Source of the DNA: Capnocytophaga leadbetteri
Lineage (GTDB): Bacteria; Bacteroidota; Bacteroidia; Flavobacteriales; Flavobacteriaceae
Assembly: GCF_003054025.1 (NCBI RefSeq)
Contig: NZ_QBKG01000002.1
Location: 62,001-126,000 of the forward strand
Reading direction: 5' to 3'
DNA length: 64,000 nucleotides
A model generated the notes under the pieces. That model saw only the letters and a program-made list of their open reading frames with translations. It was not told the origin of the DNA and ran no database searches. Shown here in pieces: positions 1 to 64,000 of this stretch. The stretch's first letter is position 1. Every line of letters begins with the position of its first letter. The position numbers were made by a program, and so were the translations under genes.

Positions 1-16
1 ATCAATTTAGCATCAG

Positions 17-631
17 CTAATTGACAAATTTCCCCGCGTATTCTGCGATAACATTTTTGTCGAAATAAGGTTCTTCATCTATATGCAGTAGCACTGGTAG
101 TTGGGTTTTATGCAGAATAAATGACTCAGTTGAAGGGTTAGGCGTACCGCTGAATACAATGCCATACACATCTAAACCTCTGTGCTTTAAGGCTTCATAA
201 GTGAGTAGCGTATGGTTGATACTGCCTAAGTAATGGCGCGATACTAGTACGATTTTATCGGTAGGGCGGAGTAGGTCTAGCATCGTGTCGTCTTCATTTA
301 GCGGTACAAAAAGCCCACCAGCAGCCTCTATCACCAAGTGGTTGTCGGTCTCAGGGCGCACTATCTTAGATAGTTCTATGCGAATGCCATCCAATTCAGC
401 TGAAAGGTGCGGACTGGCAGGGGTATGAAGAGCATAACTATTGGGGTGGAAAACAGTGCGTGTGTTAGAGATAAGTCGGCGTACTTTGTCGGTGTCTGAA
501 TTGTCTAAATCACCTGACTGTATGGGCTTCCAATAGTCAGCTTCAAGAGCTTCGGTAAGGATAGCCGAAACGATGGTTTTTCCTACTTCGGTAGAAATAC
601 CTACTACAAAATAAGTGTCTTTTTTCTTCAT
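17..631 (-). CDS. bioD: dethiobiotin synthetase
   Basis: ATP-dependent carboxylase that closes the ureido ring of dethiobiotin from 7,8-diaminopelargonate in biotin synthesis; cytoplasmic. The sequence shows a P-loop close to the N terminus (GISTEVGKT, a variant of the family's GTDTxVGKT), then WKPIQSG with the substrate lysine, and the EAAGG(L)FVPL segment typical of BioD. The frame stays open up to 664, but I chose the ATG at 631, because a TAATTTTG -7 element at 662-669 would put the transcription start downstream of the longer start. About 204 residues, normal for the family. No other bio gene is visible; the window ends just downstream. Divergent from mdh. Confidence 0.9.
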   Translation of the reverse strand: MKKKDTYFVVGISTEVGKTIVSAILTEALEADYWKPIQSGDLDNSDTDKVRRLISNTRTVFHPNSYALHTPASPHLSAELDGIRIELSKIVRPETDNHLVIEAAGGLFVPLNEDDTMLDLLRPTDKIVLVSRHYLGSINHTLLTYEALKHRGLDVYGIVFSGTPNPSTESFILHKTQLPVLLHIDEEPYFDKNVIAEYAGKFVN

Positions 632-661
632 TTTGATTGTTTTTTTTGATTTTTCAGAAAG

Positions 662-669
662 CAAAATTA
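662..669 (-). promoter_or_regulatory. bioD -7 element
   Basis: Read on the minus strand this is TAATTTTG, a match to the Bacteroidetes TAnnTTTG -7 box, 31 bases before the ATG at 631. No TTTG -33 box lies at the usual 19-21 base spacing, so it is a weak call. Confidence 0.4.
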
Positions 670-731
670 GTAGTAAAAAATTAAATAACCATCGTCAGTA
701 CAAAAAAATGTTAAAAATATTTTAAATATAA

Positions 732-763
732 TTTGCAAGATTTGGTAAAAGTTCCTACATTTG
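732..763 (+). promoter_or_regulatory. mdh promoter
   Basis: TTTG at 732-735 and TACATTTG at 756-763, 20 bases apart, match the Bacteroidetes sigma-ABfr consensus. Expected transcription start is near 770, giving a leader of about 50 bases. Confidence 0.75.
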
Positions 764-780
764 TAGCTCGAAAATAACCT

Positions 781-800
781 TCGGGAAGAGCATTTCCCGA
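781..800 (+). other. 5' leader hairpin of mdh
   Basis: TCGGGAA / TTCCCGA, a perfect 7-bp stem with a 6-base loop, lies in the mdh leader 17 bases before the ATG. It may stabilise the message or influence ribosome access; no known riboswitch is recognised. Confidence 0.5.
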
Positions 801-817
801 CCTAAATAACAGTATAT

Positions 818-1750
818 ATGAAAGTTACAGTAGTAGGAGCTGGTGCAGTAGGTGCCAGCTGTGCAGAGTACATCGCTATTAAGGACTTTGCTTCTGAAGT
901 AGTATTAATTGACATCAAAGAAGGTTTTGCTGAAGGTAAAGCTATGGATTTGATGCAAACTGCCTCTCTTAACGGGTTTGATACTCGTATCGTAGGGGTA
1001 ACTAATGATTATGCTAAAACTGCTGGTAGTGATGTAGCAGTGATTACCTCTGGTATTCCTCGCAAGCCTGGTATGACACGCGAAGAGCTTATCGGTACCA
1101 ATGCTAACATCGTAAAATCAGTAGTAGAACAGTTGGTGAAATATTCACCAAACGTCATTGTAATCGTAGTGAGCAACCCTATGGACACTATGGCTTATTT
1201 GGTACACAAAGCTACTAACTTGCCTAAAAACCACATCATCGGTATGGGTGGTGCACTTGATAGTGCTCGCTTCAAATATCGTTTGGCTGAAGCGCTAAAC
1301 AGTCCTATTTCAGACGTAGATGGTATGGTAATCGCTGCACATAGCGATAGTGGTATGCTACCACTTACTCGTTTGGCAAGCTACCGCGGAGTGCCTGTTA
1401 CCGAATTCCTTTCAGTTGACCGCCTCAACCAAGTAGCCGAAGATACTAAAGTAGGAGGAGCTACCCTTACTAAATTATTGGGTACTTCAGCTTGGTATGC
1501 ACCAGGAGCAGCAGTTTCAGCTTTAGTACAAGCTATTGCTTGCGACCAAAAGAAACTTTTCCCTTGCTCAGTATTACTCGAAGGCGAATACGGCGAAAAA
1601 GACGTATGCGTAGGTGTACCTGTAATTATAGGTAAAGACGGTATTGAGAAGATTGTAGAAGTAAAACTCAACGATGCTGAAAAAGCAAAATTTGCTGAAA
1701 GTACTGCCGCTGTACGCGAAGTAAACAAAGCGTTAGCTGGCGTGTTGTAA
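818..1750 (+). CDS. mdh: malate dehydrogenase (LDH-like type)
   Basis: NAD-dependent interconversion of malate and oxaloacetate in the TCA cycle; cytoplasmic, normally tetrameric. The N terminus has the Rossmann glycine motif GAGAVG (residues 7-12) and an aspartate at the end of strand 2 (D32) that selects NAD over NADP. The substrate loop RKPGMTR (82-88) carries the arginine that marks malate rather than lactate dehydrogenase. The catalytic histidine is in AAHSDSG, near residue 175. 310 residues, a full-length family member. Single-gene unit: own promoter and a strong terminator directly downstream. Confidence 0.97.
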   Translation: MKVTVVGAGAVGASCAEYIAIKDFASEVVLIDIKEGFAEGKAMDLMQTASLNGFDTRIVGVTNDYAKTAGSDVAVITSGIPRKPGMTREELIGTNANIVKSVVEQLVKYSPNVIVIVVSNPMDTMAYLVHKATNLPKNHIIGMGGALDSARFKYRLAEALNSPISDVDGMVIAAHSDSGMLPLTRLASYRGVPVTEFLSVDRLNQVAEDTKVGGATLTKLLGTSAWYAPGAAVSALVQAIACDQKKLFPCSVLLEGEYGEKDVCVGVPVIIGKDGIEKIVEVKLNDAEKAKFAESTAAVREVNKALAGVL

Positions 1751-1770
1751 GATTTTTGTAATCATAATAG

Positions 1771-1809
1771 AAAAATAGGCTGTCCTAATAACAAGGGCAG
1801 CCTATTTTT
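1771..1809. terminator. bidirectional terminator between mdh and minus-strand run
   Basis: AAAAATAGGCTG (1771-1782) pairs with CAGCCTATTTTT (1798-1809), a 12-bp stem with A-rich and T-rich ends, so it can work for mdh and for the converging minus-strand genes. Confidence 0.85.
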
Positions 1810-1828
1810 TGTATCATAATCATTAGCA

Positions 1829-2623
1829 TTACCACGAAATAAATACGCCCCCAGTGGTCACTAAGTACATCTTTTTTATAGGCACGATAGGCTTGGTATG
1901 CTGAATGAGTTGGTAAGAAAGCCATATACCAAGATTTTTAGTGATATGATGCTTTAGTTGTAAATCGTAGGCAAAACGTGGATTTGCGATATTGCTATCT
2001 AAGCGCGAATGCATATAACCGCTGGTGGTAAGCTGCCACTTCTCGCTGAAGAGTATTTTGAAGCCTATAGCTAAGCGGGATTTGAGGGAGCGATGGTGCA
2101 GAGTGATATTTTCGCCTGTATACTTAGGTACACCGTCCATATTCCATTTTTCGTATTCATAAAAAAAACCGAGTCCGCTAGTCAGGATAAAATGCTCTGA
2201 TTGTATAAGTCTATACCTCGACTGCATACCCGAGGCTATCCGCAACAGCAACCCCCGTGTAGGCGACCATACCACTTCGGCAAACGGATAAACCTCTAAG
2301 CGTGGTTTTACTAAATAGCGATATTCCATATGTAGAAAACCATTGCTGACGTTTACAGTATTGCCAAAAGCAGTAATCTCTAATTGGTTGATAAGGGTAA
2401 TAGCTTTTTTCTTCTGAAGTAGCCAACTAACATTCGCGTTATTTTTAAAACTGAAGAAGTTTTCTTTTTCAGTTTTGAAGTTGAGTTCAGGCGCAACAGA
2501 GCCTTGCCAAGAGCGGGTGGTATCAATTACCGTAGCGAGACTCTCGGTAAATATAATCTGTGCGCGCAAGGGTAGGAGGGGGCACAGTAGGTTAAATAGT
2601 AAGCAGTAGCGTAAGAAGGTCAT
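1829..2623 (-). CDS. outer-membrane beta-barrel protein, DUF481/YdiY-like
   Basis: Begins with a signal peptide ending in LRAQ, followed by alternating aromatic/polar strands (repeated segments such as NFFSFKNNANVSWLL and HMEYRYLVKPRLEVYPF) and a C-terminal residue pattern ending in W, as expected for a barrel of roughly 10-12 strands. The order of strands resembles the DUF481/YdiY salt-induced outer-membrane proteins, but there is no diagnostic motif. Its ATG overlaps the stop of the upstream Fe-S gene by 4 bases (2620-2623), so the two are translationally coupled. In related bacteria a CCG-domain Fe-S partner usually sits at this position. Function unknown. Confidence 0.55.
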   Translation of the reverse strand: MTFLRYCLLFNLLCPLLPLRAQIIFTESLATVIDTTRSWQGSVAPELNFKTEKENFFSFKNNANVSWLLQKKKAITLINQLEITAFGNTVNVSNGFLHMEYRYLVKPRLEVYPFAEVVWSPTRGLLLRIASGMQSRYRLIQSEHFILTSGLGFFYEYEKWNMDGVPKYTGENITLHHRSLKSRLAIGFKILFSEKWQLTTSGYMHSRLDSNIANPRFAYDLQLKHHITKNLGIWLSYQLIQHTKPIVPIKKMYLVTTGGVFISW

Positions 2624-3933
2624 ATATTTACTATTTGGGCACGGTCGGCTTGGCTATAAGCCCACGGTGCTCCGTTATTCTCTATATTGGTCATCATAGC
2701 ATTTAGCTCGGTAGGAGCAGCTGATTGCTCCATTACTGAGTATTGGCGCAGCTCCATAATAATACTCACCGGACTGATGCTCACAGGGCAGGCTTCAGCA
2801 CAAGCATTGCAAGTGGTACAAGCCCATAGCTCTTCCGCCGTGATGTAATCGCCTAATAGCTGTTTGCCATCATCTTCAAACTTGCCATGCTTATCGATGT
2901 TCTTACCAACTTCTTCTAAGCGGTCGCGGGTTTTCATCATAATGGCACGAGGGGAGAGCTTCTTGCCGGTAAGGTTTGCCGGACACTCATCAGTGCAACG
3001 TCCGCACTCAGTGCAAGTGTAAGCACTCATCAGCTGTACCCACGTAAGGTCGGCTACATCTGAAGCCCCAAACTTTTCAGGAGGGGTAGTGTCTTGGGCA
3101 GCAAAAGGGTCGGCAGTAGGGTCTAACATTAGTTTTACCTCACGTGTTACCGTAGGATTTACCTTCAGCGCTCCTAAAGGTTGAATAGAGGCGTAGTAGG
3201 TATTAGGAAATGCTAATAATATGTGTAGATGTTTAGAGTAGTATAAGTAGTTTAAGAAGCACAAAACTCCGATGATATGCAACCACCAACAGCTGCGCTC
3301 TATCGCTATAAGAGTAGGTACAGAGGCGTATCGGAAAAGAGGTACTATGTATTGGCTGATGCCGAAAGCTCCTGTAGAAACGTAGTGAGGAACGTGTAGG
3401 GCTTGTAGTTGGGTATCGGCAGCGTTCATTAGCAGAAACAGACTCATCATCACCATTTCGGCGTAGAGAATGTTGTTAGCATCTTTCTTAGCCCACCCTT
3501 TTAGTTCAGTTTTCTGAAAACGAGGTAGTTTTAATATATTACGCCGTATCCAGAAAGTGATAACAGCTATGATAACTAAAAGAGCTAACCCCTCAAAAGC
3601 AGTGATTAAGAAGTAGTACCAAACTCCTAAGCTAGCAAATATACGGTGAGAGTCTGTAAGTCCGTCAATGATGATTTCTAAAAGCTCTATGTTGATAATC
3701 AAGAAGCCTGCATATACTATAAGGTGTAGTACGGCTACTATGGGGCGCACTAACATCTTTTGTTGCCCAAAGGCTATACGCAGCATATTCTTTAGGCGTT
3801 CGCGTTTGTGGTCGGTTACTACCTCAGGGCGACCTAAACGTATGTTGCGTATGAGTTTGCGTATATTATAAATGAAAAAGCCTCCTCCTATACAGAGAAG
3901 TATCGCAAATACTATGTTAGGGAGGAAGCTCAT
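2620..3933 (-). CDS. membrane 4Fe-4S ferredoxin-type protein, HdrC/NarI-like
   Basis: A membrane electron-transfer protein. The N-terminal ~240 residues hold about six hydrophobic helices (e.g. 7-25, 62-88, 108-130, 156-172, 212-230) resembling nitrate-reductase gamma subunits. The soluble C-terminal part carries two 4Fe-4S clusters, C307/310/313/317 in CTECGRCTDECP and C372/375/378/382 in CTTCNACAEACP. Such proteins in Flavobacteria are normally encoded beside an HdrB-like CCG-domain Fe-S protein; none is visible here. It sits between mlaD-like and an outer-membrane gene in one minus-strand run. Electron donor and acceptor cannot be told from sequence. Confidence 0.8.
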   Translation of the reverse strand: MSFLPNIVFAILLCIGGGFFIYNIRKLIRNIRLGRPEVVTDHKRERLKNMLRIAFGQQKMLVRPIVAVLHLIVYAGFLIINIELLEIIIDGLTDSHRIFASLGVWYYFLITAFEGLALLVIIAVITFWIRRNILKLPRFQKTELKGWAKKDANNILYAEMVMMSLFLLMNAADTQLQALHVPHYVSTGAFGISQYIVPLFRYASVPTLIAIERSCWWLHIIGVLCFLNYLYYSKHLHILLAFPNTYYASIQPLGALKVNPTVTREVKLMLDPTADPFAAQDTTPPEKFGASDVADLTWVQLMSAYTCTECGRCTDECPANLTGKKLSPRAIMMKTRDRLEEVGKNIDKHGKFEDDGKQLLGDYITAEELWACTTCNACAEACPVSISPVSIIMELRQYSVMEQSAAPTELNAMMTNIENNGAPWAYSQADRAQIVNI

Positions 3934-3945
3934 TATACGTTTATA

Positions 3946-4896
3946 TTATTCTGATTTTTCTTCGTCTTGAGGTTCGTATACTTTAGCTTTTTTGCCAAAG
4001 ATAGAGAAATGTACATAGCGCTTAGGGTTTAGACGGAAGTCTTGTAGCAATAGCTCTAACTGTTTAGCAGACTTGTCTAAGTCTTTGTATAGCGCTTCGT
4101 CTTTCATCAGTTTGCCTATAGTGCCTTTGCCCCCTTCTATATCGGCTAAAAGAGTATTAAGGTTGTTGAGAGTAGTTTGAGCATCAGCTATAACCTTGTT
4201 AAGTTCAGCTTCTGATAGTTCGCCAGATACTTTAGCTAAATCAGTAGTGATTTTATTAGCGTTTTGTAGGGTAGAGCGCAGGTTGCTTTGGCTATCAGCT
4301 AACAACTTATTGAGGGTAACTGATGCTTGGTTGAGGTTGCGCATAGTAGTACTGATTTCGGCTATAGCTACTTTTAGGTCGTTAGAGGTTTTAGCATCTA
4401 AAATCTTATTTACACCGGTAAGGGTAGTGTCAGCCTGATTGAGTAAGTGGTTTAGTTTTTCTTGAGTAGGCTTAATAGAAGAAGAGATAGACGCAAGCAT
4501 ATCTTCTTGAATACGCGCTTCGAGTACATCGCCTGATACCGCTATAGGGGCATTGTCAAAAGCAGGGATAATCTGAAGTCCAGCGCCGCCTAATAAACTG
4601 TTGTACAGCTCGGCTACACTATTTTTAGAGAATGAAAAATCGTCAGAACACTCCATAGTGATTTTGATTCTTGCTGTTTTCTCTTCTAAATCAACAGCTT
4701 CAACACTACCTACTTTAACTCCGTTTACAGTTATTTGAGTACCTGTTTTTAGTCCGCCTGAATGAGGAAAGTAAGCGTAATAGATATTGGTTTTCTTAAA
4801 TATAGATTTTGATTTTAGGAAGTTAAATCCTACGAAAAAAGCAGCAATACCTGCTATTACTATAATGGCTGTTTTTACTTCTTTTGATAATTTCAT
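3946..4896 (-). CDS. MlaD/MCE-family lipid-transport protein
   Basis: A periplasmic, inner-membrane-anchored lipid-binding subunit. One transmembrane helix at residues 10-26 is followed by an MCE domain (about 35-115; YFPHSGGLKTGTQITVNGVKVGSV) and a long helical/coiled-coil tail (about 130-300) rich in N, L and A. Usually partnered with MlaE/MlaF-type ABC subunits, which are not in this window; in Flavobacteria the amidase-MCE-FeS order seen here is common. Gap of 12 bases to the downstream Fe-S gene and 19 bases to the upstream amidase gene suggests one transcript. Confidence 0.85.
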   Translation of the reverse strand: MKLSKEVKTAIIVIAGIAAFFVGFNFLKSKSIFKKTNIYYAYFPHSGGLKTGTQITVNGVKVGSVEAVDLEEKTARIKITMECSDDFSFSKNSVAELYNSLLGGAGLQIIPAFDNAPIAVSGDVLEARIQEDMLASISSSIKPTQEKLNHLLNQADTTLTGVNKILDAKTSNDLKVAIAEISTTMRNLNQASVTLNKLLADSQSNLRSTLQNANKITTDLAKVSGELSEAELNKVIADAQTTLNNLNTLLADIEGGKGTIGKLMKDEALYKDLDKSAKQLELLLQDFRLNPKRYVHFSIFGKKAKVYEPQDEEKSE

Positions 4897-4915
4897 CAGT
4901 TTTTATTTATAGGTT

Positions 4916-6028
4916 CTATTTTTCTATTTGTTTAGCTTTCTCTATAGTGATTCGTTTCCCAAGATAAAAAGCCGCTATGTAAGCATCTTTGTAGCCTTTT
5001 TTTTTAGCATTGCTCAGTAGGGTAAGAGCCTCTTTGTGTCGTTTAGCATTGCCGTAATAATACACATATACCTTACCGTCTTTTTCTGTTGAAATAGGCG
5101 AGAGCCCTTTGAAGTTAAACGGCTTAGCTTCCAAGCGTTTGGGGCTAGACGAAATTTGCACTTTGTAAGATACACTCCCCTTTTCGGTAGGGTGGTTTGC
5201 AGGCTGTTTTCTGCCTGTGCCGTGTACTGATACAGTGTCGCTAGGCGCTACGTATGAACTTTGCCCTTGTATCCATTTTTTATAGGTTAGGATAGCTGTA
5301 GCAATGTTTTCGGCAAACTCTTCTTGCCCTTTTTCTGAGGTTAAGAACTTTCGCTCTTCGTTACTAGTAAGAAAGGCCGTCTCGATAAGTATACTTGGCA
5401 TATAGGTTTGGTGCAGCACTATGAAGCCTGCTTGGCGCACTCCTCTGTTGGCGCGCTTCATAACCCCTGTTAGCTGACTTTGCACTATCTTAGCCAATTG
5501 TATGCTTTGCTCTAAAAACTCTTCTTGCATAATAGAGAGCCCAATAATCGACTCGGGAGAGTTGATATTGTACTGGGCATACTTCTTCTTGTAATCATCT
5601 TCTAAATAGATTACTGAGTTTTCAGCCTTAGCTACCTCGAAGTTTTGTTCGTTAGCATTCAACCCCAATACATAAGTTTCAGTTCCCTCTACTTGTGTTT
5701 CGTGGGCGTTGCAGTGTATCGATACGAATACATCTGCTTTGTTTTTGTTGGCGATAGCTCCTCGCTCGTATAGGTCGATAAGCTCATCGGTTTTGCGGGT
5801 GTAAATAACCTTGATGTCAGGGTGAGCTTCTAATTTCTTTCCTACCAGAAGGGCTATTTTTAGCACTACGTCTTTCTCATAAATAGTTTTATTGACTACC
5901 TTACCAGGGTCTTTTCCTCCGTGCCCTGCGTCTAAAACTACTTTGAAAACAGGTGTCTTCTGAGCATACCCACTTAGGGGAATAGCCCAGCATAACCAGA
6001 AAAGTATGAGGCGTAAAAGTTTCATCAA
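4916..6028 (-). CDS. N-acetylmuramoyl-L-alanine amidase (Amidase_3)
   Basis: Periplasmic zinc amidase that cuts the bond between N-acetylmuramic acid and the peptide stem during cell separation. Signal peptide 1-22 (ending GYAQ); the Amidase_3 domain starts with VVLDAGHGGKDPG, zinc ligands H36, E51 and H105 (SIHCNAH), and the catalytic glutamate is in ILIETAFL near residue 215. The last ~80 residues (from SYKVQISSS) look like a SPOR-type domain that would bind denuded septal glycan. 370 residues. Lies directly upstream of the MCE gene. Confidence 0.9.
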   Translation of the reverse strand: MMKLLRLILFWLCWAIPLSGYAQKTPVFKVVLDAGHGGKDPGKVVNKTIYEKDVVLKIALLVGKKLEAHPDIKVIYTRKTDELIDLYERGAIANKNKADVFVSIHCNAHETQVEGTETYVLGLNANEQNFEVAKAENSVIYLEDDYKKKYAQYNINSPESIIGLSIMQEEFLEQSIQLAKIVQSQLTGVMKRANRGVRQAGFIVLHQTYMPSILIETAFLTSNEERKFLTSEKGQEEFAENIATAILTYKKWIQGQSSYVAPSDTVSVHGTGRKQPANHPTEKGSVSYKVQISSSPKRLEAKPFNFKGLSPISTEKDGKVYVYYYGNAKRHKEALTLLSNAKKKGYKDAYIAAFYLGKRITIEKAKQIEK

Positions 6029-6097
6029 TTAGTTTTTTGTTTTAATTGGGGGCAAAGATAACGGTTTTAGCTTACAATGCCAAACTTCCCTACATAT

Positions 6098-8137
<2,040 letters not shown>

Positions 8138-8153
8138 TCAAAGCTAACCAATT

Positions 8154-10892
8154 TTATCGTAAGATACGGTCTGGTTCTTTGTTTTTCTCCCATTTTAGGT
8201 CAGAAAGCATTGAGGCTTTGATACCAATAAAGAAGTACCAAGAGGTGCGGTAACCAAAAGGGGTGAATTGAAAACTCATTTTGAAACTGTTCAGGTCGCG
8301 CTCGAAACGGAGCTGGGTGTATGTAAAACCTTTGTTTACAAAGTCGTAACCGCTTGAGAGTCCTACTTGCCACTTAGGGGTGAGCGACACATTGCCCGAG
8401 AACATCAGCGAGTTATTAGAAATCATACTTTCGCGCGCTTGATTGCTGTAAGTGAGCGAGTGCGCAAGCGTTAAATCCCAAGGGATAGTAGCCTGATAGA
8501 ACTTTTGCTTTTCGTCTCCGTCTTTCTCCTCTTTCTTATCGCCAATATGCTGCACATCATTTAGCGGCTTAGAAGACCCAAATAGGTCGTCAGTACGTCC
8601 GCCCGATACATTACCGGTACTCTTTTTATCCTTGCTGTTTTTGTCTTTCTTGTCCTTTTTGTCTTTGTTAGAGAAAGAATAGTTAGTAGAAATATTGGCA
8701 TTGGTCAGCCTAAAGAGACTACCGCCATTGTTGATATTCCACTTTTCCATTTGTCGCCCGTTGTTGTCGATAGCGTACGGGTTGAGAGTGGCACCAAAAT
8801 TAACCCCTAACTTGCCATTGAACAAAGCAGTACCTCCTGTAACGTTCACCGGACTGAATTGCTTGGTTATCACATTGTAGTTAGAGCTGAAGTTGAGGCT
8901 GTTTAGCAGCATAACCTTTCGTGGAGCTGTTTCGGCACTGTCTTTTTGCTTCATCTTAGCCTCGAAAGTGTTAGCAAGCGAAAAGCCTATTGACTGCGAT
9001 TCGTGTAGTCCTGGGGTGCCATAGATACCCCCTTCGAAGCGCGAGTATTGCATACGATTGCCGTACGCATCGGCTATGTAATAATCGTAATACTGGTCGA
9101 ATGATGGGGTGTAGCCATAGCTTACTGAAGGGCGCATCACGTGACGGATAGCTTGTATGGCTGCTCCTTTTTTGAAGCGGAAAGTACCATAAATGGTAGT
9201 TCCTAAGCTAGCCCCTAAGTTGTACGTCATAAAACGGTCGAAGCCGCTAAGGGTATCGATACCTACCTTGCCAATAGTGCTATTGAAGTTGTTTTTGCGT
9301 ATGGTTTTGAATTGCCAAGTTTCGTTAATAGATGAGTTGAGCCCTAAGGTGATGTATTTCATCAGTTTAGCAGTAGTGCTAATCGGGATAGAATGTTGCA
9401 CCCCATTGCGCGCCTCGTTGAACATTTTCTTTGAAAAGAAAAGGCTATCGTAGGTAGCAAAACGGTTGTCAGCCTGCATACTATACTGTAAGTTCAAACT
9501 CTTGATAAGTCCTTTTTTGGTTTCGCCCTCTTTGGCAAAAGGGTAAATACGCTCTACGCTTCCGCGCAGCGAAGGCAGGGTCATATCTATACTTTTGGTA
9601 TTCGTATTCTGTGAGTGCGATGCCGATACTGACAAGTTCACCGAAGGCGATGAGGGGAAAGTCTTAGAGTATGACACTGACGACATCATCGTGTTGTTTA
9701 GGAAGTTAGAGGTATTGGCTTGGTTATACGACTCTTGGTAGTACCTACTATTGCTCGACAGGTTTACAGAGGCTGAAAAGTTAGAGTTAGGGTTTGCCTT
9801 GCTGTCCTTGCTGTGCGTCCACTGTATGCTGTACATCTGGCTGCCCGAATAGTCGGGTAAGCCCCTCATACTGTAGATGTTATTCTCATAAGTAAGGTTG
9901 AAACTACCTGTGTATCGATAGCGCTTCACATAGGCCGATTGAGCTCGCAATCCGTAGCTACCATTAGTGTAATAATCGGCTGTGAGAGCAAGGTCGAAAT
10001 TATTGCTAACTACAAAGTAATAGCCTATGTTCTGAAGGAAATAACCGCGGTTATTCACCTCGCCAAAGGTAGGAAAGATAAGCCCTGAAGAGCGCCCCGA
10101 TACCATAGGGTAATAAGCAAACGGAATGGCGATAGGGGTAGGGATATCGACTATATACATATTGCTGAAGCCTGCGATAATCTTCTTTTTAGGTACGAAC
10201 TTAGCTTTGTATACTTTGATGTAATAATCAGGGTCGTCGAGGTCTTCGGCCGTAGTAATGATGGCGTTGCGCATAAAGTAAGTAGAGTCGTTCTCTTTCT
10301 TGATGATTTCGCCCTTTACGTTGTTTTCGTCCTGCTTAGTGTAGGCATTGCGGATAATCGCCTTTTGGTTGCGATAGTTGAAGCGGATAGAGTCCGGCTC
10401 AATAACATCATTCCCTTGCTTGAATACAGGGTGCTGGCTGTACTCACCAAGACTATCTTTTAGTCGCCCCGCATATACTTCACCTTTTTGGAAGTTGATA
10501 ACATCTATCCCTGCAGTAATATCAATATCAGTATATTGCACATTGGTTTCGTTGTGCAAGATGATTTCGTGGGTAGCTTTGTTGAAGACGATACTATCTT
10601 TAGCCTTGTATTTTACCACATCCTCTAAAGCACCTTTAGGTTTTTTGATAGTGTCTTTTTTCTTGAGGGTATCAACCTTAGCCTTAGGCTTTTGAGGTTT
10701 GGGTCTCCTGCCGCGCAGTTGGACAGGCAACTTAGGAGTTAAGCTATCTTTTTTGAGAGTATCGGTTATAGAAAAAGGATATTCATACTGAAAACTGCCC
10801 TTTCTAAAGGCAAAAGTTTCAGCGTACCAAAAGCAAGAAGTAATTACTAATAAGCTAATAATGAATGTTATGGTGCGTTTATACTGTTGCAA
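8154..10892 (-). CDS. LptD-like LPS-assembly outer-membrane protein
   Basis: Probably inserts LPS into the outer leaflet of the outer membrane with LptE. After an N-terminal membrane segment (FIISLLVITSC) and a basic/proline-rich linker, residues ~95-230 resemble an OstA/LptA-like beta-jellyroll domain, followed by the conserved IPFAYYPMVSGRSSGLIFP segment that opens the LptD barrel; the remaining ~650 residues are amphipathic strands. A Lys/Asp-rich periplasmic or surface insert (KDKKDKKDKNSKDKK) lies near residue 765. The frame begins with a TTG at 10928, but a TACTTTTG box at 10926-10933 overlaps it, so an in-frame TTG at 10892 is the better start. Confidence 0.8.
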   Translation of the reverse strand: MQQYKRTITFIISLLVITSCFWYAETFAFRKGSFQYEYPFSITDTLKKDSLTPKLPVQLRGRRPKPQKPKAKVDTLKKKDTIKKPKGALEDVVKYKAKDSIVFNKATHEIILHNETNVQYTDIDITAGIDVINFQKGEVYAGRLKDSLGEYSQHPVFKQGNDVIEPDSIRFNYRNQKAIIRNAYTKQDENNVKGEIIKKENDSTYFMRNAIITTAEDLDDPDYYIKVYKAKFVPKKKIIAGFSNMYIVDIPTPIAIPFAYYPMVSGRSSGLIFPTFGEVNNRGYFLQNIGYYFVVSNNFDLALTADYYTNGSYGLRAQSAYVKRYRYTGSFNLTYENNIYSMRGLPDYSGSQMYSIQWTHSKDSKANPNSNFSASVNLSSNSRYYQESYNQANTSNFLNNTMMSSVSYSKTFPSSPSVNLSVSASHSQNTNTKSIDMTLPSLRGSVERIYPFAKEGETKKGLIKSLNLQYSMQADNRFATYDSLFFSKKMFNEARNGVQHSIPISTTAKLMKYITLGLNSSINETWQFKTIRKNNFNSTIGKVGIDTLSGFDRFMTYNLGASLGTTIYGTFRFKKGAAIQAIRHVMRPSVSYGYTPSFDQYYDYYIADAYGNRMQYSRFEGGIYGTPGLHESQSIGFSLANTFEAKMKQKDSAETAPRKVMLLNSLNFSSNYNVITKQFSPVNVTGGTALFNGKLGVNFGATLNPYAIDNNGRQMEKWNINNGGSLFRLTNANISTNYSFSNKDKKDKKDKNSKDKKSTGNVSGGRTDDLFGSSKPLNDVQHIGDKKEEKDGDEKQKFYQATIPWDLTLAHSLTYSNQARESMISNNSLMFSGNVSLTPKWQVGLSSGYDFVNKGFTYTQLRFERDLNSFKMSFQFTPFGYRTSWYFFIGIKASMLSDLKWEKNKEPDRILR

Positions 10893-10925
10893 AGTCTTTT
10901 CTGATTTTGATGTATTTTGAGGGCT

Positions 10926-10933
10926 CAAAAGTA
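10926..10933 (-). promoter_or_regulatory. lptD -7 element
   Basis: TACTTTTG on the minus strand; matches the TAnnTTTG box. No good -33 partner. If used, transcription starts near 10921, downstream of the longest possible start codon. Confidence 0.4.
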
Positions 10934-11064
10934 CGACTTTTTTTTGAATTGAGAGTTATTTTTGGGGATTTTTTGAATGACAAGCAGGGAAGACTGGGAG
11001 GTATAGGAGGGCTGAGAGGGCTGGGAGTAGGATATTTTTATGGGTTAGGGTGGTTTAATAGACG

Positions 11065-11155
11065 TTTATTTTTCGGTAAACCTTCGCTTATCTTTCGGTG
11101 TTCGTATATTGTAAGTATATCTGAAGTAAAGGGAAGGAGTAAAAGAAATATTTTC
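11065..11155. repeat. copy of a dispersed intergenic repeat
   Basis: Contains ATTTTTCGG, TTCGGTGT, a 14-base spacer, TATATC, then AAGTAAAGGGAAGG and an AATATTTT tail. The same parts in the same order and spacing occur in reverse orientation at about 29150-29245 upstream of the hybrid regulator. The 10929-11166 interval otherwise holds a G-rich tract with no supported gene. Confidence 0.5.
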
Positions 11156-11166
11156 TGCTGTGGTCA

Positions 11167-11197
11167 TTTGTTATTTGATAATTATTTACTATCTTTG
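11167..11197 (+). promoter_or_regulatory. der promoter
   Basis: TTTG at 11167-11170 and TATCTTTG at 11190-11197, spaced by 19 bases, an excellent Bacteroidetes promoter; the start codon follows at 11217. This also rules out the longer reading frame starting at 11160. Confidence 0.8.
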
Positions 11198-11216
11198 CAA
11201 AAATAAATTAACTAAT

Positions 11217-12521
11217 ATGAGTGCTATTGTAGCAATAGTGGGGCGCCCTAATGTAGGTAAGTCGACCTTTTTTAATCGTTTGATAAAACGCCGTGAGGCG
11301 ATAGTTGATGCCGTAAGCGGCGTAACCCGTGACCGCCATTATGGCAAAACGGATTGGAATGGTGTGGAGTTTTCGGTTATCGATACAGGAGGGTATTTGG
11401 CCGGTGGCGATGATACCTTTCAGAAAGAAATTGATAAACAGGTAAATCTGGCTATTGACGAAGCTGATGCCATCATCTTTATGGTGAATGTAGAAGATGG
11501 TTTGACCGGTATGGACGAATCGGTAGCTGCCCTATTGCGCAAAAGTAAAAAGCCTGTTTTTGTGGTAGTTAATAAGGTGGATAGCAATAACCGCCGCGAT
11601 GATGCCCACGAATTTTACGCTTTAGGCTTTGAGCATTTGTTTTCTATATCGAGCATTAATGGTAGTGGGACAGGCGACTTGTTAGACGAGTTGGTGAAGA
11701 GCCTACCTGAAAAAGAACAGAAAGAAGAGGAAAATTTGCCACGCTTTGCTGTAGTGGGGAGACCTAATGCGGGTAAATCGTCATTTATCAATGCGCTTAT
11801 AGGGGAAGACCGCTATATAGTGACCGATATAGCAGGGACTACTCGCGATGCTATTGATACGAGATACAACCGCTTTGGTTTTGAGTTTAACTTGGTAGAT
11901 ACGGCTGGTATTCGCCGTAAATCGAAGGTTAAAGAAGACCTTGAGTTTTACTCAGTGATGCGCTCTATTCGCGCTATTGAGCACTCTGACGTGTGTATAC
12001 TGATGCTCGACGCGACACGCGGCTTTGAGAGTCAGGATGCTAATATCTTTTGGCTTGCCCAACGCAACCGCAAAGGTATAGTGATATTAGTTAATAAATG
12101 GGATTTGGTAGAGAAAGAGAACAATACGGCTAAGGCTTACGAGGCTGCCATTCGCAAAGAGATAGAACCTTTTACTGATGTGCCTATTATCTTTGTGTCA
12201 GCCCTTAATAAACAGCGTATTTACAAGGCGATAGAGACGGCAGTAGAGGTGTATAACAACCGCACTAAGCGCATTCCTACTCGTCAGCTTAACGAGGTGA
12301 TGTTGCCAATAATAGAGAACTATCCGCCACCTGCTATCAAAGGTAAATATGTGAAGATAAAGTTCTGTACCCAATTGCCTACACCGATGCCGCAGTTTGC
12401 TTTTTTTGCTAATCTGCCGCAGTATGTAAAAGACCCTTATAGGCGTTTTATTGAGAATAAACTCCGTGAAAACTTTGATTTTAAAGGAGTTCCTATTGAT
12501 GTGTATTTCAGACAGAAGTAA
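11217..12521 (+). CDS. der: ribosome-associated GTPase Der
   Basis: Essential double GTPase (EngA) that assists 50S ribosome maturation. Two tandem G domains are visible, each with a P-loop (GRPNVGKST at residues 9-17; GRPNAGKSS in the second, near 184), switch-II DTGG and DTAG, and NKVD/NKWD specificity motifs, followed by a KH-like C-terminal domain ([15 protein letters not shown]). 434 residues, full length. The start at 11217 follows a clear promoter. Its TAA shares one base with the ATG of the MNT gene, so the downstream toxin-antitoxin pair may be co-transcribed with an essential gene. Confidence 0.95.
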
Positions 12522-12826
12522 TGAATCATCTTTTAGAAGATAATAAGCTAAAGATAGATGCTTTGTGCCAAAACCACAAGGTAAAGACCTTATACGCTTT
12601 TGGTTCGGTACTTACTCCAAAGTTTAATGAAAATAGCGATATAGATTTGATAGTGGATTTTAAACAGCAAGATGTATCGGAATACGCGGCTAACTATTTC
12701 AATTTAAAATTTGCTTTACAAGCTATTTTCAACCGAGAGATTGATTTATTAGAGGCAAAAGCGGTTAAAAATCCTTATTTTTTAGCGCATATTAATTCAA
12801 AAAAACGACTTATTTATGCAGATTGA
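12521..12826 (+). CDS. MNT-type nucleotidyltransferase antitoxin
   Basis: Small nucleotidyltransferase of the MntA type, the antitoxin half of HEPN/MNT toxin-antitoxin systems; known members inactivate the HEPN RNase by adding AMP to its active-site tyrosine. The motif FGSVLTPKFNENSDIDLIVDF (split as GS followed by SDID) contains the metal-binding aspartates of the minimal NTase fold. 101 residues, typical. Starts on the last base of der (TAATG) and overlaps the HEPN gene by 11 bases, which is the usual coupled arrangement. Confidence 0.85.
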   Translation: MNHLLEDNKLKIDALCQNHKVKTLYAFGSVLTPKFNENSDIDLIVDFKQQDVSEYAANYFNLKFALQAIFNREIDLLEAKAVKNPYFLAHINSKKRLIYAD

Positions 12827-13151
12827 AGTAAAGGTTTGGTTATATGATGTGCTTAATGCTATTGTTGAGATAGAAAGTTATTTTGAAGAACATACTACTT
12901 TTGAAGAATTTAAAAGTGATTTGAAAACTAAAAGAGCTATAGAAAGAAATATTGAGATAATAGGAGAAGCTATGAATCGTATTTTGAAGAAAGATAGTGA
13001 GATTCAGATAACACAAGCACGTCAGATAGTAGATGTTCGCAATAGAATTATACACGGTTATGATACTGTTTCTGATGAAATTATTTGGGCAATAGTATGG
13101 CAGTATATACCAGTACTTCAAAAAGAAGTCTCTAACTTATTAGAAGAGTGA
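12816..13151 (+). CDS. HepT-like HEPN RNase toxin (DUF86)
   Basis: Toxin half of a HEPN/MNT module, a small helical ribonuclease. The diagnostic RX4HXY motif is present as RNRIIHGY near residue 75, and the flanking helices (IGEAMNRIL, IVWQYIPVLQKEV) fit the family. 111 residues. Overlaps the antitoxin gene. The pair sits between the essential genes der and ddl, unusual for a mobile module but not unique. The target RNA cannot be told. Confidence 0.85.
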   Translation: MQIEVKVWLYDVLNAIVEIESYFEEHTTFEEFKSDLKTKRAIERNIEIIGEAMNRILKKDSEIQITQARQIVDVRNRIIHGYDTVSDEIIWAIVWQYIPVLQKEVSNLLEE

Positions 13152-13183
13152 AATGTTCTTTAGAAGAATAAAAAAGTTTTTGT

Positions 13184-13411
13184 ATGAAACAAGAGATACC
13201 GGCAGCGGCTTTAAATGAAATATTTTATAATGCGATGTAGAGAGCACGGCGCGAAAACCGTGCTTTAGGGCTTAGCAATATCACGGTAATAGACGGTGAA
13301 TTGGTAGAGGGAAAACCCGATGGTACCCTTGTGCCTTTAGGACAAAAAGCCCAGTTTGGGAAAATGATATCTATAAAAAAGGGTGTCTATAAATTAAAAA
13401 AAGCGATATGA
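13184..13411 (+). pseudogene. small ORF interrupted by an in-frame TAG
   Basis: From the ATG at 13184, 18 codons (ending LNEIFYNAM) run into TAG at 13238-13240; the same frame then continues for 56 codons (RARRENRALGLSNITV, then GELVEGKPDGTLVPLG and a lysine-rich end) to TGA at 13409-13411. That stop overlaps the ddl start as ATGA, a layout typical of a genuine coupled gene. I read it as a ~74-residue protein gene broken by a nonsense mutation; readthrough or a start inside the second part is possible. Function unknown. Confidence 0.55.
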
Positions 13412-14382
13412 AAAAAAATATAGCAATAATAATGGGGGGCTACTCTGAAGAAGCTCCTGTTTCTTTAAAAAGTGCAAGGGTGGTAGCTAATCACCTTAAT
13501 AAAGAAAAATACACACCTTACTTAGTGCGTATCGATAGAGATAAATGGGTGTATGTTGATGAACAGAATACTGAATACCCTATCAACCGCAATGACTTTT
13601 CAGTAGTAATAAACGGGCAAAAGATTACTTTCGAGGCGGTGTTTAACGCTATTCACGGTACCCCAGGGGAAGACGGTTATCTACAAGCGTATTTTAATCT
13701 GATAGGCTTGCCCTTAACAGGCTGTAGTATGTATGCTTCGGCATTGACCTTTAACAAACGCGATATGTTATCGGTGCTAAAACCTTTTGGTATTCTTTCA
13801 GCTCCGTCGTATTATCTGAACAAAGGGGAAAGCTATAGCACTGCCGATATAGTAGCTAAAGTAGGATTGCCTTGCTTTGTAAAACCTAATAAGGCGGGTA
13901 GTAGCTTAGGCGCTAGCAAAGTAAATGAAGAAGCTGCTCTGAGAGAAGCTATTGATAAAGCTTTTGCCGTAGATGATGAGATACTTATAGAAAGTTTCTT
14001 GAAAGGAACAGAGATTTCTATAGGCGTGATTAAGTATCGCGGAGCTATAAAGGTGTTGCCAATGACTGAAATAGTGTCAGAAAATGACTTTTTTGATTAT
14101 GATGCTAAGTATAACGGCAAATCGCAAGAGATAACCCCTGCGCGTATTTCGGAAGAGATGACGGCTAAAATTAACGCTTTGGCAGAGCGCGTGTACCGAC
14201 TGTTGAAAATGGAAGGTTTTAGTAGAAGTGAGTTCATTATAGTAGGGGATACCCCTTATTTATTAGAGATGAATACGACCCCAGGTCTTTCGGAAGCAAG
14301 CTTACTGCCACAGCAAGCCAAAGTAGCGGGGATTAGTTTGGCAGACTTATTTGAAAGCGAAATAGAACGAGTACTTAACTAA
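13408..14382 (+). CDS. ddl: D-alanine--D-alanine ligase
   Basis: Joins two D-alanines with ATP for peptidoglycan precursors; cytoplasmic ATP-grasp enzyme. Visible features: MGGYSEEAPVSLKSA at the N terminus, HGTPGEDGYLQ (substrate loop), PCFVKPNKAGSSLG (ATP-binding loop), and the metal-binding C-terminal EMNTTPGLSEASLLP. 324 residues, full length. Heads an apparent operon with coaD (11-base gap) and probably glmS, linking wall precursor genes. Confidence 0.95.
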   Translation: MKKNIAIIMGGYSEEAPVSLKSARVVANHLNKEKYTPYLVRIDRDKWVYVDEQNTEYPINRNDFSVVINGQKITFEAVFNAIHGTPGEDGYLQAYFNLIGLPLTGCSMYASALTFNKRDMLSVLKPFGILSAPSYYLNKGESYSTADIVAKVGLPCFVKPNKAGSSLGASKVNEEAALREAIDKAFAVDDEILIESFLKGTEISIGVIKYRGAIKVLPMTEIVSENDFFDYDAKYNGKSQEITPARISEEMTAKINALAERVYRLLKMEGFSRSEFIIVGDTPYLLEMNTTPGLSEASLLPQQAKVAGISLADLFESEIERVLN

Positions 14383-14393
14383 ACAATTAACCA

Positions 14394-14846
14394 TTGAAAA
14401 GAGCTTTATTTCCTGGGTCTTTTGACCCTATTACGTTAGGACATTTTGATATTATACGTCGCGCTTTGGCTCTATTTGACGAAATAGTAGTAGCTATAGG
14501 TGTAAATGGTGATAAGAATTATATGTTTACCGTTGAACAGCGCAAAGAGTTTATAGAAAAAGCCTTTGCCGATGAACCCAAAGTGAAGGTAAGTACTTAT
14601 CAGGGACTGACAGTTGATTATTGCAGAGAAATCGATGCCCAATTTATCTTAAGAGGTCTTCGCAACCCTGCCGACTTTGAGTTTGAGAAAGCTATTGCAC
14701 ATACTAATCGCACCCTATCTAAGATAGAAACTGTCTTTTTGCTTACGGCAGCGCGCACCTCTTTTATATCATCGTCTATTGTACGCGATGTGATTCGCAA
14801 TAACGGTGATTATACGGTATTAGTGCCCGAGAGCGTAAGAGTATAA
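14394..14846 (+). CDS. coaD: phosphopantetheine adenylyltransferase
   Basis: Transfers AMP to 4'-phosphopantetheine in the penultimate step of coenzyme A synthesis. The N terminus has the nucleotidyltransferase signature PGSFDPITLGH, with RGLRNPADFEFE in the middle and the ISSSIVRDV motif near the end. 150 residues, the normal size. The start is a TTG at 14394; no in-frame ATG lies nearby and homology begins exactly there. 11 bases after ddl and 32 before glmS. Confidence 0.95.
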   Translation: MKRALFPGSFDPITLGHFDIIRRALALFDEIVVAIGVNGDKNYMFTVEQRKEFIEKAFADEPKVKVSTYQGLTVDYCREIDAQFILRGLRNPADFEFEKAIAHTNRTLSKIETVFLLTAARTSFISSSIVRDVIRNNGDYTVLVPESVRV

Positions 14847-14878
14847 AATGAAAAAAGAAAACTTAAAAAATAAAAAAT

Positions 14879-16720
14879 ATGTGTGGAATCGTAGGTTATT
14901 TGGGCAAACGTGCCGCTTTCCCTATCGTGATTGATGGGCTTAGACGTTTAGAATATCGAGGCTATGACAGTGCTGGCTTTATACTAAACGCCACAACTTT
15001 TCATACTGAGAAAACTAAAGGTAAAGTATCTGACTTGGTGGCTAAAGCAGGAGCTGATGTGCCTGCTTATGGTAGCGGTATGGGGCATACGCGTTGGGCT
15101 ACTCACGGAGTGCCTAATGATGTTAATTCGCATCCTCATCTGTCTAATTCGGGCAAGATAGCTATCGTGCATAACGGTATTATTGAGAACTATGCGAGTA
15201 TTAAGCAAAACCTTATCAAAGAAGGATTTACCTTTCATTCTGACACCGATACTGAGGTATTAGTGAATTTTATTGAATATTTCAAACAAAAAGAACAAAC
15301 AGACTTAGCTACAGCGGTACGCTACGCCCTTAATGAGGTAGTAGGAGCTTTTGCTATTGCCGTAATGGAAGAAGGTAATCCGCAAGAGATAGTAGTGGCA
15401 CGCTTAGGGAGTCCGCTGGTAATCGGTGTAGGTACTGATGAGTTTTTTATTGCTTCGGATGCTTCACCATTTATTGAATACACCCAAAATGCTGTGTATT
15501 TAGAAGATGGCGAAATGGCTACTATTCGCCTAAATGAGCCTTTAAAGGTGATTAAAATAGGTAGTAATGAGGCTGTGAGTCCTTTTGTACAGCAGCTGAA
15601 GTTAAACCTTGATGCTATAGAAAAAGGAGGTTATGACCACTTTATGCTCAAAGAAATTTACGAGCAACCTAAGTCTATACAAGATACAATGAGAGGTAGG
15701 TTGTTGCCTGACCATACTACTAAACTCTTAGGAATTGAAGCGCATTTGGAAAGTTTTCTCAATGCTAAACGCATCATTATTGTGGCTTGTGGTACCTCGT
15801 GGCACGCTGGGCTGGTAGGTGAGTATCTCTTAGAAGAGTACGCACGCATTCCTGTAGAAGTAGAATACGCTTCGGAGTTCCGCTACCGCAATCCGATTAT
15901 CAATAAAGATGATATTGTTATTGCTATTTCGCAGTCGGGAGAGACCGCTGATACTTTGGCAGCCCTTAAATTGGCAAAAGAGAAAGGCGCTTTTATCTAT
16001 GGAATTTGCAACGTAGTAGGCTCTTCGATAGCTCGTATTACCGATTCGGGCACTTATACCCACGCAGGTCCTGAAATAGGAGTGGCTTCGACCAAAGCCT
16101 TTACTACACAGCTTACAGTGCTTACTCTTATCGCTTTGCACTTAGGACATAAAAAAGGCACTATTTCTGACGAGACATATCAGCGTTTATGCGAAGATTT
16201 GGGTAAAATTCCTTCGCTTTTGGAGGTTACCCTCAATAAAGTGCACGATAATGTGAAAGCAATAGCAGAAAGCTATAAGCACGCTACTAATTGTTTGTAT
16301 TTAGGACGTGGTTTTAACTTCCCAACGGCTTTAGAAGGGGCATTGAAACTGAAAGAAATATCGTATATTCACGCCGAAGGTTATCCTGCTGCAGAGATGA
16401 AGCACGGGCCTATAGCCCTTATTGATGAGAATATGCCTGTAATATTTATTGCACCCAACAAAGGGCATTATGATAAGGTAGTATCTAACGCTCAGGAGAT
16501 TAAGGCACGAAAAGGCAAAATTATAGCCGTAGTAACAGAAGGGGATACCCAAATGGCAGGTTTGGCTAACCACGTGATTGAGATACCTGAAATTAGTGAG
16601 GCTCTTACGCCAATCTTGGCTTCTGTCCCTTTGCAATTGCTCTCTTATTACATTGCTATCAAACGCGGTTGTAATGTAGATCAGCCTCGCAATTTAGCCA
16701 AATCAGTAACTGTTGAGTAG
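14879..16720 (+). CDS. glmS: glutamine--fructose-6-phosphate aminotransferase (isomerizing)
   Basis: Makes glucosamine-6-phosphate from fructose-6-phosphate and glutamine, the entry to UDP-GlcNAc. The catalytic cysteine follows the initiator Met (MCGIVGYLGKR); the glutaminase domain has HTRWATHG and HNGIIENY, followed by two SIS sugar-isomerase domains (CGTSWHAGL, SQSGETADT, GRGFNFPTALEGALKLKE). C-terminal KSVTVE is the conserved tail. 613 residues. No glmS ribozyme-like structure is evident in the 32-base gap. Confidence 0.97.
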   Translation: MCGIVGYLGKRAAFPIVIDGLRRLEYRGYDSAGFILNATTFHTEKTKGKVSDLVAKAGADVPAYGSGMGHTRWATHGVPNDVNSHPHLSNSGKIAIVHNGIIENYASIKQNLIKEGFTFHSDTDTEVLVNFIEYFKQKEQTDLATAVRYALNEVVGAFAIAVMEEGNPQEIVVARLGSPLVIGVGTDEFFIASDASPFIEYTQNAVYLEDGEMATIRLNEPLKVIKIGSNEAVSPFVQQLKLNLDAIEKGGYDHFMLKEIYEQPKSIQDTMRGRLLPDHTTKLLGIEAHLESFLNAKRIIIVACGTSWHAGLVGEYLLEEYARIPVEVEYASEFRYRNPIINKDDIVIAISQSGETADTLAALKLAKEKGAFIYGICNVVGSSIARITDSGTYTHAGPEIGVASTKAFTTQLTVLTLIALHLGHKKGTISDETYQRLCEDLGKIPSLLEVTLNKVHDNVKAIAESYKHATNCLYLGRGFNFPTALEGALKLKEISYIHAEGYPAAEMKHGPIALIDENMPVIFIAPNKGHYDKVVSNAQEIKARKGKIIAVVTEGDTQMAGLANHVIEIPEISEALTPILASVPLQLLSYYIAIKRGCNVDQPRNLAKSVTVE

Positions 16721-16747
16721 AGATAATTTGTTAATTTTTTAAATAGG

Positions 16748-16790
16748 AATGAGTCAGTTTGCGCAAAAGAAGTGAATTGACTCATTGTTT
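16748..16790 (+). terminator. glmS terminator
   Basis: AATGAGTCA (16748-16756) pairs with TGACTCATT (16778-16786), followed by GTTTTATTT. The stem is AT-balanced, so a moderate terminator. Confidence 0.6.
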
Positions 16791-16792
16791 TA

Positions 16793-16823
16793 TTTGTCAT
16801 TTAACAAAATTTTATTACTTTTG
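16793..16823 (+). promoter_or_regulatory. promoter of acyl-CoA synthetase-ribF operon
   Basis: TTTG at 16793-16796 and TACTTTTG at 16816-16823, 19 bases apart; 33 bases upstream of the ATG at 16857. Confidence 0.8.
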
Positions 16824-16856
16824 CAGGCATAACCAAAAATAAAAAACAAAAGAACA

Positions 16857-18629
16857 ATGAATACGGTTACTCGTTTGTTTGATATTCCTTATTATCAACA
16901 AACTAAATACCCATTGGACGATGCTTTTGCAACCAAATACAATGGGAAGTGGGAAAAGACTTCAACACAAACTTATATTCAGAAAGCTAACTGCGTAAGT
17001 AGAGGACTATTGCGCTTAGGAGTTAAAAAAGATGATAAAATAGCTGTCATTTCGAGTACTAATCGCACTGAATGGCACATTTTAGATATTGGTATCCTAC
17101 AAATAGGGGCGCAAAATGTACCTATCTATCCTACCATTACTTTAGAAGATTTTGAGTATATACTAAACCACTCTGAATGTAAGTATTGCTTTGTTTCTGA
17201 TAAGGTGTTATTAGATAAAATTACTTCTATCAAAAATAAATTACCGCATTTAATTACTATTTTTACCTTTGATACAGTGGAGTTAGCTCACTCTTGGCAA
17301 GAAATCTTTGATTTAGGAGCAGATGAAAGCAATCAACAAGAGGTAGAAGATCTTAAAAATAGCATTAAAAAAGATGATTTAGCTACTATTATCTATACTT
17401 CAGGTACTACTAACCGTCCTAAAGGAGTAATGCTCTCTCATTGGAATATTATTTCTAATATTATCAACTGCCAAGATAGGCTTCCAATTTTACCAGGCTC
17501 TACAGCACTTAGTTTTTTGCCGGTGTGCCACGTTTTTGAGAGGATGCTTACTTATCTTTATCAGTATGATGGATTGCGTATTTATTTTGCTGAGTCTATC
17601 GAAAAAATAAGTGAAAATCTTCAAGAAGTTAAACCGAATATCCTTACAGTAGTACCTCGTCTTATAGAGAAGATTTATGATAAAATATTTGCTAAAGGTA
17701 CAGAACTTAAGGGGATTAAGAAAAGGCTTTTCTTCTGGGCACTCGGTTTAGGATTTCGTTATGAACCTTATGGAGCCAATGGCTTCTGGTATGAAATTCA
17801 ATTGAAAATAGCGCGCAAGCTTATCTTTAGTAAGTGGCGTGAAGCCTTAGGAGGACGTATACAGATGATAGTCTGTGGTAGTGCTGCACTTTCTCCGCGT
17901 TTAGCAAAAGTATTTTCGGCAGCAGGGCTTACTATTATGGAAGGCTATGGGCTCACTGAGACTTCGCCTGTGATCTCTGTCAATCGCGAATCAGGTAGGT
18001 ATTGGAAGATTGGTACCGTAGGAAAGCCTGTGAATAATGTAGAGGTTAAAATAGCTGAAGATGGAGAAATTCTTGTTAAGGGAGAAAATGTGATGTTAGG
18101 CTATTATAAAAATGCAGAACAAACCGCTGAAAATATTACAGAAGGCTTCTTTCATACAGGCGATATTGGCGAGCTTGATGCGGAAGGTTTCTTAAAAATA
18201 ACAGATAGGAAAAAGGAAATCTTTAAAACTTCAGGAGGAAAATATGTATCCCCTCAGCTTATTGAAAACCAGTTGAAGCTCTCTCGTTTTATTGAAAATG
18301 CAATGGTAGTGGGTGAGGGAGAGAAGATGCCTGCTGCTATTATTCAGCTTAACTTTCCTTTTGTGAGGGAATGGGCAAGACGCCATAACCTGAAAATAGG
18401 TAATACAAATGCCGAAATAGCTAAGAGTGAAGAGGTTCATAATCGTGTAGCCCAAGAGGTAGAAAGGGTAAATAGACATTTGGGAAAATGGGAACAGGTA
18501 AAACTCTTTGATTTTACCCCTGACGAATGGACGATTGACGAAGGACTTCTCACACCTACGCTCAAGCTTAAGCGCCGCGTTATAAAAGAAAAATATATTG
18601 ATATCTATAATAAGTTTTACGACAAGTGA
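16857..18629 (+). CDS. long-chain fatty acid--CoA ligase
   Basis: AMP-forming enzyme that activates fatty acids to acyl-CoA, membrane-associated. Signatures of the ANL superfamily are clear: P-loop-like IIYTSGTTNRPKGVMLS (about residues 178-194), GYGLTETSPVIS, TGDIGELDAEG and DRKKEIFKTSGGKYVSP with the C-terminal catalytic lysine region. 590 residues, similar to FadD15-type ligases of Bacteroidetes. Its stop overlaps the GTG start of ribF (GTGA), so the two are coupled. Chain-length preference cannot be inferred. Confidence 0.9.
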   Translation: MNTVTRLFDIPYYQQTKYPLDDAFATKYNGKWEKTSTQTYIQKANCVSRGLLRLGVKKDDKIAVISSTNRTEWHILDIGILQIGAQNVPIYPTITLEDFEYILNHSECKYCFVSDKVLLDKITSIKNKLPHLITIFTFDTVELAHSWQEIFDLGADESNQQEVEDLKNSIKKDDLATIIYTSGTTNRPKGVMLSHWNIISNIINCQDRLPILPGSTALSFLPVCHVFERMLTYLYQYDGLRIYFAESIEKISENLQEVKPNILTVVPRLIEKIYDKIFAKGTELKGIKKRLFFWALGLGFRYEPYGANGFWYEIQLKIARKLIFSKWREALGGRIQMIVCGSAALSPRLAKVFSAAGLTIMEGYGLTETSPVISVNRESGRYWKIGTVGKPVNNVEVKIAEDGEILVKGENVMLGYYKNAEQTAENITEGFFHTGDIGELDAEGFLKITDRKKEIFKTSGGKYVSPQLIENQLKLSRFIENAMVVGEGEKMPAAIIQLNFPFVREWARRHNLKIGNTNAEIAKSEEVHNRVAQEVERVNRHLGKWEQVKLFDFTPDEWTIDEGLLTPTLKLKRRVIKEKYIDIYNKFYDK

Positions 18630-19552
18630 GAGAAATAACCGATATTACTACTTTTACCTCTGAAAAGCCAACTGTCATTACTATTGGTACTTTTGATGGT
18701 GTACATCTGGGGCATCAGAAAATTATCAAAAGGGTGGTAGAAACAGCACACAAAAACGGACTATTGGCGACAGTCTTTACTTTTTTTCCTCATCCGCGTA
18801 TGATAATACAGCACGACCAACAGCTGAAGCTTATCCATACGCTGGCAGAGAAGAAACAGTTTTTACAGTCGCTGGGAGTTGATTTGCTTATCGTACAGCC
18901 TTTTGATGAGGCTTTTGCGAACCTTTCTGCTGAAGCTTTTGTGTCTGAGCTTTTAGTAAAGCATCTCCGTGCCAAAAAGGTAATTATAGGTTATGATCAC
19001 CATTTTGGTAAAAATCGCACTGCTAATATTGATAATATGCGTCTTTTTGGGGAACAATATGGTTTTTCAGTAGAAGAAATTCCGGTGCAAGAAGTAGATG
19101 AGGTATCTGTTAGTTCTACTAAGATAAGGCAAGCCCTCAATGAGGGGAGGGTAGAGATAGCTGAACATTATCTTGGAGTACCTTATAGTTTTACAGGTAA
19201 GGTAGTACACGGGCTCAAATTAGGTAGAACTATAGGCTTTCCTACCGCTAATCTTCAGGTAGAGGCTTCTTATAAGCTGATACCTAAAGATGGGGTATAT
19301 GTAGTGTATAGTCTTATTGGGGGGCGAAAAGTATACGGTATGATGAGTATAGGTAAGAACCCTACTATTCAAGGAAAAGGAGCTTCTATTGAGGTTTATT
19401 TCTTTGATTTTAATCAAGACCTTTATGGGCAAGATTTGACTATATATTTTGTGAAATATCTCCGTGAAGAACGGAAGTTTTCATCAGTATCACTTCTTAA
19501 AAAACAAATTCAAGATGACGAAACAGCAGCAAGAAAAGCAATTGCGCTATGA
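18626..19552 (+). CDS. ribF: bifunctional riboflavin kinase / FAD synthetase
   Basis: Converts riboflavin to FMN and FMN to FAD. N-terminal FAD-synthetase domain with TIGTFDGVHLGHQ and SSTKIRQAL; C-terminal flavokinase domain from about residue 185 (GKVVHGLKLGRTIGFPTANL, with the kinase PTAN motif; later LREERKF). 308 residues, standard. GTG start at 18626 overlaps the preceding stop. Its 3' end overlaps the dCMP deaminase start by 38 bases, an unusually long overlap. Confidence 0.95.
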   Translation: MREITDITTFTSEKPTVITIGTFDGVHLGHQKIIKRVVETAHKNGLLATVFTFFPHPRMIIQHDQQLKLIHTLAEKKQFLQSLGVDLLIVQPFDEAFANLSAEAFVSELLVKHLRAKKVIIGYDHHFGKNRTANIDNMRLFGEQYGFSVEEIPVQEVDEVSVSSTKIRQALNEGRVEIAEHYLGVPYSFTGKVVHGLKLGRTIGFPTANLQVEASYKLIPKDGVYVVYSLIGGRKVYGMMSIGKNPTIQGKGASIEVYFFDFNQDLYGQDLTIYFVKYLREERKFSSVSLLKKQIQDDETAARKAIAL

Positions 19553-19955
19553 TAAAGCTTATATGCGAATGGCTATGGAGTGGGCTAAACTCTCATATTC
19601 TCATCGCAAGCAAGTGGGAGCTATAATGGTAAAAGACCGTATGATAATATCTGATGGTTATAATGGTACGCCTACTAGTTTTGATAATTGCTGTGAAGAT
19701 GAAGAGGGCAATACCCATTGGTTTGTGTTACACGCTGAAGCAAATGCTATAATGAAAGTAGCAGCTTCTACACAATCTTCACAAGGAGCTACGCTCTATA
19801 TTACAATGTCTCCTTGCAAAGAGTGTAGCAAACTCATTTACCAATCGGGTATTAAGCGTGTAGTTTATAAAGAGGGGTACCGCGATAATGAAGGTCTAGC
19901 ATTCTTAGAAAAAGCAGGAGTTGAGCTTGTACATCTCGAAGAGGTAGAACAATAA
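19515..19955 (+). CDS. dCMP deaminase (ComE-B/CDD type)
   Basis: Zinc enzyme that deaminates deoxycytidylate to dUMP. The zinc site is complete: HAEANAI (H and proton-shuttle E) and SPCKECSKL (two Cys). I chose the ATG at 19515 (MTKQQQEKQLRYDKAYM) since family homology starts there; the longer frame from 19464 lies inside ribF. 146 residues. Substrate (dCMP versus a modified nucleotide) is inferred from the family only. Confidence 0.88.
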   Translation: MTKQQQEKQLRYDKAYMRMAMEWAKLSYSHRKQVGAIMVKDRMIISDGYNGTPTSFDNCCEDEEGNTHWFVLHAEANAIMKVAASTQSSQGATLYITMSPCKECSKLIYQSGIKRVVYKEGYRDNEGLAFLEKAGVELVHLEEVEQ

Positions 19956-19983
19956 AGTTATTATAGGAGATAGATTGAAATAA

Positions 19984-20031
19984 AAAAAAGACGCTGTTAG
20001 AAATTTTGGAAGGTTAAACAGCGTCTTTTTC
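19984..20031. terminator. bidirectional terminator
   Basis: AAAAAGACGCTGTT pairs with AACAGCGTCTTTTT between the converging dCMP deaminase and coiled-coil genes, a 14-bp stem flanked by A and T runs. Confidence 0.85.
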
Positions 20032-20045
20032 AAAAAATACATTAA

Positions 20046-20837
20046 TTATGGCTGAGATTGAAAACTCTTGAAAAGAGCTTCCATTTTCTCTTTTTCTTCA
20101 TCAGCTAAGGCTGCATCTACTAATATGCGCCCACTGTGTTCATCAGTGATGATTTTCTTGCGAGAAGCTATCTCAACTTGTACTTGAGGAGGGATAGTAA
20201 AGAAAGAACCCCCTGAAGCGCCACGTTGTATAGGTACTACTGCTAAACGATTGACTACACTCTCGCGTATGCGTTGATAAGCCTTTAATAAGCGCTCTTC
20301 TATCTTAGCAGCATACTCTTCAGCTTTTTCTCTTAAGAAAGCTTCTTCTTTTTCTGTTTCAGCTAATACTGAACCTAATTCAGCTTTTTTCTGTTTTAAG
20401 TGAGCATCGCGCTGAGCTTTACGTTCGTCTACCTGCTTAATAGCTTCTTTTTTCTGGTCTACCAACACCTTTCCTTCTTTGATGCGCTTTTCTGCTAATT
20501 GTACTTCCAATTCTTGGAATTCTATTTCTTTAGATATAGAGGTGTATTCACGGTTGTTACGCACGTTTTTCTGCTGGGTACTGTATTTCTTTATCAGTGC
20601 CTTTGCCTCTTCTATCTTTGCCTTCTTTTCCGCAATACCTGCTTGCAAGGCATCTAATTCTTCTTTGAATTTAACGTGTCGTTTCTTTAGCCCTTCTACC
20701 TCATCTTCAAGGTCAGATACTTCTAATGGAAGCTCGCCACGTGTGTTCTGTAGTTCATCAATTTTTGAGTCAATAAGCTGTAAATCATACAAAGCTCTTA
20801 ACTTTTCTTCTACGGTAATATCCACTTTTTGTGCCAT
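20046..20837 (-). CDS. coiled-coil protein of the zinc-ribbon (zf-RING_7) family, cysteines lost
   Basis: About 170 residues of charged coiled coil (heptads rich in E, K, L) precede a C-terminal segment matching the family's zinc ribbon in position and spacing (RGASGGSFFTIPPQ ... TDEHSGRILVD). In the family this reads CGGC...PPQ...C-x-x-C-G; here all four cysteines are replaced (S, S, D, S), so zinc binding should be lost while the fold is probably kept. 263 residues. Role unknown; the family is often encoded beside the Nif3-like gene, as here (2-base gap at 20838-20839). Confidence 0.75.
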   Translation of the reverse strand: MAQKVDITVEEKLRALYDLQLIDSKIDELQNTRGELPLEVSDLEDEVEGLKKRHVKFKEELDALQAGIAEKKAKIEEAKALIKKYSTQQKNVRNNREYTSISKEIEFQELEVQLAEKRIKEGKVLVDQKKEAIKQVDERKAQRDAHLKQKKAELGSVLAETEKEEAFLREKAEEYAAKIEERLLKAYQRIRESVVNRLAVVPIQRGASGGSFFTIPPQVQVEIASRKKIITDEHSGRILVDAALADEEKEKMEALFKSFQSQP

Positions 20838-20839
20838 AT

Positions 20840-21937
20840 TTACGAATAATATTTGATAGGATTGGTGTCCACTTTTGATATTGAGACTGCAAAGGTAGGA
20901 ATTTTTTTTGAAAGAAACTCAAATAAAAGTAATTTTATGTATTGTTCGCTTTCATAATGTCCTATATCAGCTAATAATATTTGCCCTTCAGCCTTGAAAA
21001 AATCGTGGTATTTAAAGTCTGCCGACACAAAAATATCAGCACCTGCTCGTTTAGCATTTTCAATAGCAAATGCACCGCTACCACCTAATACAGCTACTTT
21101 TTTTATAGGTTTTCCTCTTAAAGCACTATACCTGATACCCTTTGCTTGCATACGTTCTTGTAGTAATGCCAAAAAGTTAGTTTCACTCATAGCTTCGCTC
21201 AGTTCACCTATCATTCCCATTCCTATATGTTGGTGATTGTTTTCAAGAGAGTAAATCTCATAAGCTACCTCTTCATAAGGGTGATTTTGTAGCAGAGCTT
21301 TTAGTATAGCACTTTGTAGATGTTTAGGAAATATAACACCTATTTGAGTCTCAGCTTCAGTGTGAAATACATTTGGTGTGCCAATAGTAGGGTGAGAGGC
21401 ATCATTGCCCTTGTAAGTGCCATTACCTTCAATATTAAAACTACACTCAGCGTAATTGCCTATATTGCCAGCTCCTGCAGCAAACAGTGCCTTGCGGAGC
21501 ATTTCAGCATCGGCTTTAGGTACATAGGTGATAAGTTTCTGAATAGTATGAGGCTGAGGTATAAGAATACGTCTGTTTTGTAGCCCTAAACGGTCGCAAA
21601 TAGAGGCGTTTACCCCCTCAAACTGATTGTCTAAAGCAGTATGCATACTGTAGATAGCAATATGGTGCTGTATAGCTTTCATTACTACGCGCTCTACATA
21701 TGTCTTACCTGTCAGCGATTTGAGTCCGCTAAAGATAATAGGGTGGAAGCTGATAATTAGGTTTGAACCTATAGCGATAGCTTCGTCTATTACTGGCTCT
21801 AACGTGTCTAAGGTGATGAGCACTCCAGTCACTTCTTGCTCAGCATCGCCTACTAATAGACCTACATTGTCAAAACTTTCAGCATAGTTTAGCGGAGCAA
21901 GCTCTTCTAAGGGTACGATAATATCTTTTACTTTCAT
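20840..21937 (-). CDS. Nif3-like dinuclear metal-center protein
   Basis: NIF3/DUF34 family protein, a toroidal hexamer holding two metal ions. N-terminal LAPLNYAESFDNVGLLVG, the ISFHPIIFSGLKSL metal motif and C-terminal ADIFVSADFKYHDF and ADIGHYESE are conserved; the central ~100 residues form the PII-like insert found in the long version. 365 residues, matching the long bacterial form. The molecular function is still debated (GTP cyclohydrolase I type 2 is an old label that I would not apply). First gene of a pair with the coiled-coil protein. Confidence 0.88.
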   Translation of the reverse strand: MKVKDIIVPLEELAPLNYAESFDNVGLLVGDAEQEVTGVLITLDTLEPVIDEAIAIGSNLIISFHPIIFSGLKSLTGKTYVERVVMKAIQHHIAIYSMHTALDNQFEGVNASICDRLGLQNRRILIPQPHTIQKLITYVPKADAEMLRKALFAAGAGNIGNYAECSFNIEGNGTYKGNDASHPTIGTPNVFHTEAETQIGVIFPKHLQSAILKALLQNHPYEEVAYEIYSLENNHQHIGMGMIGELSEAMSETNFLALLQERMQAKGIRYSALRGKPIKKVAVLGGSGAFAIENAKRAGADIFVSADFKYHDFFKAEGQILLADIGHYESEQYIKLLLFEFLSKKIPTFAVSISKVDTNPIKYYS

Positions 21938-21945
21938 TGTGTTAT

Positions 21946-22497
21946 TTATTTGATACCTAAGTGTTGGCGTACTTCAGCTACAGTTTGTTCGGTAAAGAGA
22001 GCTTCTAAGTTTTTCCATACACTGTGGTAGCCATAAGGGCCATTTAGCATTTCTTGTTTAGCGTCTTTTATACTCCAATTTTGGTAGATAATGCGGTACA
22101 TAGCTACCATTATACCTGTACGGTCAGCCCCGTGATAACAATGTATGAGTACAGCCCCTTCTTGTTGATGCTGCCGTATAAGTTTCAGCGTTTGGGCTAT
22201 TTCAGGAGCTTTGATGCGCCACGTTAGTAACGGATGGTTTATTAGCTTTACGCCTTCTGAAGGGGCAAACAGCTTTCTATCGCCTGATCGGGTGAAGTAT
22301 CGCAAGTTGATAATCGATTTGATAGGAATACGCTTGATAATAGCCTTATCCTCGCTTACTAACTGTTCGCTACGGTATAGTAGTTCATCTACCTTATAGA
22401 GATTTGCCTCAGCATTCACAAGGGTAGCAGTCTGTTGTCCCCATAAGGAGGGTATGAGGCCGACAAATAAGTAAACGTAGATTAACAGTTTTTTCAT
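21946..22497 (-). CDS. secreted dual-specificity/tyrosine phosphatase-like protein
   Basis: A signal peptide (MKKLLIYVYLFVGLIPSLWG-Q) places it outside the cytoplasm. The active-site loop HCYHGADRTG is a complete CX5R motif of cysteine phosphatases, and ILINLRYF-like and general-acid-loop regions precede it. 183 residues. Related Bacteroidetes proteins are annotated as DSP or DUF-type phosphatases; natural substrate unknown, could be inositol phosphates or lipids. Its ATG overlaps the trmH stop (4 bases), so it is coupled to trmH. Confidence 0.75.
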   Translation of the reverse strand: MKKLLIYVYLFVGLIPSLWGQQTATLVNAEANLYKVDELLYRSEQLVSEDKAIIKRIPIKSIINLRYFTRSGDRKLFAPSEGVKLINHPLLTWRIKAPEIAQTLKLIRQHQQEGAVLIHCYHGADRTGIMVAMYRIIYQNWSIKDAKQEMLNGPYGYHSVWKNLEALFTEQTVAEVRQHLGIK

Positions 22498-23147
22498 AGC
22501 GTATCCTTTATTTCTTCATAGCGTTTTAATACATCATTCACATTTCTGATAGATTGTTTCGTCCAATGTACTAAGGTATCATAACGCTCTTCTTCAGTCA
22601 GTTGCCAGCGTAGGTCGCTGCGTCTAAGTCTATCGGTTAGTTGTTGTAATACAATGGCCACTGCTACTGATATATTCAGACTTTCGGTAAAGCCTACCAT
22701 TGGTATTTTCAAAAAAGTATCAGCCTGCGAGAGTACTTGTTCAGAGAGACCTTCTTTTTCAGTGCCAAAGAAGAAAGCACTCTTTTTACTGATGTCAAAA
22801 TCATTCAGAAAGTAAGCGTCTTTGTGCGGAGTGGTAGCTACTATCTGGTAGCCTTTAGCACGGAGGGTATCTATACAGTGCTGAGTGTTGTCATAGCGAA
22901 ACACATCTACCCACTTTTGAGCACCCATTGCTATTTTAGCATCAAGGCGTTTGCCGAAGCGCCCCTCTATGCTGTGGGCTTGTTGCACTCCAAATACCTC
23001 GCAAGTGCGCACCACCGCACTAGTGTTGTGCATCTGAAAAACATCTTCCATAGCGACAGTGAAATGATTAGTGCGTTGTCCAATAATCTCGCGAAAACGC
23101 TCTTTGCGCTCTTCGGTTATAAATCTTTCTAAATAGGTTAATAACAT
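22494..23147 (-). CDS. trmH: TrmH-family tRNA/rRNA 2'-O-methyltransferase
   Basis: SPOUT methyltransferase that uses S-adenosylmethionine to methylate a ribose 2'-OH; by closest resemblance tRNA Gm18 (TrmH). Motif 1 NHFTVAMEDVFQMHNTSAVVRTCE, motif 2 FFFGTEKEGLS and motif 3 IPMVGFTESLNISVAVAI (the knotted SAM site) are all present. 217 residues, full length. A remnant of another gene lies just upstream on the same strand. Confidence 0.88.
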   Translation of the reverse strand: MLLTYLERFITEERKERFREIIGQRTNHFTVAMEDVFQMHNTSAVVRTCEVFGVQQAHSIEGRFGKRLDAKIAMGAQKWVDVFRYDNTQHCIDTLRAKGYQIVATTPHKDAYFLNDFDISKKSAFFFGTEKEGLSEQVLSQADTFLKIPMVGFTESLNISVAVAIVLQQLTDRLRRSDLRWQLTEEERYDTLVHWTKQSIRNVNDVLKRYEEIKDTL

Positions 23148-23170
23148 TTTTTTGTTTTTTAAGCAATAGG

Positions 23171-23242
23171 TTAGCCGCTGTATTTCTCAAAAGCTTTGCG
23201 CCTTTCTATGGCAGCAGCTAATATCTCCCAAATAATAGGGCT
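23171..23242 (-). pseudogene. C-terminal gene remnant before trmH
   Basis: On the minus strand an open frame of 23 codons (SPIIWEILAAAIERRKAFEKY, then two more) ends in TAA 23 bases before trmH and is preceded immediately by an in-frame TGA. The amphipathic helix with a strong protein-like composition suggests the tail of a gene whose rest was lost. I cannot name the parent; chance is possible. Confidence 0.3.
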
Positions 23243-23296
23243 TCATTCGCAACCGTTTTTCTAAGGATTATATTTTTATTCATTTTTTTTTGAGAT

Positions 23297-23346
23297 AAAG
23301 ACTTTGTCAAAGTCCTAAAACTCTGACAAAGTCTTTTTGCTAATAA
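23297..23346 (-). terminator. terminator of the repeat lipoprotein gene
   Basis: AAAGACTTTGTCA and TGACAAAGTCTTT form a 13-bp stem flanked by A/T runs just after the stop at 23361 (minus strand). The left arm is itself partly palindromic (GACTTTGTCAAAGTC). Confidence 0.7.
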
Positions 23347-23360
23347 TATCAACAATGTTT

Positions 23361-25148
23361 TTATCTTATAATATCTTTGTATATAGGATTAGCAGTCTTA
23401 TAAGCAGATGCACTACCATTAGGTACATAGATATTACGGAAATTAGTGTTGCTCATAGCTTTTATTTGAAAAGCAGTAGGATTCAAAATAGTTATAGTAT
23501 GTAAGCTTTTACAATTTTGAAAAGCAGCTGCCTCTATTTCTCCTACCTTTTCAGGTAATGTGATATGCGTAAGCCTTGTACAGTTAAAAAACACCCTAGT
23601 TTCTATTTTAGCAAGTTCATCAGGAATATTGATGTTTCTTAGATTAGTACAATTAGCAAAAGCAAATCTACCTATTTTGGTGATGTTTTCAGGTAATTCT
23701 ACTGTTTTTAGCTTTTCAGAAAGATAGAAAGCATAATCATTAATTTCTGTAACCTTATCTCCTACAATGATAGTAGTGAGTTGTAGCCCACGTCCAATAG
23801 TTTCTCCATTAAAAGCTTTATCAATCTTAGTTACTTCTCTTAGTTTAGGATCGGCATTCATATCTATGAAACGAGTATTAAGATTTTTCCATTTTAATAA
23901 GGTCTTACCATCTCCACTTAATTCATAATCACTATTGTTGATACTCTCATTAGTCAATGAAATACCCGTAGTAGGCCAAGAGCTATTTGCTTTAGGGCCG
24001 TAGAATATCTTAGTTTCTGTATCAATATAATAATCTCCGTCCTTACCTTGGGTAGTAGGTTTTCCCTTATCAGCATAGATTACCGAACCGTCTTTACCGG
24101 GGAGACCTCTTTCTCCTCTCTCTCCTTGAGCACCAGTAGCTCCGGGGTCACCTTTTGCTTTTATATTAGTATCATTGTTTCCAATCCACCAATTTCCATT
24201 GTCTCCAATATGGGGAGTTTCCCCATTTTTTCCGTTATCTCCCTTTGCTCCATCAGCACCTTTGTCTCCCTTTTTTCCATCTTTACCATCTTTACCGTCT
24301 TTTCCATCCTTTCCGTCTTTTCCATCTTTACCATTTTCAGCTTTAGCTTTGGTAGTAGAAGTTTCTCCATTTATCACCCAATAACCATAGCTATTAATAG
24401 TTATCGTAGGAGCGGCTCCATCTTTACCGTCTTTTCCATCCTTTCCATCCTTTCCATCTTTACCATTTTCAGCTTTAGCTTTAGTAGTAGAAGTTTCACC
24501 ATTTATTACCCAATAACCATCGCTATTAATAGTTATCGTAGGAGCGGCTCCATCTTTACCGTCTTTACCATCTTTACCGTCCTTTCCATCTTTGCCATTA
24601 GTTCCATTAGAACCATTCTGTCCGTTGGCTCCGTCAGTTCCTTTAGCTTTGATATCTGTTTTTTGTCCGTTTACTACCCAATAGCCGTCAGCTGAAATGG
24701 TAGGAGTAATGCCATCTTTTCCATCTTTTCCGTCCTTTCCATCTTTACCATTAGTTCCGTTAGAACCATTACTGCCATTAGAGCCGTCTTTTCCTTCGGC
24801 CTTGATGCCTGTATTAGTTTCTCCAATGTACCAGTAACCTCCTTTGATGTTTGGTACAGGGGCGTCAGTTCCATTTTGTCCGTCATTACCTTTGTCGCCT
24901 TTCAAGCCGCGCAAACTGATAGGATTACCCCAACCTTCAGCAGTTTTAGCTCCATAAAGGTTTACTCCGCTAAGGTCTAAGTAATAATCCCCAACTTTCC
25001 CTAAAGAGGCATCAGGAACTCCATTGCCTGAAAGAATAGCATTGCCGCGTTCACGAATTACTTCTACACGTTCCTCAATAGTTTTAGTACATTGTACAGT
25101 GGTAAAACCTATACCACCTAACATAGCTATAAATAAGATTCTTTTCAT
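23361..25148 (-). CDS. surface lipoprotein with collagen-like repeats and BspA-type LRRs
   Basis: The best start is the ATG at 25148, giving a lipoprotein signal ending GFTTVQC (Cys20). Residues ~85-370 are Gly-X-Y triplets, largely GKDGKDGKD runs, interrupted by four related 25-30 residue modules (TITINSDGYWVINGETSTT type), two of them near-identical at the DNA level. The last ~150 residues are BspA-like leucine-rich repeats (e.g. LKTVELPENITKIGRFAF; LTHITLPEKVGEIEAAAF). 595 residues. Likely surface exposed, for adhesion or binding; no enzyme motif. Downstream of the hybrid regulator; 9-base DNA repeats make the length prone to change. Confidence 0.8.
   Translation of the reverse strand: MKRILFIAMLGGIGFTTVQCTKTIEERVEVIRERGNAILSGNGVPDASLGKVGDYYLDLSGVNLYGAKTAEGWGNPISLRGLKGDKGNDGQNGTDAPVPNIKGGYWYIGETNTGIKAEGKDGSNGSNGSNGTNGKDGKDGKDGKDGITPTISADGYWVVNGQKTDIKAKGTDGANGQNGSNGTNGKDGKDGKDGKDGKDGAAPTITINSDGYWVINGETSTTKAKAENGKDGKDGKDGKDGKDGAAPTITINSYGYWVINGETSTTKAKAENGKDGKDGKDGKDGKDGKDGKKGDKGADGAKGDNGKNGETPHIGDNGNWWIGNNDTNIKAKGDPGATGAQGERGERGLPGKDGSVIYADKGKPTTQGKDGDYYIDTETKIFYGPKANSSWPTTGISLTNESINNSDYELSGDGKTLLKWKNLNTRFIDMNADPKLREVTKIDKAFNGETIGRGLQLTTIIVGDKVTEINDYAFYLSEKLKTVELPENITKIGRFAFANCTNLRNINIPDELAKIETRVFFNCTRLTHITLPEKVGEIEAAAFQNCKSLHTITILNPTAFQIKAMSNTNFRNIYVPNGSASAYKTANPIYKDIIR
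24331..24594 (-). repeat. tandem 132-bp coding repeats with internal 9-bp units
   Basis: Two units at about 24331-24462 and 24463-24594 differ by only a few bases; each includes a run of 9-base units encoding G-K-D-G-K-D. Further G-K-D runs extend on both sides (about 24260-24330 and 24595-24780). Slipped-strand change would keep the frame. Confidence 0.8.
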
Positions 25149-25222
25149 TAACATTTGATATATTAATAGTTTAATGGTTGTAACTAATTTACCCAGCAAA
25201 AAGTATGCCATTATTGTTTGCT

Positions 25223-28200
25223 CTAAGCATTTCTATACTCACTGGGCGTTTTGCCTATAGCAGTCTTAAAGGCAGTACTAAAGTATTTTTGCGAATTAAA
25301 CCCTACTTCTAAAGCAATCTCAGCTATTGTTTTATCAGTGTTTCGTAGTAGGGCAGAGGCTACCTCTATGCGATATTTATTTACGTATTCACTAATGCCT
25401 AAGCCTGTTATTTGCTTCATCTTGCTGTATATAGTGGCACGGCTCATTGCCATTTTGGCAGCTATATCAGCTACCTCAAAATCAGCTTTACTATAGTTGT
25501 TTTTTATAAGTTCGTTTAGCTTTACCAAAAATACCTCATCAGCATTGCTAATAGTAGTAATAGTAGGGGCAGGTAAGGGCAATTCTTGCTGATATCTTTG
25601 TCTGATAAGTTCGCGCTGCTTTAACAGATTATTGGTAACCGACAGTAGTAGGTCTATATCAAAAGGTTTAGACAAATAGGCATCGGCACCTAATTTATAG
25701 CCTATTTTCTGACTTTCGCTATCGCTTTTAGCAGTCAGTAACACTACGGGTATATGGCTAATGGGCAGTTGCTCTTTTACCTGCTGACAGAACTGATAGC
25801 CATTCATTACAGGCATCATCACATCGCTGATGATAAGGTCGGGCTGGTGAGTTTTCAGTAGTAGTAGGGCTTCTTCTCCGTTTACAGCTTTAAGTACGTT
25901 TCTGAATAAGGGGCGTAGTTCGCTGTGTAAATAATTTAAAAAGTCGGTATTATCATCTACTAATAGTATACTATAACCAGTAGTGTCCATAGGGCTGAGG
26001 TTATGAGTAGGAGCTTGACTTTGCGAGGCTTCACCTTCAAACTTATCGAGTATAGCAGAAGGGGTATAAGGCAAGGTAACATAAAATACAGTATGCCCAT
26101 TTTCGTCATAAGCCCCTATAGTGCCCGAGTGCATAGCTACTAACTCTTTGCAATATGCTAAGCCTATACCACTGCCTTTTTGCTGATGTTTCCCCTGCTG
26201 AAAACGCATAAAGAGCTTTTCAGTATCAATATTCTGCAAGCTAATACCTGTATTTTCTACCTGAAAACGCACGTTATCAGCGTTAGCAAAAGAGCGTAGA
26301 TAGATAGTGCTGTGCTCATTGCTAAATTTTAGGGCATTCATCAGTAAATTAGAGATAACTACTCTTATTTTAGCAGGGTCAAGGGGTATAATGGGTAGGT
26401 TTTTGTCAAGACATAACTGTAGCCCGATATGCTTACTCTCTAACTCTTGTGCAAAATCATTGCTACAATCGGTCAGTAGGTGGTTCAGGTCGGTATGAGT
26501 TTTAGAAAGGCTGTTTTCTAAAGTCGTATTTCGGTTGTAATCTAAAATCCAATTGATAATGTTTTTCATCGCATTGGCTTGCCGAAAAGCACTTTCTAAT
26601 AAAGATTTTGCCGTAGGACTAATAGCCTTCTCTTCAGTATTGCTTAGCAGTCGTTTTAGTGGTGCGTAGATAAGGGTTAGTGGGGTGCGAAGCTCGTGGC
26701 TTACATTGGTCAAAAACTGTATTTTGTCTTCGTTTAAGGCTTGCTGATGAAGCGCAATTTGCCATTTTAGTTGCTGTTTCTTACGGCGTAAATATATCCA
26801 TATAGCCCCACCTGCTATGGCTACTACTAATAGTACTACCGCTATCAGAAAAGAAGTACGCTTATACCAAACCGGTAGCACTTCAAAGTCTAACAGAGGG
26901 GTCTCCGCTGTCCAAAAGCCATTTTTAGTCATACATGCTACGCTCACTTGATACTTTCCTACCGAAAGTAAAGAGATGTCCAACTGGTTATCGTAGGTTT
27001 CTATAACCGAAGTCTGTGCGTTATTCTTTATTTTGAAGCGGAAGAGAATGCGCCTAAACATATCTTTCTCATTAAGCCCTACGTTTATCTTCAGCGAATG
27101 AAAGTAAGGGGGTATTTCCTTAGGAAAATTCTCGTGAGTGTAGATTTTGCCGTTTAACTCTATGTTGTGCAGAAAAATCTGTGGAGGGGCACTCTGATAA
27201 GACTGTATATTGTAATTGATTTTTACCAATCCGCCTACGCCGCCCATATAAATATAAGGAGTGGTGGAGGCTTGTACGTAGCCGGTGAGCATATCGTTGG
27301 CTAGAAAGCCATCAGATGCATCGTATATCAGTATCTTTTTGCTGGGTATATAGTACGAAAACAATACATTCGAAGCATTTATCCACAGCCGTTGGGCATC
27401 GTCTATTTGCATATAACTGATTTGTCGAAACATATTGTCAGTAGATATAGCCGATAGTTTTCCAGTTGTAGGGGTGTAATTAAAAAGTCCGTTGGTAGTC
27501 GCAATCCACAGCTGCTGATGAGTATCGTAACAAAGAGCGGTGATAGCGCCCTCTGTTGGTAGTGTTAAATACGTGCTGATAGTGCCACCCTTACCGCTTA
27601 TCTTGTAGAGAGTATTTCCTTTTGAAAGCAAAAGCGTATCACCTTGTATAGCTTGTAGTTGTAGAGCATTTTTAGCAGCAGTACCTTGTGCAAAAGCAAC
27701 TTGTTCAAACTGCTGGCTTTTCAGCTGGTAGCGATAGGTGTTCTTAGCGGTGATGAGTATCTGCGCATCATTTATACGGTATACGAAAGGAGTAAAACCA
27801 CTATGGCATTCTTGCTGGTCAGTAGTAGGGTCACGTAGTATAAATGGGGTATAGCTACGGGTATGAGTGTTGTAGATAAAAAGTCCTTTGCCGTATAATG
27901 ATACTAACAGCTCATTAGGCGAAAATAAGGTGATAGATGATACCTTATCGTTATAGGTATTAAGGTGATGGGTAAATTGCTCAGTATGTGGATTGAACGC
28001 ATTGATACCACCCCCATCAGTGCCTATCCAGAGGGTATGATCAGGGGCTTCGTATAAACTGATTACGGCACGCTCTGAAAGTCCGTTATTGGCACCTAAG
28101 GCACTATCTGTATAGGTTTTGATATAAGTTTCTTTGAAGAGAAAAACACCATCTCTTACCGTGCCAGCCCAAAGATTGTGGTTAGGGTCTTCGTATAGGG

Positions 28201-29089
28201 TAGTAATCGAATTGACCGGTAGCGAGTGTGCATCGCCTGCACGGTGTTGTAGATTTTCAAATTGCACCTTATCTGGCGAAAATACCGATACACCTCCTCC
28301 GTCAGTGGCTATCCATATCTGTCCTTTATAAGGTTTGATGTCTAAGATGATGTCATTAGGCAGAGCACTATTAGCTGTGCTATAGTGCGAAGTTTGCTGG
28401 GTCGTTAGCTGGTAGCAATATAGTCCTTTCTGAAAAGAAGCATAGTATATTTGGTGTTTTTGAGCATCGTAGTATAAGGCGGTTAGCGGACGTGTATTTT
28501 CGGTGATGAAAGGGCGAAGTTGTTGCGTCTGAAAGTCGTACAGATAGATGCCATCAGCTTCAGTACCTACTAACAATGTATGAGCATCAAAAGGCAATAG
28601 ATGGTTGATAAGGCACTCCCTACTTTTGGCATAAGAGGCTTTTTGTAGTGGTAACCTACGGATATGTTTATGGCTGTAGTTATACTCAAAGATAGCCCCA
28701 TAACCACCGAAATACACCCCTCTATCGGTTGCACAGATAGCAAAAAGAGGGGTATCTATTTTAGGTTGAAAAATATCTTCTGAGGGATTATAGCACCACA
28801 CGCCTTTGTCAGTCACTGCCCATAGTTGATGCTGTTTGTCTTCTATTAAATGAAAGATATATAAGTCGGTATACTTCTGTATATGGTTTCTATCCACACG
28901 GTTGATACCCTGCCTTGTACCAATCCACAGCGTACCTTGGTAGTCGCGTAAGATAGCCGTTACCCCCGACTGCGATAGTCCTTGCTCTATAGAAATACGC
29001 TTAAAATAGTATTCAGTAGCCGACTTTTGTGCACTACACACCCAGCTGCATACTAAACACAAATATATGAGTAGAATTCTAACCTTCAT
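25223..29089 (-). CDS. hybrid two-component system regulator (HTCS)
   Basis: Single-chain sensor and transcription regulator that typically controls a neighbouring polysaccharide-utilisation locus. From the ATG at 29089 (supported by the promoter at 29110-29141): signal peptide, periplasmic two-bladed Reg_prop propellers with repeated LWIGT/LWAGT motifs (residues ~30-640), Y_Y_Y domain, one transmembrane helix (SFLIAVVLLVVAIAGGAIWIYL), HisKA with FLTNVSHELRTPLTLI, HATPase with GSGIGLAYCKELV, a receiver domain (LLVDDN; ISDVMMPVMNG; LLTAKS) and a C-terminal AraC HTH (ISEYVNKYR...EVGFNSQKYFS). About 1288 residues. Ligand presumably a glycan released by the neighbouring enzymes. Confidence 0.93.
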   Translation of the reverse strand: MKVRILLIYLCLVCSWVCSAQKSATEYYFKRISIEQGLSQSGVTAILRDYQGTLWIGTRQGINRVDRNHIQKYTDLYIFHLIEDKQHQLWAVTDKGVWCYNPSEDIFQPKIDTPLFAICATDRGVYFGGYGAIFEYNYSHKHIRRLPLQKASYAKSRECLINHLLPFDAHTLLVGTEADGIYLYDFQTQQLRPFITENTRPLTALYYDAQKHQIYYASFQKGLYCYQLTTQQTSHYSTANSALPNDIILDIKPYKGQIWIATDGGGVSVFSPDKVQFENLQHRAGDAHSLPVNSITTLYEDPNHNLWAGTVRDGVFLFKETYIKTYTDSALGANNGLSERAVISLYEAPDHTLWIGTDGGGINAFNPHTEQFTHHLNTYNDKVSSITLFSPNELLVSLYGKGLFIYNTHTRSYTPFILRDPTTDQQECHSGFTPFVYRINDAQILITAKNTYRYQLKSQQFEQVAFAQGTAAKNALQLQAIQGDTLLLSKGNTLYKISGKGGTISTYLTLPTEGAITALCYDTHQQLWIATTNGLFNYTPTTGKLSAISTDNMFRQISYMQIDDAQRLWINASNVLFSYYIPSKKILIYDASDGFLANDMLTGYVQASTTPYIYMGGVGGLVKINYNIQSYQSAPPQIFLHNIELNGKIYTHENFPKEIPPYFHSLKINVGLNEKDMFRRILFRFKIKNNAQTSVIETYDNQLDISLLSVGKYQVSVACMTKNGFWTAETPLLDFEVLPVWYKRTSFLIAVVLLVVAIAGGAIWIYLRRKKQQLKWQIALHQQALNEDKIQFLTNVSHELRTPLTLIYAPLKRLLSNTEEKAISPTAKSLLESAFRQANAMKNIINWILDYNRNTTLENSLSKTHTDLNHLLTDCSNDFAQELESKHIGLQLCLDKNLPIIPLDPAKIRVVISNLLMNALKFSNEHSTIYLRSFANADNVRFQVENTGISLQNIDTEKLFMRFQQGKHQQKGSGIGLAYCKELVAMHSGTIGAYDENGHTVFYVTLPYTPSAILDKFEGEASQSQAPTHNLSPMDTTGYSILLVDDNTDFLNYLHSELRPLFRNVLKAVNGEEALLLLKTHQPDLIISDVMMPVMNGYQFCQQVKEQLPISHIPVVLLTAKSDSESQKIGYKLGADAYLSKPFDIDLLLSVTNNLLKQRELIRQRYQQELPLPAPTITTISNADEVFLVKLNELIKNNYSKADFEVADIAAKMAMSRATIYSKMKQITGLGISEYVNKYRIEVASALLRNTDKTIAEIALEVGFNSQKYFSTAFKTAIGKTPSEYRNA

Positions 29090-29109
29090 CTTCCTTATAA
29101 TTACGCGGC

Positions 29110-29141
29110 AAAGATACTGTGTAATTAGCAAATTAGCAAAT
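29110..29141 (-). promoter_or_regulatory. promoter of the HTCS gene
   Basis: Minus-strand TTTG at 29141-29138 and TATCTTTG at 29117-29110, 20 bases apart; 21 bases upstream of the ATG at 29089. Confidence 0.7.
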
Positions 29142-29149
29142 TCACTCAA

Positions 29150-29290
29150 AATCACGAAATTTTAGAAAAATATTCTCTTCATACCTTCCCTTTACTTTGG
29201 ATATACAAACGAGCCACCTACACCGAAGGATCTCCGAAAAATGAGCAAAGTAAAAATATCTAAAGTAAAGGGAATGTATAGAAGATTTTT
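29150..29290. repeat. dispersed intergenic repeat with inverted arms
   Basis: ATACCTTCCCTTTACTTTGGATAT (29190-29213 region) and its near-perfect reverse complement (29255-29280) form an imperfect inverted repeat of about 24 bp with two mismatches, between the GH20 stop-proximal gene end and the HTCS promoter. The left part repeats the element seen at 11065-11155 in opposite orientation. Could be a MITE or act as a terminator for GH20-upstream transcripts. Confidence 0.5.
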
Positions 29291-29296
29291 TTATAA

Positions 29297-31627
29297 CTAT
29301 TTTATTTGTATTTCGTCAACGAATAATAGGGCAGGGGTACCCTTTCCTTCGTGCCAGTCAGGTATAATAGTACCTTTGAGCACTACCTTTACATAGCGTA
29401 CAGAGGTTTTAGTAAAGTGTAATGTTGTAGGAATACGAGCTATAGGGTCACTTTTGGTAGCTGTGCTAAGGGCTTGCTGTGCGATGAGGTTAAATGTCTG
29501 TCCATCGGTTGAACCGTAGATAGCAACCTCACTGGCAGGGAATATCCAGTTAGGGGTGTCAGCAAGTGTGCCTGTGCTAAGGCTACTAATCTCTTGTGTA
29601 TTGCCTAAATCAATAAGTACTTCTGCACCTGTTCTACCAGGGAAACCTACCCAATGTCCATCAATATAAGAGGCTTCTCCTATTTGGGCATCTACTAAGG
29701 CAGCCGCTCCTCCAAAAGTGTATTTAGGGTTAGGAGTAGTTAGTAGTTTTGCCGTCTTGTAAGTAGCTTTATTAAAATGCGATTGATAGCTAAATACGCC
29801 ACTTATGGTATCGTTATGCACGGCTATAGCTTTTAATAATACATCATTGTCTAACTTAATAGGCTGAGTGTAAAGTTGGCTCTTAGGGGTAGGCTCGCTA
29901 CCATCTATAGTGTAATATATCTTGCCGTTGCCTACCGTTAGCAAGTATGCCAAAATACCGTCTTTAGCAGGGGCGGGAGTAATAATAGGGGTGACTCCTA
30001 ATATGTGTTTAGCATACCGATAACCTTCTTTTTGGTAAAGCTCAAGCAGATTGCCTAAGCGGTGTAAGAAGTTAGCAAAATCCTTTTGGGTAGGATTTGT
30101 CCATTGTACTTCTGATAGTGCTGCCAAGCGGGGTAATAGCATATACTGAGCGTGGGCAGGGGTTGCTATGTATTCTGTCCAAAGGTTAGCCTGTGCTCCT
30201 AATACATACTTAGCTTGTGCTGGACTGAGTTTAGGGTCTATAGGCTCGTAATCATATACTTTTTTTACAGGAAGGTATTCGCCTATTGATAGGGGTTCTT
30301 TGTTGGGGTCTTCACCTTGGTTATAATCAAAATAAAGACTGTAATGAGGCGTCATAATAGTGCGATTATGACGTTGAGCGGCTGCTATACCTCCTTCAGT
30401 GCCGCGCCACGACATCACAATAGCATCTTCTGAAATGTTATCACCTTCTAATATCTCGTCCCAACCTATAATTTCGCGTCCTTTCTTCTTCAGAAACTGT
30501 TCTACACGTTGTACTATATAGCCTTGTAACTGCTGTTCTGGGGTGTGTTCTCCCTTAGCTTTTAAACCTAATGCCTTTATTTTAGCTTGACATTTAGGGC
30601 ATTCCTTCCAGCGTGTTTTAGGACATTCATCTCCGCCTATATGTATGTATTTAGAAGGGAAGAGAGCCGTTATTTCAGTCATTACATCTTCTAAGAAAGT
30701 GTAAGAGGCTTCGTTGCCAGCGCAAAGTACATCGTCAAATACGCCCCATTTAGTACCTACCGCATAGTCTTTGCCTATACAGCCTAACTCAGGGTAAGCC
30801 GTGAGTACCGCAAGGGTATGTCCTGGTATATCTATTTCAGGTATAATGGTGATGTAGCGGTCTTGTGCGTATTTCACTATCTCTTTTATTTGTTCTTGGG
30901 TATAAAACCCTCCATAAGGTTTGCCATCAAACCGGTGGGGCTTGTCCTTGTGTAAATGCCCAATAAGTGTTTGTTGGCGGGTAGCTCCTATTTCAGTTAA
31001 GCGTGGGTATTTCTTAATTTCTATGCGCCAACCTTGGTCGTCTGTCAGATGCCAATGAAAGGTATTAAGATTATGCAATGCCAGAATATCTATATATTGT
31101 TTTATAAAGTCGATACTAAAAAAATGGCGTGCAACATCTAAGTGCATACCACGATAAGCAAAACGTGGAGCATCATTAACTACTGCAGAAGGGAAAACCA
31201 ATAGCTGTGGTTGGCTAACCTCTACTGACTTGCGTAGGGTCTGAATACCGTAGAAAGTGCCTGCTGCACTTGCCCCATTAATACTGATTTGCTTTTCAGT
31301 AACTGTTAGCTGGTAGGCTTCTTTATTAGTATTGCGAAGGGTAGCACTAAGAGCGATTTGTTTACCGTCAAAAGGGGCTGCTTTAGTATAGAGCGTAAGC
31401 CCTGTAAGGGTTTTTAGATACGAAGCCAGAAAGATGGCGTTTTGTTGTTGTAATGAGTCTCCTTGCGGATAGGTGATAAAGGTCTGCGTATCTAACACAA
31501 ACGGACTCTGATGGGTGTAGTCTATAGATTGCGGTTGAGGTATTACATTGTAATTAATTACCGGTTGCACTTGTTTGCAACAGCCGATAAGGTATAAGGT
31601 CAGTATACTGTATAGTAGTTTTTTCAT
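29297..31627 (-). CDS. beta-N-acetylhexosaminidase (GH20) lipoprotein
   Basis: Removes terminal GlcNAc or GalNAc from glycans. Lipoprotein signal (LYLIGC, Cys16), GH20b N-terminal domain (~25-150), catalytic GH20 barrel (~155-510) with FHWHLTDDQGWR and the acid pair D333-E334 in HIGGDECPKTRW, then a chitobiase-type domain (YYTIDGSEPTPKSQLYTQPI) and a C-terminal F5/8-type discoidin-like domain. 776 residues. 14 bases after the sulfotransferase-like gene in the same orientation. Outer-membrane location is an inference from the lipobox. Confidence 0.93.
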   Translation of the reverse strand: MKKLLYSILTLYLIGCCKQVQPVINYNVIPQPQSIDYTHQSPFVLDTQTFITYPQGDSLQQQNAIFLASYLKTLTGLTLYTKAAPFDGKQIALSATLRNTNKEAYQLTVTEKQISINGASAAGTFYGIQTLRKSVEVSQPQLLVFPSAVVNDAPRFAYRGMHLDVARHFFSIDFIKQYIDILALHNLNTFHWHLTDDQGWRIEIKKYPRLTEIGATRQQTLIGHLHKDKPHRFDGKPYGGFYTQEQIKEIVKYAQDRYITIIPEIDIPGHTLAVLTAYPELGCIGKDYAVGTKWGVFDDVLCAGNEASYTFLEDVMTEITALFPSKYIHIGGDECPKTRWKECPKCQAKIKALGLKAKGEHTPEQQLQGYIVQRVEQFLKKKGREIIGWDEILEGDNISEDAIVMSWRGTEGGIAAAQRHNRTIMTPHYSLYFDYNQGEDPNKEPLSIGEYLPVKKVYDYEPIDPKLSPAQAKYVLGAQANLWTEYIATPAHAQYMLLPRLAALSEVQWTNPTQKDFANFLHRLGNLLELYQKEGYRYAKHILGVTPIITPAPAKDGILAYLLTVGNGKIYYTIDGSEPTPKSQLYTQPIKLDNDVLLKAIAVHNDTISGVFSYQSHFNKATYKTAKLLTTPNPKYTFGGAAALVDAQIGEASYIDGHWVGFPGRTGAEVLIDLGNTQEISSLSTGTLADTPNWIFPASEVAIYGSTDGQTFNLIAQQALSTATKSDPIARIPTTLHFTKTSVRYVKVVLKGTIIPDWHEGKGTPALLFVDEIQIK

Positions 31628-31641
31628 TGGTAGTATGGTGT

Positions 31642-33042
31642 TTAATATTTGATAGTTGAGATGTATTGTACTCGGTAAAAAGTGTAGGGCAGCTGTAGGT
31701 GTCGCTGTATTTGGGCAGTGGTGCTACGGTTAGTAATCAATACTTGTTTGCTACTGCTCAAGGCAAAGAGTACTGACTGTTTGCCTATCAGCTGTACATT
31801 GCTACGAGTAGCTGAAAAGTTACCTTTAGGCAAAGCTATTTCTGTAGGTACACTTACTGTTTTTGTTGTAGGGTTTACTTTGTATATAAGGGCACGCGAA
31901 CCAGTGCTCTTGTTCTCGCGAGCATTGTCTATCACCAATACCTCATCAGGGGCTTGCACTATAGCGCAGTGAATGCCATGCGAAACATAGTGAGTGGTAG
32001 GCGTAATAGTACCTTTTTCACCCACACGATAGATTAACTCGCCTGTTCTTCCATTTATTTTCCACAGTTCACTATCCCGATTAGTAGTCATATAATAATT
32101 GCCTTCACTATCTTGGTCTATAGAATTGGCGTGTATCCAATCTTCTCTTACTTTTTTAGAATTAATAGTAGGATACTCAACCGGATTTAGATGGTCAAAA
32201 CAACTCCACTGATAGGTTATTTCGCCTTTAGAGTTCATAATTACAAAACCATCACCGCGTACGGTATCGCTTTGAGAGCCTCCTTTCGTGCTAAGGTCTA
32301 CAGTTTTGTCTATATAGGTCACTAGCCCTATATTACCATTGGGCATAGGTCTACATTCGTGGTGTACGTGGCAGTTTTGTAGTTCAGGTATGGTGCTAAA
32401 GTTTTTCTCAAGAGTAAGGTTACCCAAAAGGTCAATCACTTTCAGTTTTTTAGCATTAAATACAAAGAGTCCTTCCGAAGGGGCATCAGTCAGCATATAG
32501 AAGCGTTGGCTATGTGGGTCGTAATTTACTACGGCTGGGGTATCGGCTACAGGTTCATACCATACCACATTCCCGTTCATATCCATTAAGTAGATATGTT
32601 TACTATTTCTGTTGTTCGCTAGCAGATAGCCCTCTATTTTCTCGCTAAGCTCTTCTTTCAGTAGAATTGCATTAGGCAAGAATGCCTCTACACTCTTAGT
32701 TTTAAATGTTTTTACTACTGATTTGTCTCCTGCTTCTGTAATGATTTGGCAGCTATAGTCGGTGTCGGGTTTGAGTAGTAAGAGGGTACGTTGTGTACTG
32801 CCAGTAGCTTGATAGGTATCGGTGTATTTTACTTGTGCGGGGGTAGCAGTTTCCCAATAAGCGATATGGTAGGAAGTTTGGGTACTAAAAGTAGTCCTAA
32901 CCTCGGCTCGTAGATAATTTGTAGGGCTTAGGCTTACACCGAAAGTGCTAATGGTACCCTGTGTACTGTTATGGTCATCTTCTTTTTGACAAGAAAAAAG
33001 AAGACAGCATACTATAAGTAGAGAAAGTATCGAGCGGTTCAT
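31642..33042 (-). CDS. arylsulfotransferase (ASST)-like lipoprotein
   Basis: Beta-propeller protein resembling bacterial aryl-sulfate sulfotransferases: HVHHECRPMPNGNIGLVTY, DWIHANSIDQDSEGNYYMTT and SHGIHCAI carry the histidines expected around the active site. Lipoprotein signal with Cys18 (LLFSC). 466 residues. An N-terminal Ig-like domain (~25-115) precedes the propeller. It shares a transcript with GH20, so a role in handling sulfated or phenolic-tagged glycan ends is possible; whether it is catalytic or only binds ligand is unclear. Confidence 0.65.
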   Translation of the reverse strand: MNRSILSLLIVCCLLFSCQKEDDHNSTQGTISTFGVSLSPTNYLRAEVRTTFSTQTSYHIAYWETATPAQVKYTDTYQATGSTQRTLLLLKPDTDYSCQIITEAGDKSVVKTFKTKSVEAFLPNAILLKEELSEKIEGYLLANNRNSKHIYLMDMNGNVVWYEPVADTPAVVNYDPHSQRFYMLTDAPSEGLFVFNAKKLKVIDLLGNLTLEKNFSTIPELQNCHVHHECRPMPNGNIGLVTYIDKTVDLSTKGGSQSDTVRGDGFVIMNSKGEITYQWSCFDHLNPVEYPTINSKKVREDWIHANSIDQDSEGNYYMTTNRDSELWKINGRTGELIYRVGEKGTITPTTHYVSHGIHCAIVQAPDEVLVIDNARENKSTGSRALIYKVNPTTKTVSVPTEIALPKGNFSATRSNVQLIGKQSVLFALSSSKQVLITNRSTTAQIQRHLQLPYTFYRVQYISTIKY

Positions 33043-33073
33043 ATATTAGCTATATTTTTAAGATGAAAGTTAT

Positions 33074-33109
33074 AAAAAGGGGGCTATGCAAAAGAATAGC
33101 CCCTTTTTT
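33074..33109 (-). terminator. terminator inside the utilisation locus
   Basis: On the minus strand, AAAAAAGGGGCTAT pairs with ATAGCCCCCTTTTT (one bulged base) between the GH16-like gene and the sulfotransferase gene. It would separate susC-susD-GH16 from the sulfotransferase-GH20 pair or attenuate readthrough. Confidence 0.75.
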
Positions 33110-33158
33110 ATTGTAAAAATCAATTTGCTATTTACTTATGAAAAACTTATTTTAACTA

Positions 33159-34652
33159 CTAATAAGCTGTGTATTCAATAAAGTTGAAAGAAGCATCTAA
33201 TCGGCTTGATAAAGGTTTCTTTTTCATCCACCCTTTATTAGCTTCGGCCGATATGATAAAGTCAAATTTCACTAATTCTGCACCATAGCTGGCTTGTAGG
33301 CTCTTAAGTGGGCGACCATCAAGGTAATACACAATTACATATTTATCAGCTGCTTTTTTCAGTTCTATAGTAAACTTGTACTCTTTGTCTGGGTCTAGTA
33401 CTGCTACATAGGCCTCATAACCAGGTATTTCAGAGTATAAACGTAAGAGGTATTGTCCTGCTTTAGCTCCTAACCGTGTACGATCGCTTTCGTTACCATA
33501 CCAAGCCATCATTGTAAGGCAGTGTGCCCCATTATCTTCGTTGGTAGTGTAGAGAGTGCCTCCTATCTGAAAGTTGGTAGCTTCTGTAATACCTATTAGT
33601 TGCGGTAATTTTACTGACCAAGTGTATTTGCCATAACCTACGGCATTTTTGTATCTTATTTTGGCATCACCGCAATAATTATCAACCGAAAGTACGAGTT
33701 TGCCGTTTTGTATTTTGTTATAGCCTACCCCATTACTTCCTACGTTAGTACTAGCTATCCAGTCGTGAGGGAAAGTGTTGAAAGTCCATCGTTTTACTTC
33801 TCCTTTATCGGGTTCAGGAGTTTCGTCTATTGGGTTTACTTGCGTGGTTGGTTCTACAGGGGTTATTGCATAAGGATAAGGGGTGTAAGACACATAATCC
33901 CATAAACCGTAGTGGTCTTGATAAGGCCAGTTATCACCTATAAACTTCAGATTCTCAGTGCTGCAGAATATATGGAAAGGATGCTCCTGACCGTAGTTTA
34001 GCTGCTGGGCAGCACATTTTACATCATCAATAAGCCACGTAGCAAAATACTTGTCGCCTACTAACTGCAGGTCAATCTTAAAAGTATGCCAAGCATTCTT
34101 TTTTATTTTCACCTTTTGTTGTACAAAAGGGTTATTCTGACTGGTAATATAGGCTATCACCTCATCATCAGCAGTAGCTAGTGTTTCACGTTCTTTGGCA
34201 GTGCCTGAACCTACTTCAAAATCGAGTTCATGTTTATCGCTATTCCAAAGCCAAGAACCTATGCTTACGCGCTCGGTAACTCCTAAGTCAGATATATAGG
34301 TACGCCAAGTGTAAAGTCCAGCGCCATATTGTTTTTTGCTCTTTAGCTTTTTGCGTTGCTGGGTGTTGGCTTCAGTGTAGATTTTTATTACTTTGCCATC
34401 TTCAGCTTCAGAGTTGTTTTCTACAGAGGTTTGCGAAACATCTGCATTTTCTCCTTGGCTGGCATTTAGCCACTCATCAGTATTAGTAAACTGCCATTTG
34501 AGCTCTTGTGCAGTGCTAAGAGTGGCCTTGTTAGGGGTATCGATATGACTCTGAGGGGTATCGCTAAAGCGTCCATCAGTATCGCTTTTGCTACAGCCTA
34601 CCATACTAAGTACAGCAGCTGTTATTAGTAGGGGTTTAGTATATAATTTCAT
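33159..34652 (-). CDS. GH16/concanavalin-like lipoprotein with two jellyroll domains
   Basis: Lipoprotein (Cys20 in LSMVGC) with two related beta-sandwich domains, ~45-255 and ~285-497, each starting with a (L/V)K(R)W(Q/T)F motif. The first holds HELDFE at 141-146, matching the ExDxE catalytic motif of GH16 endoglycanases; the second has no such motif and is probably carbohydrate binding. 497 residues. Third gene after susC-susD, a usual place for a surface glycan-binding or endo-acting protein. Enzymatic activity is an inference from a short motif. Confidence 0.6.
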   Translation of the reverse strand: MKLYTKPLLITAAVLSMVGCSKSDTDGRFSDTPQSHIDTPNKATLSTAQELKWQFTNTDEWLNASQGENADVSQTSVENNSEAEDGKVIKIYTEANTQQRKKLKSKKQYGAGLYTWRTYISDLGVTERVSIGSWLWNSDKHELDFEVGSGTAKERETLATADDEVIAYITSQNNPFVQQKVKIKKNAWHTFKIDLQLVGDKYFATWLIDDVKCAAQQLNYGQEHPFHIFCSTENLKFIGDNWPYQDHYGLWDYVSYTPYPYAITPVEPTTQVNPIDETPEPDKGEVKRWTFNTFPHDWIASTNVGSNGVGYNKIQNGKLVLSVDNYCGDAKIRYKNAVGYGKYTWSVKLPQLIGITEATNFQIGGTLYTTNEDNGAHCLTMMAWYGNESDRTRLGAKAGQYLLRLYSEIPGYEAYVAVLDPDKEYKFTIELKKAADKYVIVYYLDGRPLKSLQASYGAELVKFDFIISAEANKGWMKKKPLSSRLDASFNFIEYTAY

Positions 34653-34672
34653 ATTTATTTCTACGTTTAGGG

Positions 34673-36343
34673 TTATTGTTCTCTAAAAGAACGGTTGTTT
34701 TGTAGGTCGGGGTACTTATTGCTATATACACTAGGGATAGGGTAATAACGGCGTTGGTCGTACACTTTCAGCGGACTGTTGAATTTAGGGTATACTCTCC
34801 ACTGAGGACTTAAGTCGTAAGGATTGGGTACTACATTGGGGTCTCTACGCGCATTCATATTAGCTTGCTTAGTTTCTAACTTCTGTTTGATAACGTCCAT
34901 ATACTTGTCTAAGCGATCTTTCCACAAGCCCATACGTATAAGGTCAATACGGCGTAGGCCTTCCATATTAAACTCAAATAGGCGTTCATCACATAGCTTG
35001 CTGCGAAATTCGTCTTTAGAAGCAAACTGAGCTAAGGTGTAGTTGTGGTTGCTATTCTGGAAAGCTCTTTGGCGTATCTGGTTAAGTAGGTCTACTGACT
35101 CCTGATTAACTCCATTTAGCTCATTTAAGATTTCGGACTTACAAAGCAATATATCAGCATAGCGTAATAGTGGCAAGTTATTAGGGGTATTGTAGTTATA
35201 AGTACCTGCTTTTTCGTAGAAATACTTGTCGGTATATACATTAGCTAACTCAGTGATACGCGGGCTTGATGCCTCATTGTCTAATGTACCCATTTGGGCA
35301 AGGGTAGGGGCTACGTACTTCTGGTCAGCATTATTAATATTGATAAACTCTCCTTTGATAAATTGGGTAAGACGTTCATCACTATGGTCAAACTGCCAAT
35401 AGAGTTCCAAAGGGATGTTAAAAATATCCCAGCCCTTATTGTAATCCCAAGAAGTGAAATAAAGAGCTAAGTCAGAAGCTCCTGCTGGTACAGTTTCGCT
35501 ACTGCGCACCGCAAAAATAATCTCGTTATTGTATAGAGCAGCACGTGTGCGAGGATTAAAGGGGTCGAAAGCATGCGCTTTTAGGACGTATTTGCCAGTG
35601 GCGATTACTTGGTTAGCATATACTAAAGCTGCTTGCCAAGCAGAGGTAGCATCAGAGCCTTGCTCGCGCAATCTACCCGCTTGTCGCATATATAAGCGCA
35701 TAAGATAGCCATAAGCAGCTCCTTTAGTGGGGCGACCTGCATCGCTACCGTTTATATCCCATTCTAAAGGCAAATGGTTAGCTGCTATAAGTAAGTCACG
35801 CTCTATTTGCTGGTCTAAAGCCTCAACTGTCGATAGGGTAGGATTAGCTGTCGAGGCGTAAAAACCGTTTGTAATCAATGGTACACGGTAGAAAGTATTA
35901 GTGAGCTGATAATAGGCAAAGGCACGCATAAAGTGTGCTTCGGCTAATAAAACTGTTTTCTTTTCAGCATTAGCAAAGCGGCTATCGGGCATCTGGCTAA
36001 TATTGTCGATAGCTGAATTGGCACAACCTATCATTTGCCAATTGCCGTTATAACTTGTCAGTAGCTGTACGTTATTGGTCAGACCATTATTGTTTAGAAT
36101 CTCAAAATCATTACCTTCTTTAAATCCATCATCGGTAGGGAGGTCATTGATATAAAAAGTACTAGGGTGAGTGGCTGAATTGAGGTACCGATAGATACCA
36201 TTTACCCCTTCTTGTGCGTTTTCTTCGGTAGTATAGGCATTATCAGCATTGTAAACAGAGCTTAAGTCTTCTTTTAGTTCACAAGCTGTAAACGATATTC
36301 CTAAAATACCTACTAATGTGTATGATATATAATTCGTTTTCAT
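34673..36343 (-). CDS. SusD/RagB-family glycan-binding lipoprotein
   Basis: Outer-membrane lipoprotein that captures glycan and closes the SusC pore. Lipobox FTAC at Cys21, then the SusD N-terminal TPR region (YTTEENAQEGVNGIYRYLN), AEAHFMRAFAYYQL and the C-terminal CDERLFEFNMEGLRRIDLIRMG typical of the RagB/SusD fold. 556 residues, normal. 12 bases behind susC in the same direction. Confidence 0.95.
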   Translation of the reverse strand: MKTNYISYTLVGILGISFTACELKEDLSSVYNADNAYTTEENAQEGVNGIYRYLNSATHPSTFYINDLPTDDGFKEGNDFEILNNNGLTNNVQLLTSYNGNWQMIGCANSAIDNISQMPDSRFANAEKKTVLLAEAHFMRAFAYYQLTNTFYRVPLITNGFYASTANPTLSTVEALDQQIERDLLIAANHLPLEWDINGSDAGRPTKGAAYGYLMRLYMRQAGRLREQGSDATSAWQAALVYANQVIATGKYVLKAHAFDPFNPRTRAALYNNEIIFAVRSSETVPAGASDLALYFTSWDYNKGWDIFNIPLELYWQFDHSDERLTQFIKGEFININNADQKYVAPTLAQMGTLDNEASSPRITELANVYTDKYFYEKAGTYNYNTPNNLPLLRYADILLCKSEILNELNGVNQESVDLLNQIRQRAFQNSNHNYTLAQFASKDEFRSKLCDERLFEFNMEGLRRIDLIRMGLWKDRLDKYMDVIKQKLETKQANMNARRDPNVVPNPYDLSPQWRVYPKFNSPLKVYDQRRYYPIPSVYSNKYPDLQNNRSFREQ

Positions 36344-36355
36344 TCCTTTTCTGTA

Positions 36356-39300
36356 TTAAAAAGTTAATTTTACACCAAAGTTGATAGTACGATAAGCAGG
36401 ATATGAGTTTAAATCTAATCCTTGTGCTATAGCACTGCTACCATTGGTACTAACATCGGGGTCAAACCCTTGATATTTGGTAAAGGTAAGTAGATTTTGT
36501 GCTCCTACAAACATACGCATCGTTTTAAGGGTTTTTAAATGCCATTTTTCACCTGCAAAAGTATAGCCTAACTCTATGTTGCGTAGTTTTAGAAAGTCAG
36601 CATCTTCTACGAAACGAGAGTTTACGTACGAACCGTATAAGAGCTTGTCATTCTTTTGATAACCGCTGCGGGGTACACTATTAGAGGCGTATGCGCGTGT
36701 CCAACGGTCAGCAGAGGCTGCCAAACGGTTGTTGTCTTCTAAGTAAATACGGGTGAGGTTTAGCATTTTAGCACCTAACGAAGCTTCAAAGAAAAATGAA
36801 AAATCAAAATCTTTGTAAGTAAAACTATTATTGAGTCCTATGATAGTTTTAGGAATACCTGTACCTAATACAGTACGGTCGTTTTCGTCTATTTTACCAT
36901 CGCCATTTAGGTCTCTAAATTTAGGGTCTCCAGGTGCCGATTTACTTTGGGGGGCATAGCTTTCGCCTTGTTGTATAATGCCGTCAAATACATAACCATA
37001 GATTGCACTTAGCGGTTCACCTTCTTTAAGCATCATATATTCTTTTTCTTCGTATGAACCGTGAGGGCGTATGTACTGAAAACGTGGTTTACCATTGTTT
37101 AGCTTAAGTACTTTGCTGTCGTTATTGGCTAAGTTGAAGGCTGTACTCCATACAAAACCTTTCTTGTCTATATTAGTAGATTTGATAGCTATTTCAAAAC
37201 CGCGATTCTCTATCTCTCCATCGTTTACCATCATAGCGGTATATTCAAAACGCCTACCGTCATTCACGTAGTTAGGAAAACCTCCTGAAGGGTGTATAGG
37301 GTCAGGGTTTAGTAGGTCTTTAGTACGCTTGATGTAATAGTCAAAGCTAGCTTCCACTCTGCCAATGCTCAAATCTATACCTGCATTCCACTGAGCTGTA
37401 GTTTCCCAACGTAGTTTTGGGTTGTAAGGGTTAGAAGGGTACATACCTTTAGTGCCTTCTCCGCCTCCTATATATACATCACGTACTGAATATTGATATT
37501 GTGAAAGACCGAAGCGTATACCATCATTACCGCTAAGTCCATAACTAGTGCGTAATTTAATACGACTGAACAGCGGCTTAGCAAAAGCCATAAATGATTC
37601 TTCTCCTAAGTGCCAAGCTAAAGAACCAGCAGGGAAAATACCCCAACGATAATCAGCACCAAATACTGAAGAGCCATCAGCACGTACTGACCCGTTGATA
37701 ATATAACGATTGTTGAAAATGTATTCTGCACGACCAAATACTGAGGCTTTTTTAACTGAAGATTCTCCTGAGCCTATCCAATCTAAGTGTTGTGCTGCTC
37801 CTATATTTTTAAAAGAGAATACGTCAGAGGCAAAACCGTAGGCTTGTACTTCATCGCCTTTTCCTTTTTGATATATATAAGAAGTACCTGCTGTTATTTT
37901 TATATCGTGTTTACCTTCCATTTTAGGGTGATAAGTAGCTACGCCTTCTATTTGGTGTTTTACATTTTCTTCGTGGCTCAAAAAGGCTTGCCCTTTGTAA
38001 GACTGACCGATAGAAGTAGAACGGTCGTAGTATTTTTCTGTTTTTAAATGGTCGTAGGCATAAGTATAACGACCGTTGAGAGTGAGTGAAGGTAATAACT
38101 CTATATCAGCATAAGCAGTAGCATACATAGTGTTGAAATGGCGGTAGAGCTGTGCTCCGCTCATCTCTTCAAATACAGCTGGACGGCGTGCCTTAATGCC
38201 AAATACATCATAACCTTCTTTATTTTTCCAAGGCTCTAAGTTAAAGATACGATACATAATATTTTTATCAGAAGAGATAGTACCCATATCTAAGAATTTC
38301 TTTTTAGATTGCGAAAAACTGAGGTTAGCTCCTGCTTTTACTTTAGAACTTATCTTGTATTGCAGATTAGTACGTCCTCCGTAGCGGTTGTAATTGGTGT
38401 TGAGTAGAATGCCAGGTTCATCTAAGTAGTTAGCCGACATAAAGGCTGAAAGGCGGTCTGTACCTCCTGAAACAGAAAGCTGATGTAGCACCGTAAAGGC
38501 ATCGTGAGTTGTCTCTTTGAGCCAATCTGTACCCTTACCCCGATACGTAGCCTGTTGGGCTGTCCATTTGTTGTATTTAGCATCGCCTGTTTGTTCGTAC
38601 AGACGGCGAGTAAGAGCAATAGTCTCTCCAGCGTCAAGTAAGTCCCAAGGATTATACATATTCTTATATGAAGTTTGATTAGAATATTCTACATTGAAGA
38701 CCCCTTCTTTACCTCTTTTAGTAGTGATAAGAATAACTCCATTAGCACCGCGTGCCCCGTAAATAGCAGTAGTCGAGGCATCTTTTAAGATTTCGATAGA
38801 CGCAATGTCGTCAATACTGATTTGCGACATATTGTCAGTTTGAAATCCATCTATTACATATAGCGGTTCGTTGTCTGCACTTACTGATGAAGCTCCACGA
38901 ACGCGTATAGACACATTGCCACCAGGTTCTAAAGAGTTTTGACGCACTTGTACTCCTGAGGCACGTCCTTTAAGCATTTGCGACATATCGGCTACTACCC
39001 CTGCTTTTACATCATCTGTCTTGATAGAGGTGATAGCTCCTGCCAAGTCGCGCTTTTTAGTAACACCATAACCTACCACTACTACTTCTTCAAGTTTCTT
39101 TTGTTCATCAGCAAGTGCGATGTTTAGAGTAGCGGGTGTGTTAATGCTTACTTTTACATTCTGGGTGATATACCCCATAAACGATACTTCTAAAGTTTGT
39201 CCTACTGATACTTCTATGGTGTATTTACCATCTATATCAGTACTGACTCCTTTGGTAGTTCCTTTTACTACTACTGAGGCACTCATAAGGGGCTCTTTAG

Positions 39301-39397
39301 TAGTAGCATCACTAATAGTTCCGCGCAAGGTGCGTTGTTGGGCATATCCGCCTATCACCCATAAGAGCAAAACTAATAAAAATAGATTTCTTTTCAT
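36356..39397 (-). CDS. SusC/RagA-family TonB-dependent transporter
   Basis: Imports oligosaccharides through the outer membrane together with SusD, energised by TonB. Signal peptide 1-19, carboxypeptidase regulatory-like domain (~22-100), the SusC box EEVVVVGYGVTKKRDLAGAI, plug domain, and a barrel ending in aromatic INFGVKLTF. 1013 residues, standard. First gene of the utilisation locus. The specific glycan is not readable from the sequence. Confidence 0.96.
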   Translation of the reverse strand: MKRNLFLLVLLLWVIGGYAQQRTLRGTISDATTKEPLMSASVVVKGTTKGVSTDIDGKYTIEVSVGQTLEVSFMGYITQNVKVSINTPATLNIALADEQKKLEEVVVVGYGVTKKRDLAGAITSIKTDDVKAGVVADMSQMLKGRASGVQVRQNSLEPGGNVSIRVRGASSVSADNEPLYVIDGFQTDNMSQISIDDIASIEILKDASTTAIYGARGANGVILITTKRGKEGVFNVEYSNQTSYKNMYNPWDLLDAGETIALTRRLYEQTGDAKYNKWTAQQATYRGKGTDWLKETTHDAFTVLHQLSVSGGTDRLSAFMSANYLDEPGILLNTNYNRYGGRTNLQYKISSKVKAGANLSFSQSKKKFLDMGTISSDKNIMYRIFNLEPWKNKEGYDVFGIKARRPAVFEEMSGAQLYRHFNTMYATAYADIELLPSLTLNGRYTYAYDHLKTEKYYDRSTSIGQSYKGQAFLSHEENVKHQIEGVATYHPKMEGKHDIKITAGTSYIYQKGKGDEVQAYGFASDVFSFKNIGAAQHLDWIGSGESSVKKASVFGRAEYIFNNRYIINGSVRADGSSVFGADYRWGIFPAGSLAWHLGEESFMAFAKPLFSRIKLRTSYGLSGNDGIRFGLSQYQYSVRDVYIGGGEGTKGMYPSNPYNPKLRWETTAQWNAGIDLSIGRVEASFDYYIKRTKDLLNPDPIHPSGGFPNYVNDGRRFEYTAMMVNDGEIENRGFEIAIKSTNIDKKGFVWSTAFNLANNDSKVLKLNNGKPRFQYIRPHGSYEEKEYMMLKEGEPLSAIYGYVFDGIIQQGESYAPQSKSAPGDPKFRDLNGDGKIDENDRTVLGTGIPKTIIGLNNSFTYKDFDFSFFFEASLGAKMLNLTRIYLEDNNRLAASADRWTRAYASNSVPRSGYQKNDKLLYGSYVNSRFVEDADFLKLRNIELGYTFAGEKWHLKTLKTMRMFVGAQNLLTFTKYQGFDPDVSTNGSSAIAQGLDLNSYPAYRTINFGVKLTF

Positions 39398-39428
39398 ACA
39401 ATGGTCGTTTGTTTGTATTTTGATGGCT

Positions 39429-39436
39429 CAAAGGTA
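39429..39436 (-). promoter_or_regulatory. susC -7 element
   Basis: TACCTTTG on the minus strand, 32 bases before the susC ATG. No -33 TTTG at the usual distance, consistent with an activator-dependent promoter. Confidence 0.45.
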
Positions 39437-39528
39437 CAAAAGAGATGTAAATAGTGGGTTCACTATCGTCTGAAAAAGGTTTGAAAATGTCTAATTCAGT
39501 TTAATAGTCTGGTTATCAGTGTTAAAAA

Positions 39529-39555
39529 AGGCTGCTCAATACAAATGAGCAGCCT
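39529..39555 (-). terminator. dld operon terminator
   Basis: Minus strand AGGCTGCTCA (39555-39546), 6-base loop, TGAGCAGCCT (39538-39529), then a run of T's: a strong intrinsic terminator after dld. Confidence 0.85.
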
Positions 39556-39590
39556 AATATAGTATGATAAAATGTTTTAAGATAATATAT

Positions 39591-41282
39591 TTATTTCCAA
39601 TCTTTCTTCTTCGATGTTTTACCTATACCTGGGTTGAAGGTATTGGTAGGGTCAAGACTGTTGTAAAAGTTCTTAAGGTCATCGTTAGCGTGATAGAGGT
39701 GTCCTACATTGTGTTCAGCAGGATATTGAGCGCCGCGCTTGTCTAATAGTTTGAGCATCTCTTCTTCTATCTCTTCGCAGTTATACCCTTTCTTTATTAC
39801 GTAGTCTTGGTGAAATACGTGACACATAAAGTGTCCGTAGTATAACTTGTGCAAGATTTTGTTGTCAATTTCGGGCGGTAGTTTCTCAAACCAATCCTCG
39901 TCGTTACGACGCAAAGCAATGTCTAAAGCTACAATATCTTCCACCTCTTTTTCGTGTACTGAGCGATAGCGTATAGCGGCTGAAGCTACTGCAAAGCGCA
40001 ATAACATAGCGGCTTGAGCTAATTTAGCATCACACTCTATATAAGCCCCTTTACTACTGTCAGCAAACTCTTTTTTTAGATATTCGCGAGCCTCTTCTAC
40101 TCCTTTACCTCCCATTTTCAATACAAGATGATGCTCGTACTGATTGCGGTAGTCCCATAGTATTTGGGGCAAGTGTTTAGGCATCAGTTTAGAAGTTGCT
40201 TGCAAAAACTTCTCGCTGAAGTGGTTAGGCATAAAAGGCAGTTTTTTAGCTACACGGTCAGCCCACGCTTTCATAGCAAAAAGACGCGGTAAGTATTCTG
40301 TCCCTACATTTTTGATATACCAGAAAGTATCTTTTCCATATTTAGCAGCTATATCAAAAGCGGTGCGGTGTATATACTCTCCTGAGATAGGTATTTGTTC
40401 AAACGAACCCAACATATCTCGGCGTAGCTTGGTAAGTACAGCTGTGTCATTAGTACCTATATAGAATACGGCTGTATTTTTTTCAGCAGCGAAAGTATCT
40501 ACACGTACGGCAAAGATAGCTAACCTACCGGCGCTTCCTGAAGCTTCATATAGGCGAGCAGGGTCAGCGTTAAAACGTGCTGGTGTATCGGCATTTATCT
40601 GGCGTACGTGGTCGCAATAGTGGTGGTCGTGTCCTTTTTTACCAGTATTCTTAATGTCTTTAGTCTGGTATTTTCCTTCTTGCAGATTGGTCAGTATCTC
40701 TTTGGGGGTTTCGCCTAAGTCAATACCCAAGTGGTTTATAAGCTCTAACTTACCTTCAGCGTTTAGCTGGGCAAATAGTGCCATTTCGGTATAAGCAGGA
40801 CCTCGTTGTACTAACGAACCTCCTGAGTTGTTGCATACCCCTCCAATTACTGAGGCTCCTATGCAAGACGAACCTATCACCGAGTGTGGTTCGCGTCCGT
40901 AAGGCTTAAGTTCTGCTTCAAGGTGGTTTAGGGTCGAACCTGGCAAGCATACGGCTTGTTCAGCGTTTAATATTAGTTGTACATTGTCATTGCGCATAGT
41001 GTTGATAATCACTACATCGCGGTCGTAGTCATTCCCAAAAGGGTTAGACCCACCTGTGATGCCGGTATTAGCAGCTTGCGAGATGACGATTACATCAGCA
41101 GCCACACAAGCTTCTAATACTTGCCACTGTTCCCACAAGGTCGCCGGACGTACTACTGCTATGGCATTTCCCGTCCCAAAGCGGTAACCAGTACGAAATC
41201 TTTCGGTTTGTGCAGGGTCGGTCATTACGTACTTTGCGCCTACTATGTTGCGCAAGGTACTCAATAAGTTTTGTGTATTCAT
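39591..41282 (-). CDS. dld: D-lactate dehydrogenase (quinone-dependent, FAD-binding)
   Basis: Oxidises D-lactate to pyruvate and passes electrons to quinone at the inner membrane. N-terminal FAD_binding_4 domain with SQAANTGITGGSNPFG and SVIGSSCIGASVIGGVCNNSGG; then the Dld-specific membrane-binding domain (HLGIDLGETPKEIL; HHLVLKMGGKG) and a C-terminal HNVGHLYHA...NTFNPGIGKTSK cap. 563 residues, matching E. coli-type Dld. Its ATG overlaps the DUF5683 stop by 4 bases, so it is the last gene of the ybaB-parA-parB operon. Confidence 0.92.
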   Translation of the reverse strand: MNTQNLLSTLRNIVGAKYVMTDPAQTERFRTGYRFGTGNAIAVVRPATLWEQWQVLEACVAADVIVISQAANTGITGGSNPFGNDYDRDVVIINTMRNDNVQLILNAEQAVCLPGSTLNHLEAELKPYGREPHSVIGSSCIGASVIGGVCNNSGGSLVQRGPAYTEMALFAQLNAEGKLELINHLGIDLGETPKEILTNLQEGKYQTKDIKNTGKKGHDHHYCDHVRQINADTPARFNADPARLYEASGSAGRLAIFAVRVDTFAAEKNTAVFYIGTNDTAVLTKLRRDMLGSFEQIPISGEYIHRTAFDIAAKYGKDTFWYIKNVGTEYLPRLFAMKAWADRVAKKLPFMPNHFSEKFLQATSKLMPKHLPQILWDYRNQYEHHLVLKMGGKGVEEAREYLKKEFADSSKGAYIECDAKLAQAAMLLRFAVASAAIRYRSVHEKEVEDIVALDIALRRNDEDWFEKLPPEIDNKILHKLYYGHFMCHVFHQDYVIKKGYNCEEIEEEMLKLLDKRGAQYPAEHNVGHLYHANDDLKNFYNSLDPTNTFNPGIGKTSKKKDWK

Positions 41283-41881
41283 TTTTTTGATTTATAGGTG
41301 AGTGTTACTCCAAATTGCGGTTGAGTGAGGTAGTCGGTCTGTATATAGGGCTCTAAAGAAAGCCGTTCATCTACGTTAAATTGTTTCAAGTGGGCATCAA
41401 CGTTTGCCTCTATCACGTTTAGGGCATACATACCTATCCCTATAAGTATCGAAAGTTCTTTGTTACGCCTGTAAAACTGTATACCGCGGCGTAGCCCATC
41501 AGTGCTCAGAAGCGGTTGTCCATCAAGGTAAAACTCGTCATCAGTATACCCTTGCTGTCGTCGTTTGTAGGCAGTTAAATAGCGGTCGTACTCTTTAGAA
41601 TTTCGTATATAGAAATAGATAGGTGTGCCAATAGCAGCATACACTAAGGGTACTTTCCAATAGCTTTTGTTGTATATCTGCCCCAACCCAGGTATTACAG
41701 CTGAGTAAAAGGCAGCTTTGGCAGGTGATAAAGGGTCTGTATTCCACGTTATTTTGTTTAGGTTGTTTTGCATAACGGCTACCTGCATCGAGTCTGAAGG
41801 TATTGTCGCAACCTCCTCCTTTTGTGCATACGCCATACGCCCTCCTAATAGGAGAACCATTATCAAAATAACTTTATTCAT
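41279..41881 (-). CDS. DUF5683 membrane protein
   Basis: Signal peptide (ending GRMAYAQ) followed by SPAKAAFYSAVIPGLGQIYNKSYWKVP, the DUF5683 signature, and two hydrophobic segments (PLVYAAIGTPIYFYI; LSILIGIGMYALNVIEA). 200 residues. Commonly follows parB in Bacteroidetes, as here (8-base overlap). Function unknown; envelope location likely. Confidence 0.85.
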   Translation of the reverse strand: MNKVILIMVLLLGGRMAYAQKEEVATIPSDSMQVAVMQNNLNKITWNTDPLSPAKAAFYSAVIPGLGQIYNKSYWKVPLVYAAIGTPIYFYIRNSKEYDRYLTAYKRRQQGYTDDEFYLDGQPLLSTDGLRRGIQFYRRNKELSILIGIGMYALNVIEANVDAHLKQFNVDERLSLEPYIQTDYLTQPQFGVTLTYKSKK

Positions 41882-42806
41882 CTCTTTTGTCTAATAATCT
41901 TTGTATGCGCTTAAAATCTTCTTCAGAGTTAAAAGGTATCGTTAGGCTACCTTTTCCGTCTTTACTCATTTTTACGGCAACTTTTGTACCAAAGAAGTGG
42001 TTGAAAGTACTGATGTGCTCCTTTATATAAGAAGGCACTTCAGTTTTGCTACTGTTTTTGGGCAGACTTACACTAGCTACTTCAGTAGTTTCAGGGTTTT
42101 GAATGCGGCGTACTAATTCTTCGGTATCGCGTACCGAAAGATTATCTGCTATGATGCGTTCATATACTTCAGCCTGTTGTTCAGGGTTTTCTATTGGTAT
42201 GATAGCGCGTCCGTGCCCCATACTTATAAAACCATCGCGTATACCTGTTTGCACAATAGGTGCTAACTTCAGTAGCCGCAAATAGTTGGTGATGGTAGAG
42301 CGTTTTTTCCCTACGCGCTTACTCATTTGGTCTTGGGTTAGGTTTACTTGCTCTATTAGCTGTTGGTACGAAAGGGCTATCTCTATAGGGTCTAAATCCT
42401 GACGCTGTATATTCTCTACCAATGCCATTGTCAGCGAGTCGTTGTCATCGGCTATTCTGATGTAGGCGGGTATTGTTTTAAGTCCTGCCAATTTAGAGGC
42501 GCGAAAACGGCGTTCACCCGAAATAAGTTGATATTTGTTCCCTTCTTCTAATTTGCGAACGGTGATAGGCTGTACTACCCCTAATTCCTCTATAGACGAA
42601 GCGAGCCCTTGCAACTCTTCTTCGTTGAAAGAGGTACGTGGTTGGAAAGGGTTTGTCTCAATCAGGTCGAGCTCTAATTCTATAATATTTCCTACTATCT
42701 TATCGGCATTCTTGTCGTTGATAGAGCTAATCGTAGCTTCAGGACTGTTGCCGAAGATAGCAGATATTCCTCTTCCTAAGGATTGTTTTTTAGCAGGTTT
42801 CGTCAT
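41874..42806 (-). CDS. parB: chromosome-partitioning protein ParB
   Basis: CTP-dependent DNA clamp that loads at parS and works with ParA to segregate origins. N-terminal LGRGISAIFG helix for ParA contact, box GERRFRASKLAGLKTIPAYI (CTP-binding, arginines), ENIQRQDLDPIEIA and an HTH (LTQDQMSKRVGKKRSTITNYLRLL), then a C-terminal dimer domain. 310 residues. Overlaps parA by one base. No full parS palindrome was seen in the window. Confidence 0.95.
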   Translation of the reverse strand: MTKPAKKQSLGRGISAIFGNSPEATISSINDKNADKIVGNIIELELDLIETNPFQPRTSFNEEELQGLASSIEELGVVQPITVRKLEEGNKYQLISGERRFRASKLAGLKTIPAYIRIADDNDSLTMALVENIQRQDLDPIEIALSYQQLIEQVNLTQDQMSKRVGKKRSTITNYLRLLKLAPIVQTGIRDGFISMGHGRAIIPIENPEQQAEVYERIIADNLSVRDTEELVRRIQNPETTEVASVSLPKNSSKTEVPSYIKEHISTFNHFFGTKVAVKMSKDGKGSLTIPFNSEEDFKRIQRLLDKRDE

Positions 42807-43576
42807 TAGGCTGTCTTGTTTTTATCTATGATTTCTTGAGCTAAGTTGATGTGGTTAGTTGCCCCTTTGCTAGTAGCATCATAGTTGATGATAGTCTCAC
42901 CAAAGCTGGGGGCTTCACTTAGGCGCACATTGCGTTGTATAATGGTTTTAAACACCATATTGCTAAAGTGTTTTTGCACTTCTTCTACCACTTGGTTTGA
43001 TAGGCGCAAGCGTGCATCATACATAGTCAGTAATAGCCCTTCGATGTCTAAATTAGGGTTAAACGACTTTTGTACACTTTTGATAGTGTTCAACAGCTTG
43101 CCCAATCCTTCCAAAGCAAAGTATTCGCACTGTATAGGCACGATTACCGAGTTAGCAGCTGTTAGTGCATTTAGGGTGATGAGCCCTAATGACGGAGCGC
43201 AGTCTATTAGTATATAGTCATATTGGTCGCGTATGGGCGCTAAGGCTTTTTTAAGCATATACTCGCGCTCTTGTTTGTCTACTAACTCTATTTCAATGGC
43301 TACCAAGTTGATGTGGGCAGCTATCAAATCAAGGTTAGGAGAGCTAGTATGTATAATCATATCTTTAGCGTCCATAGTATGCTCAAGTAGTTCATAGGTG
43401 CCGTGTTCTATCGAATCTACATTGATGCCTAAACCCGAAGTAGCATTCGCCTGAGGGTCAGCGTCAATAAGCAATACTTTTTTCTCTAACACCCCCAATG
43501 AGGCTGCTAAGTTTACTGAGGTAGTAGTTTTTCCTACCCCTCCTTTTTGGTTTGCAATAGCAATTATTTTACCCAT
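42806..43576 (-). CDS. parA: chromosome-partitioning ATPase ParA
   Basis: Deviant Walker-A ATPase (MinD/ParA family) that moves ParB-bound origins. KGGVGKTTTSVNLAASL at residues 11-27 holds the signature lysines; LIDADPQANAT and LIDCAPSLGLITLNAL are the Walker B and switch regions. 256 residues. 12 bases downstream of ybaB. Confidence 0.96.
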   Translation of the reverse strand: MGKIIAIANQKGGVGKTTTSVNLAASLGVLEKKVLLIDADPQANATSGLGINVDSIEHGTYELLEHTMDAKDMIIHTSSPNLDLIAAHINLVAIEIELVDKQEREYMLKKALAPIRDQYDYILIDCAPSLGLITLNALTAANSVIVPIQCEYFALEGLGKLLNTIKSVQKSFNPNLDIEGLLLTMYDARLRLSNQVVEEVQKHFSNMVFKTIIQRNVRLSEAPSFGETIINYDATSKGATNHINLAQEIIDKNKTA

Positions 43577-43588
43577 TTGTTTTGTGTT

Positions 43589-43894
43589 TTAAAAGTTAAA
43601 CGGAAGCCCTTGTTTGGCTACAGCAGCCAGTGTGGCTTCGTTCTTTTCTGTAGCTTTGGCTATAGCCTTGTTTAGTGTAAGTATCAAAAAGTCTTCTAAG
43701 GCTTCTTTGTCTTCCAAAAGCGTATCGCTTATGCTAATTGATTTAATTTCTCTGTTAGCAGTGATGGTTACTTTTACGCTCCCATCAGCGGTAGATTCTT
43801 CCAAGAGTACATTGCTGAGTTGCTCTTTAGCTTCGTCAGTTTTTTGTTTAATCTCTTGGAGCTTACCCATCATATCCATCATATTTCCAAACAT
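43589..43894 (-). CDS. YbaB/EbfC nucleoid-associated protein
   Basis: Small dimeric DNA-binding protein. MFGNMMDMMGKLQEIKQKTDEAKE at the start and VTITANREIKSISISDTLLEDKEALEDF match the family. I start it at the ATG at 43894, since the promoter at 43919-43951 puts transcription start near 43914, inside the longer frame (from 43921). 101 residues. Heads the parAB operon, where it usually pairs with dnaX-recR; here it does not. Confidence 0.9.
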   Translation of the reverse strand: MFGNMMDMMGKLQEIKQKTDEAKEQLSNVLLEESTADGSVKVTITANREIKSISISDTLLEDKEALEDFLILTLNKAIAKATEKNEATLAAVAKQGLPFNF

Positions 43895-43918
43895 AGTATT
43901 CTGTTTTTTTTGAGGGTG

Positions 43919-43951
43919 CAAAAGTAAGCATTTTTTCTAACATCACACAAA
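43919..43951 (-). promoter_or_regulatory. promoter of ybaB-parA-parB operon
   Basis: Minus-strand TTTG at 43951-43948 and TACTTTTG at 43926-43919, spacing 21. It lies within the 3' end of the AspT-like gene. Confidence 0.65.
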
Positions 43952-45613
43952 AAATACAATCAATAATTGTGCTACCATTATTCGTAAGAAAGTAGTAAGA
44001 GGGTATACGCTTGCGTAGGTAAGGGCTGGTATTTCAGAGTTCGACATATCATTAGCAAAAGCCAATGCTGGGGGGTCAGTAGAAGCTCCTGAAAGCAATC
44101 CACAGATTTCCAAATAGTCTAATTTGCCTTTTATACGCGCAATAAGCGAAGTTACTAATAATGGTATTAGAGTGATAAGTACTCCCAAGCCCATCCAGTA
44201 AAGTCCATCGCCGTGCAATAAAGTTTCTATAAATTTAGCTTTAGCATCTAAACCTACACTAGCAAGGAATAACACAATACCTATTTCGCGCACCATTAGG
44301 TTGGCACTTTGCGATACGTAATGGGTCACTGAGAATTTTCCACCATATCTACTGATAAGTATAGCAACAATAAGAGGCCCTCCCGCCAAACCTAAGCGTA
44401 CAGCACCTGGTATACCTGGTATTGAGAAGGGGATAGAGCCCAATAACACCCCAAGAGTAATACCCATAAAGAGCTCTGCTATATGTGGGGTCTGTAGGCG
44501 GCGTTTAGAGTTGCCAAATTCTTTACTTACTAATTGTATGTGGGTTTCATCGCCTATTACGGTGATAGTATCACCAAATTGCAACTTAGTGTGGGCTGAA
44601 GGTACGAACTCCACTCCCGCACGAAATACGCGGGTTATAGTCACCCCAAAGCGTCTGCGCACATCCAATTCTCCTAAAGTTTTAGTGAAAATAGCACGTT
44701 GTGTTACGTTGATACGGCGCGAGGTGTAGCGCATATCTTTTTCATCAGGAAAATAATCAGTCATAGCTACACTATCGCCCATTAGCGTGAAGAACTTTTC
44801 ATTCTCTCTCTGGTTAGCTACTACTAATACCACATCGCCTTCTTCTATTAGGGTGTCAGCATCAGCTAAGAGTATTTCACCTTTTCGGCACATACGCGAA
44901 ATGGTAAAATCAAAATCGAGCGTCTTCTTAATAACGCTTAGTTTTTTGCCAAATAGAGATGGATTGGATACTTTGATAGCAAAACGATTGATAATTACTT
45001 GGTCTTTAGAATGCCGTAGTGAGTTTAATCGTTTTTCAGCTTCAATATTTACTTTGAAAATACCTCTTAAGCCCAACATCACAATGATAATACCAAATAC
45101 CCCAAACGGATAAGCTACTGCATACATAGTAGTAAGCGAGGGGGCATCTTCGCCAAACCTCTCAGCCAACGCAGCATTGGCAGCTCCCAAACCAGGCGTA
45201 TTAGTTACGGCTCCCGACATTATCCCTACTAAGGTACTCATATCGGTATTCGTAAGGTAGTGAATGGCAATTACCGTAGCCACACAGGTGGCTATTGATA
45301 TTACTGCCAACAGATTGAGCTTAATGCCTTCTTTCTTAAAGGCGGAAAAGAATCCTGGCCCTACCTGTAGCCCAATGGTATAGACAAAGAGTATAAGCCC
45401 AAATTCTTTAATAAAGTGCTGAATGTGAGTGTTTACCGTAAAACCCATTTCAGCCATAGCAATGCCCGCGAAAAGTACCCAAGCAATACCAAATGAGATG
45501 CCGAAAAATTTAACCTTTCCTAAGGCAACTCCTATCGCGATGACCACACTATACACTATCACAGTGTAAGCCACACTCTCGTGGTCGGCCATCAAGTTCC
45601 AAAGCCATTCCAT
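43943..45613 (-). CDS. AspT/YidE-type transporter with two TrkA-C domains
   Basis: Membrane transporter of the aspartate:alanine exchanger family. Two hydrophobic halves (residues ~10-190 and ~375-556) carry the AspT membrane duplication with GAVTNTPGLGAANAAL and the matching second half SGASTDPPALAFANDM, a conserved paired motif. Between them are two TrkA_C domains (about 205-285, 290-370) that sense ligands. 556 residues. The substrate (amino acid or organic acid) is not inferable here. Transcribed toward ybaB with a short gap. Confidence 0.85.
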   Translation of the reverse strand: MEWLWNLMADHESVAYTVIVYSVVIAIGVALGKVKFFGISFGIAWVLFAGIAMAEMGFTVNTHIQHFIKEFGLILFVYTIGLQVGPGFFSAFKKEGIKLNLLAVISIATCVATVIAIHYLTNTDMSTLVGIMSGAVTNTPGLGAANAALAERFGEDAPSLTTMYAVAYPFGVFGIIIVMLGLRGIFKVNIEAEKRLNSLRHSKDQVIINRFAIKVSNPSLFGKKLSVIKKTLDFDFTISRMCRKGEILLADADTLIEEGDVVLVVANQRENEKFFTLMGDSVAMTDYFPDEKDMRYTSRRINVTQRAIFTKTLGELDVRRRFGVTITRVFRAGVEFVPSAHTKLQFGDTITVIGDETHIQLVSKEFGNSKRRLQTPHIAELFMGITLGVLLGSIPFSIPGIPGAVRLGLAGGPLIVAILISRYGGKFSVTHYVSQSANLMVREIGIVLFLASVGLDAKAKFIETLLHGDGLYWMGLGVLITLIPLLVTSLIARIKGKLDYLEICGLLSGASTDPPALAFANDMSNSEIPALTYASVYPLTTFLRIMVAQLLIVFFV

Positions 45614-45677
45614 TTTTAATGTTTAATTTGATTGATTTTGTTATTCTATTTTGCTAATTTTTTACTTTGAAAATAGA

Positions 45678-45813
45678 CTGTCCAAAAAGTTTTTCGTGTA
45701 TGCTGACCATCACATCTCCCCCTTCGAAGGGGGAGGGGGGATGTTAATAATCATAGAGTTATGAAAATCTAATTTGTATTAATGTTTTAAGGTGAAAAAA
45801 ACTTTTTGGACAG
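45678..45813. repeat. 136-bp element bounded by a 17-bp inverted repeat
   Basis: CTGTCCAAAAAGTTTTT at 45678-45694 and its exact reverse complement at 45797-45813. In between is a C/G-rich palindrome (TCCCCCTTCGAAGGGGGA). It fills the space between AspT-like and pruA, and could be a terminator split by an insert or a small non-autonomous element. No target duplication was seen. Confidence 0.7.
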
Positions 45814-45829
45814 CTTTACTATTCCTTTA

Positions 45830-47455
45830 TTACCCCAAGAACGGATAACGATAATCTACTGGTGGTACAAAAGTTTCTTTGATAAGGCGAGGCGATACCC
45901 AGCGCAATAAGTTCTGTGCCGAACCTGCCTTGTCGTTAGTACCTGAGGCACGTGCGCCACCAAAAGGTTGTTGTCCTACTACAGCTCCTGTAGGTTTGTC
46001 GTTTACGTAGAAGTTACCTGCCGCATTTTCAAGGGCTTTCACCGCTTCGTCTATCGCGTAACGGCAAGTAGCAAATACCGCTCCTGTAAGGGCGTAAGCC
46101 GAGGTTTCATCTACTAATTTTAGCGTTTCTTCCCACTTAGCATCTTCGTATATATACACGGTTACCACAGGCCCAAAAAGCTCAGTTTCCATAGTGGTGT
46201 AATGCGGATTAGAGGTAACAATTACGGTAGGTTCTATAAAGTACCCTTTGCTCTTGTCGTAACTACCGCCTACGAATATTTCTGCATCTTTATCTTTCTT
46301 GGCTTGGTCTATGTATTTAGCCAATTTGTCAAAAGAATTTTCGTGAATAACAGCCGTGATAAAGTTCTCTAAGTTTTCAGGAGAACCCATTTTGAAAGAC
46401 AATACGTCTTTTTTTACCAATTCCAATGTTTCCTCAGCCTTCGATTTAGGTAAGTATACACGAGAGGCAGCACTACATTTTTGCCCTTGGTACTCAAATG
46501 CGCCACGAGTGATAGCCGTAGCTACTTGCTTTGCACAAGCACTTGGGTGGGCAAGGATAAAGTCTTTACCGCCTGTTTCACCTACTATCTTAGGATAAGT
46601 TCTGTAGTTATGAATGTTGTTGCCTATTTTCTTCCAAATATCTTGGAAAACATTGGTAGAACCTGTAAAGTGGATACCAGCAAAATGCGGACTAGCCAGT
46701 AGCGCATCAGTAATCATCGCTGCATCACCGTGCAGTACATTAATAACCCCATCTGGCAAACCTGCTTTCTTAAATACTTCTACTATCATATTAGCCGAAA
46801 ATACTTGCGAAGCACTTGGTTTCCAAATTACTACGTTACCCATTAGGGCAGCACTTGCAGGTAGGTTGCCCGAGATAGCGGTGAAGTTAAATGGAGTAAC
46901 GGCATATACAAATCCCTCTAATGGGCGATATTCTACGCGGTTCCATACCCCTTCTGACGAGTTAGGCTGATCGTTGTAGATATTAGCCATAAATTCCACG
47001 TTGAAACGCAAGAAGTCTATCAACTCGCAAGCAGAATCTATTTCAGCTTGGTGTACAGTTTTAGATTGTGCAATCATTGTGGCAGCGTTCATTTTAGCGC
47101 GATAAGGTCCTGCGATAAGGTCAGCAGCTTTCAAGAAGATAGCGGCGCGTTCTTCCCACGCAAGAGCAGCCCATTTCTTACGTGCTTCAAGGGCTACAGC
47201 TATCGCTTTTTCTACCTCTGCTTTGCTAGCGTTGTGGTAAACGCCCAGGCAGTGCTTGTGGTCGTGTGGAGGGTGTATCTCGCTCGTGTTGCCAGTGCGT
47301 ACTTCCTCACTGCCAATGTATAGCGGAGCATCTACACGGGTGTTCCATAATTCTTTGTAGGCTTTTAGCACCGCTTCGCGCTCAGGGCTACCTGGTGCAT
47401 AACTCTTTACAGGCTCATTTACAGCCTTAGGTACTCTAAAAAATCCTTTTCCCAT
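45830..47455 (-). CDS. pruA: L-glutamate gamma-semialdehyde dehydrogenase
   Basis: Oxidises glutamate semialdehyde (from proline via P5C) to glutamate with NAD. Aldehyde dehydrogenase motifs: KIVGETGGKDF with the general-base Glu and EYQGQKCSAASRVYLP with the catalytic Cys; N-terminal ATMIAQSKTVHQAEIDSACELIDF is PruA-specific. 541 residues, single-domain form (no fused proline dehydrogenase). Free-standing gene, with a strong terminator upstream at 47541-47586 belonging to the next operon. Confidence 0.95.
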   Translation of the reverse strand: MGKGFFRVPKAVNEPVKSYAPGSPEREAVLKAYKELWNTRVDAPLYIGSEEVRTGNTSEIHPPHDHKHCLGVYHNASKAEVEKAIAVALEARKKWAALAWEERAAIFLKAADLIAGPYRAKMNAATMIAQSKTVHQAEIDSACELIDFLRFNVEFMANIYNDQPNSSEGVWNRVEYRPLEGFVYAVTPFNFTAISGNLPASAALMGNVVIWKPSASQVFSANMIVEVFKKAGLPDGVINVLHGDAAMITDALLASPHFAGIHFTGSTNVFQDIWKKIGNNIHNYRTYPKIVGETGGKDFILAHPSACAKQVATAITRGAFEYQGQKCSAASRVYLPKSKAEETLELVKKDVLSFKMGSPENLENFITAVIHENSFDKLAKYIDQAKKDKDAEIFVGGSYDKSKGYFIEPTVIVTSNPHYTTMETELFGPVVTVYIYEDAKWEETLKLVDETSAYALTGAVFATCRYAIDEAVKALENAAGNFYVNDKPTGAVVGQQPFGGARASGTNDKAGSAQNLLRWVSPRLIKETFVPPVDYRYPFLG

Positions 47456-47540
47456 TGTTATTTTGTGTTTTAAGTTTGTTGATGTATTAAAAATTTTCGG
47501 CTAAGATACAACAATTATTTGAACCACCAAAATTTAAAAA

Positions 47541-47586
47541 GAAAAAACTTTGCCAAAGGCATAACCTCTGGCAAAGTTCTTCTTTT
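47541..47586 (-). terminator. terminator of the metal-uptake operon
   Basis: AACTTTGCCA / TGGCAAAGTT hairpin with T/A tails follows the stop at 47612 of the last lipoprotein gene; symmetric, so may also block the other strand. Confidence 0.75.
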
Positions 47587-47611
47587 GTTCTTTGTATTTT
47601 GTCTCTCCTCT

Positions 47612-48544
47612 TTACAAAAAGGTACCACTACTTTCAGGATTGAGGGTTGATGAGAGAATATCGTTTCGGTCTTTTTCGATTTCAGCTTTGGTCGCGCCAA
47701 ATTCGCGCATTGCATCTTCTATTTGTTCATCTTCTGCTATGATATCTGTATAGATATGAATAGGGATTTTCACTTCCATAACTTTATTAGCCGGAAGGGT
47801 ACTATAAGTTAATCCAGCGGGTTTGGTAGCGAAATAGCCTAACACAATTTGCAAATCGAAATTTACATAAGCTCTTTTGATTTCAAAAAAGCCTTTTAAG
47901 CCTATTTGCTCTTTACGGAGCACACCTTTGGGGGCATTGGGGTTATTGTCTATACCTGCCCCTCCTTTGATATACAACTCTTCAGGATTGGTATCGCGGT
48001 ATTTGTATCGCAAGGCTTCAGCTTGGGTAGGCACTGTAGTATTACTAGCTACTGCTGTGAAATTATCGGCGATAAAGAAGAATTGATAGTGATTAGGAGC
48101 CTGACCAGTAGTCAAGAGTGAGTTTATACGTTTGCCCTCTTTATCATAGAAGATAAGTTCTATTCCAGATAGTGATACTCCAGCTTCATCATTACTTCCT
48201 TCCCAACGGATAGCGGTAGAATTGTTGCTTGCGGGGGTAATAACGCCATTTTTGTTCTCAAAATAGAAATGTTGTACTGTTTTGAGGTATTTCACGGGAT
48301 AGTCGGGGTTACCGTGGAAATAGCCGTGAGAATGCCCTTTGGTAAATCGCACTTCAAGTTGGCTCCACTTAGCCATAAACTCTTCAGTAGTAACTGTGGT
48401 GGTAGAAGTTGTGGTAACGGTAGTAGTAGAAGTTTGAGTAGTAAGAGGGGTTACTTTATTATCATCTTTGCTACAAGCGCTAAAAGCAGTAGCCATCACT
48501 ACTAAAAGAAAAGTGTATTTTAAAAATTGATATATATTTTTCAT
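47612..48544 (-). CDS. His-containing lipoprotein of the metal-uptake operon
   Basis: Lipoprotein (signal MKNIYQFLKYTFLLVV..., Cys24 in AFSACSKDD). A Thr/Val-rich linker (TSTTTVTTTSTTTVTT) precedes a beta-rich domain with KGHSHGYFHGNPDYP, four histidines in 12 residues, a probable metal site. 310 residues. It is a paralogue of the next gene upstream: YKYRDTNPE, IGLKGFFEIK, and a final PIHIYTD-like strand line up with YEYQDTDPE, VGLKGIFHIK and PIEIK. Last gene of a four-gene unit with a TonB receptor. Metal identity unknown. Confidence 0.6.
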   Translation of the reverse strand: MKNIYQFLKYTFLLVVMATAFSACSKDDNKVTPLTTQTSTTTVTTTSTTTVTTEEFMAKWSQLEVRFTKGHSHGYFHGNPDYPVKYLKTVQHFYFENKNGVITPASNNSTAIRWEGSNDEAGVSLSGIELIFYDKEGKRINSLLTTGQAPNHYQFFFIADNFTAVASNTTVPTQAEALRYKYRDTNPEELYIKGGAGIDNNPNAPKGVLRKEQIGLKGFFEIKRAYVNFDLQIVLGYFATKPAGLTYSTLPANKVMEVKIPIHIYTDIIAEDEQIEDAMREFGATKAEIEKDRNDILSSTLNPESSGTFL

Positions 48545-48566
48545 CGTTTTTTTAATGTTAAAAAGG

Positions 48567-49307
48567 TTATTGTTTAATTTCTATGGGTAGTGTCATATCC
48601 GAATCTAATTGAAACGCATTAGAGTATTCCACTACATTATAAGGGCGCTCTTCTTGGTTTTGTGGGTTGAGCTTGTTAGCAGTGAGAAAGTGTGCTAACT
48701 TAATTCGCAAGGTATAATTGCCGGCAGTCGCTTCGTCTTTAATGTGGAAAATACCTTTCAGTCCCACAGGGTCGCGTAGTTCTGGGTGCTTTTTGTCCCA
48801 AGTGCGCAGGCGCAATTTTACCCCTTGTGTGCCGTAAGTGCTATTCTCAGGGTCAGTGTCCTGATATTCATAACTTACTACCTTGTTCATAGCGGTTACC
48901 ATCGCATCTCTTCCTTCTTTATTTTCAGGGTAATTTCCTTGAAATAACTGAAAGAAGTGTTGGTGAATAGGTGCCATTTCAGCAGTTACAAACTCGTGGT
49001 TCATACGCACTCCGTTGTTGTAATACACTATCTCGAACAGGTACTCGTGCCCTACTTGCCATTGTATAGGGCTATTGATGTCGTACACTATTCCCTTAGG
49101 CGACTTGTTAGCGGCACGCTCTTGTACTGCCTTAGTGCCTTTATCGGTGATGATAAACTGTACCTTGTCGGGCATATCGTGTCCTCTGTCTTTAGTCTCG
49201 TCAGTAGGTGGTTTTGGTTTACTATCGTCCTTACTACAGCCACTTACGGCAAAACACACTAAAATTATCATACTGATAGCTTTTAAATAATATGATATTT
49301 TTTTCAT
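48567..49307 (-). CDS. lipoprotein, paralogue, metal-uptake operon
   Basis: Lipoprotein (Cys24 in CFAVSGCSKDD), 246 residues. Contains MAPIHQHFFQLFQG with paired histidines plus GHDMPDK and GHEYLFEI, so several possible metal ligands, and the conserved YEYQDTDPE...VGLKGIFHIK block shared with the downstream lipoprotein. Spacing of 22 bases to that gene and 15 from the TonB receptor gene supports one transcript. I infer a surface or periplasmic metallophore/metal-binding role, not proven. Confidence 0.6.
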   Translation of the reverse strand: MKKISYYLKAISMIILVCFAVSGCSKDDSKPKPPTDETKDRGHDMPDKVQFIITDKGTKAVQERAANKSPKGIVYDINSPIQWQVGHEYLFEIVYYNNGVRMNHEFVTAEMAPIHQHFFQLFQGNYPENKEGRDAMVTAMNKVVSYEYQDTDPENSTYGTQGVKLRLRTWDKKHPELRDPVGLKGIFHIKDEATAGNYTLRIKLAHFLTANKLNPQNQEERPYNVVEYSNAFQLDSDMTLPIEIKQ

Positions 49308-49322
49308 TTTTTTTGATGTCTT

Positions 49323-51644
49323 TTAAAAATTATAAATCAATCTCACGAATACATTCCTACCCAAATCGTGGGCGTAATACCTAAACCGATTGGTGTATTC
49401 CTTGTATTCTGTGTTCAAAAGGTTTTCGGCAGAAAGCCTTATCCCTAAAGTTTGTTGTCCTCCTATCTTCAGCGTTGTTCCTATGTTAGCCTCAAAAAGG
49501 TGATAAGCATCAGGGGTAGTAGGCACTAACTCTTGGGCAGGTTCAAAGCGGGTTTGTTGGGCTACAAAGGTGTGTCCTATACCCACAGCAAAATTTCTTA
49601 CCAACCCTCTATTGCGCTCTACGTTCCATTTTAACTGCTGATTTATGCGCGGAGCAGGTATAAAAGGGAAGTATCGCTTAGTCTGCATTTCATTAGCAAA
49701 AACTACAGAGCCCTTCAGTTCATAGTTCAGCTCTTGGTCGCTTAGGCTATGCCACTTCAGCAAAGGTAGTTTTGCATCAAGGTCTACGCCTCTAAAGAAA
49801 GCATCAGCTTGGGCGTACTGAAAGATAGGGTACACCCCCGAAAACAAGGTACGCGTTTCACCTGTAGGGTAGTCGTAAATATAATTTTGTATCCATTGTA
49901 GGTACATATCTACATTTACACGTATCTTGCGGTTGTTAAAAGTAAAGCTGGTGAGCCACTTAAGCCCTGTTTCCGATTGCAGCGTCTCATCGCCTAAATC
50001 ATAGGTACCTGCTCCGTGGTGCAAGCCACTGCTGTACAGCTCGTTTACGTGAGGGGCACGCCACGCCAAACCTATATAGCTGCCTACGTCTATCCAACTA
50101 GAGAGGTGGTGCGAGGCTCCTATACTGTAGGTCAGGTTGTGAAACTGGTGTTCTCCTCCGTAGCGTTGCGAGTACATATCGTAGCCATCAGCGTTTAGGT
50201 ATTTGTAGTCATACCTAAGCCCTGCTTGGGCTTGCCATTTCATATAAGAGTAACGTTGTATCCCAAAAATGCCGTAACTAAGCGAAGCAAAGTTAGGGAT
50301 TACAGGCACTACCCCCGTACCGGGTTGGTTGTAGTTGTCCTGCTTGCTAAAGCTACCCCCTATCATCGTTCCCCAACGGTAGCGGTAAGAGTGTTCCCAA
50401 TCTACATCAAGGGTGTGAGTGGTGAGCTCCATATTCAGGGCTGGGATGCGCGTCCTATCCATCCTACGCAAACTAAACTCTTGGCGTATATCTTTCTGAA
50501 AAGCGTATTGTGCCGTCAGTTTACTGCCTAAAGGCAAAAGGTAAAACGCTTTGGCTTTCAGCAGGTGATGTACTACCTTTTGCTTAGGAGCATTGATAGA
50601 GTACGAAAACGGATAGGTAGTCAGCGGTCTACCGATTTCAAACCTGCCTAATAGGTCGTCTAAATTCCCTATATGCGACCCGTAGAATACACTGCTCTCA
50701 TTCTCATAACGGCTGTAAAACACTTCAGCAGTACCTTTGTTTTTCTGTACGCCTGTCGCTACCGAAAAGTTCGCCTCACGGGCTGCGGTGTTGTTCAGCA
50801 GATAGTTAGCGGTACTGAGGTCGCCCGAACGTTTTAGGGTACCTTGCACCCGCCATGCCCACGAATGCAGCTTAGGTACAGACCCCTCTACGCTTGCCGT
50901 TAGGGCAGTCTTTCTACCGTTTGAAGCAAATGAGGGCAATAACTTACCGTGCAGTCCATCGCCGTAAGGCAGTTTGTTTGGGCTGATGAGTATTACCCCA
51001 CCCAGTGCATCCGAACCATAGCGCACAGCCTCAGCTCCTTTCACTACGCTTATCTGGTCAGCCACCATAGGGTCTATTTCAGGAGCGTGGTCAGCCCCCC
51101 ATTGTTGTCCCTCTTGGCGTACCTCGTTGTTGAGTATCAAAATACGATTGCCGTGCAAACCATGAATCACAGGCTTGGCTATAGTACCCCCCGTTTGTAT
51201 CATCGAAACACCTGCTACTTGGGTAAGTATTTTAGACAGTTCGTCTCCCGAATGCTTTAGAAAACCATCTTGCTTAATAACCTGAACCCTATAAGGCAAC
51301 CTACATTCTATCACAGAAGTATTATGTCCTACCACTGTTACCGCATCTAACTGATTAACAGTCTCTTTCATTACTACCTTGTAAGGTTGAGCGATAGGCA
51401 GCGTAAGCGTTGCTTCGTAATCGTGATAACCGAGATAAGTAATTTTGATAGGATAAGACCCTTTAGGAGTTTTCTCAATAGCTACCTTGCCGTCAGAGTC
51501 CGTTAGATAGTGTTTGCCCATAAAGTGCACCACCGCTCCTGCCAACGGCAATTGTTGAGTATCTTCTACTTGCAGTTGTAAGCGTCCTTGTCCAAAAGCC
51601 GAAAACGCACACAACAGTAGCAGAAGAGATAATATCTTTTGCAT
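49323..51644 (-). CDS. TonB-dependent receptor, putative metal/metallophore uptake
   Basis: Outer-membrane transporter. Signal peptide, an N-terminal carboxypeptidase regulatory-like domain (~22-100: YLTDSDGKVAIEKTPKGSYPIKITYLGYHDYEA), plug with VIHGLHGNRILILNNEVRQEGQQWGADHAPEID, a segment reminiscent of zinc receptors such as ZnuD, and a barrel ending RNVFVRLIYNF. 773 residues. Not of the SusC type (no SusD neighbour). Its companions are His-rich small proteins, which favours zinc, copper or similar over glycan. Spacing to the small gene upstream is 38 bases. Confidence 0.8.
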   Translation of the reverse strand: MQKILSLLLLLCAFSAFGQGRLQLQVEDTQQLPLAGAVVHFMGKHYLTDSDGKVAIEKTPKGSYPIKITYLGYHDYEATLTLPIAQPYKVVMKETVNQLDAVTVVGHNTSVIECRLPYRVQVIKQDGFLKHSGDELSKILTQVAGVSMIQTGGTIAKPVIHGLHGNRILILNNEVRQEGQQWGADHAPEIDPMVADQISVVKGAEAVRYGSDALGGVILISPNKLPYGDGLHGKLLPSFASNGRKTALTASVEGSVPKLHSWAWRVQGTLKRSGDLSTANYLLNNTAAREANFSVATGVQKNKGTAEVFYSRYENESSVFYGSHIGNLDDLLGRFEIGRPLTTYPFSYSINAPKQKVVHHLLKAKAFYLLPLGSKLTAQYAFQKDIRQEFSLRRMDRTRIPALNMELTTHTLDVDWEHSYRYRWGTMIGGSFSKQDNYNQPGTGVVPVIPNFASLSYGIFGIQRYSYMKWQAQAGLRYDYKYLNADGYDMYSQRYGGEHQFHNLTYSIGASHHLSSWIDVGSYIGLAWRAPHVNELYSSGLHHGAGTYDLGDETLQSETGLKWLTSFTFNNRKIRVNVDMYLQWIQNYIYDYPTGETRTLFSGVYPIFQYAQADAFFRGVDLDAKLPLLKWHSLSDQELNYELKGSVVFANEMQTKRYFPFIPAPRINQQLKWNVERNRGLVRNFAVGIGHTFVAQQTRFEPAQELVPTTPDAYHLFEANIGTTLKIGGQQTLGIRLSAENLLNTEYKEYTNRFRYYAHDLGRNVFVRLIYNF

Positions 51645-51682
51645 AAGAATTTAATTTGAAAATTAATTGATTTCTCAATTTG

Positions 51683-52048
51683 CTAATTGGCAAATTGACT
51701 CATTGACAAATTAACAGGCGGTCCTCTTGAAAAGATAGTAAAGACAGTTTGCGGAATGTCTTTTTCAATAAAGAAGAAAATAGTTGAAACGTTCTGCTCC
51801 CATAAATGATAAGTAAAGAAAGAAGGAGCAAAGAACTGGTGAAGTTGTAGAAAGATACAATCGTGGTGAGTATCTATAGCCGAAAAGTGTGCTTCGTGCT
51901 TACATTCACTACCTGTAGCAATAGCGCATAACTCCTTATTTGTGTGGTGGTTATGAAAAAACTCACCCACAGGGAAAGCCACTTTTAGCATACATAGCAG
52001 CAGCAAAGAGGCAATTAAGCGTATATGTACAGATTTCTTTTGTATCAT
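51683..52048 (-). CDS. small His/Cys-rich exported protein
   Basis: 121 residues: one N-terminal hydrophobic helix (LIASLLLLCMLKVAF), then a short domain with FFHNHH, two cysteines (ELC...SECKHEAHF), THHDCIFLQLHQFF. The high His/Cys count argues for metal binding. First gene of the operon with the TonB receptor. Similar small His-rich proteins often precede metal TonB receptors in Flavobacteria. A TACCTTTG box at 52057-52064 lies so close that a later start (e.g. near the internal Met) or leaderless translation is possible. Confidence 0.6.
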   Translation of the reverse strand: MIQKKSVHIRLIASLLLLCMLKVAFPVGEFFHNHHTNKELCAIATGSECKHEAHFSAIDTHHDCIFLQLHQFFAPSFFTYHLWEQNVSTIFFFIEKDIPQTVFTIFSRGPPVNLSMSQFAN

Positions 52049-52056
52049 TCCAACGG

Positions 52057-52064
52057 CAAAGGTA
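52057..52064 (-). promoter_or_regulatory. -7 element of the metal-uptake operon
   Basis: TACCTTTG on the minus strand; no canonical -33. Only about 9 bases separate it from the annotated ATG. Confidence 0.4.
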
Positions 52065-52150
52065 AAAAATAATTTTTAATTAAGCATTATATATTAAATT
52101 TTGAGTATCTTTTTTTTCTGTAAGTTTAGGTTAATCATCAAAATCTATAT

Positions 52151-52200
52151 AATTCAACTTGCTAGTTATTGATTATTTTAAATAACTAGCAAGTTGAATT
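52151..52200. repeat. 20-bp perfect inverted repeat
   Basis: AATTCAACTTGCTAGTTATT (52151-52170) and its reverse complement (52181-52200) surround a 10-base loop just after the stop of the lipoprotein gene at 52203. The motif AATTCAACTTGCTAGTT recurs at 53178-53194 on the other side of that gene. It may be its terminator as well as an element boundary. Confidence 0.8.
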
Positions 52201-52202
52201 AT

Positions 52203-53159
52203 TTAATAAATTTCAAATTCAGTTTTACCTTTTGGGATATGTAAAAGATAATCTAATTTAGCCTCTACCCATTTTCCTTCTCTTTTAAACTTACACAATA
52301 ATGCAGAAGCTCCTTGAAAACCATCTTTCTTTTTGCTTTTTAAGCCTACTAATCTACCCTCTCCATAAAAAACTAACTCATAATTTTCCAATGGATAGAA
52401 CTCTAAATTGTCTGCTCCTGCAATAGAAATAAGTTCCTCCCACCCCTCTTGCACTTCTTCTTCATCAAAATATTGGGCAATGGCTTGGTCTTTCATTTTA
52501 TTAAATGAAAACTGAGCAATTCCATCTAAATCTCGCTCTTTAAATGATTTTTGAATCATTTGATAAGCTTGTAACACTTTTTGTTCCAAGAGCTTCTTGT
52601 CAAAATTTCTCAAATCTTGACTATCTTTCCAACCTTCTATTTTATAAGGCACTTCGGGGAGCGTAAAGGTTACTGTTTGCTCAAAATATTCTTTACCAGC
52701 ATATTTGAAAAAACCGTTCTCATCCTCTGGAGTCTGATATATGAATAAATTACTTTGTTGTTTTTCTATTGCGAATTCATTTTGGTTGTCATAGCTACCT
52801 ATTCCTAATTTAACAGCTGAATTGTTCAAAAATTCTCCAAATTCTTCTGTAGCATACATCCTTAGTTTTATCGTTTGATTTGAAAAATTCAAAAGATATG
52901 GATTTATTGTAAAACTACTAGACCCTCCTTCTCCATAGTTTTTATAGGCTAAGATATCATTTATATACAATTCAATGTAACAATGACCAAACTCAAAATC
53001 TACTTGGTAGATAGGTTCATAATTATAATGACTAACTTGTTTTGCAATCTCTTCTACAAGATTGTTGGCAGTGATGTTTGGATTTTGTGTTATCATAGTT
53101 TTTTGTGAACAGCTTTGTAAGCTGAGTAATAAAAATAGTGTTAATACTGCTTTTTTCAT
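52203..53159 (-). CDS. hypothetical lipoprotein bracketed by repeats
   Basis: 318 residues; lipobox LQSC (Cys17). Mixed alpha/beta protein with a beta-rich N-terminal half (YQVDFEFGHCYIELYINDIL) and a helical middle (LLEQKVLQAYQMIQKSFKERDLDGIAQF). No family recognised. Base composition is clearly AT-richer than the core genes, and the gene is flanked by copies of one repeat, so it looks acquired. It precedes the toxin/immunity remnants on the same strand, so an immunity role is conceivable but unsupported by motif. Confidence 0.6.
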   Translation of the reverse strand: MKKAVLTLFLLLSLQSCSQKTMITQNPNITANNLVEEIAKQVSHYNYEPIYQVDFEFGHCYIELYINDILAYKNYGEGGSSSFTINPYLLNFSNQTIKLRMYATEEFGEFLNNSAVKLGIGSYDNQNEFAIEKQQSNLFIYQTPEDENGFFKYAGKEYFEQTVTFTLPEVPYKIEGWKDSQDLRNFDKKLLEQKVLQAYQMIQKSFKERDLDGIAQFSFNKMKDQAIAQYFDEEEVQEGWEELISIAGADNLEFYPLENYELVFYGEGRLVGLKSKKKDGFQGASALLCKFKREGKWVEAKLDYLLHIPKGKTEFEIY

Positions 53160-53177
53160 TATGCTTAAGATTTAAAT

Positions 53178-53197
53178 AATTCAACTTGCTAGTTGAA
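53178..53197. repeat. second copy of the CAACTTGCTAGTT motif
   Basis: AATTCAACTTGCTAGTTGAA; its core TTCAACT/AGTTGAA is a 7-bp palindrome. Brackets the lipoprotein gene together with 52151-52200. The remaining 53198-53328 shows nothing else. Confidence 0.7.
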
Positions 53198-53328
53198 AAG
53201 TTAAAAAAATAAAAACAACTCCAATGCTTTGCAAAGACAAAATTACATCAATTTTTTGTATTATCGATGATATTTATACGATAGCCTATCTATTAAAACT
53301 AAAATAGACATTGTTATTTAACAGTTTA

Positions 53329-53739
53329 CTAATCTAATCCTTTCTTCTTTATCTCTATAATTACTTCATCATTAGATAAATAAAATATAGTATCATTCTT
53401 TTTCTCTTTTATATAACTGACATATTTTTTATCGGAATATATAGTATCAATATCAAAGCTATTTAATAAGGCTACATCATTTTTTAGTTCTGACAATGTA
53501 TATTTCAAAAAACCATTAGATCTATTCCAAAAAACTTCTTTTAACTTTCCTTCCTTATCGTAGTGAGAAATGGTTTTTATATTTAACTTTCCGTAGCTAT
53601 TTTCTATAAAACCTATAGAATTATAAGAATACTCTTTACTTACTTTTTTTGTACAGATAATTTCAAACTCAGTTTCTTTAACACTACAATTTATAAGTAG
53701 AAAACTAATAAAAATGCTTAATTTTATTTGGTATTTCAT
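53329..53739 (-). CDS. small hypothetical lipoprotein
   Basis: 136 residues with a lipobox LINC (Cys18), then a charged, beta-strand-rich region (GKLNIKTISHYDKEGKLKEVFW). AT-rich. Follows an HNH-like toxin tip on the same strand, the position expected for an immunity protein; no family match, so this is only context. Confidence 0.5.
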   Translation of the reverse strand: MKYQIKLSIFISFLLINCSVKETEFEIICTKKVSKEYSYNSIGFIENSYGKLNIKTISHYDKEGKLKEVFWNRSNGFLKYTLSELKNDVALLNSFDIDTIYSDKKYVSYIKEKKNDTIFYLSNDEVIIEIKKKGLD

Positions 53740-53789
53740 CCTTTATAGTCATTATGTGTTTCACTATTATAAGTACCCCCCCATATGTA

Positions 53790-53915
53790 TTATTTATAGG
53801 AATCTCTAAAAATATAGAAATTTCCTTCATTTTCCCTGATATGTTGTCCTCCTGTCTCACAAGGTATTATCTGATGTACTTCAATAATAGAGGCGTTTAG
53901 AGCTAATTCTTTTCC
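53790..53915 (-). pseudogene. orphan toxin C-terminal fragment, HNH-like
   Basis: Minus-strand frame encoding ELALNASIIEVHQIIPCETG, GQHIRENEGN and FYIFRDSYK before TAA at 53790-53792. EVHQIIPCETGG resembles the core of HNH-type nuclease tips (EVHHIIP...). It has no start codon and is bounded upstream by a stop within the propeller gene end, so it is a displaced tip of a polymorphic toxin. Its reading frame overlaps the propeller stop at 53903. Confidence 0.6.
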
Positions 53916-54919
53916 TCATAGATAAACAACGTATTTCCGGAGTCCAGAAGAAACATTTTATCATCATAGAACTTTATATCCATAACTCTTTCATAGGTTT
54001 CTACCTTGTGAATCCACTTATATTCGCCTGTTTCGGGGTCAATGGCAAGGATAAAAGCGTATCCAGATATAAAGACTTCATACCATAATAATCCTTTATG
54101 ATATACTACCCTATGACCAGCAGGCCAGTATGTTTCTCCATTATATTCAAAATCAGGTAGGCGATCGTATTTTCTTCCATAACCATACTTTTCTCCATTA
54201 TCTAAATTCACCCAATATAAAGAGAGCCCTGTACAGACATAGCCTAAGTTTCCTACGATCTCCATAGTCCGTGCATAGTAATCACTTTTCCAAATAAGAG
54301 AACCATCCTTTTGAGAAATACAAACAATGCCCCTTTTAGCAATCACTATAAAGGTATTTTTATAAGGATGCACAGAATATATCTCTATTTCTTCTTCCTT
54401 AGAAAAAAAGTCTTGTATATTCTGTTGCCTTAGTAAAGAATAGTCACTTTTTACATATATATAAATATATGGATCATATCCCTTAATAACATATTTTTCT
54501 GTCACTAAGAGTGTTACTCCTATAATTGGTTTATCTATTTTCTTTAGAATTTCCCCTTTCAATATATCAAATATAATAATATTTTCATTTGTACTACTAT
54601 ATAATATATTCCCATCAAAACATTCTTCCTTATACAAAATTAATTTTATCTCCCCTTTGAAAATCAAAGTTTTTTTTCTTCTATCATATATAAATGTTCT
54701 ATCATATGTATATTTATCTTCTAAACTTTCTAAGTTGAAGATAATCACATCGTTGTTTACATAATTGTACCTAATCTCTGTCTCTTCTGATTCCCAGAGA
54801 ACTTCTCCTGTTAAAGATAATTCTTTTAATATACAATTTTCTTCTGTTTTAACATATATTTTTCCGTCTATATAAAAATAGCTAAATATATTTTCCCATT
54901 TTTCAATTTGTCTATACAT
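53903..54919 (-). CDS. beta-propeller immunity-like protein, copy B
   Basis: 338 residues of PQQ-like/WD-like strands (FYDDKMFLLDSGNTLFIYEE, GSLIWKSDYYARTMEIVG, AIDPETGEYKWIHKV). No signal peptide, hence cytoplasmic. The C-terminal ~190 residues are highly similar to the protein at 55205-56194, while the N-terminal halves differ strongly, typical of recombining immunity genes. Follows a toxin tip (54922-55137) with 2-base spacing. I infer immunity to the tip's toxin. Confidence 0.65.
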   Translation of the reverse strand: MYRQIEKWENIFSYFYIDGKIYVKTEENCILKELSLTGEVLWESEETEIRYNYVNNDVIIFNLESLEDKYTYDRTFIYDRRKKTLIFKGEIKLILYKEECFDGNILYSSTNENIIIFDILKGEILKKIDKPIIGVTLLVTEKYVIKGYDPYIYIYVKSDYSLLRQQNIQDFFSKEEEIEIYSVHPYKNTFIVIAKRGIVCISQKDGSLIWKSDYYARTMEIVGNLGYVCTGLSLYWVNLDNGEKYGYGRKYDRLPDFEYNGETYWPAGHRVVYHKGLLWYEVFISGYAFILAIDPETGEYKWIHKVETYERVMDIKFYDDKMFLLDSGNTLFIYEEKN

Positions 54920-54921
54920 AA

Positions 54922-55137
54922 CTAATTCACAATTTCAAATATTTTTTTAAAATTTTCTGGGTTATCCAACCATTGCAAAAAGGCTTCTGAAGAAATATCA
55001 TCTACTTTCAACCATTTTGATATTTTTCTTGTAAAGCCACTGGGTTCTTCAAACAATTTCTCTAACTCTTCAATAGGTTTTCCGTCAGCTGTTTTTGCAA
55101 ATATCCATTGGGTATCACCTAGATTTTTATTCCATTT
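54922..55137 (-). pseudogene. toxin tip fragment, copy B
   Basis: Open minus-strand frame, without a start codon, encoding NLGDTQWIFAKTADGKPI, then EELEKLFEEP and a tail ending NFKKIFEIVN before TAG. Compared with copy A (56194-56466) it lacks about 20 residues after IFA and has a divergent C-terminal half. It directly precedes the propeller gene. A C-terminal remnant of a polymorphic toxin is the best reading. Confidence 0.6.
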
Positions 55138-55198
55138 TCAGAATATCATATTCTGATACTTCATAGCCTGTTATTGTTTTCTATAAAAGCATTCAATA
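55127..55198 (-). pseudogene. immunity-gene 3' fragment, frameshifted
   Basis: DNA homologous to the 3' end of the gene at 56456-56734: LLNAF, ENN, then after a 2-base deletion TGYEVSEYDILKME and TAA. Only the last ~24 codons remain. Shows that the imm-tip-propeller module was duplicated as a unit. Confidence 0.6.
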
Positions 55199-55204
55199 GT
55201 TACC

Positions 55205-56194
55205 CTATTCCTCTTCGTAGATAAAAAGGTTATAGCCTGTATCGGTAACAAACATTTTATTGTCATAAAATCGTATTTCTTCTATATCTTCATAAGTATC
55301 TTTGATTTCATAAATCCATTGATATGTTGCTGTTTCAGGATCTATGGCTATTATAAAAGGGTGCTTTGAAGTGTAGACATCATACCACAACAAGCCATTA
55401 TGGTATACTACTTTATGACCTGAAGGCCAATGATTCTCTCCATTATACTCAAAATCAGGCAAACGAGAATATTTTCTATTATAATTATAGAACTCTCCCG
55501 TATCTAAATCAACACGATAAAAAGACAAGCTGGTACACACATAACCATAATGTCCTACAATTTCCATAGTCCGTGCATAATGATCACACTTCCAAATAAG
55601 AGAACCATCCTTTTGAGAAAGACAAACAATGCCCATTTTAGCAATTACTATAAAGGTATTTTTATAAGGATGCACAGAATATATCTCTATTTCTTCCTCA
55701 GGAAAAAAATCTTGAATATTTTGTTGCCTTAGTAAAGAATAGTCATTTTTTTTATATACATAAATATATATATTAGAATTTGTAACCAAAAAGGAATCCG
55801 TGAAAAAACGTATCTGTCCTAACAGATTTAATTGTTTATCTATTAAAACAATATTTTTTGTTATTCTTGCTAAGAAAAAAATTACGTTAAATTCTTCCAC
55901 AAAAAATCTTACTATCATTGACTCCTTATTAGAAACTGAATAATAATATTTTTCGTTAGGAAAGAAATCTATTAAGGTTAAATCCTTAATAGAAACACCT
56001 CTACAATGTTCATCTATAATTACATCCCCTAAATCATATAAACCTCCACCATAATTGACGTTTATTATTTTTAATAAAAGCATAGAGGATAGGTCATATA
56101 TATAGAGAAAACTTCTATCACTTTGTAAGACAAATATTTTATTTTCCTTACAAATAAAGTATGTAGCCTCTATTTTATTTTTCTTTTTATACAT
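55205..56194 (-). CDS. beta-propeller immunity-like protein, copy A
   Basis: 329 residues, paralogue of the protein at 53903-54919; the shared block starts at DYSLLRQQNIQDFF and runs to the C terminus (LPDFEYNGENHWPSGHKVVY). No signal peptide. The ATG overlaps the TAA of the preceding tip frame, so it is translationally coupled to a toxin tip in layout, as in toxin-immunity pairs. Function as immunity protein is inferred from context. Confidence 0.65.
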   Translation of the reverse strand: MYKKKNKIEATYFICKENKIFVLQSDRSFLYIYDLSSMLLLKIINVNYGGGLYDLGDVIIDEHCRGVSIKDLTLIDFFPNEKYYYSVSNKESMIVRFFVEEFNVIFFLARITKNIVLIDKQLNLLGQIRFFTDSFLVTNSNIYIYVYKKNDYSLLRQQNIQDFFPEEEIEIYSVHPYKNTFIVIAKMGIVCLSQKDGSLIWKCDHYARTMEIVGHYGYVCTSLSFYRVDLDTGEFYNYNRKYSRLPDFEYNGENHWPSGHKVVYHNGLLWYDVYTSKHPFIIAIDPETATYQWIYEIKDTYEDIEEIRFYDNKMFVTDTGYNLFIYEEE

Positions 56195-56466
56195 TATTCT
56201 GCTATTTGGAAAATTTTCTTAAAGAAATCATCTTCATTTAGTTTTTCTAAAAGAAATCTATTTTTATTATTGTTATTAATAACATCTTTAAATTCAGGAA
56301 ATAATTTCTTAGTTTGTTCTGTAGAAATTTTTTCTAACTCCTTAATAGGTTTTCCGTCAGCTGTTTTAAGAGCTTGTAATACTTTTGATTTTAGAATATT
56401 AAGGTCTCTAATATTATCTGTTCTTGCAAATATCCATTGGGTATCACCTAAATTTTCATTCCGTTT
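56194..56466 (-). pseudogene. toxin tip fragment, copy A
   Basis: Minus-strand frame without start codon encoding NLGDTQWIFARTDNIRDLNI and LKSKVLQALKTADGKPIKE, ending KIFQIAE-TAA; its stop overlaps the propeller ATG. Preceded at 56467 by a stop, and its start overlaps the truncated immunity gene. No known toxin fold recognised. Confidence 0.6.
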
Positions 56467-56863
56467 TCAGAACATCGTATTCTGATACTTCATAGCCTGT
56501 TATATTGTTTTCTTGAAAAGCATTCAATAGTTTTTCGGATATAATATTTCTTCCCTCAAAATGAAATATATCATATTTAGGAAAAGAATTTAATAGGTAA
56601 ACTTCTTTAATGATAAGATTTTTTTCAAAATCTCCAAAGGTTTCTTGTTCTTTGCTTAAATAAAATTCCTTTGATGTAAAACAGAATTCTTGGATGACAT
56701 CTCTCCATTCTAGTATGAATTTGGATTTTTTCATATCTATATATTGGAAAATATCATCATAGAAATTGAACCAATAATAGTCTTTTACATTAATTTTATT
56801 ACGAAATAAAACTATTGGATAAAATTTATATTTATAGGCAGTAATATGAAATATACAATACTA
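56456..56863 (-). pseudogene. immunity protein gene, N-terminally truncated
   Basis: The frame (ending ENNITGYEVSEYDVLKTE) is open well upstream of its first ATG at 56734: codons encoding AYKYKFYPIVLFRNK, YYWFNFYDDIFQYID and so on continue in frame to a TAG near 56864. That stretch is protein-like and looks like the missing middle of a DUF1629/Imm-type immunity protein, so the gene has lost its 5' end, very near where the prophage should begin. The 92-residue ATG form (56456-56734) may be a fragment only. Confidence 0.6.
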
Positions 56864-56961
56864 TCATAATCAAAAAAGCCCTAAAATCCTTAAAATACAA
56901 GTAGTTACAATAAAAAAGCCCAAAAAGGCAGGTAAAACAAAACGTACAAAAAACCACTTTT

Positions 56962-57055
56962 AATTGCCATTTAATTACCGAGTAATTACCCGATAACTAC
57001 CATTTAAATAGAAGTAATTACTATTGGCAGGCATATATACCTCTATAATTGCCAA
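56962..57055. repeat. cluster of short direct/inverted repeats
   Basis: TAATTGCCA at 56962-56970 and 57047-57055, TAATTACC at 56973-56980 and 56984-56991, TAACTACC at 56995-57002, and the inverse GTAATTACTATTGGCA at 57015-57030. Such clusters near a phage end may be transposase-binding sites; inference only. Confidence 0.5.
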
Positions 57056-57069
57056 AAACCTTATAAATA

Positions 57070-57087
57070 CGCCCTTTTTGGGCGTTT
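57070..57087 (+). terminator. plus-strand intrinsic terminator
   Basis: ACGCCC TTTTT GGGCGT followed by TTTTTT, a textbook terminator. No plus-strand gene lies upstream, so it may insulate the phage from host transcription. Confidence 0.7.
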
Positions 57088-57188
57088 TTTTGTGTCTTAT
57101 AGCTACCAAAAAGCCACCTCCAGAGGGCCAGAAAATACCCACAAAAGACACTCACCCAGCAAAGACTAAAAACACCCTATTTTTAGCA

Positions 57189-57224
57189 TTAGGGGTGCAC
57201 TTAGGGGTGCAGTTAGGGGTGCAC
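57189..57224. repeat. three 12-bp tandem repeats
   Basis: TTAGGGGTGCAC, TTAGGGGTGCAG, TTAGGGGTGCAC in a row. Each holds the partial palindrome GTGCAC. Possibly transposase or host-factor binding sites. Confidence 0.8.
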
Positions 57225-57381
57225 TTTTGGGCTATTTTTAGGGTAGTAAAGTAGGTTGTATATTCTTTTTAGTGCAACCAATGGGCTTTTTTGTAGAGTA
57301 AAGGGGGGTGTATTGTAGTGCTTTTTAAAGTTTATTTTTATATAAAATACTGATTTTTAGCATTTTGTATTAAAAACAAGC

Positions 57382-57414
57382 AAAAAGGGTATAGTTTCTC
57401 CTGCACAAATACCC
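57382..57414 (-). terminator. repressor gene terminator
   Basis: Minus-strand GGGTAT (57414-57409) pairs with ATACCC (57392-57387), then TTTTT, 37 bases after the repressor stop. Confidence 0.6.
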
Positions 57415-57450
57415 GCTTTCTACACCTTTTATTCCATTTTCCTCTATATA

Positions 57451-58302
57451 TTATGTATGTGCGGGCAATAGTTGTGTCTCCAAGTTTTTCACCTTGTCCT
57501 GCAATTCCGATAAGTTCACTTCAAGTTCTGCAATTTTCTGATAGTTGGTAACTGGGTCAAGGAATTCAAAAGATATATGAGCTTGACACTCCCATATCTC
57601 TTTTATATCTTCTAACATTACCTTAATATGTTTGTAATCTCTATTATCAGACTTACAATAAAGGAACCCTTTTTCTCTTGCTCTATTTGTTACCCTCTTT
57701 ACGATTACCCCATCGCGTTCTGTGACTACTACACATACCCTATTATCACCCAACCACTCCCAATCTTCAACAAATTTACCTATTACATAGCTACCATCCT
57801 GTAAGGTGGGATACATAGAAAAACCGCTGACCTGAAACATACGATATGTGCCATTTCGCATTTCAGGAAGACTATATGTAGGTAGTTCCTCAATGTAATT
57901 GCTATCATCATAGCCCTCAAGATAGCCCGCTTGGGCTTTTACTGAAACTAATGGAATACGGTCATTATCGTCATCATCTACTACGACTACTTTAGGCATT
58001 AAACTACGCCCCTCTACCTTTATAGGCTCAATAATTTCTACACGAGGTGTCTTTATTACTTCTGTAGCCCCTTCACTTTTAAGCATTTCGCCATTTCCAG
58101 TGAGCAACCATTCTGCATTTAATTTAGGATGGTTTGACAAAATTTTGGCGATAACATCACCTCCTACTTCGCTATAAAGAGCATTTCCTCTAAAATTTGA
58201 AGTGGCAACATTCAATTCGCCGAAAAAATTTTTCCTCTCAATCTGTTTATAATCAACAAATTGAAGTATTCTTTGTTTAATAGGTGCTAAAATTTTGTCC
58301 AT
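57451..58302 (-). CDS. phage repressor, HTH plus S24 peptidase
   Basis: LexA/CI-like repressor that keeps the prophage silent and is expected to self-cleave on DNA damage. From the ATG at 58302 (MDKILAPIKQRILQFV; the longer frame extends across the divergent promoter): N-terminal HTH (~10-80, ending PKLNAEWLLTGNGEML), linker, and S24 domain with Ser in VSGFSMYPTLQDGSYVIG and Lys in GVIVKRV as the cleavage dyad. A C-terminal coiled-coil tail (ELEVNLSELQDKVKNLETQL) may add dimer contacts. 283 residues. Divergent from the small HTH gene, sharing a 62-base operator region. Confidence 0.9.
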   Translation of the reverse strand: MDKILAPIKQRILQFVDYKQIERKNFFGELNVATSNFRGNALYSEVGGDVIAKILSNHPKLNAEWLLTGNGEMLKSEGATEVIKTPRVEIIEPIKVEGRSLMPKVVVVDDDDNDRIPLVSVKAQAGYLEGYDDSNYIEELPTYSLPEMRNGTYRMFQVSGFSMYPTLQDGSYVIGKFVEDWEWLGDNRVCVVVTERDGVIVKRVTNRAREKGFLYCKSDNRDYKHIKVMLEDIKEIWECQAHISFEFLDPVTNYQKIAELEVNLSELQDKVKNLETQLLPAHT

Positions 58303-58364
58303 AATATTTTGTAGCGATAAAATTTTGACATACCTTTGCGCCAGAATTGGAACAATAAGTAACA
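58303..58364. promoter_or_regulatory. early operator region
   Basis: Between repressor and HTH gene. AAAATTTTG-C/A blocks at about 58290-58298 and 58319-58328 resemble direct repeats and could be repressor sites. Also carries the early promoter. Confidence 0.5.
58308..58338 (+). promoter_or_regulatory. phage early promoter
   Basis: TTTG at 58308-58311 and TACCTTTG at 58331-58338, 19 bases apart; the HTH gene starts at 58365. Confidence 0.8.
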
Positions 58365-58571
58365 ATGGACAAAAGTAAGAAAAAAAAGTATAACAAGTAC
58401 AATGCAAGCGTAATAAATGCATTAATTGAGAAACACGGTTTCTCTGGGCGATACATTCGCCAGTGTGTAAGCGGCGAGCGCACAAGCCTCTCAGCCGACA
58501 AAATCAGAAAGGACTATCATAGTATGATTGCCCCTTCTGAAAAGAAAGTAAAAGAATTTTTAAATGATTAA
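58365..58571 (+). CDS. Ner/Cro-like small HTH regulator
   Basis: 68 residues, basic N terminus (MDKSKKKKYNKYN) and an HTH (VINALIEKHGFSGRYIRQCVSGERTSLSADKIRKDY). First gene of the early transcript, divergent from the repressor: the place of ner in Mu or cro in lambda. Likely turns down early or repressor transcription; role inferred from position. Confidence 0.7.
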   Translation: MDKSKKKKYNKYNASVINALIEKHGFSGRYIRQCVSGERTSLSADKIRKDYHSMIAPSEKKVKEFLND

Positions 58572-58574
58572 GCT

Positions 58575-58760
58575 ATGAAAGTAGGAAACAAAGTAAGAGT
58601 ATCACCTTTTATCACCACAGACCCTTACGGTAAAAAAGGAAAAGTAGGCAAATTAACCGATATACGCACCTATGAAGATTATACATTAGGCATTATAACC
58701 TTTGCCGATAACAGTGTAGGTATCTACGACGTAGAATGTTTAGAACCCATAAATGAATAA
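58575..58760 (+). CDS. small early protein, KOW-like start
   Basis: 61 residues, MKVGNKVRVSPFITTDPYGKKGKVGK... with a short beta-barrel look (VGxKVRV...GKVG...), often seen in phage DNA- or RNA-binding small proteins. Three bases after the HTH gene. Function unknown. Confidence 0.55.
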   Translation: MKVGNKVRVSPFITTDPYGKKGKVGKLTDIRTYEDYTLGIITFADNSVGIYDVECLEPINE

Positions 58761-58890
58761 TACAATGATACAAGTAAAAACACAAGTAGTGCTCATAGAA
58801 AGTGAAGAGAAAAAAGAGCGTAAAGTAATAAAAACAGTCCGCTTCTTAGGGTTACTCATATTTAAGAAAGAAAGCTCTTTAGGAATGTAA
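58753..58890 (+). CDS. small early ORF, 45 residues
   Basis: Starts in an 8-base overlap with the previous gene (or at the ATG at 58765). Sequence has VRFLGLLIFKKES, which resembles IRTTFLGIVVKREK in the ORF at 59250-59381. Charged, no known domain; operon position and the recurrence argue that it is real. Confidence 0.45.
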   Translation: MNNTMIQVKTQVVLIESEEKKERKVIKTVRFLGLLIFKKESSLGM

Positions 58891-58939
58891 AAAGGGGCAT
58901 ACTGCACAGCATACCCCAAAGATAGAAACTTAGTAACTA

Positions 58940-59113
58940 TCATTTAGAGGAGAGCCTATTCATTAAAGACTCAAAAGACTCATTAGTATAGATTTTCTCG
59001 CCATTAATGAGAGTAATCATACAAAAGTCACTTCCTCTTCTTACGGTGATAATATGGTGAGTATTCACCACTAAAAATTCACCTTCCAGTGTGGTTGTAA
59101 TTCTAATGAACAT
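58940..59113 (-). CDS. FlbD-like small protein, antisense to the early genes
   Basis: 57 residues from the ATG at 59113 (MFIRITTTLEGEFLVVNTHH... CMITLINGEKIYTNES). The spacing of the strands and the ITLINGEKIYTNES end match the small FlbD-like domain. Runs opposite to the early genes, with TAACTTTG at 59141-59148 as -7 box. In phages, similar FlbD-like proteins occur as lone small genes. Function unknown. Confidence 0.5.
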   Translation of the reverse strand: MFIRITTTLEGEFLVVNTHHIITVRRGSDFCMITLINGEKIYTNESFESLMNRLSSK

Positions 59114-59140
59114 AATTACTAAAATTAAAATTAGACGCCA

Positions 59141-59148
59141 CAAAGTTA
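59141..59148 (-). promoter_or_regulatory. -7 element of the antisense small gene
   Basis: TAACTTTG on the minus strand, 28 bases before its ATG; next to RNA element 1. No -33 match. Confidence 0.4.
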
Positions 59149-59156
59149 GTAATTAT

Positions 59157-59218
59157 TTCCCAAGGTTGGTACGACCAACGGCAAGAAAGTTTGCAGCGGT
59201 TCGCAACCGCCTTGGGAA
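59157..59218 (+). ncRNA. three-way-junction RNA element, copy 1
   Basis: Outer stem TTCCCAAG (59157-59164) with CTTGGGAA (59211-59218); hairpin GTTGGT-ACG-ACCAAC (59165-59179); linker 59180-59195 that can form a weak GCAA/TTGC hairpin; hairpin GCGGTT-CGC-AACCGC (59196-59210). All bases of the two hairpins and outer stem pair. Ends 31 bases before the ATG of the small ORF at 59250. Matches copy 2 in fold with different bases. Confidence 0.75.
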
Positions 59219-59249
59219 GCATTTAAAAACCTTTTAAACCCTATTTAAA

Positions 59250-59381
59250 ATGAAAGTAAAAACCATTTACCTAATTAATGAGGACTTTCTCATTATCGGC
59301 AGAGAGATACGCACAACCTTCTTAGGTATCGTCGTAAAAAGAGAAAAAATAGAGTACCACAAGCCAGTGAAGTACCACTAA
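59250..59381 (+). CDS. small early ORF, 43 residues
   Basis: ATG 31 bases after RNA element 1. EIRTTFLGIVVKREK resembles the VKTVRFLGLLIFKK part of the ORF at 58753-58890. Basic, no known domain. AT-rich leader without a clear Shine-Dalgarno, as common in Bacteroidetes. Confidence 0.45.
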   Translation: MKVKTIYLINEDFLIIGREIRTTFLGIVVKREKIEYHKPVKYH

Positions 59382-59425
59382 TAACACCACATCACGTTTT
59401 TTATATTTTGATTTTATTGTTGTTT

Positions 59426-59482
59426 TCCCCAGTGGTTGGTATGACCAACAGCATTAAGCGCAGCTCGCAACTGCACTGGGGA
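59426..59482 (+). ncRNA. three-way-junction RNA element, copy 2
   Basis: Outer stem TCCCCAGT (59426-59433) with ACTGGGGA (59475-59482); hairpin GTTGGT-ATG-ACCAAC (59435-59449); linker 59450-59459; hairpin GCAGCT-CGC-AACTGC (59460-59474, one C-A mismatch). Same layout as copy 1; in the outer stem three pairs change on both sides (G-C to T-A, A-T to G-C, T-A to C-G), one more in the second hairpin. Ends 28 bases before the transposase ATG. Confidence 0.75.
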
Positions 59483-59510
59483 GCAAGGCAAACGCCAAAA
59501 AAACAAAACT

Positions 59511-61553
59511 ATGTACGCATTCCAAAATAACATATTATCTATCCCCGCACGCCTATTGTATGACGATTGGAAAGTAATGAGCTACAACACCTACAAATCG
59601 TACAGTCAGCGTGGTAAGCTCCAAGTTACCCAAGCAGGCAAAGGGCAAGGTAATGAAGCGTGGGTAGCCTTTGATAGCCTCCCCGTAGTGAAAGGTGTGA
59701 ATACAAAAGAATTTTGCGTGCGTATGCTCGGCAAGCCCGAAGAGGCTCACATCGTTACCAATGTATTAGAAGAGTACATCGTGCCCGACCCCGAAGCTAT
59801 CAACTTCTTTGCTGAGCACCGCAAACCTAACGGCAAATCACTCCCCCTCTCACAACAGCGAGAGAAAGCCACCTCCGCTATGATACTGGGTGCCATCGAA
59901 ATCTTGCTTAAAAGCCGTCCGCTCACTGCCAAAGCCTTTGGTAAACGCAAAACCCAAATATGGCAAAACATCAGCGAAGCAGTGAATGCGCTAAACCCCG
60001 AAAAGTGGAGCTTCTCATTACCTAACAACCCACGAAGCCTACAGCGCAAATATAACCAGTACCTTACCGAGCGTTACGCCACTTTCATTCACAAGGGCGA
60101 AGGCTCCGACAACGCCAAGGTAGTAACCCCTACTATGGAACGCCTATTTATATCCATCTGCTGTATGCCTAATAAACCTTACATTAGTTCGGTATATGAT
60201 ATTTACAAGCAGTTTCTATACGGCGAAATAGAACTTTTTGACCGTGCTACGGGCGAACTCTTTAACGTAGACGATTTTTGCGATGAGAATGGCAACCTGT
60301 TAGAAGTATCTGAAAGCACTGTAAAACTATGGCTTAGCAAAGCCGAAAATCAGCTTATCATAGCCAAAGCCCGCAACGGAGAGTACGATTTTAGCCACAA
60401 GTTGCGCCCACACGTTCACCGCCACGCACCGCTCTACTCAATGAGTAAAATAACCCTTGATGACCGCGATATAATGCACACCAAGCTACCCGACGGCACC
60501 AAAGTAATGGCATACTATGCTTACGATGTGATGAGCACTGCCCTAATAGGTATCGCACACAGCAAAAAGAAAGACACCCAGCTGTTCTTAGACTGCTTCC
60601 GCTCAATGTTTCAGTTCACTACCTCCTATGGCTTGGGCACCCCAATGCAGATAGAAGTAGAACGACACCTAACGGGAGAATTTGCCGACGGGCTACTGAA
60701 AGCTAACAACCTATTTCCGTTTGTACGCTTCTGTAACCCTACAAACTCACAAGAGAAGTATGCCGAGACAATGATACGAGGTAAAAAATACGGTATTGAG
60801 AAAAACAGACACCAAAACGTAGGTCGCCACTATGCCCGCCGTGATAGTAACCGAACCACACAACAAAAGATATTCGATGAGTTCAACAATAATTACAAAG
60901 AAGCCAAAGCCTCTTATGATGATATTGTAGCAATGGAACTCCAAGAGCAAACCCTATACAACAACCAACCCCACCCCGACCAACAACGCTTCCCTGGGAA
61001 GACACGTTTGGAGGTATTTTTAGAGAACGTAAACCCTAATTTGCCACAACTCAACCGAGCCCTTTTAGCCCAATACATAGGCAAATGTACCACTACTACC
61101 ATACGCCGTAGTCAGTATGTAACCGTACAATACCAAAAATACCAACTACCCAACCCACAAGTACTTACCTTATTAGCCCCCAACAACTACCAAGTAGAAG
61201 CCTATTACTTGCCTAATAAGGACGGCATTACCGAAGTGTATCTATACCAAAACGGAGCCTTCCTCTGCACCTGTAGCCCTGTGCCTACCTTCAACCGTGC
61301 TAATGCCGAATGGACTCAGCACGATGAGCAACAATATGCCGAAGCAATGAGTTATGTTACCAAGTTCGACCAAATGGTACGTACCCAATCAGTGCAAAAG
61401 CTCAACCGCTTAGGAAGCCTCACCGCGCCCATACCCACCGCTACCGAAGTAGACTACACACCAGTAGACTACACCGAGACACCCGCACTCAACTATCAAG
61501 AGTACAGCAAAACAAAAGTAGAAACCATAAATAAAGCATTATTAGACTTATGA
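59511..61553 (+). CDS. MuA-type DDE transposase
   Basis: Cuts and joins phage ends in transposition. 680 residues: N-terminal HTH-type DNA-binding region (~10-60, ~180), catalytic RNase-H-like core with VMAYYAYDVMSTALIG (D339), PMQIEVERHLTGEF and FPFVRFCNPTNSQEKYAE (E415), followed by a basic segment (RHQNVGRHYARRD) and C-terminal domain for MuB contact. The exact DDE residues are uncertain; D317/D320 in LDDRD is another candidate for the first. Ends in an ATGA overlap with the MuB gene. Confidence 0.93.
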   Translation: MYAFQNNILSIPARLLYDDWKVMSYNTYKSYSQRGKLQVTQAGKGQGNEAWVAFDSLPVVKGVNTKEFCVRMLGKPEEAHIVTNVLEEYIVPDPEAINFFAEHRKPNGKSLPLSQQREKATSAMILGAIEILLKSRPLTAKAFGKRKTQIWQNISEAVNALNPEKWSFSLPNNPRSLQRKYNQYLTERYATFIHKGEGSDNAKVVTPTMERLFISICCMPNKPYISSVYDIYKQFLYGEIELFDRATGELFNVDDFCDENGNLLEVSESTVKLWLSKAENQLIIAKARNGEYDFSHKLRPHVHRHAPLYSMSKITLDDRDIMHTKLPDGTKVMAYYAYDVMSTALIGIAHSKKKDTQLFLDCFRSMFQFTTSYGLGTPMQIEVERHLTGEFADGLLKANNLFPFVRFCNPTNSQEKYAETMIRGKKYGIEKNRHQNVGRHYARRDSNRTTQQKIFDEFNNNYKEAKASYDDIVAMELQEQTLYNNQPHPDQQRFPGKTRLEVFLENVNPNLPQLNRALLAQYIGKCTTTTIRRSQYVTVQYQKYQLPNPQVLTLLAPNNYQVEAYYLPNKDGITEVYLYQNGAFLCTCSPVPTFNRANAEWTQHDEQQYAEAMSYVTKFDQMVRTQSVQKLNRLGSLTAPIPTATEVDYTPVDYTETPALNYQEYSKTKVETINKALLDL

Positions 61554-62440
61554 TAACCACAGTTTTAAAAGAAAAAATCGTACAAGCAATTGCCGAAAAC
61601 CGACAAAACTACCGCTATGACACCCATCACGCCAAAAGTCTTGGCATCAATGGTGCCCAGTACAACCGTGTAATGAAAGGCGAACGCGATGGCGTGCTAT
61701 CCGATGCCAAATGGATAAGCATCGCCCGCAAACTACAAGTACAACTCCGCGATGAGGCTCCTTGGGTAACCGTAGAGACCGAAACCTTTCAGTACATATA
61801 CAGCCAGCTTACCGCCTGCCAAACACGCTCGCTTTCGGCTATCCTATGTGACCGTGCAGGTATAGGCAAAACACACACCGCCAAAGTATATGTAAGCAAA
61901 AATAAAAACGCCGTATATATCGACTGCTCACAAGTAAAAACCAAACAAAAACTTATACGCAAAATCGCACAAGAGTTTGGCATTACCTATACAGGACGAT
62001 ATGCCGAAGTGTATGAAGATTTGGTTTACTATCTAAAACAGCTTGAAACCCCTTTAGTGATATTAGACGAAGCTGGCGACCTCGAATACCACGCCTTTTT
62101 GGAACTCAAAAGCCTTTGGAATGCCACCGAATATGTTTGCGGTTGGTATATGATGGGGGCCGACGGGTTACAAGCTAAAATCGACCGTAATAAGGGTATC
62201 AAAAAAGTAGGCTATGCCGAAATATTCGACCGCTATGGCTCCAAGTATAGCCGTGTAAGTCCACCCTCTGATAAAGAAGCTATCGAAGCCTTCCTACTCA
62301 GCCAAATAGCACAAGTAAGCCAAGCCAATGGCTCAACTATCAGCCCTGCACAAATGTACGCTAACACCGCAGGAAGCCTCAGAAAAGTACGCACCGAAAT
62401 TGAAAAGCAACGCCTACAACAACTCAATGATGGAAAATAA
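61550..62440 (+). CDS. MuB-type AAA ATPase
   Basis: DNA-binding ATPase that selects target DNA and activates the transposase. N-terminal lambda-like HTH (~10-65), Walker A DRAGIGKT (101-108), Walker B LVILDEAGD (~163-171) and a sensor-like GADG region; the C-terminal part is the family's helical lid. 296 residues. Coupled to the transposase by 4-base overlap and overlaps the next gene by 11 bases. Confidence 0.9.
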   Translation: MITTVLKEKIVQAIAENRQNYRYDTHHAKSLGINGAQYNRVMKGERDGVLSDAKWISIARKLQVQLRDEAPWVTVETETFQYIYSQLTACQTRSLSAILCDRAGIGKTHTAKVYVSKNKNAVYIDCSQVKTKQKLIRKIAQEFGITYTGRYAEVYEDLVYYLKQLETPLVILDEAGDLEYHAFLELKSLWNATEYVCGWYMMGADGLQAKIDRNKGIKKVGYAEIFDRYGSKYSRVSPPSDKEAIEAFLLSQIAQVSQANGSTISPAQMYANTAGSLRKVRTEIEKQRLQQLNDGK

Positions 62441-63095
62441 CGAAAAAACAATCATACCCCGCGCCTATACCTACGAAGATTTAGCGCGCAAAAAGTACAA
62501 AACAATCGACCTATCACCCCAATGGGCAAACCATCTCGGCAAGGTAGAACGAAGCGGCAGCCTCCTTATCTATGGCGACTCAGGGCACGGCAAAACCACC
62601 TACGCCCTACAGCTAATGAAAGAACTCTGCCAAAAAGAAAAGGTACTATACAACTCCTTAGAAGAGTGTGGCAGCCTATCACTCATTGAAAACCTCGACC
62701 GCTACGGGCTCAAACAGCACCGAAAACGCTACAGCGTACAAAAAGAATATGTAGACAAAATGATGCTACGCCTGGACCGTCCACAACAACCTAAAATAGT
62801 ATTTATTGACAGTATACAAGAGTGTTTCGACGGCAAGCCCGCAAGCCTATACAACAAACTCATAGAAGCATTTCCTAACACCCTTTTTATTGGCATATCA
62901 CAAACCGATAGTAAGGGAAACCCCAAAGGAGCCGTTGCCAACAAATTCTACTGGCTTAGTCAAAACCGTATATTCGTCAAAGACTTCCGAGCCTACATCG
63001 AAAAGACACGTACAGGAGCCAATGAGTTAGAACCCTATCTCATCTCAGCCGAAAAAGCCCAAGAACGCGATTTTAAACTCTTAAAAACACCCTAA
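62430..63095 (+). CDS. phage P-loop ATPase (RecA/DnaB-like)
   Basis: 222 residues from the ATG at 62430 (MENNEKTIIPRAYTYEDLA; ATG at 62427 also possible). Walker A GDSGHGKT (49-56), Walker B KIVFIDSIQE, and later ISQTDSKGNPKGAVANKFYW. Looks like a RecA/KaiC-like single-domain ATPase seen after muB in Bacteroidetes Mu-like phages. Role unknown; replication or repair is a guess. Confidence 0.75.
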   Translation: MENNEKTIIPRAYTYEDLARKKYKTIDLSPQWANHLGKVERSGSLLIYGDSGHGKTTYALQLMKELCQKEKVLYNSLEECGSLSLIENLDRYGLKQHRKRYSVQKEYVDKMMLRLDRPQQPKIVFIDSIQECFDGKPASLYNKLIEAFPNTLFIGISQTDSKGNPKGAVANKFYWLSQNRIFVKDFRAYIEKTRTGANELEPYLISAEKAQERDFKLLKTP

Positions 63096-63097
63096 CA

Positions 63098-63493
63098 ATG
63101 AATACAATAGCCCAACAAATCACCTATCGCCACGCTCTCGCCCGCCAATTAGGGCTCACCTATTTACAGTACGAAAACCTCCGCTATGAGTTCTACAACG
63201 AATGGTGCACCAATCTATGTAACACCGCCATAGGTAGAGGGCTGCACTTAAAAACCCTCATCACCCACGATACCCTACTCAATTGGTATGACGATCAGTG
63301 GTACAGTGAGGTGGAGAAAACCATCGAACGCCTTTACGGCAACGACATCACCCTATTCAATGCCGACGACGTCCTCCTGCTCATCACTATCTACGCAGAA
63401 AATATCCTGCAATATTACCCCAGTATATTACTCAAAAAAATAACTGCCCGTGCGGCTCGAAGCGAACACCAAGCTAACACTAACCGAAGATAA
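63098..63493 (+). CDS. hypothetical phage early protein
   Basis: 131 residues, helical, rich in aromatic and Tyr/Leu residues (LTYLQYENLRYEFYNEWC). Three bases after the ATPase gene. No family recognised. Confidence 0.65.
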   Translation: MNTIAQQITYRHALARQLGLTYLQYENLRYEFYNEWCTNLCNTAIGRGLHLKTLITHDTLLNWYDDQWYSEVEKTIERLYGNDITLFNADDVLLLITIYAENILQYYPSILLKKITARAARSEHQANTNRR

Positions 63494-63505
63494 ACCGAAC
63501 ACAAG

Positions 63506-63706
63506 ATGAGATTAGAACCTAACGAAATCAGCGATTACGACTACATCAACCGCAAGCTCAGAGAGCACGCACAAGAGCTGCTCAAAACCGCCAAAAAACA
63601 AAAACGCCCCATTCGCTATCTACCTCAAGGCATTAGCGGCAATAATGTAACTTGGTGGGCAGACCTCAAAAAATACGGCAAACTAATACAAAAAAACAAT
63701 GAATAG
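63506..63706 (+). CDS. hypothetical phage early protein
   Basis: 66 residues, charged (REHAQELLKTAKKQKRPIRYLP), no motif. Overlaps the next gene by 8 bases. Confidence 0.6.
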   Translation: MRLEPNEISDYDYINRKLREHAQELLKTAKKQKRPIRYLPQGISGNNVTWWADLKKYGKLIQKNNE

Positions 63707-63986
63707 TAGATTTTTAGCATACACAGAAGCCCTTGCCCTCGACACTTTTTTACAAGTGCTTACCTTCGAGCAACGGCTTGCCACCTGCCAATACCGCGCA
63801 GGTAAAACCGACAAAGTACCCGCCTTAGTGCAGAAGTTACAAGACTGGACAGAGCGAAAGCGCTGGCAACCCCCAGCCTTTCGCTACGAGCCCGAAACCC
63901 TTGAACTCCTATGGCAAGACAGCACCGCCCAATGGCTACCCTTAGCCGTACACCCCCTATACCAAGCCGAAGTAAATGGAAAATAA
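63699..63986 (+). CDS. hypothetical phage early protein
   Basis: 95 residues; W/Q/L-rich, GKTDKVPALVQKLQDWTERKRWQPP. Start overlaps the preceding gene; no family recognised. Confidence 0.6.
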   Translation: MNSRFLAYTEALALDTFLQVLTFEQRLATCQYRAGKTDKVPALVQKLQDWTERKRWQPPAFRYEPETLELLWQDSTAQWLPLAVHPLYQAEVNGK

Positions 63987-64000
63987 CAAAGTAATCAATT
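63976..64000 (+). CDS. next phage gene, cut by window end
   Basis: An ATG at 63976, overlapping the stop of the preceding gene, opens a frame MENNKVIN that is cut at the window edge. Overlap pattern matches the other early genes. Confidence 0.3.

Follow-up and report, generated by a model that had tools for sequence, protein, structure and literature searches.

The closest described counterparts of the RNA elements considered here are RNAs, or parts of RNAs, that resemble tRNAs. The tRNA-like domain of tmRNA has an acceptor stem, a T arm and a D loop without a D stem. In the punctuation model of mitochondrial expression, tRNAs mark the sites at which transcripts are cut. Viruses of plants carry compact tRNA mimics at the 3' end of their RNA genomes, which can be aminoacylated, and the tRNA-like structure of turnip yellow mosaic virus is reportedly also a substrate of RNase P. 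The same enzyme is said to act on polycistronic mRNA and on the C4 RNA of phage P1. According to parts of PMC11143913, the RNA of Escherichia coli RNase P cleaves hairpin substrates that consist of acceptor stem, T stem and T loop, and parts of PMC4919922 list mRNAs and phage RNAs among the non-tRNA substrates of bacterial RNase P and a plant t-element as a substrate of the protein-only enzyme.

The window, a 64,000-nt stretch of contig 2 of the Capnocytophaga leadbetteri genome, contains two related structured elements, which an initial annotation had located in a Mu-like phage, within its early region. Both are present, with refined limits: the core of copy 1 spans 59157-59218 and is followed by GCA up to 59221, and that of copy 2 spans 59425-59483 and is followed by CA up to 59485 (Table 1). 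The start codons announced about 30 bases downstream lie 28 nt past the GCA of copy 1 and 25 nt past the CA of copy 2. Copy 2 begins 43 nt past the stop codon at 59381, and copy 1 is preceded by the antisense gene. The ORF with the S24-peptidase domain is taken as the putative phage repressor, and because such a repressor ORF is accompanied by small early ORFs, MuA and a MuB-like gene, we regard the region as a Mu-like prophage. A Pfam search with the transposase gave no match, and the 43-aa ORF matched nothing in either Pfam or PHROG. Among the genome contigs (genome_contigs), the only named relative found of the transposase locus is Capnocytophaga sputigena NCTC11653 (98% identity). The 16-mer GGTTGGTAYGACCAAC is absent elsewhere in the 2.64-Mb genome, one mismatch being allowed.

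Table 1. Positions of the structured elements and of neighbouring features in the window.
Feature	Position	Strand	Basis
ORF with S24-peptidase domain	57451..58485	-	PF00717
FlbD-like small gene, antisense, upstream of copy 1	58940..59143	-	PF06289, E 1e-6
Inverted repeat (59112-59122/59146-59156) flanking TTAGACGCCACAAA (59131-59144), abutting copy 1	59112..59156		sequence; relatives
Copy 1, four-way-junction (cloverleaf-shaped) element with 3' GCA	59157..59221	+	sequence, fold
Copy 1, outer stem	59157-59164/59211-59218		
Copy 1, hairpin 1	59165-59179		
Copy 1, hairpin 2	59181-59194		
Copy 1, hairpin 3	59196-59210		
Small ORF (43 aa) downstream of copy 1	59250..59381	+	ORF translation
Copy 2, layout as copy 1, upstream of MuA	59425..59485	+	sequence, fold
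Copy 2, outer stem	59425-59433/59475-59483		
Copy 2, hairpin 1	59435-59449		
Copy 2, hairpin 2 (weak)	59451-59459		
Copy 2, hairpin 3 (7-nt loop)	59460-59474		
MuA-like transposase downstream of copy 2	59511..61553	+	phrog_310 transposase, E 1.1e-58
MuB-like ATPase	61550..62440	+	AAA_22; phrog_296 DNA transposition protein

The minimum-energy fold is a four-way junction, and not the three-way junction described initially, in all four copies folded, i.e. copies 1 and 2, copy 1 of the related locus L051 and the diverged copy of L004 (C. sputigena). Each has a closing stem of 8-9 bp, a hairpin 1 with a 3-nt loop, a hairpin 2 and a hairpin 3 that abuts the 3' strand of the closing stem; what had been taken for a short linker is the second hairpin, which reads GCAAgaaagtTTGC in copy 1 and is reduced to 2 bp in copy 2. 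The fold energy of copy 1 (59155-59222) is better than that of 200/200 shuffles (z -4.45) and that of copy 2 (59422-59486) better than 196/200 (z -2.65); the L051 copy likewise beats 200/200 (z -4.13), and the L004 copy, the weakest of the four, 191/200 (z -1.89). Dinucleotide shuffling, with 1000 shuffles each, produced a closing stem of at least 7 bp 16 times for copy 1, 9 times for copy 2 and 20 times for the L004 copy. Energy alone cannot pick the strand, since the minus strand of each window copy folds well too (z -4.14 and -3.45).

The pairing is maintained where the sequence changes. Hairpin 1, GTTGGT-AYG-ACCAAC, is identical in the two window copies except at the Y, as annotated, and becomes CAGT-ACG-ACTG in L004 with the pairing kept; a pair of hairpin 2 changes from A-T to G-C in L051; and pairs of the closing stem change on both sides between the copies. 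Three such outer-stem changes had been listed (GC/TA, AT/GC, TA/CG), which is the number obtained by counting from the junction outwards; counting from the outside gives two. Homologous phages keep the outer stem, upstream of MuA in L004 and L050 and upstream of a small ORF in L051, and no loss of pairing was seen among them. With these relatives and the PHROG 310 match of the transposase, the initial description is borne out in that the element is structured, covaries and precedes the transposase within the early part of a Mu-like phage. L004 is devoid of the copy-1 cassette and has just the MuA-proximal copy, which is found again in G412 (114/114 nt). A pattern search of viral_contigs with GGTTGGTANGACCAAC returned 44 hairpin-1 loci, among which a window-type outer stem, with a 7-8-nt match, occurs only in L033 (the window's own phage) and L035 (= L051); L047 has a 5-nt match. 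No family of Rfam 15 matched anywhere in the window at the gathering threshold, in line with the earlier failure to assign a family, and a relaxed search of 59000-59600 gave two weak and unrelated minus-strand matches, to microRNA and enterobacterial sRNA models. ARAGORN, applied to the window and to 12 relatives, called neither tRNA nor tmRNA genes.

Other Mu-like phages of the Bacteroidota have another RNA in this region ahead of MuA, a tRNA-like structure (TLS) of 40 nt, found in more distant MuA loci (G263, 42% identity), in Elizabethkingia phage TCUEAP3 and in IMG/VR phages. Its parts are a 5-bp acceptor stem, an 11-nt linker in which a GG resembles that of the D loop, and a T arm whose loop reads TTCRAG, in the order TCC, linker with GGCA, T arm (e.g. 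GGTTCGAGTCC), GGA, and then GCA or ACA. The twelve TLS collected are 40 nt each and align without gaps. In alignment A2, assembled from elements chosen by eye, 8/11 pairs change on both sides and the score is reached by 0/500 shuffles; RNAalifold, unaided, predicts the same stems. Nine of the 11 pairs covary in alignment A3, in A4 (138 distinct rows, from the best 150 of 209 matches with 12 duplicates uncounted) and in the held-out alignment A6 (107 distinct rows). Scores amount to 0.644 in A4 (0.063-0.106 for slid pairings) and 0.568 in A6 (0.033-0.116 slid), both from rows fitted to the stems of the model, which biases them. Nine covarying pairs were also reached by 56/500 (A4) and 47/500 (A6) shuffles, while the score and the number of double-change cells were reached by none.

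Conservation of the TLS extends to the contacts of the tRNA elbow. Columns 15 and 31, equated with tRNA positions 18 and 55, are GU in 130 and AG in 8 of the 138 A4 rows, the latter from six loci, and are never mixed; columns 16/32 (19 and 56) are G-C and columns 30/34 (54 and 58) T-A in every A4 row, A58 of the T loop thus being present in 138/138. The same G-C and T-A pairs occur in all 68 held-out elements, A58 in 68/68, and columns 15/31 are GU in 65 and AG in 3, in a set consisting of those 68 of the 77 distinct 40-mers outside A4 that scored at least 13/15 in a filter which itself gives credit for pairing, for TTC/TGC, for A58 and for the linker G, and so favours columns 16/32 and positions 54/58, and in part columns 15/31. 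Outside the reach of this filter, columns 12/19 are Watson-Crick in 134/138 (A4) and 66/68 (held-out), columns 20/36 are paired, GU counted, in 137/138 and 68/68, and an unpaired C74 is found in 135/138 (101/101 plus 34/37 hand-extended local rows) and 66/68. A purine directly follows the stem in 133/138 A4 rows and 63/68 held-out elements, and position 75 is C in just 5/138 and 6/68. The TLS is a tRNA elbow with part of the tRNA 3' end, lacking the D stem, the anticodon arm and a full CCA.

A search of eight TLS-rich loci with Rfam 15 gave no gathering match save for an 81-nt tmRNA-like relative in L243, and a relaxed search with the TLS gave just a 7.8-bit T-arm match to tmRNA. The relative (L243 12636-12716) lies between ORFs, scores 53.6 bits with RF00023 and is apparently a TLS with one extra stem. 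An element like the TLS was not described in the literature searched, which was mostly open-access and hence is weak evidence of absence.

Covariance model R1 was applied to the window and to 83 MuA loci, with 16 loci of one 80-locus set omitted (duplicates, and L118 with 21 nt upstream). Strong TLS matches (E 4.4e-7 or better) occur in 13/83 MuA loci, some of which carry little upstream DNA, and all are on the transposase strand; 12 of the 16 strong matches are the model's own training sequences. L055 has a weak match (E 0.016), and neither window copy was found. Matches occur in 5/397 genomes of the family, where that in L154 (E 0.0019) sits in a coding region, judged by eye, and was rejected as chance, and in 6/395 genomes of the phylum, where L155 holds a TLS and the other five genomes hold tRNA-Asn-like fragments; a tRNA-Asn-like 3' half is present in each of the 7/8 phylum-wide matches that were discarded. 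In L157 (1500-1551) and L162 (1501-1551), from Prevotella-like genomes, such 3' halves lie directly behind a whole tRNA-Asn gene, and ARAGORN called the neighbouring tRNA-Asn-type gene in 4/7 loci and left the fragments uncalled. In the window's own genus, 7/20 genomes have TLS, 10 copies altogether. A 38-nt TLS pattern hit at least 120 stretches of viral_contigs and its reversal none. In the 120 loci among the matches listed, model R2 gave 331 matches at E 0.05 (209 in 80 loci and 122 in 40), one copy being common to L182 and L223, which overlap on one contig. Up to 12 copies are packed into one 14.5-kb locus; 48 of 113 loci (two alignments) have at least two, all on one strand in 48/48. Downstream genes encode MuA and, by eye from translations, helicase-like, YopX-like and ParB-like proteins, so the TLS is not tied to transposition, and a special link of the slot to MuA is not supported.

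The TLS is an intergenic element. In eight annotated stretches, picked for holding a BLAST match (Streptomyces phages Endor2 and phiHau3, Riemerella phage CRP19, Mycobacterium phages Damien, Phantastic and Papyrus, Gordonia phage ObLaDi and Microbacterium phage Pavlo), 28/29 TLS matches overlap no annotated gene, as against 5.4 expected from the gap fraction, a count that includes two weak matches (E 0.086, 0.095) and omits a partial one in phiAsp2 (L309 4001-4021, 20.1 bits), itself in a gap. One of the 28 sits past the last gene, and the single overlap concerns the annotated start of Papyrus gp78. In ObLaDi the orientation of the TLS tracks gene direction on both strands. Among 104 full-length A4 rows, duplicates included, a stop codon lies 6-9 nt upstream in 46 (5/104 in a mirror control) and in 85 a possible start, defined as an ATG, GTG or TTG that begins 40 open codons, lies 10-60 nt downstream. 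The 45 nt 3' of the TLS fold better than the shuffle mean in 51/63 cases in GC-rich phages and in 18/37 in AT-rich ones. Hairpins of variable sequence begin 2-4 nt past the TLS, before the next start, in 10/14 listed examples from GC-rich loci (e.g. L182, L184, L196, L203). By eye, a hairpin GAC-stem-GGAAAGA (or GGAGAGA)-stem, often followed by a T run, recurs between TLS slot and MuA in L053, L073, L077, L116 and L122, and beside a tRNA-like element in L062 and L064.

How, then, do the window copies relate to the TLS? It is rather unlikely that they are unrelated, i.e. a Capnocytophaga-specific structured RNA that came to lie in the same slot by chance or selection. Such a separate origin would agree with the result of R2, which, run on 56900-62000 with filters off, missed both copies (its top score, 6.2 bits, lay outside them), and with the hairpin-3 loops, which in a 4-bp/7-nt reading are TTCGCAA and CTCGCAA, with C at position 58 and no TTCRAG with A58; the L004 loop AGCAAAA is likewise without A58. 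The 40-nt TLS, moreover, contains nothing that corresponds to hairpin 1, the most conserved part of the window element, and the window-type outer match is rare among the hairpin-1 loci. Against this stand the slot and the ends. As in the TLS, no unpaired nucleotide separates hairpin 3 from the outer 3' strand, which it abuts as the T arm does; a purine-C follows the closing stem (...GGGAA-GCA in copy 1, and ...GGGGA-GCA in copy 2 if the terminal U-G pair is open); and several TLS have the similar ends TTCCC...GGGA[R]GCA. Both copies are intergenic, on the coding strand and within 10-60 nt of the next start codon; the distance of copy 2 from the preceding stop codon departs from the TLS spacing, which fewer than half of the TLS rows themselves show. 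Hairpin 1 contains a GG (TTGGTA), a candidate for a D-loop-like contact, in a set of window-type sequences too small for covariation. The motif TTAGACaCCACAAA precedes copy 1 by 13 nt and the TCC of the TLS by 11-14 nt in L053, L073, L075 and L082; the TLS trails it by about 45-60 nt in L074 and L262, and none was seen after it in L110, L116 and L122. Finally, forms that are longer and cloverleaf-like but retain the T loop were seen by eye upstream of MuA in L064, L067, L068 and L095, of which those of L064, L067 and L095 fold no better than shuffles (z -1.17, -0.17 and -1.29).

From these sequence comparisons, the window copies are probably homologous to the TLS, as expanded or degenerate occupants of its slot; they likely descend from it or functionally replace it, with extra arms gained and the canonical T loop lost. 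That they work like a TLS is more likely than that they are one. The (a)TTAGACaCCACAAA motif (TTAGCACCACAAA in L055) is itself enclosed by an inverted repeat whose arms differ between phages (59112-59156 in the window; L053, L055, L073, L074, L075, L082, L110, L116, L122, L262), and on the minus strand it resembles a TAnnTTTG promoter box of an antisense small gene. In Porphyromonas Mu-like phages a near-complete tRNA-like sequence with, by eye, an oversized anticodon loop lies directly before the transposase, with no tRNA annotated (L067 1660-1735, L068 about 1665-1734).

Starting from what computation yields, namely the folds, the TLS covariation with its elbow contacts, the recurrence outside genes on the strand of the neighbours and the stop and start spacing, we tentatively propose by analogy that each window copy acts in cis, as an intercistronic RNA within the early phage mRNA and in the slot of the TLS, and that the TLS may punctuate the operon through tRNA-recognising enzymes, of which RNase P would be the likeliest. 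These enzymes would bind the acceptor-like stem, the GG linker docked on the T arm and the purine-C. Cleavage on the 5' side of the acceptor stem would end the upstream message a few nucleotides past its own stop codon. The downstream message would then open with a compact fold, 10-60 nt ahead of its start codon, which would guard the 5' end. RNase Z possibly acts alongside RNase P, and the outcome would be a tRNA punctuation of the phage operon. Among the functions suggested in the initial annotation, RNA processing fits best with the occupant of the same slot in other phages. Several observations weigh against this proposal. The acceptor and T stems of the TLS stack to 11 bp, compared with the 12 bp that they form in tRNA; RNase P prefers an RCCA end, which the TLS has only in part, because position 75 is seldom C; and the strong TLS matches are confined to a minority of the MuA loci. 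For the window, the blindness of R2 to both copies, the missing A58 and the variable distance between motif and TLS are further points against it.

Alternatively, the TLS and the window-type elements could stay uncut and act as folded insulators or translation modules, which, from positions just outside terminating and initiating ribosomes, prevent read-through or re-initiation or protect the mRNA at its 5' end. The spacing to stop and start codons would suit ribosome footprints, and the well-folded 45 nt past the TLS in GC-rich phages, with the helix 2-4 nt behind it, would match such a role, but the conservation of the tRNA elbow contacts and of the purine-C74 is left unexplained, and we consider this unlikely. 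The acceptor/T stack, the elbow and the purine-C74 are among the features that tRNA-processing enzymes read; since the TLS keeps them and RNase P cuts minimal substrates, we favour mRNA punctuation by RNase P over a passive insulator. It is quite improbable that the window elements act at the DNA level, hairpin 1 serving the repressor or MuA as a palindrome, either operator or transposition enhancer, and the remaining pairings being incidental: the inverted repeat is indeed the same in both copies and is situated where the Mu-like phage has its early control region, but the outer stem and hairpin 2 change on both sides of their pairs, and hairpin 1 is still paired in its diverged L004 form. 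It is barely credible that the TLS represent ordinary tRNA genes, whether decayed or miscalled, given their 40-nt length, covarying stems and elbow, many copies per phage and lack of an anticodon arm, even though T arm and acceptor resemble tRNA, the fragments beside tRNA-Asn genes (Prevotella-like) score 28-39 bits with R2 and thereby overlap the weaker phage matches, and ARAGORN calls a tRNA-Arg over one TLS in L226 (Endor2) and a tRNA-Pyl over one in L243, just those two calls in L182, L226, L243 and L306, where R2 matches are far more numerous. The tRNA-Arg annotation at L292 8379-8461 (Streptomyces phage Endor2) and the tRNA-Pyl call at L243 9354-9438 overlap TLS and are probably miscalls.

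If mRNA punctuation applies, phage operons would gain an mRNA-processing code like that of mitochondria. The wider form of the proposal is slightly more doubtful: a 40-nt tRNA-elbow RNA, not described before, might serve phages of at least two bacterial phyla as punctuation of their polycistronic mRNAs; it would recruit host tRNA-processing enzymes, segment operons and set mRNA ends, and the cloverleaf copies of the window would be an expanded branch of it. The hosts of the TLS include named phages of Streptomyces, Mycobacterium, Gordonia, Microbacterium, Riemerella and Elizabethkingia as well as prophages of Capnocytophaga. The TLS would also account for some of the tRNA calls in phage annotation, and it represents a 40-nt module, a minimal tRNA mimic with covarying elbow contacts.

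Compared with the described systems, the TLS has the acceptor/T arm architecture in common with the tRNA-like domain of tmRNA, and the L243 relative even scores as RF00023; it differs in its length of 40 nt, in having neither an mRNA part nor a full CCA, in its intercistronic position and in its many repeats in some phages. With the tRNA mimics of plant viruses it shares compactness and occurrence in viral RNA, but it is internal and devoid of a full CCA and an anticodon arm. Precedents for non-tRNA substrates of RNase P include phage-induced RNAs, mRNAs and the lactose operon (parts of PMC4919922), whereas repeated minimal tRNA elbows between phage genes do not figure in the parts of PMC4919922 and PMC11143913 considered. 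A further analogy is offered by the t-elements of plant mitochondria and by mitochondrial punctuation, in which tRNA-shaped signals in transcripts are cut by tRNA-processing enzymes, the t-element being a substrate of protein-only RNase P (parts of PMC4919922); these signals are organellar, whereas the TLS, a putative target of such enzymes, belongs to viruses of bacteria.
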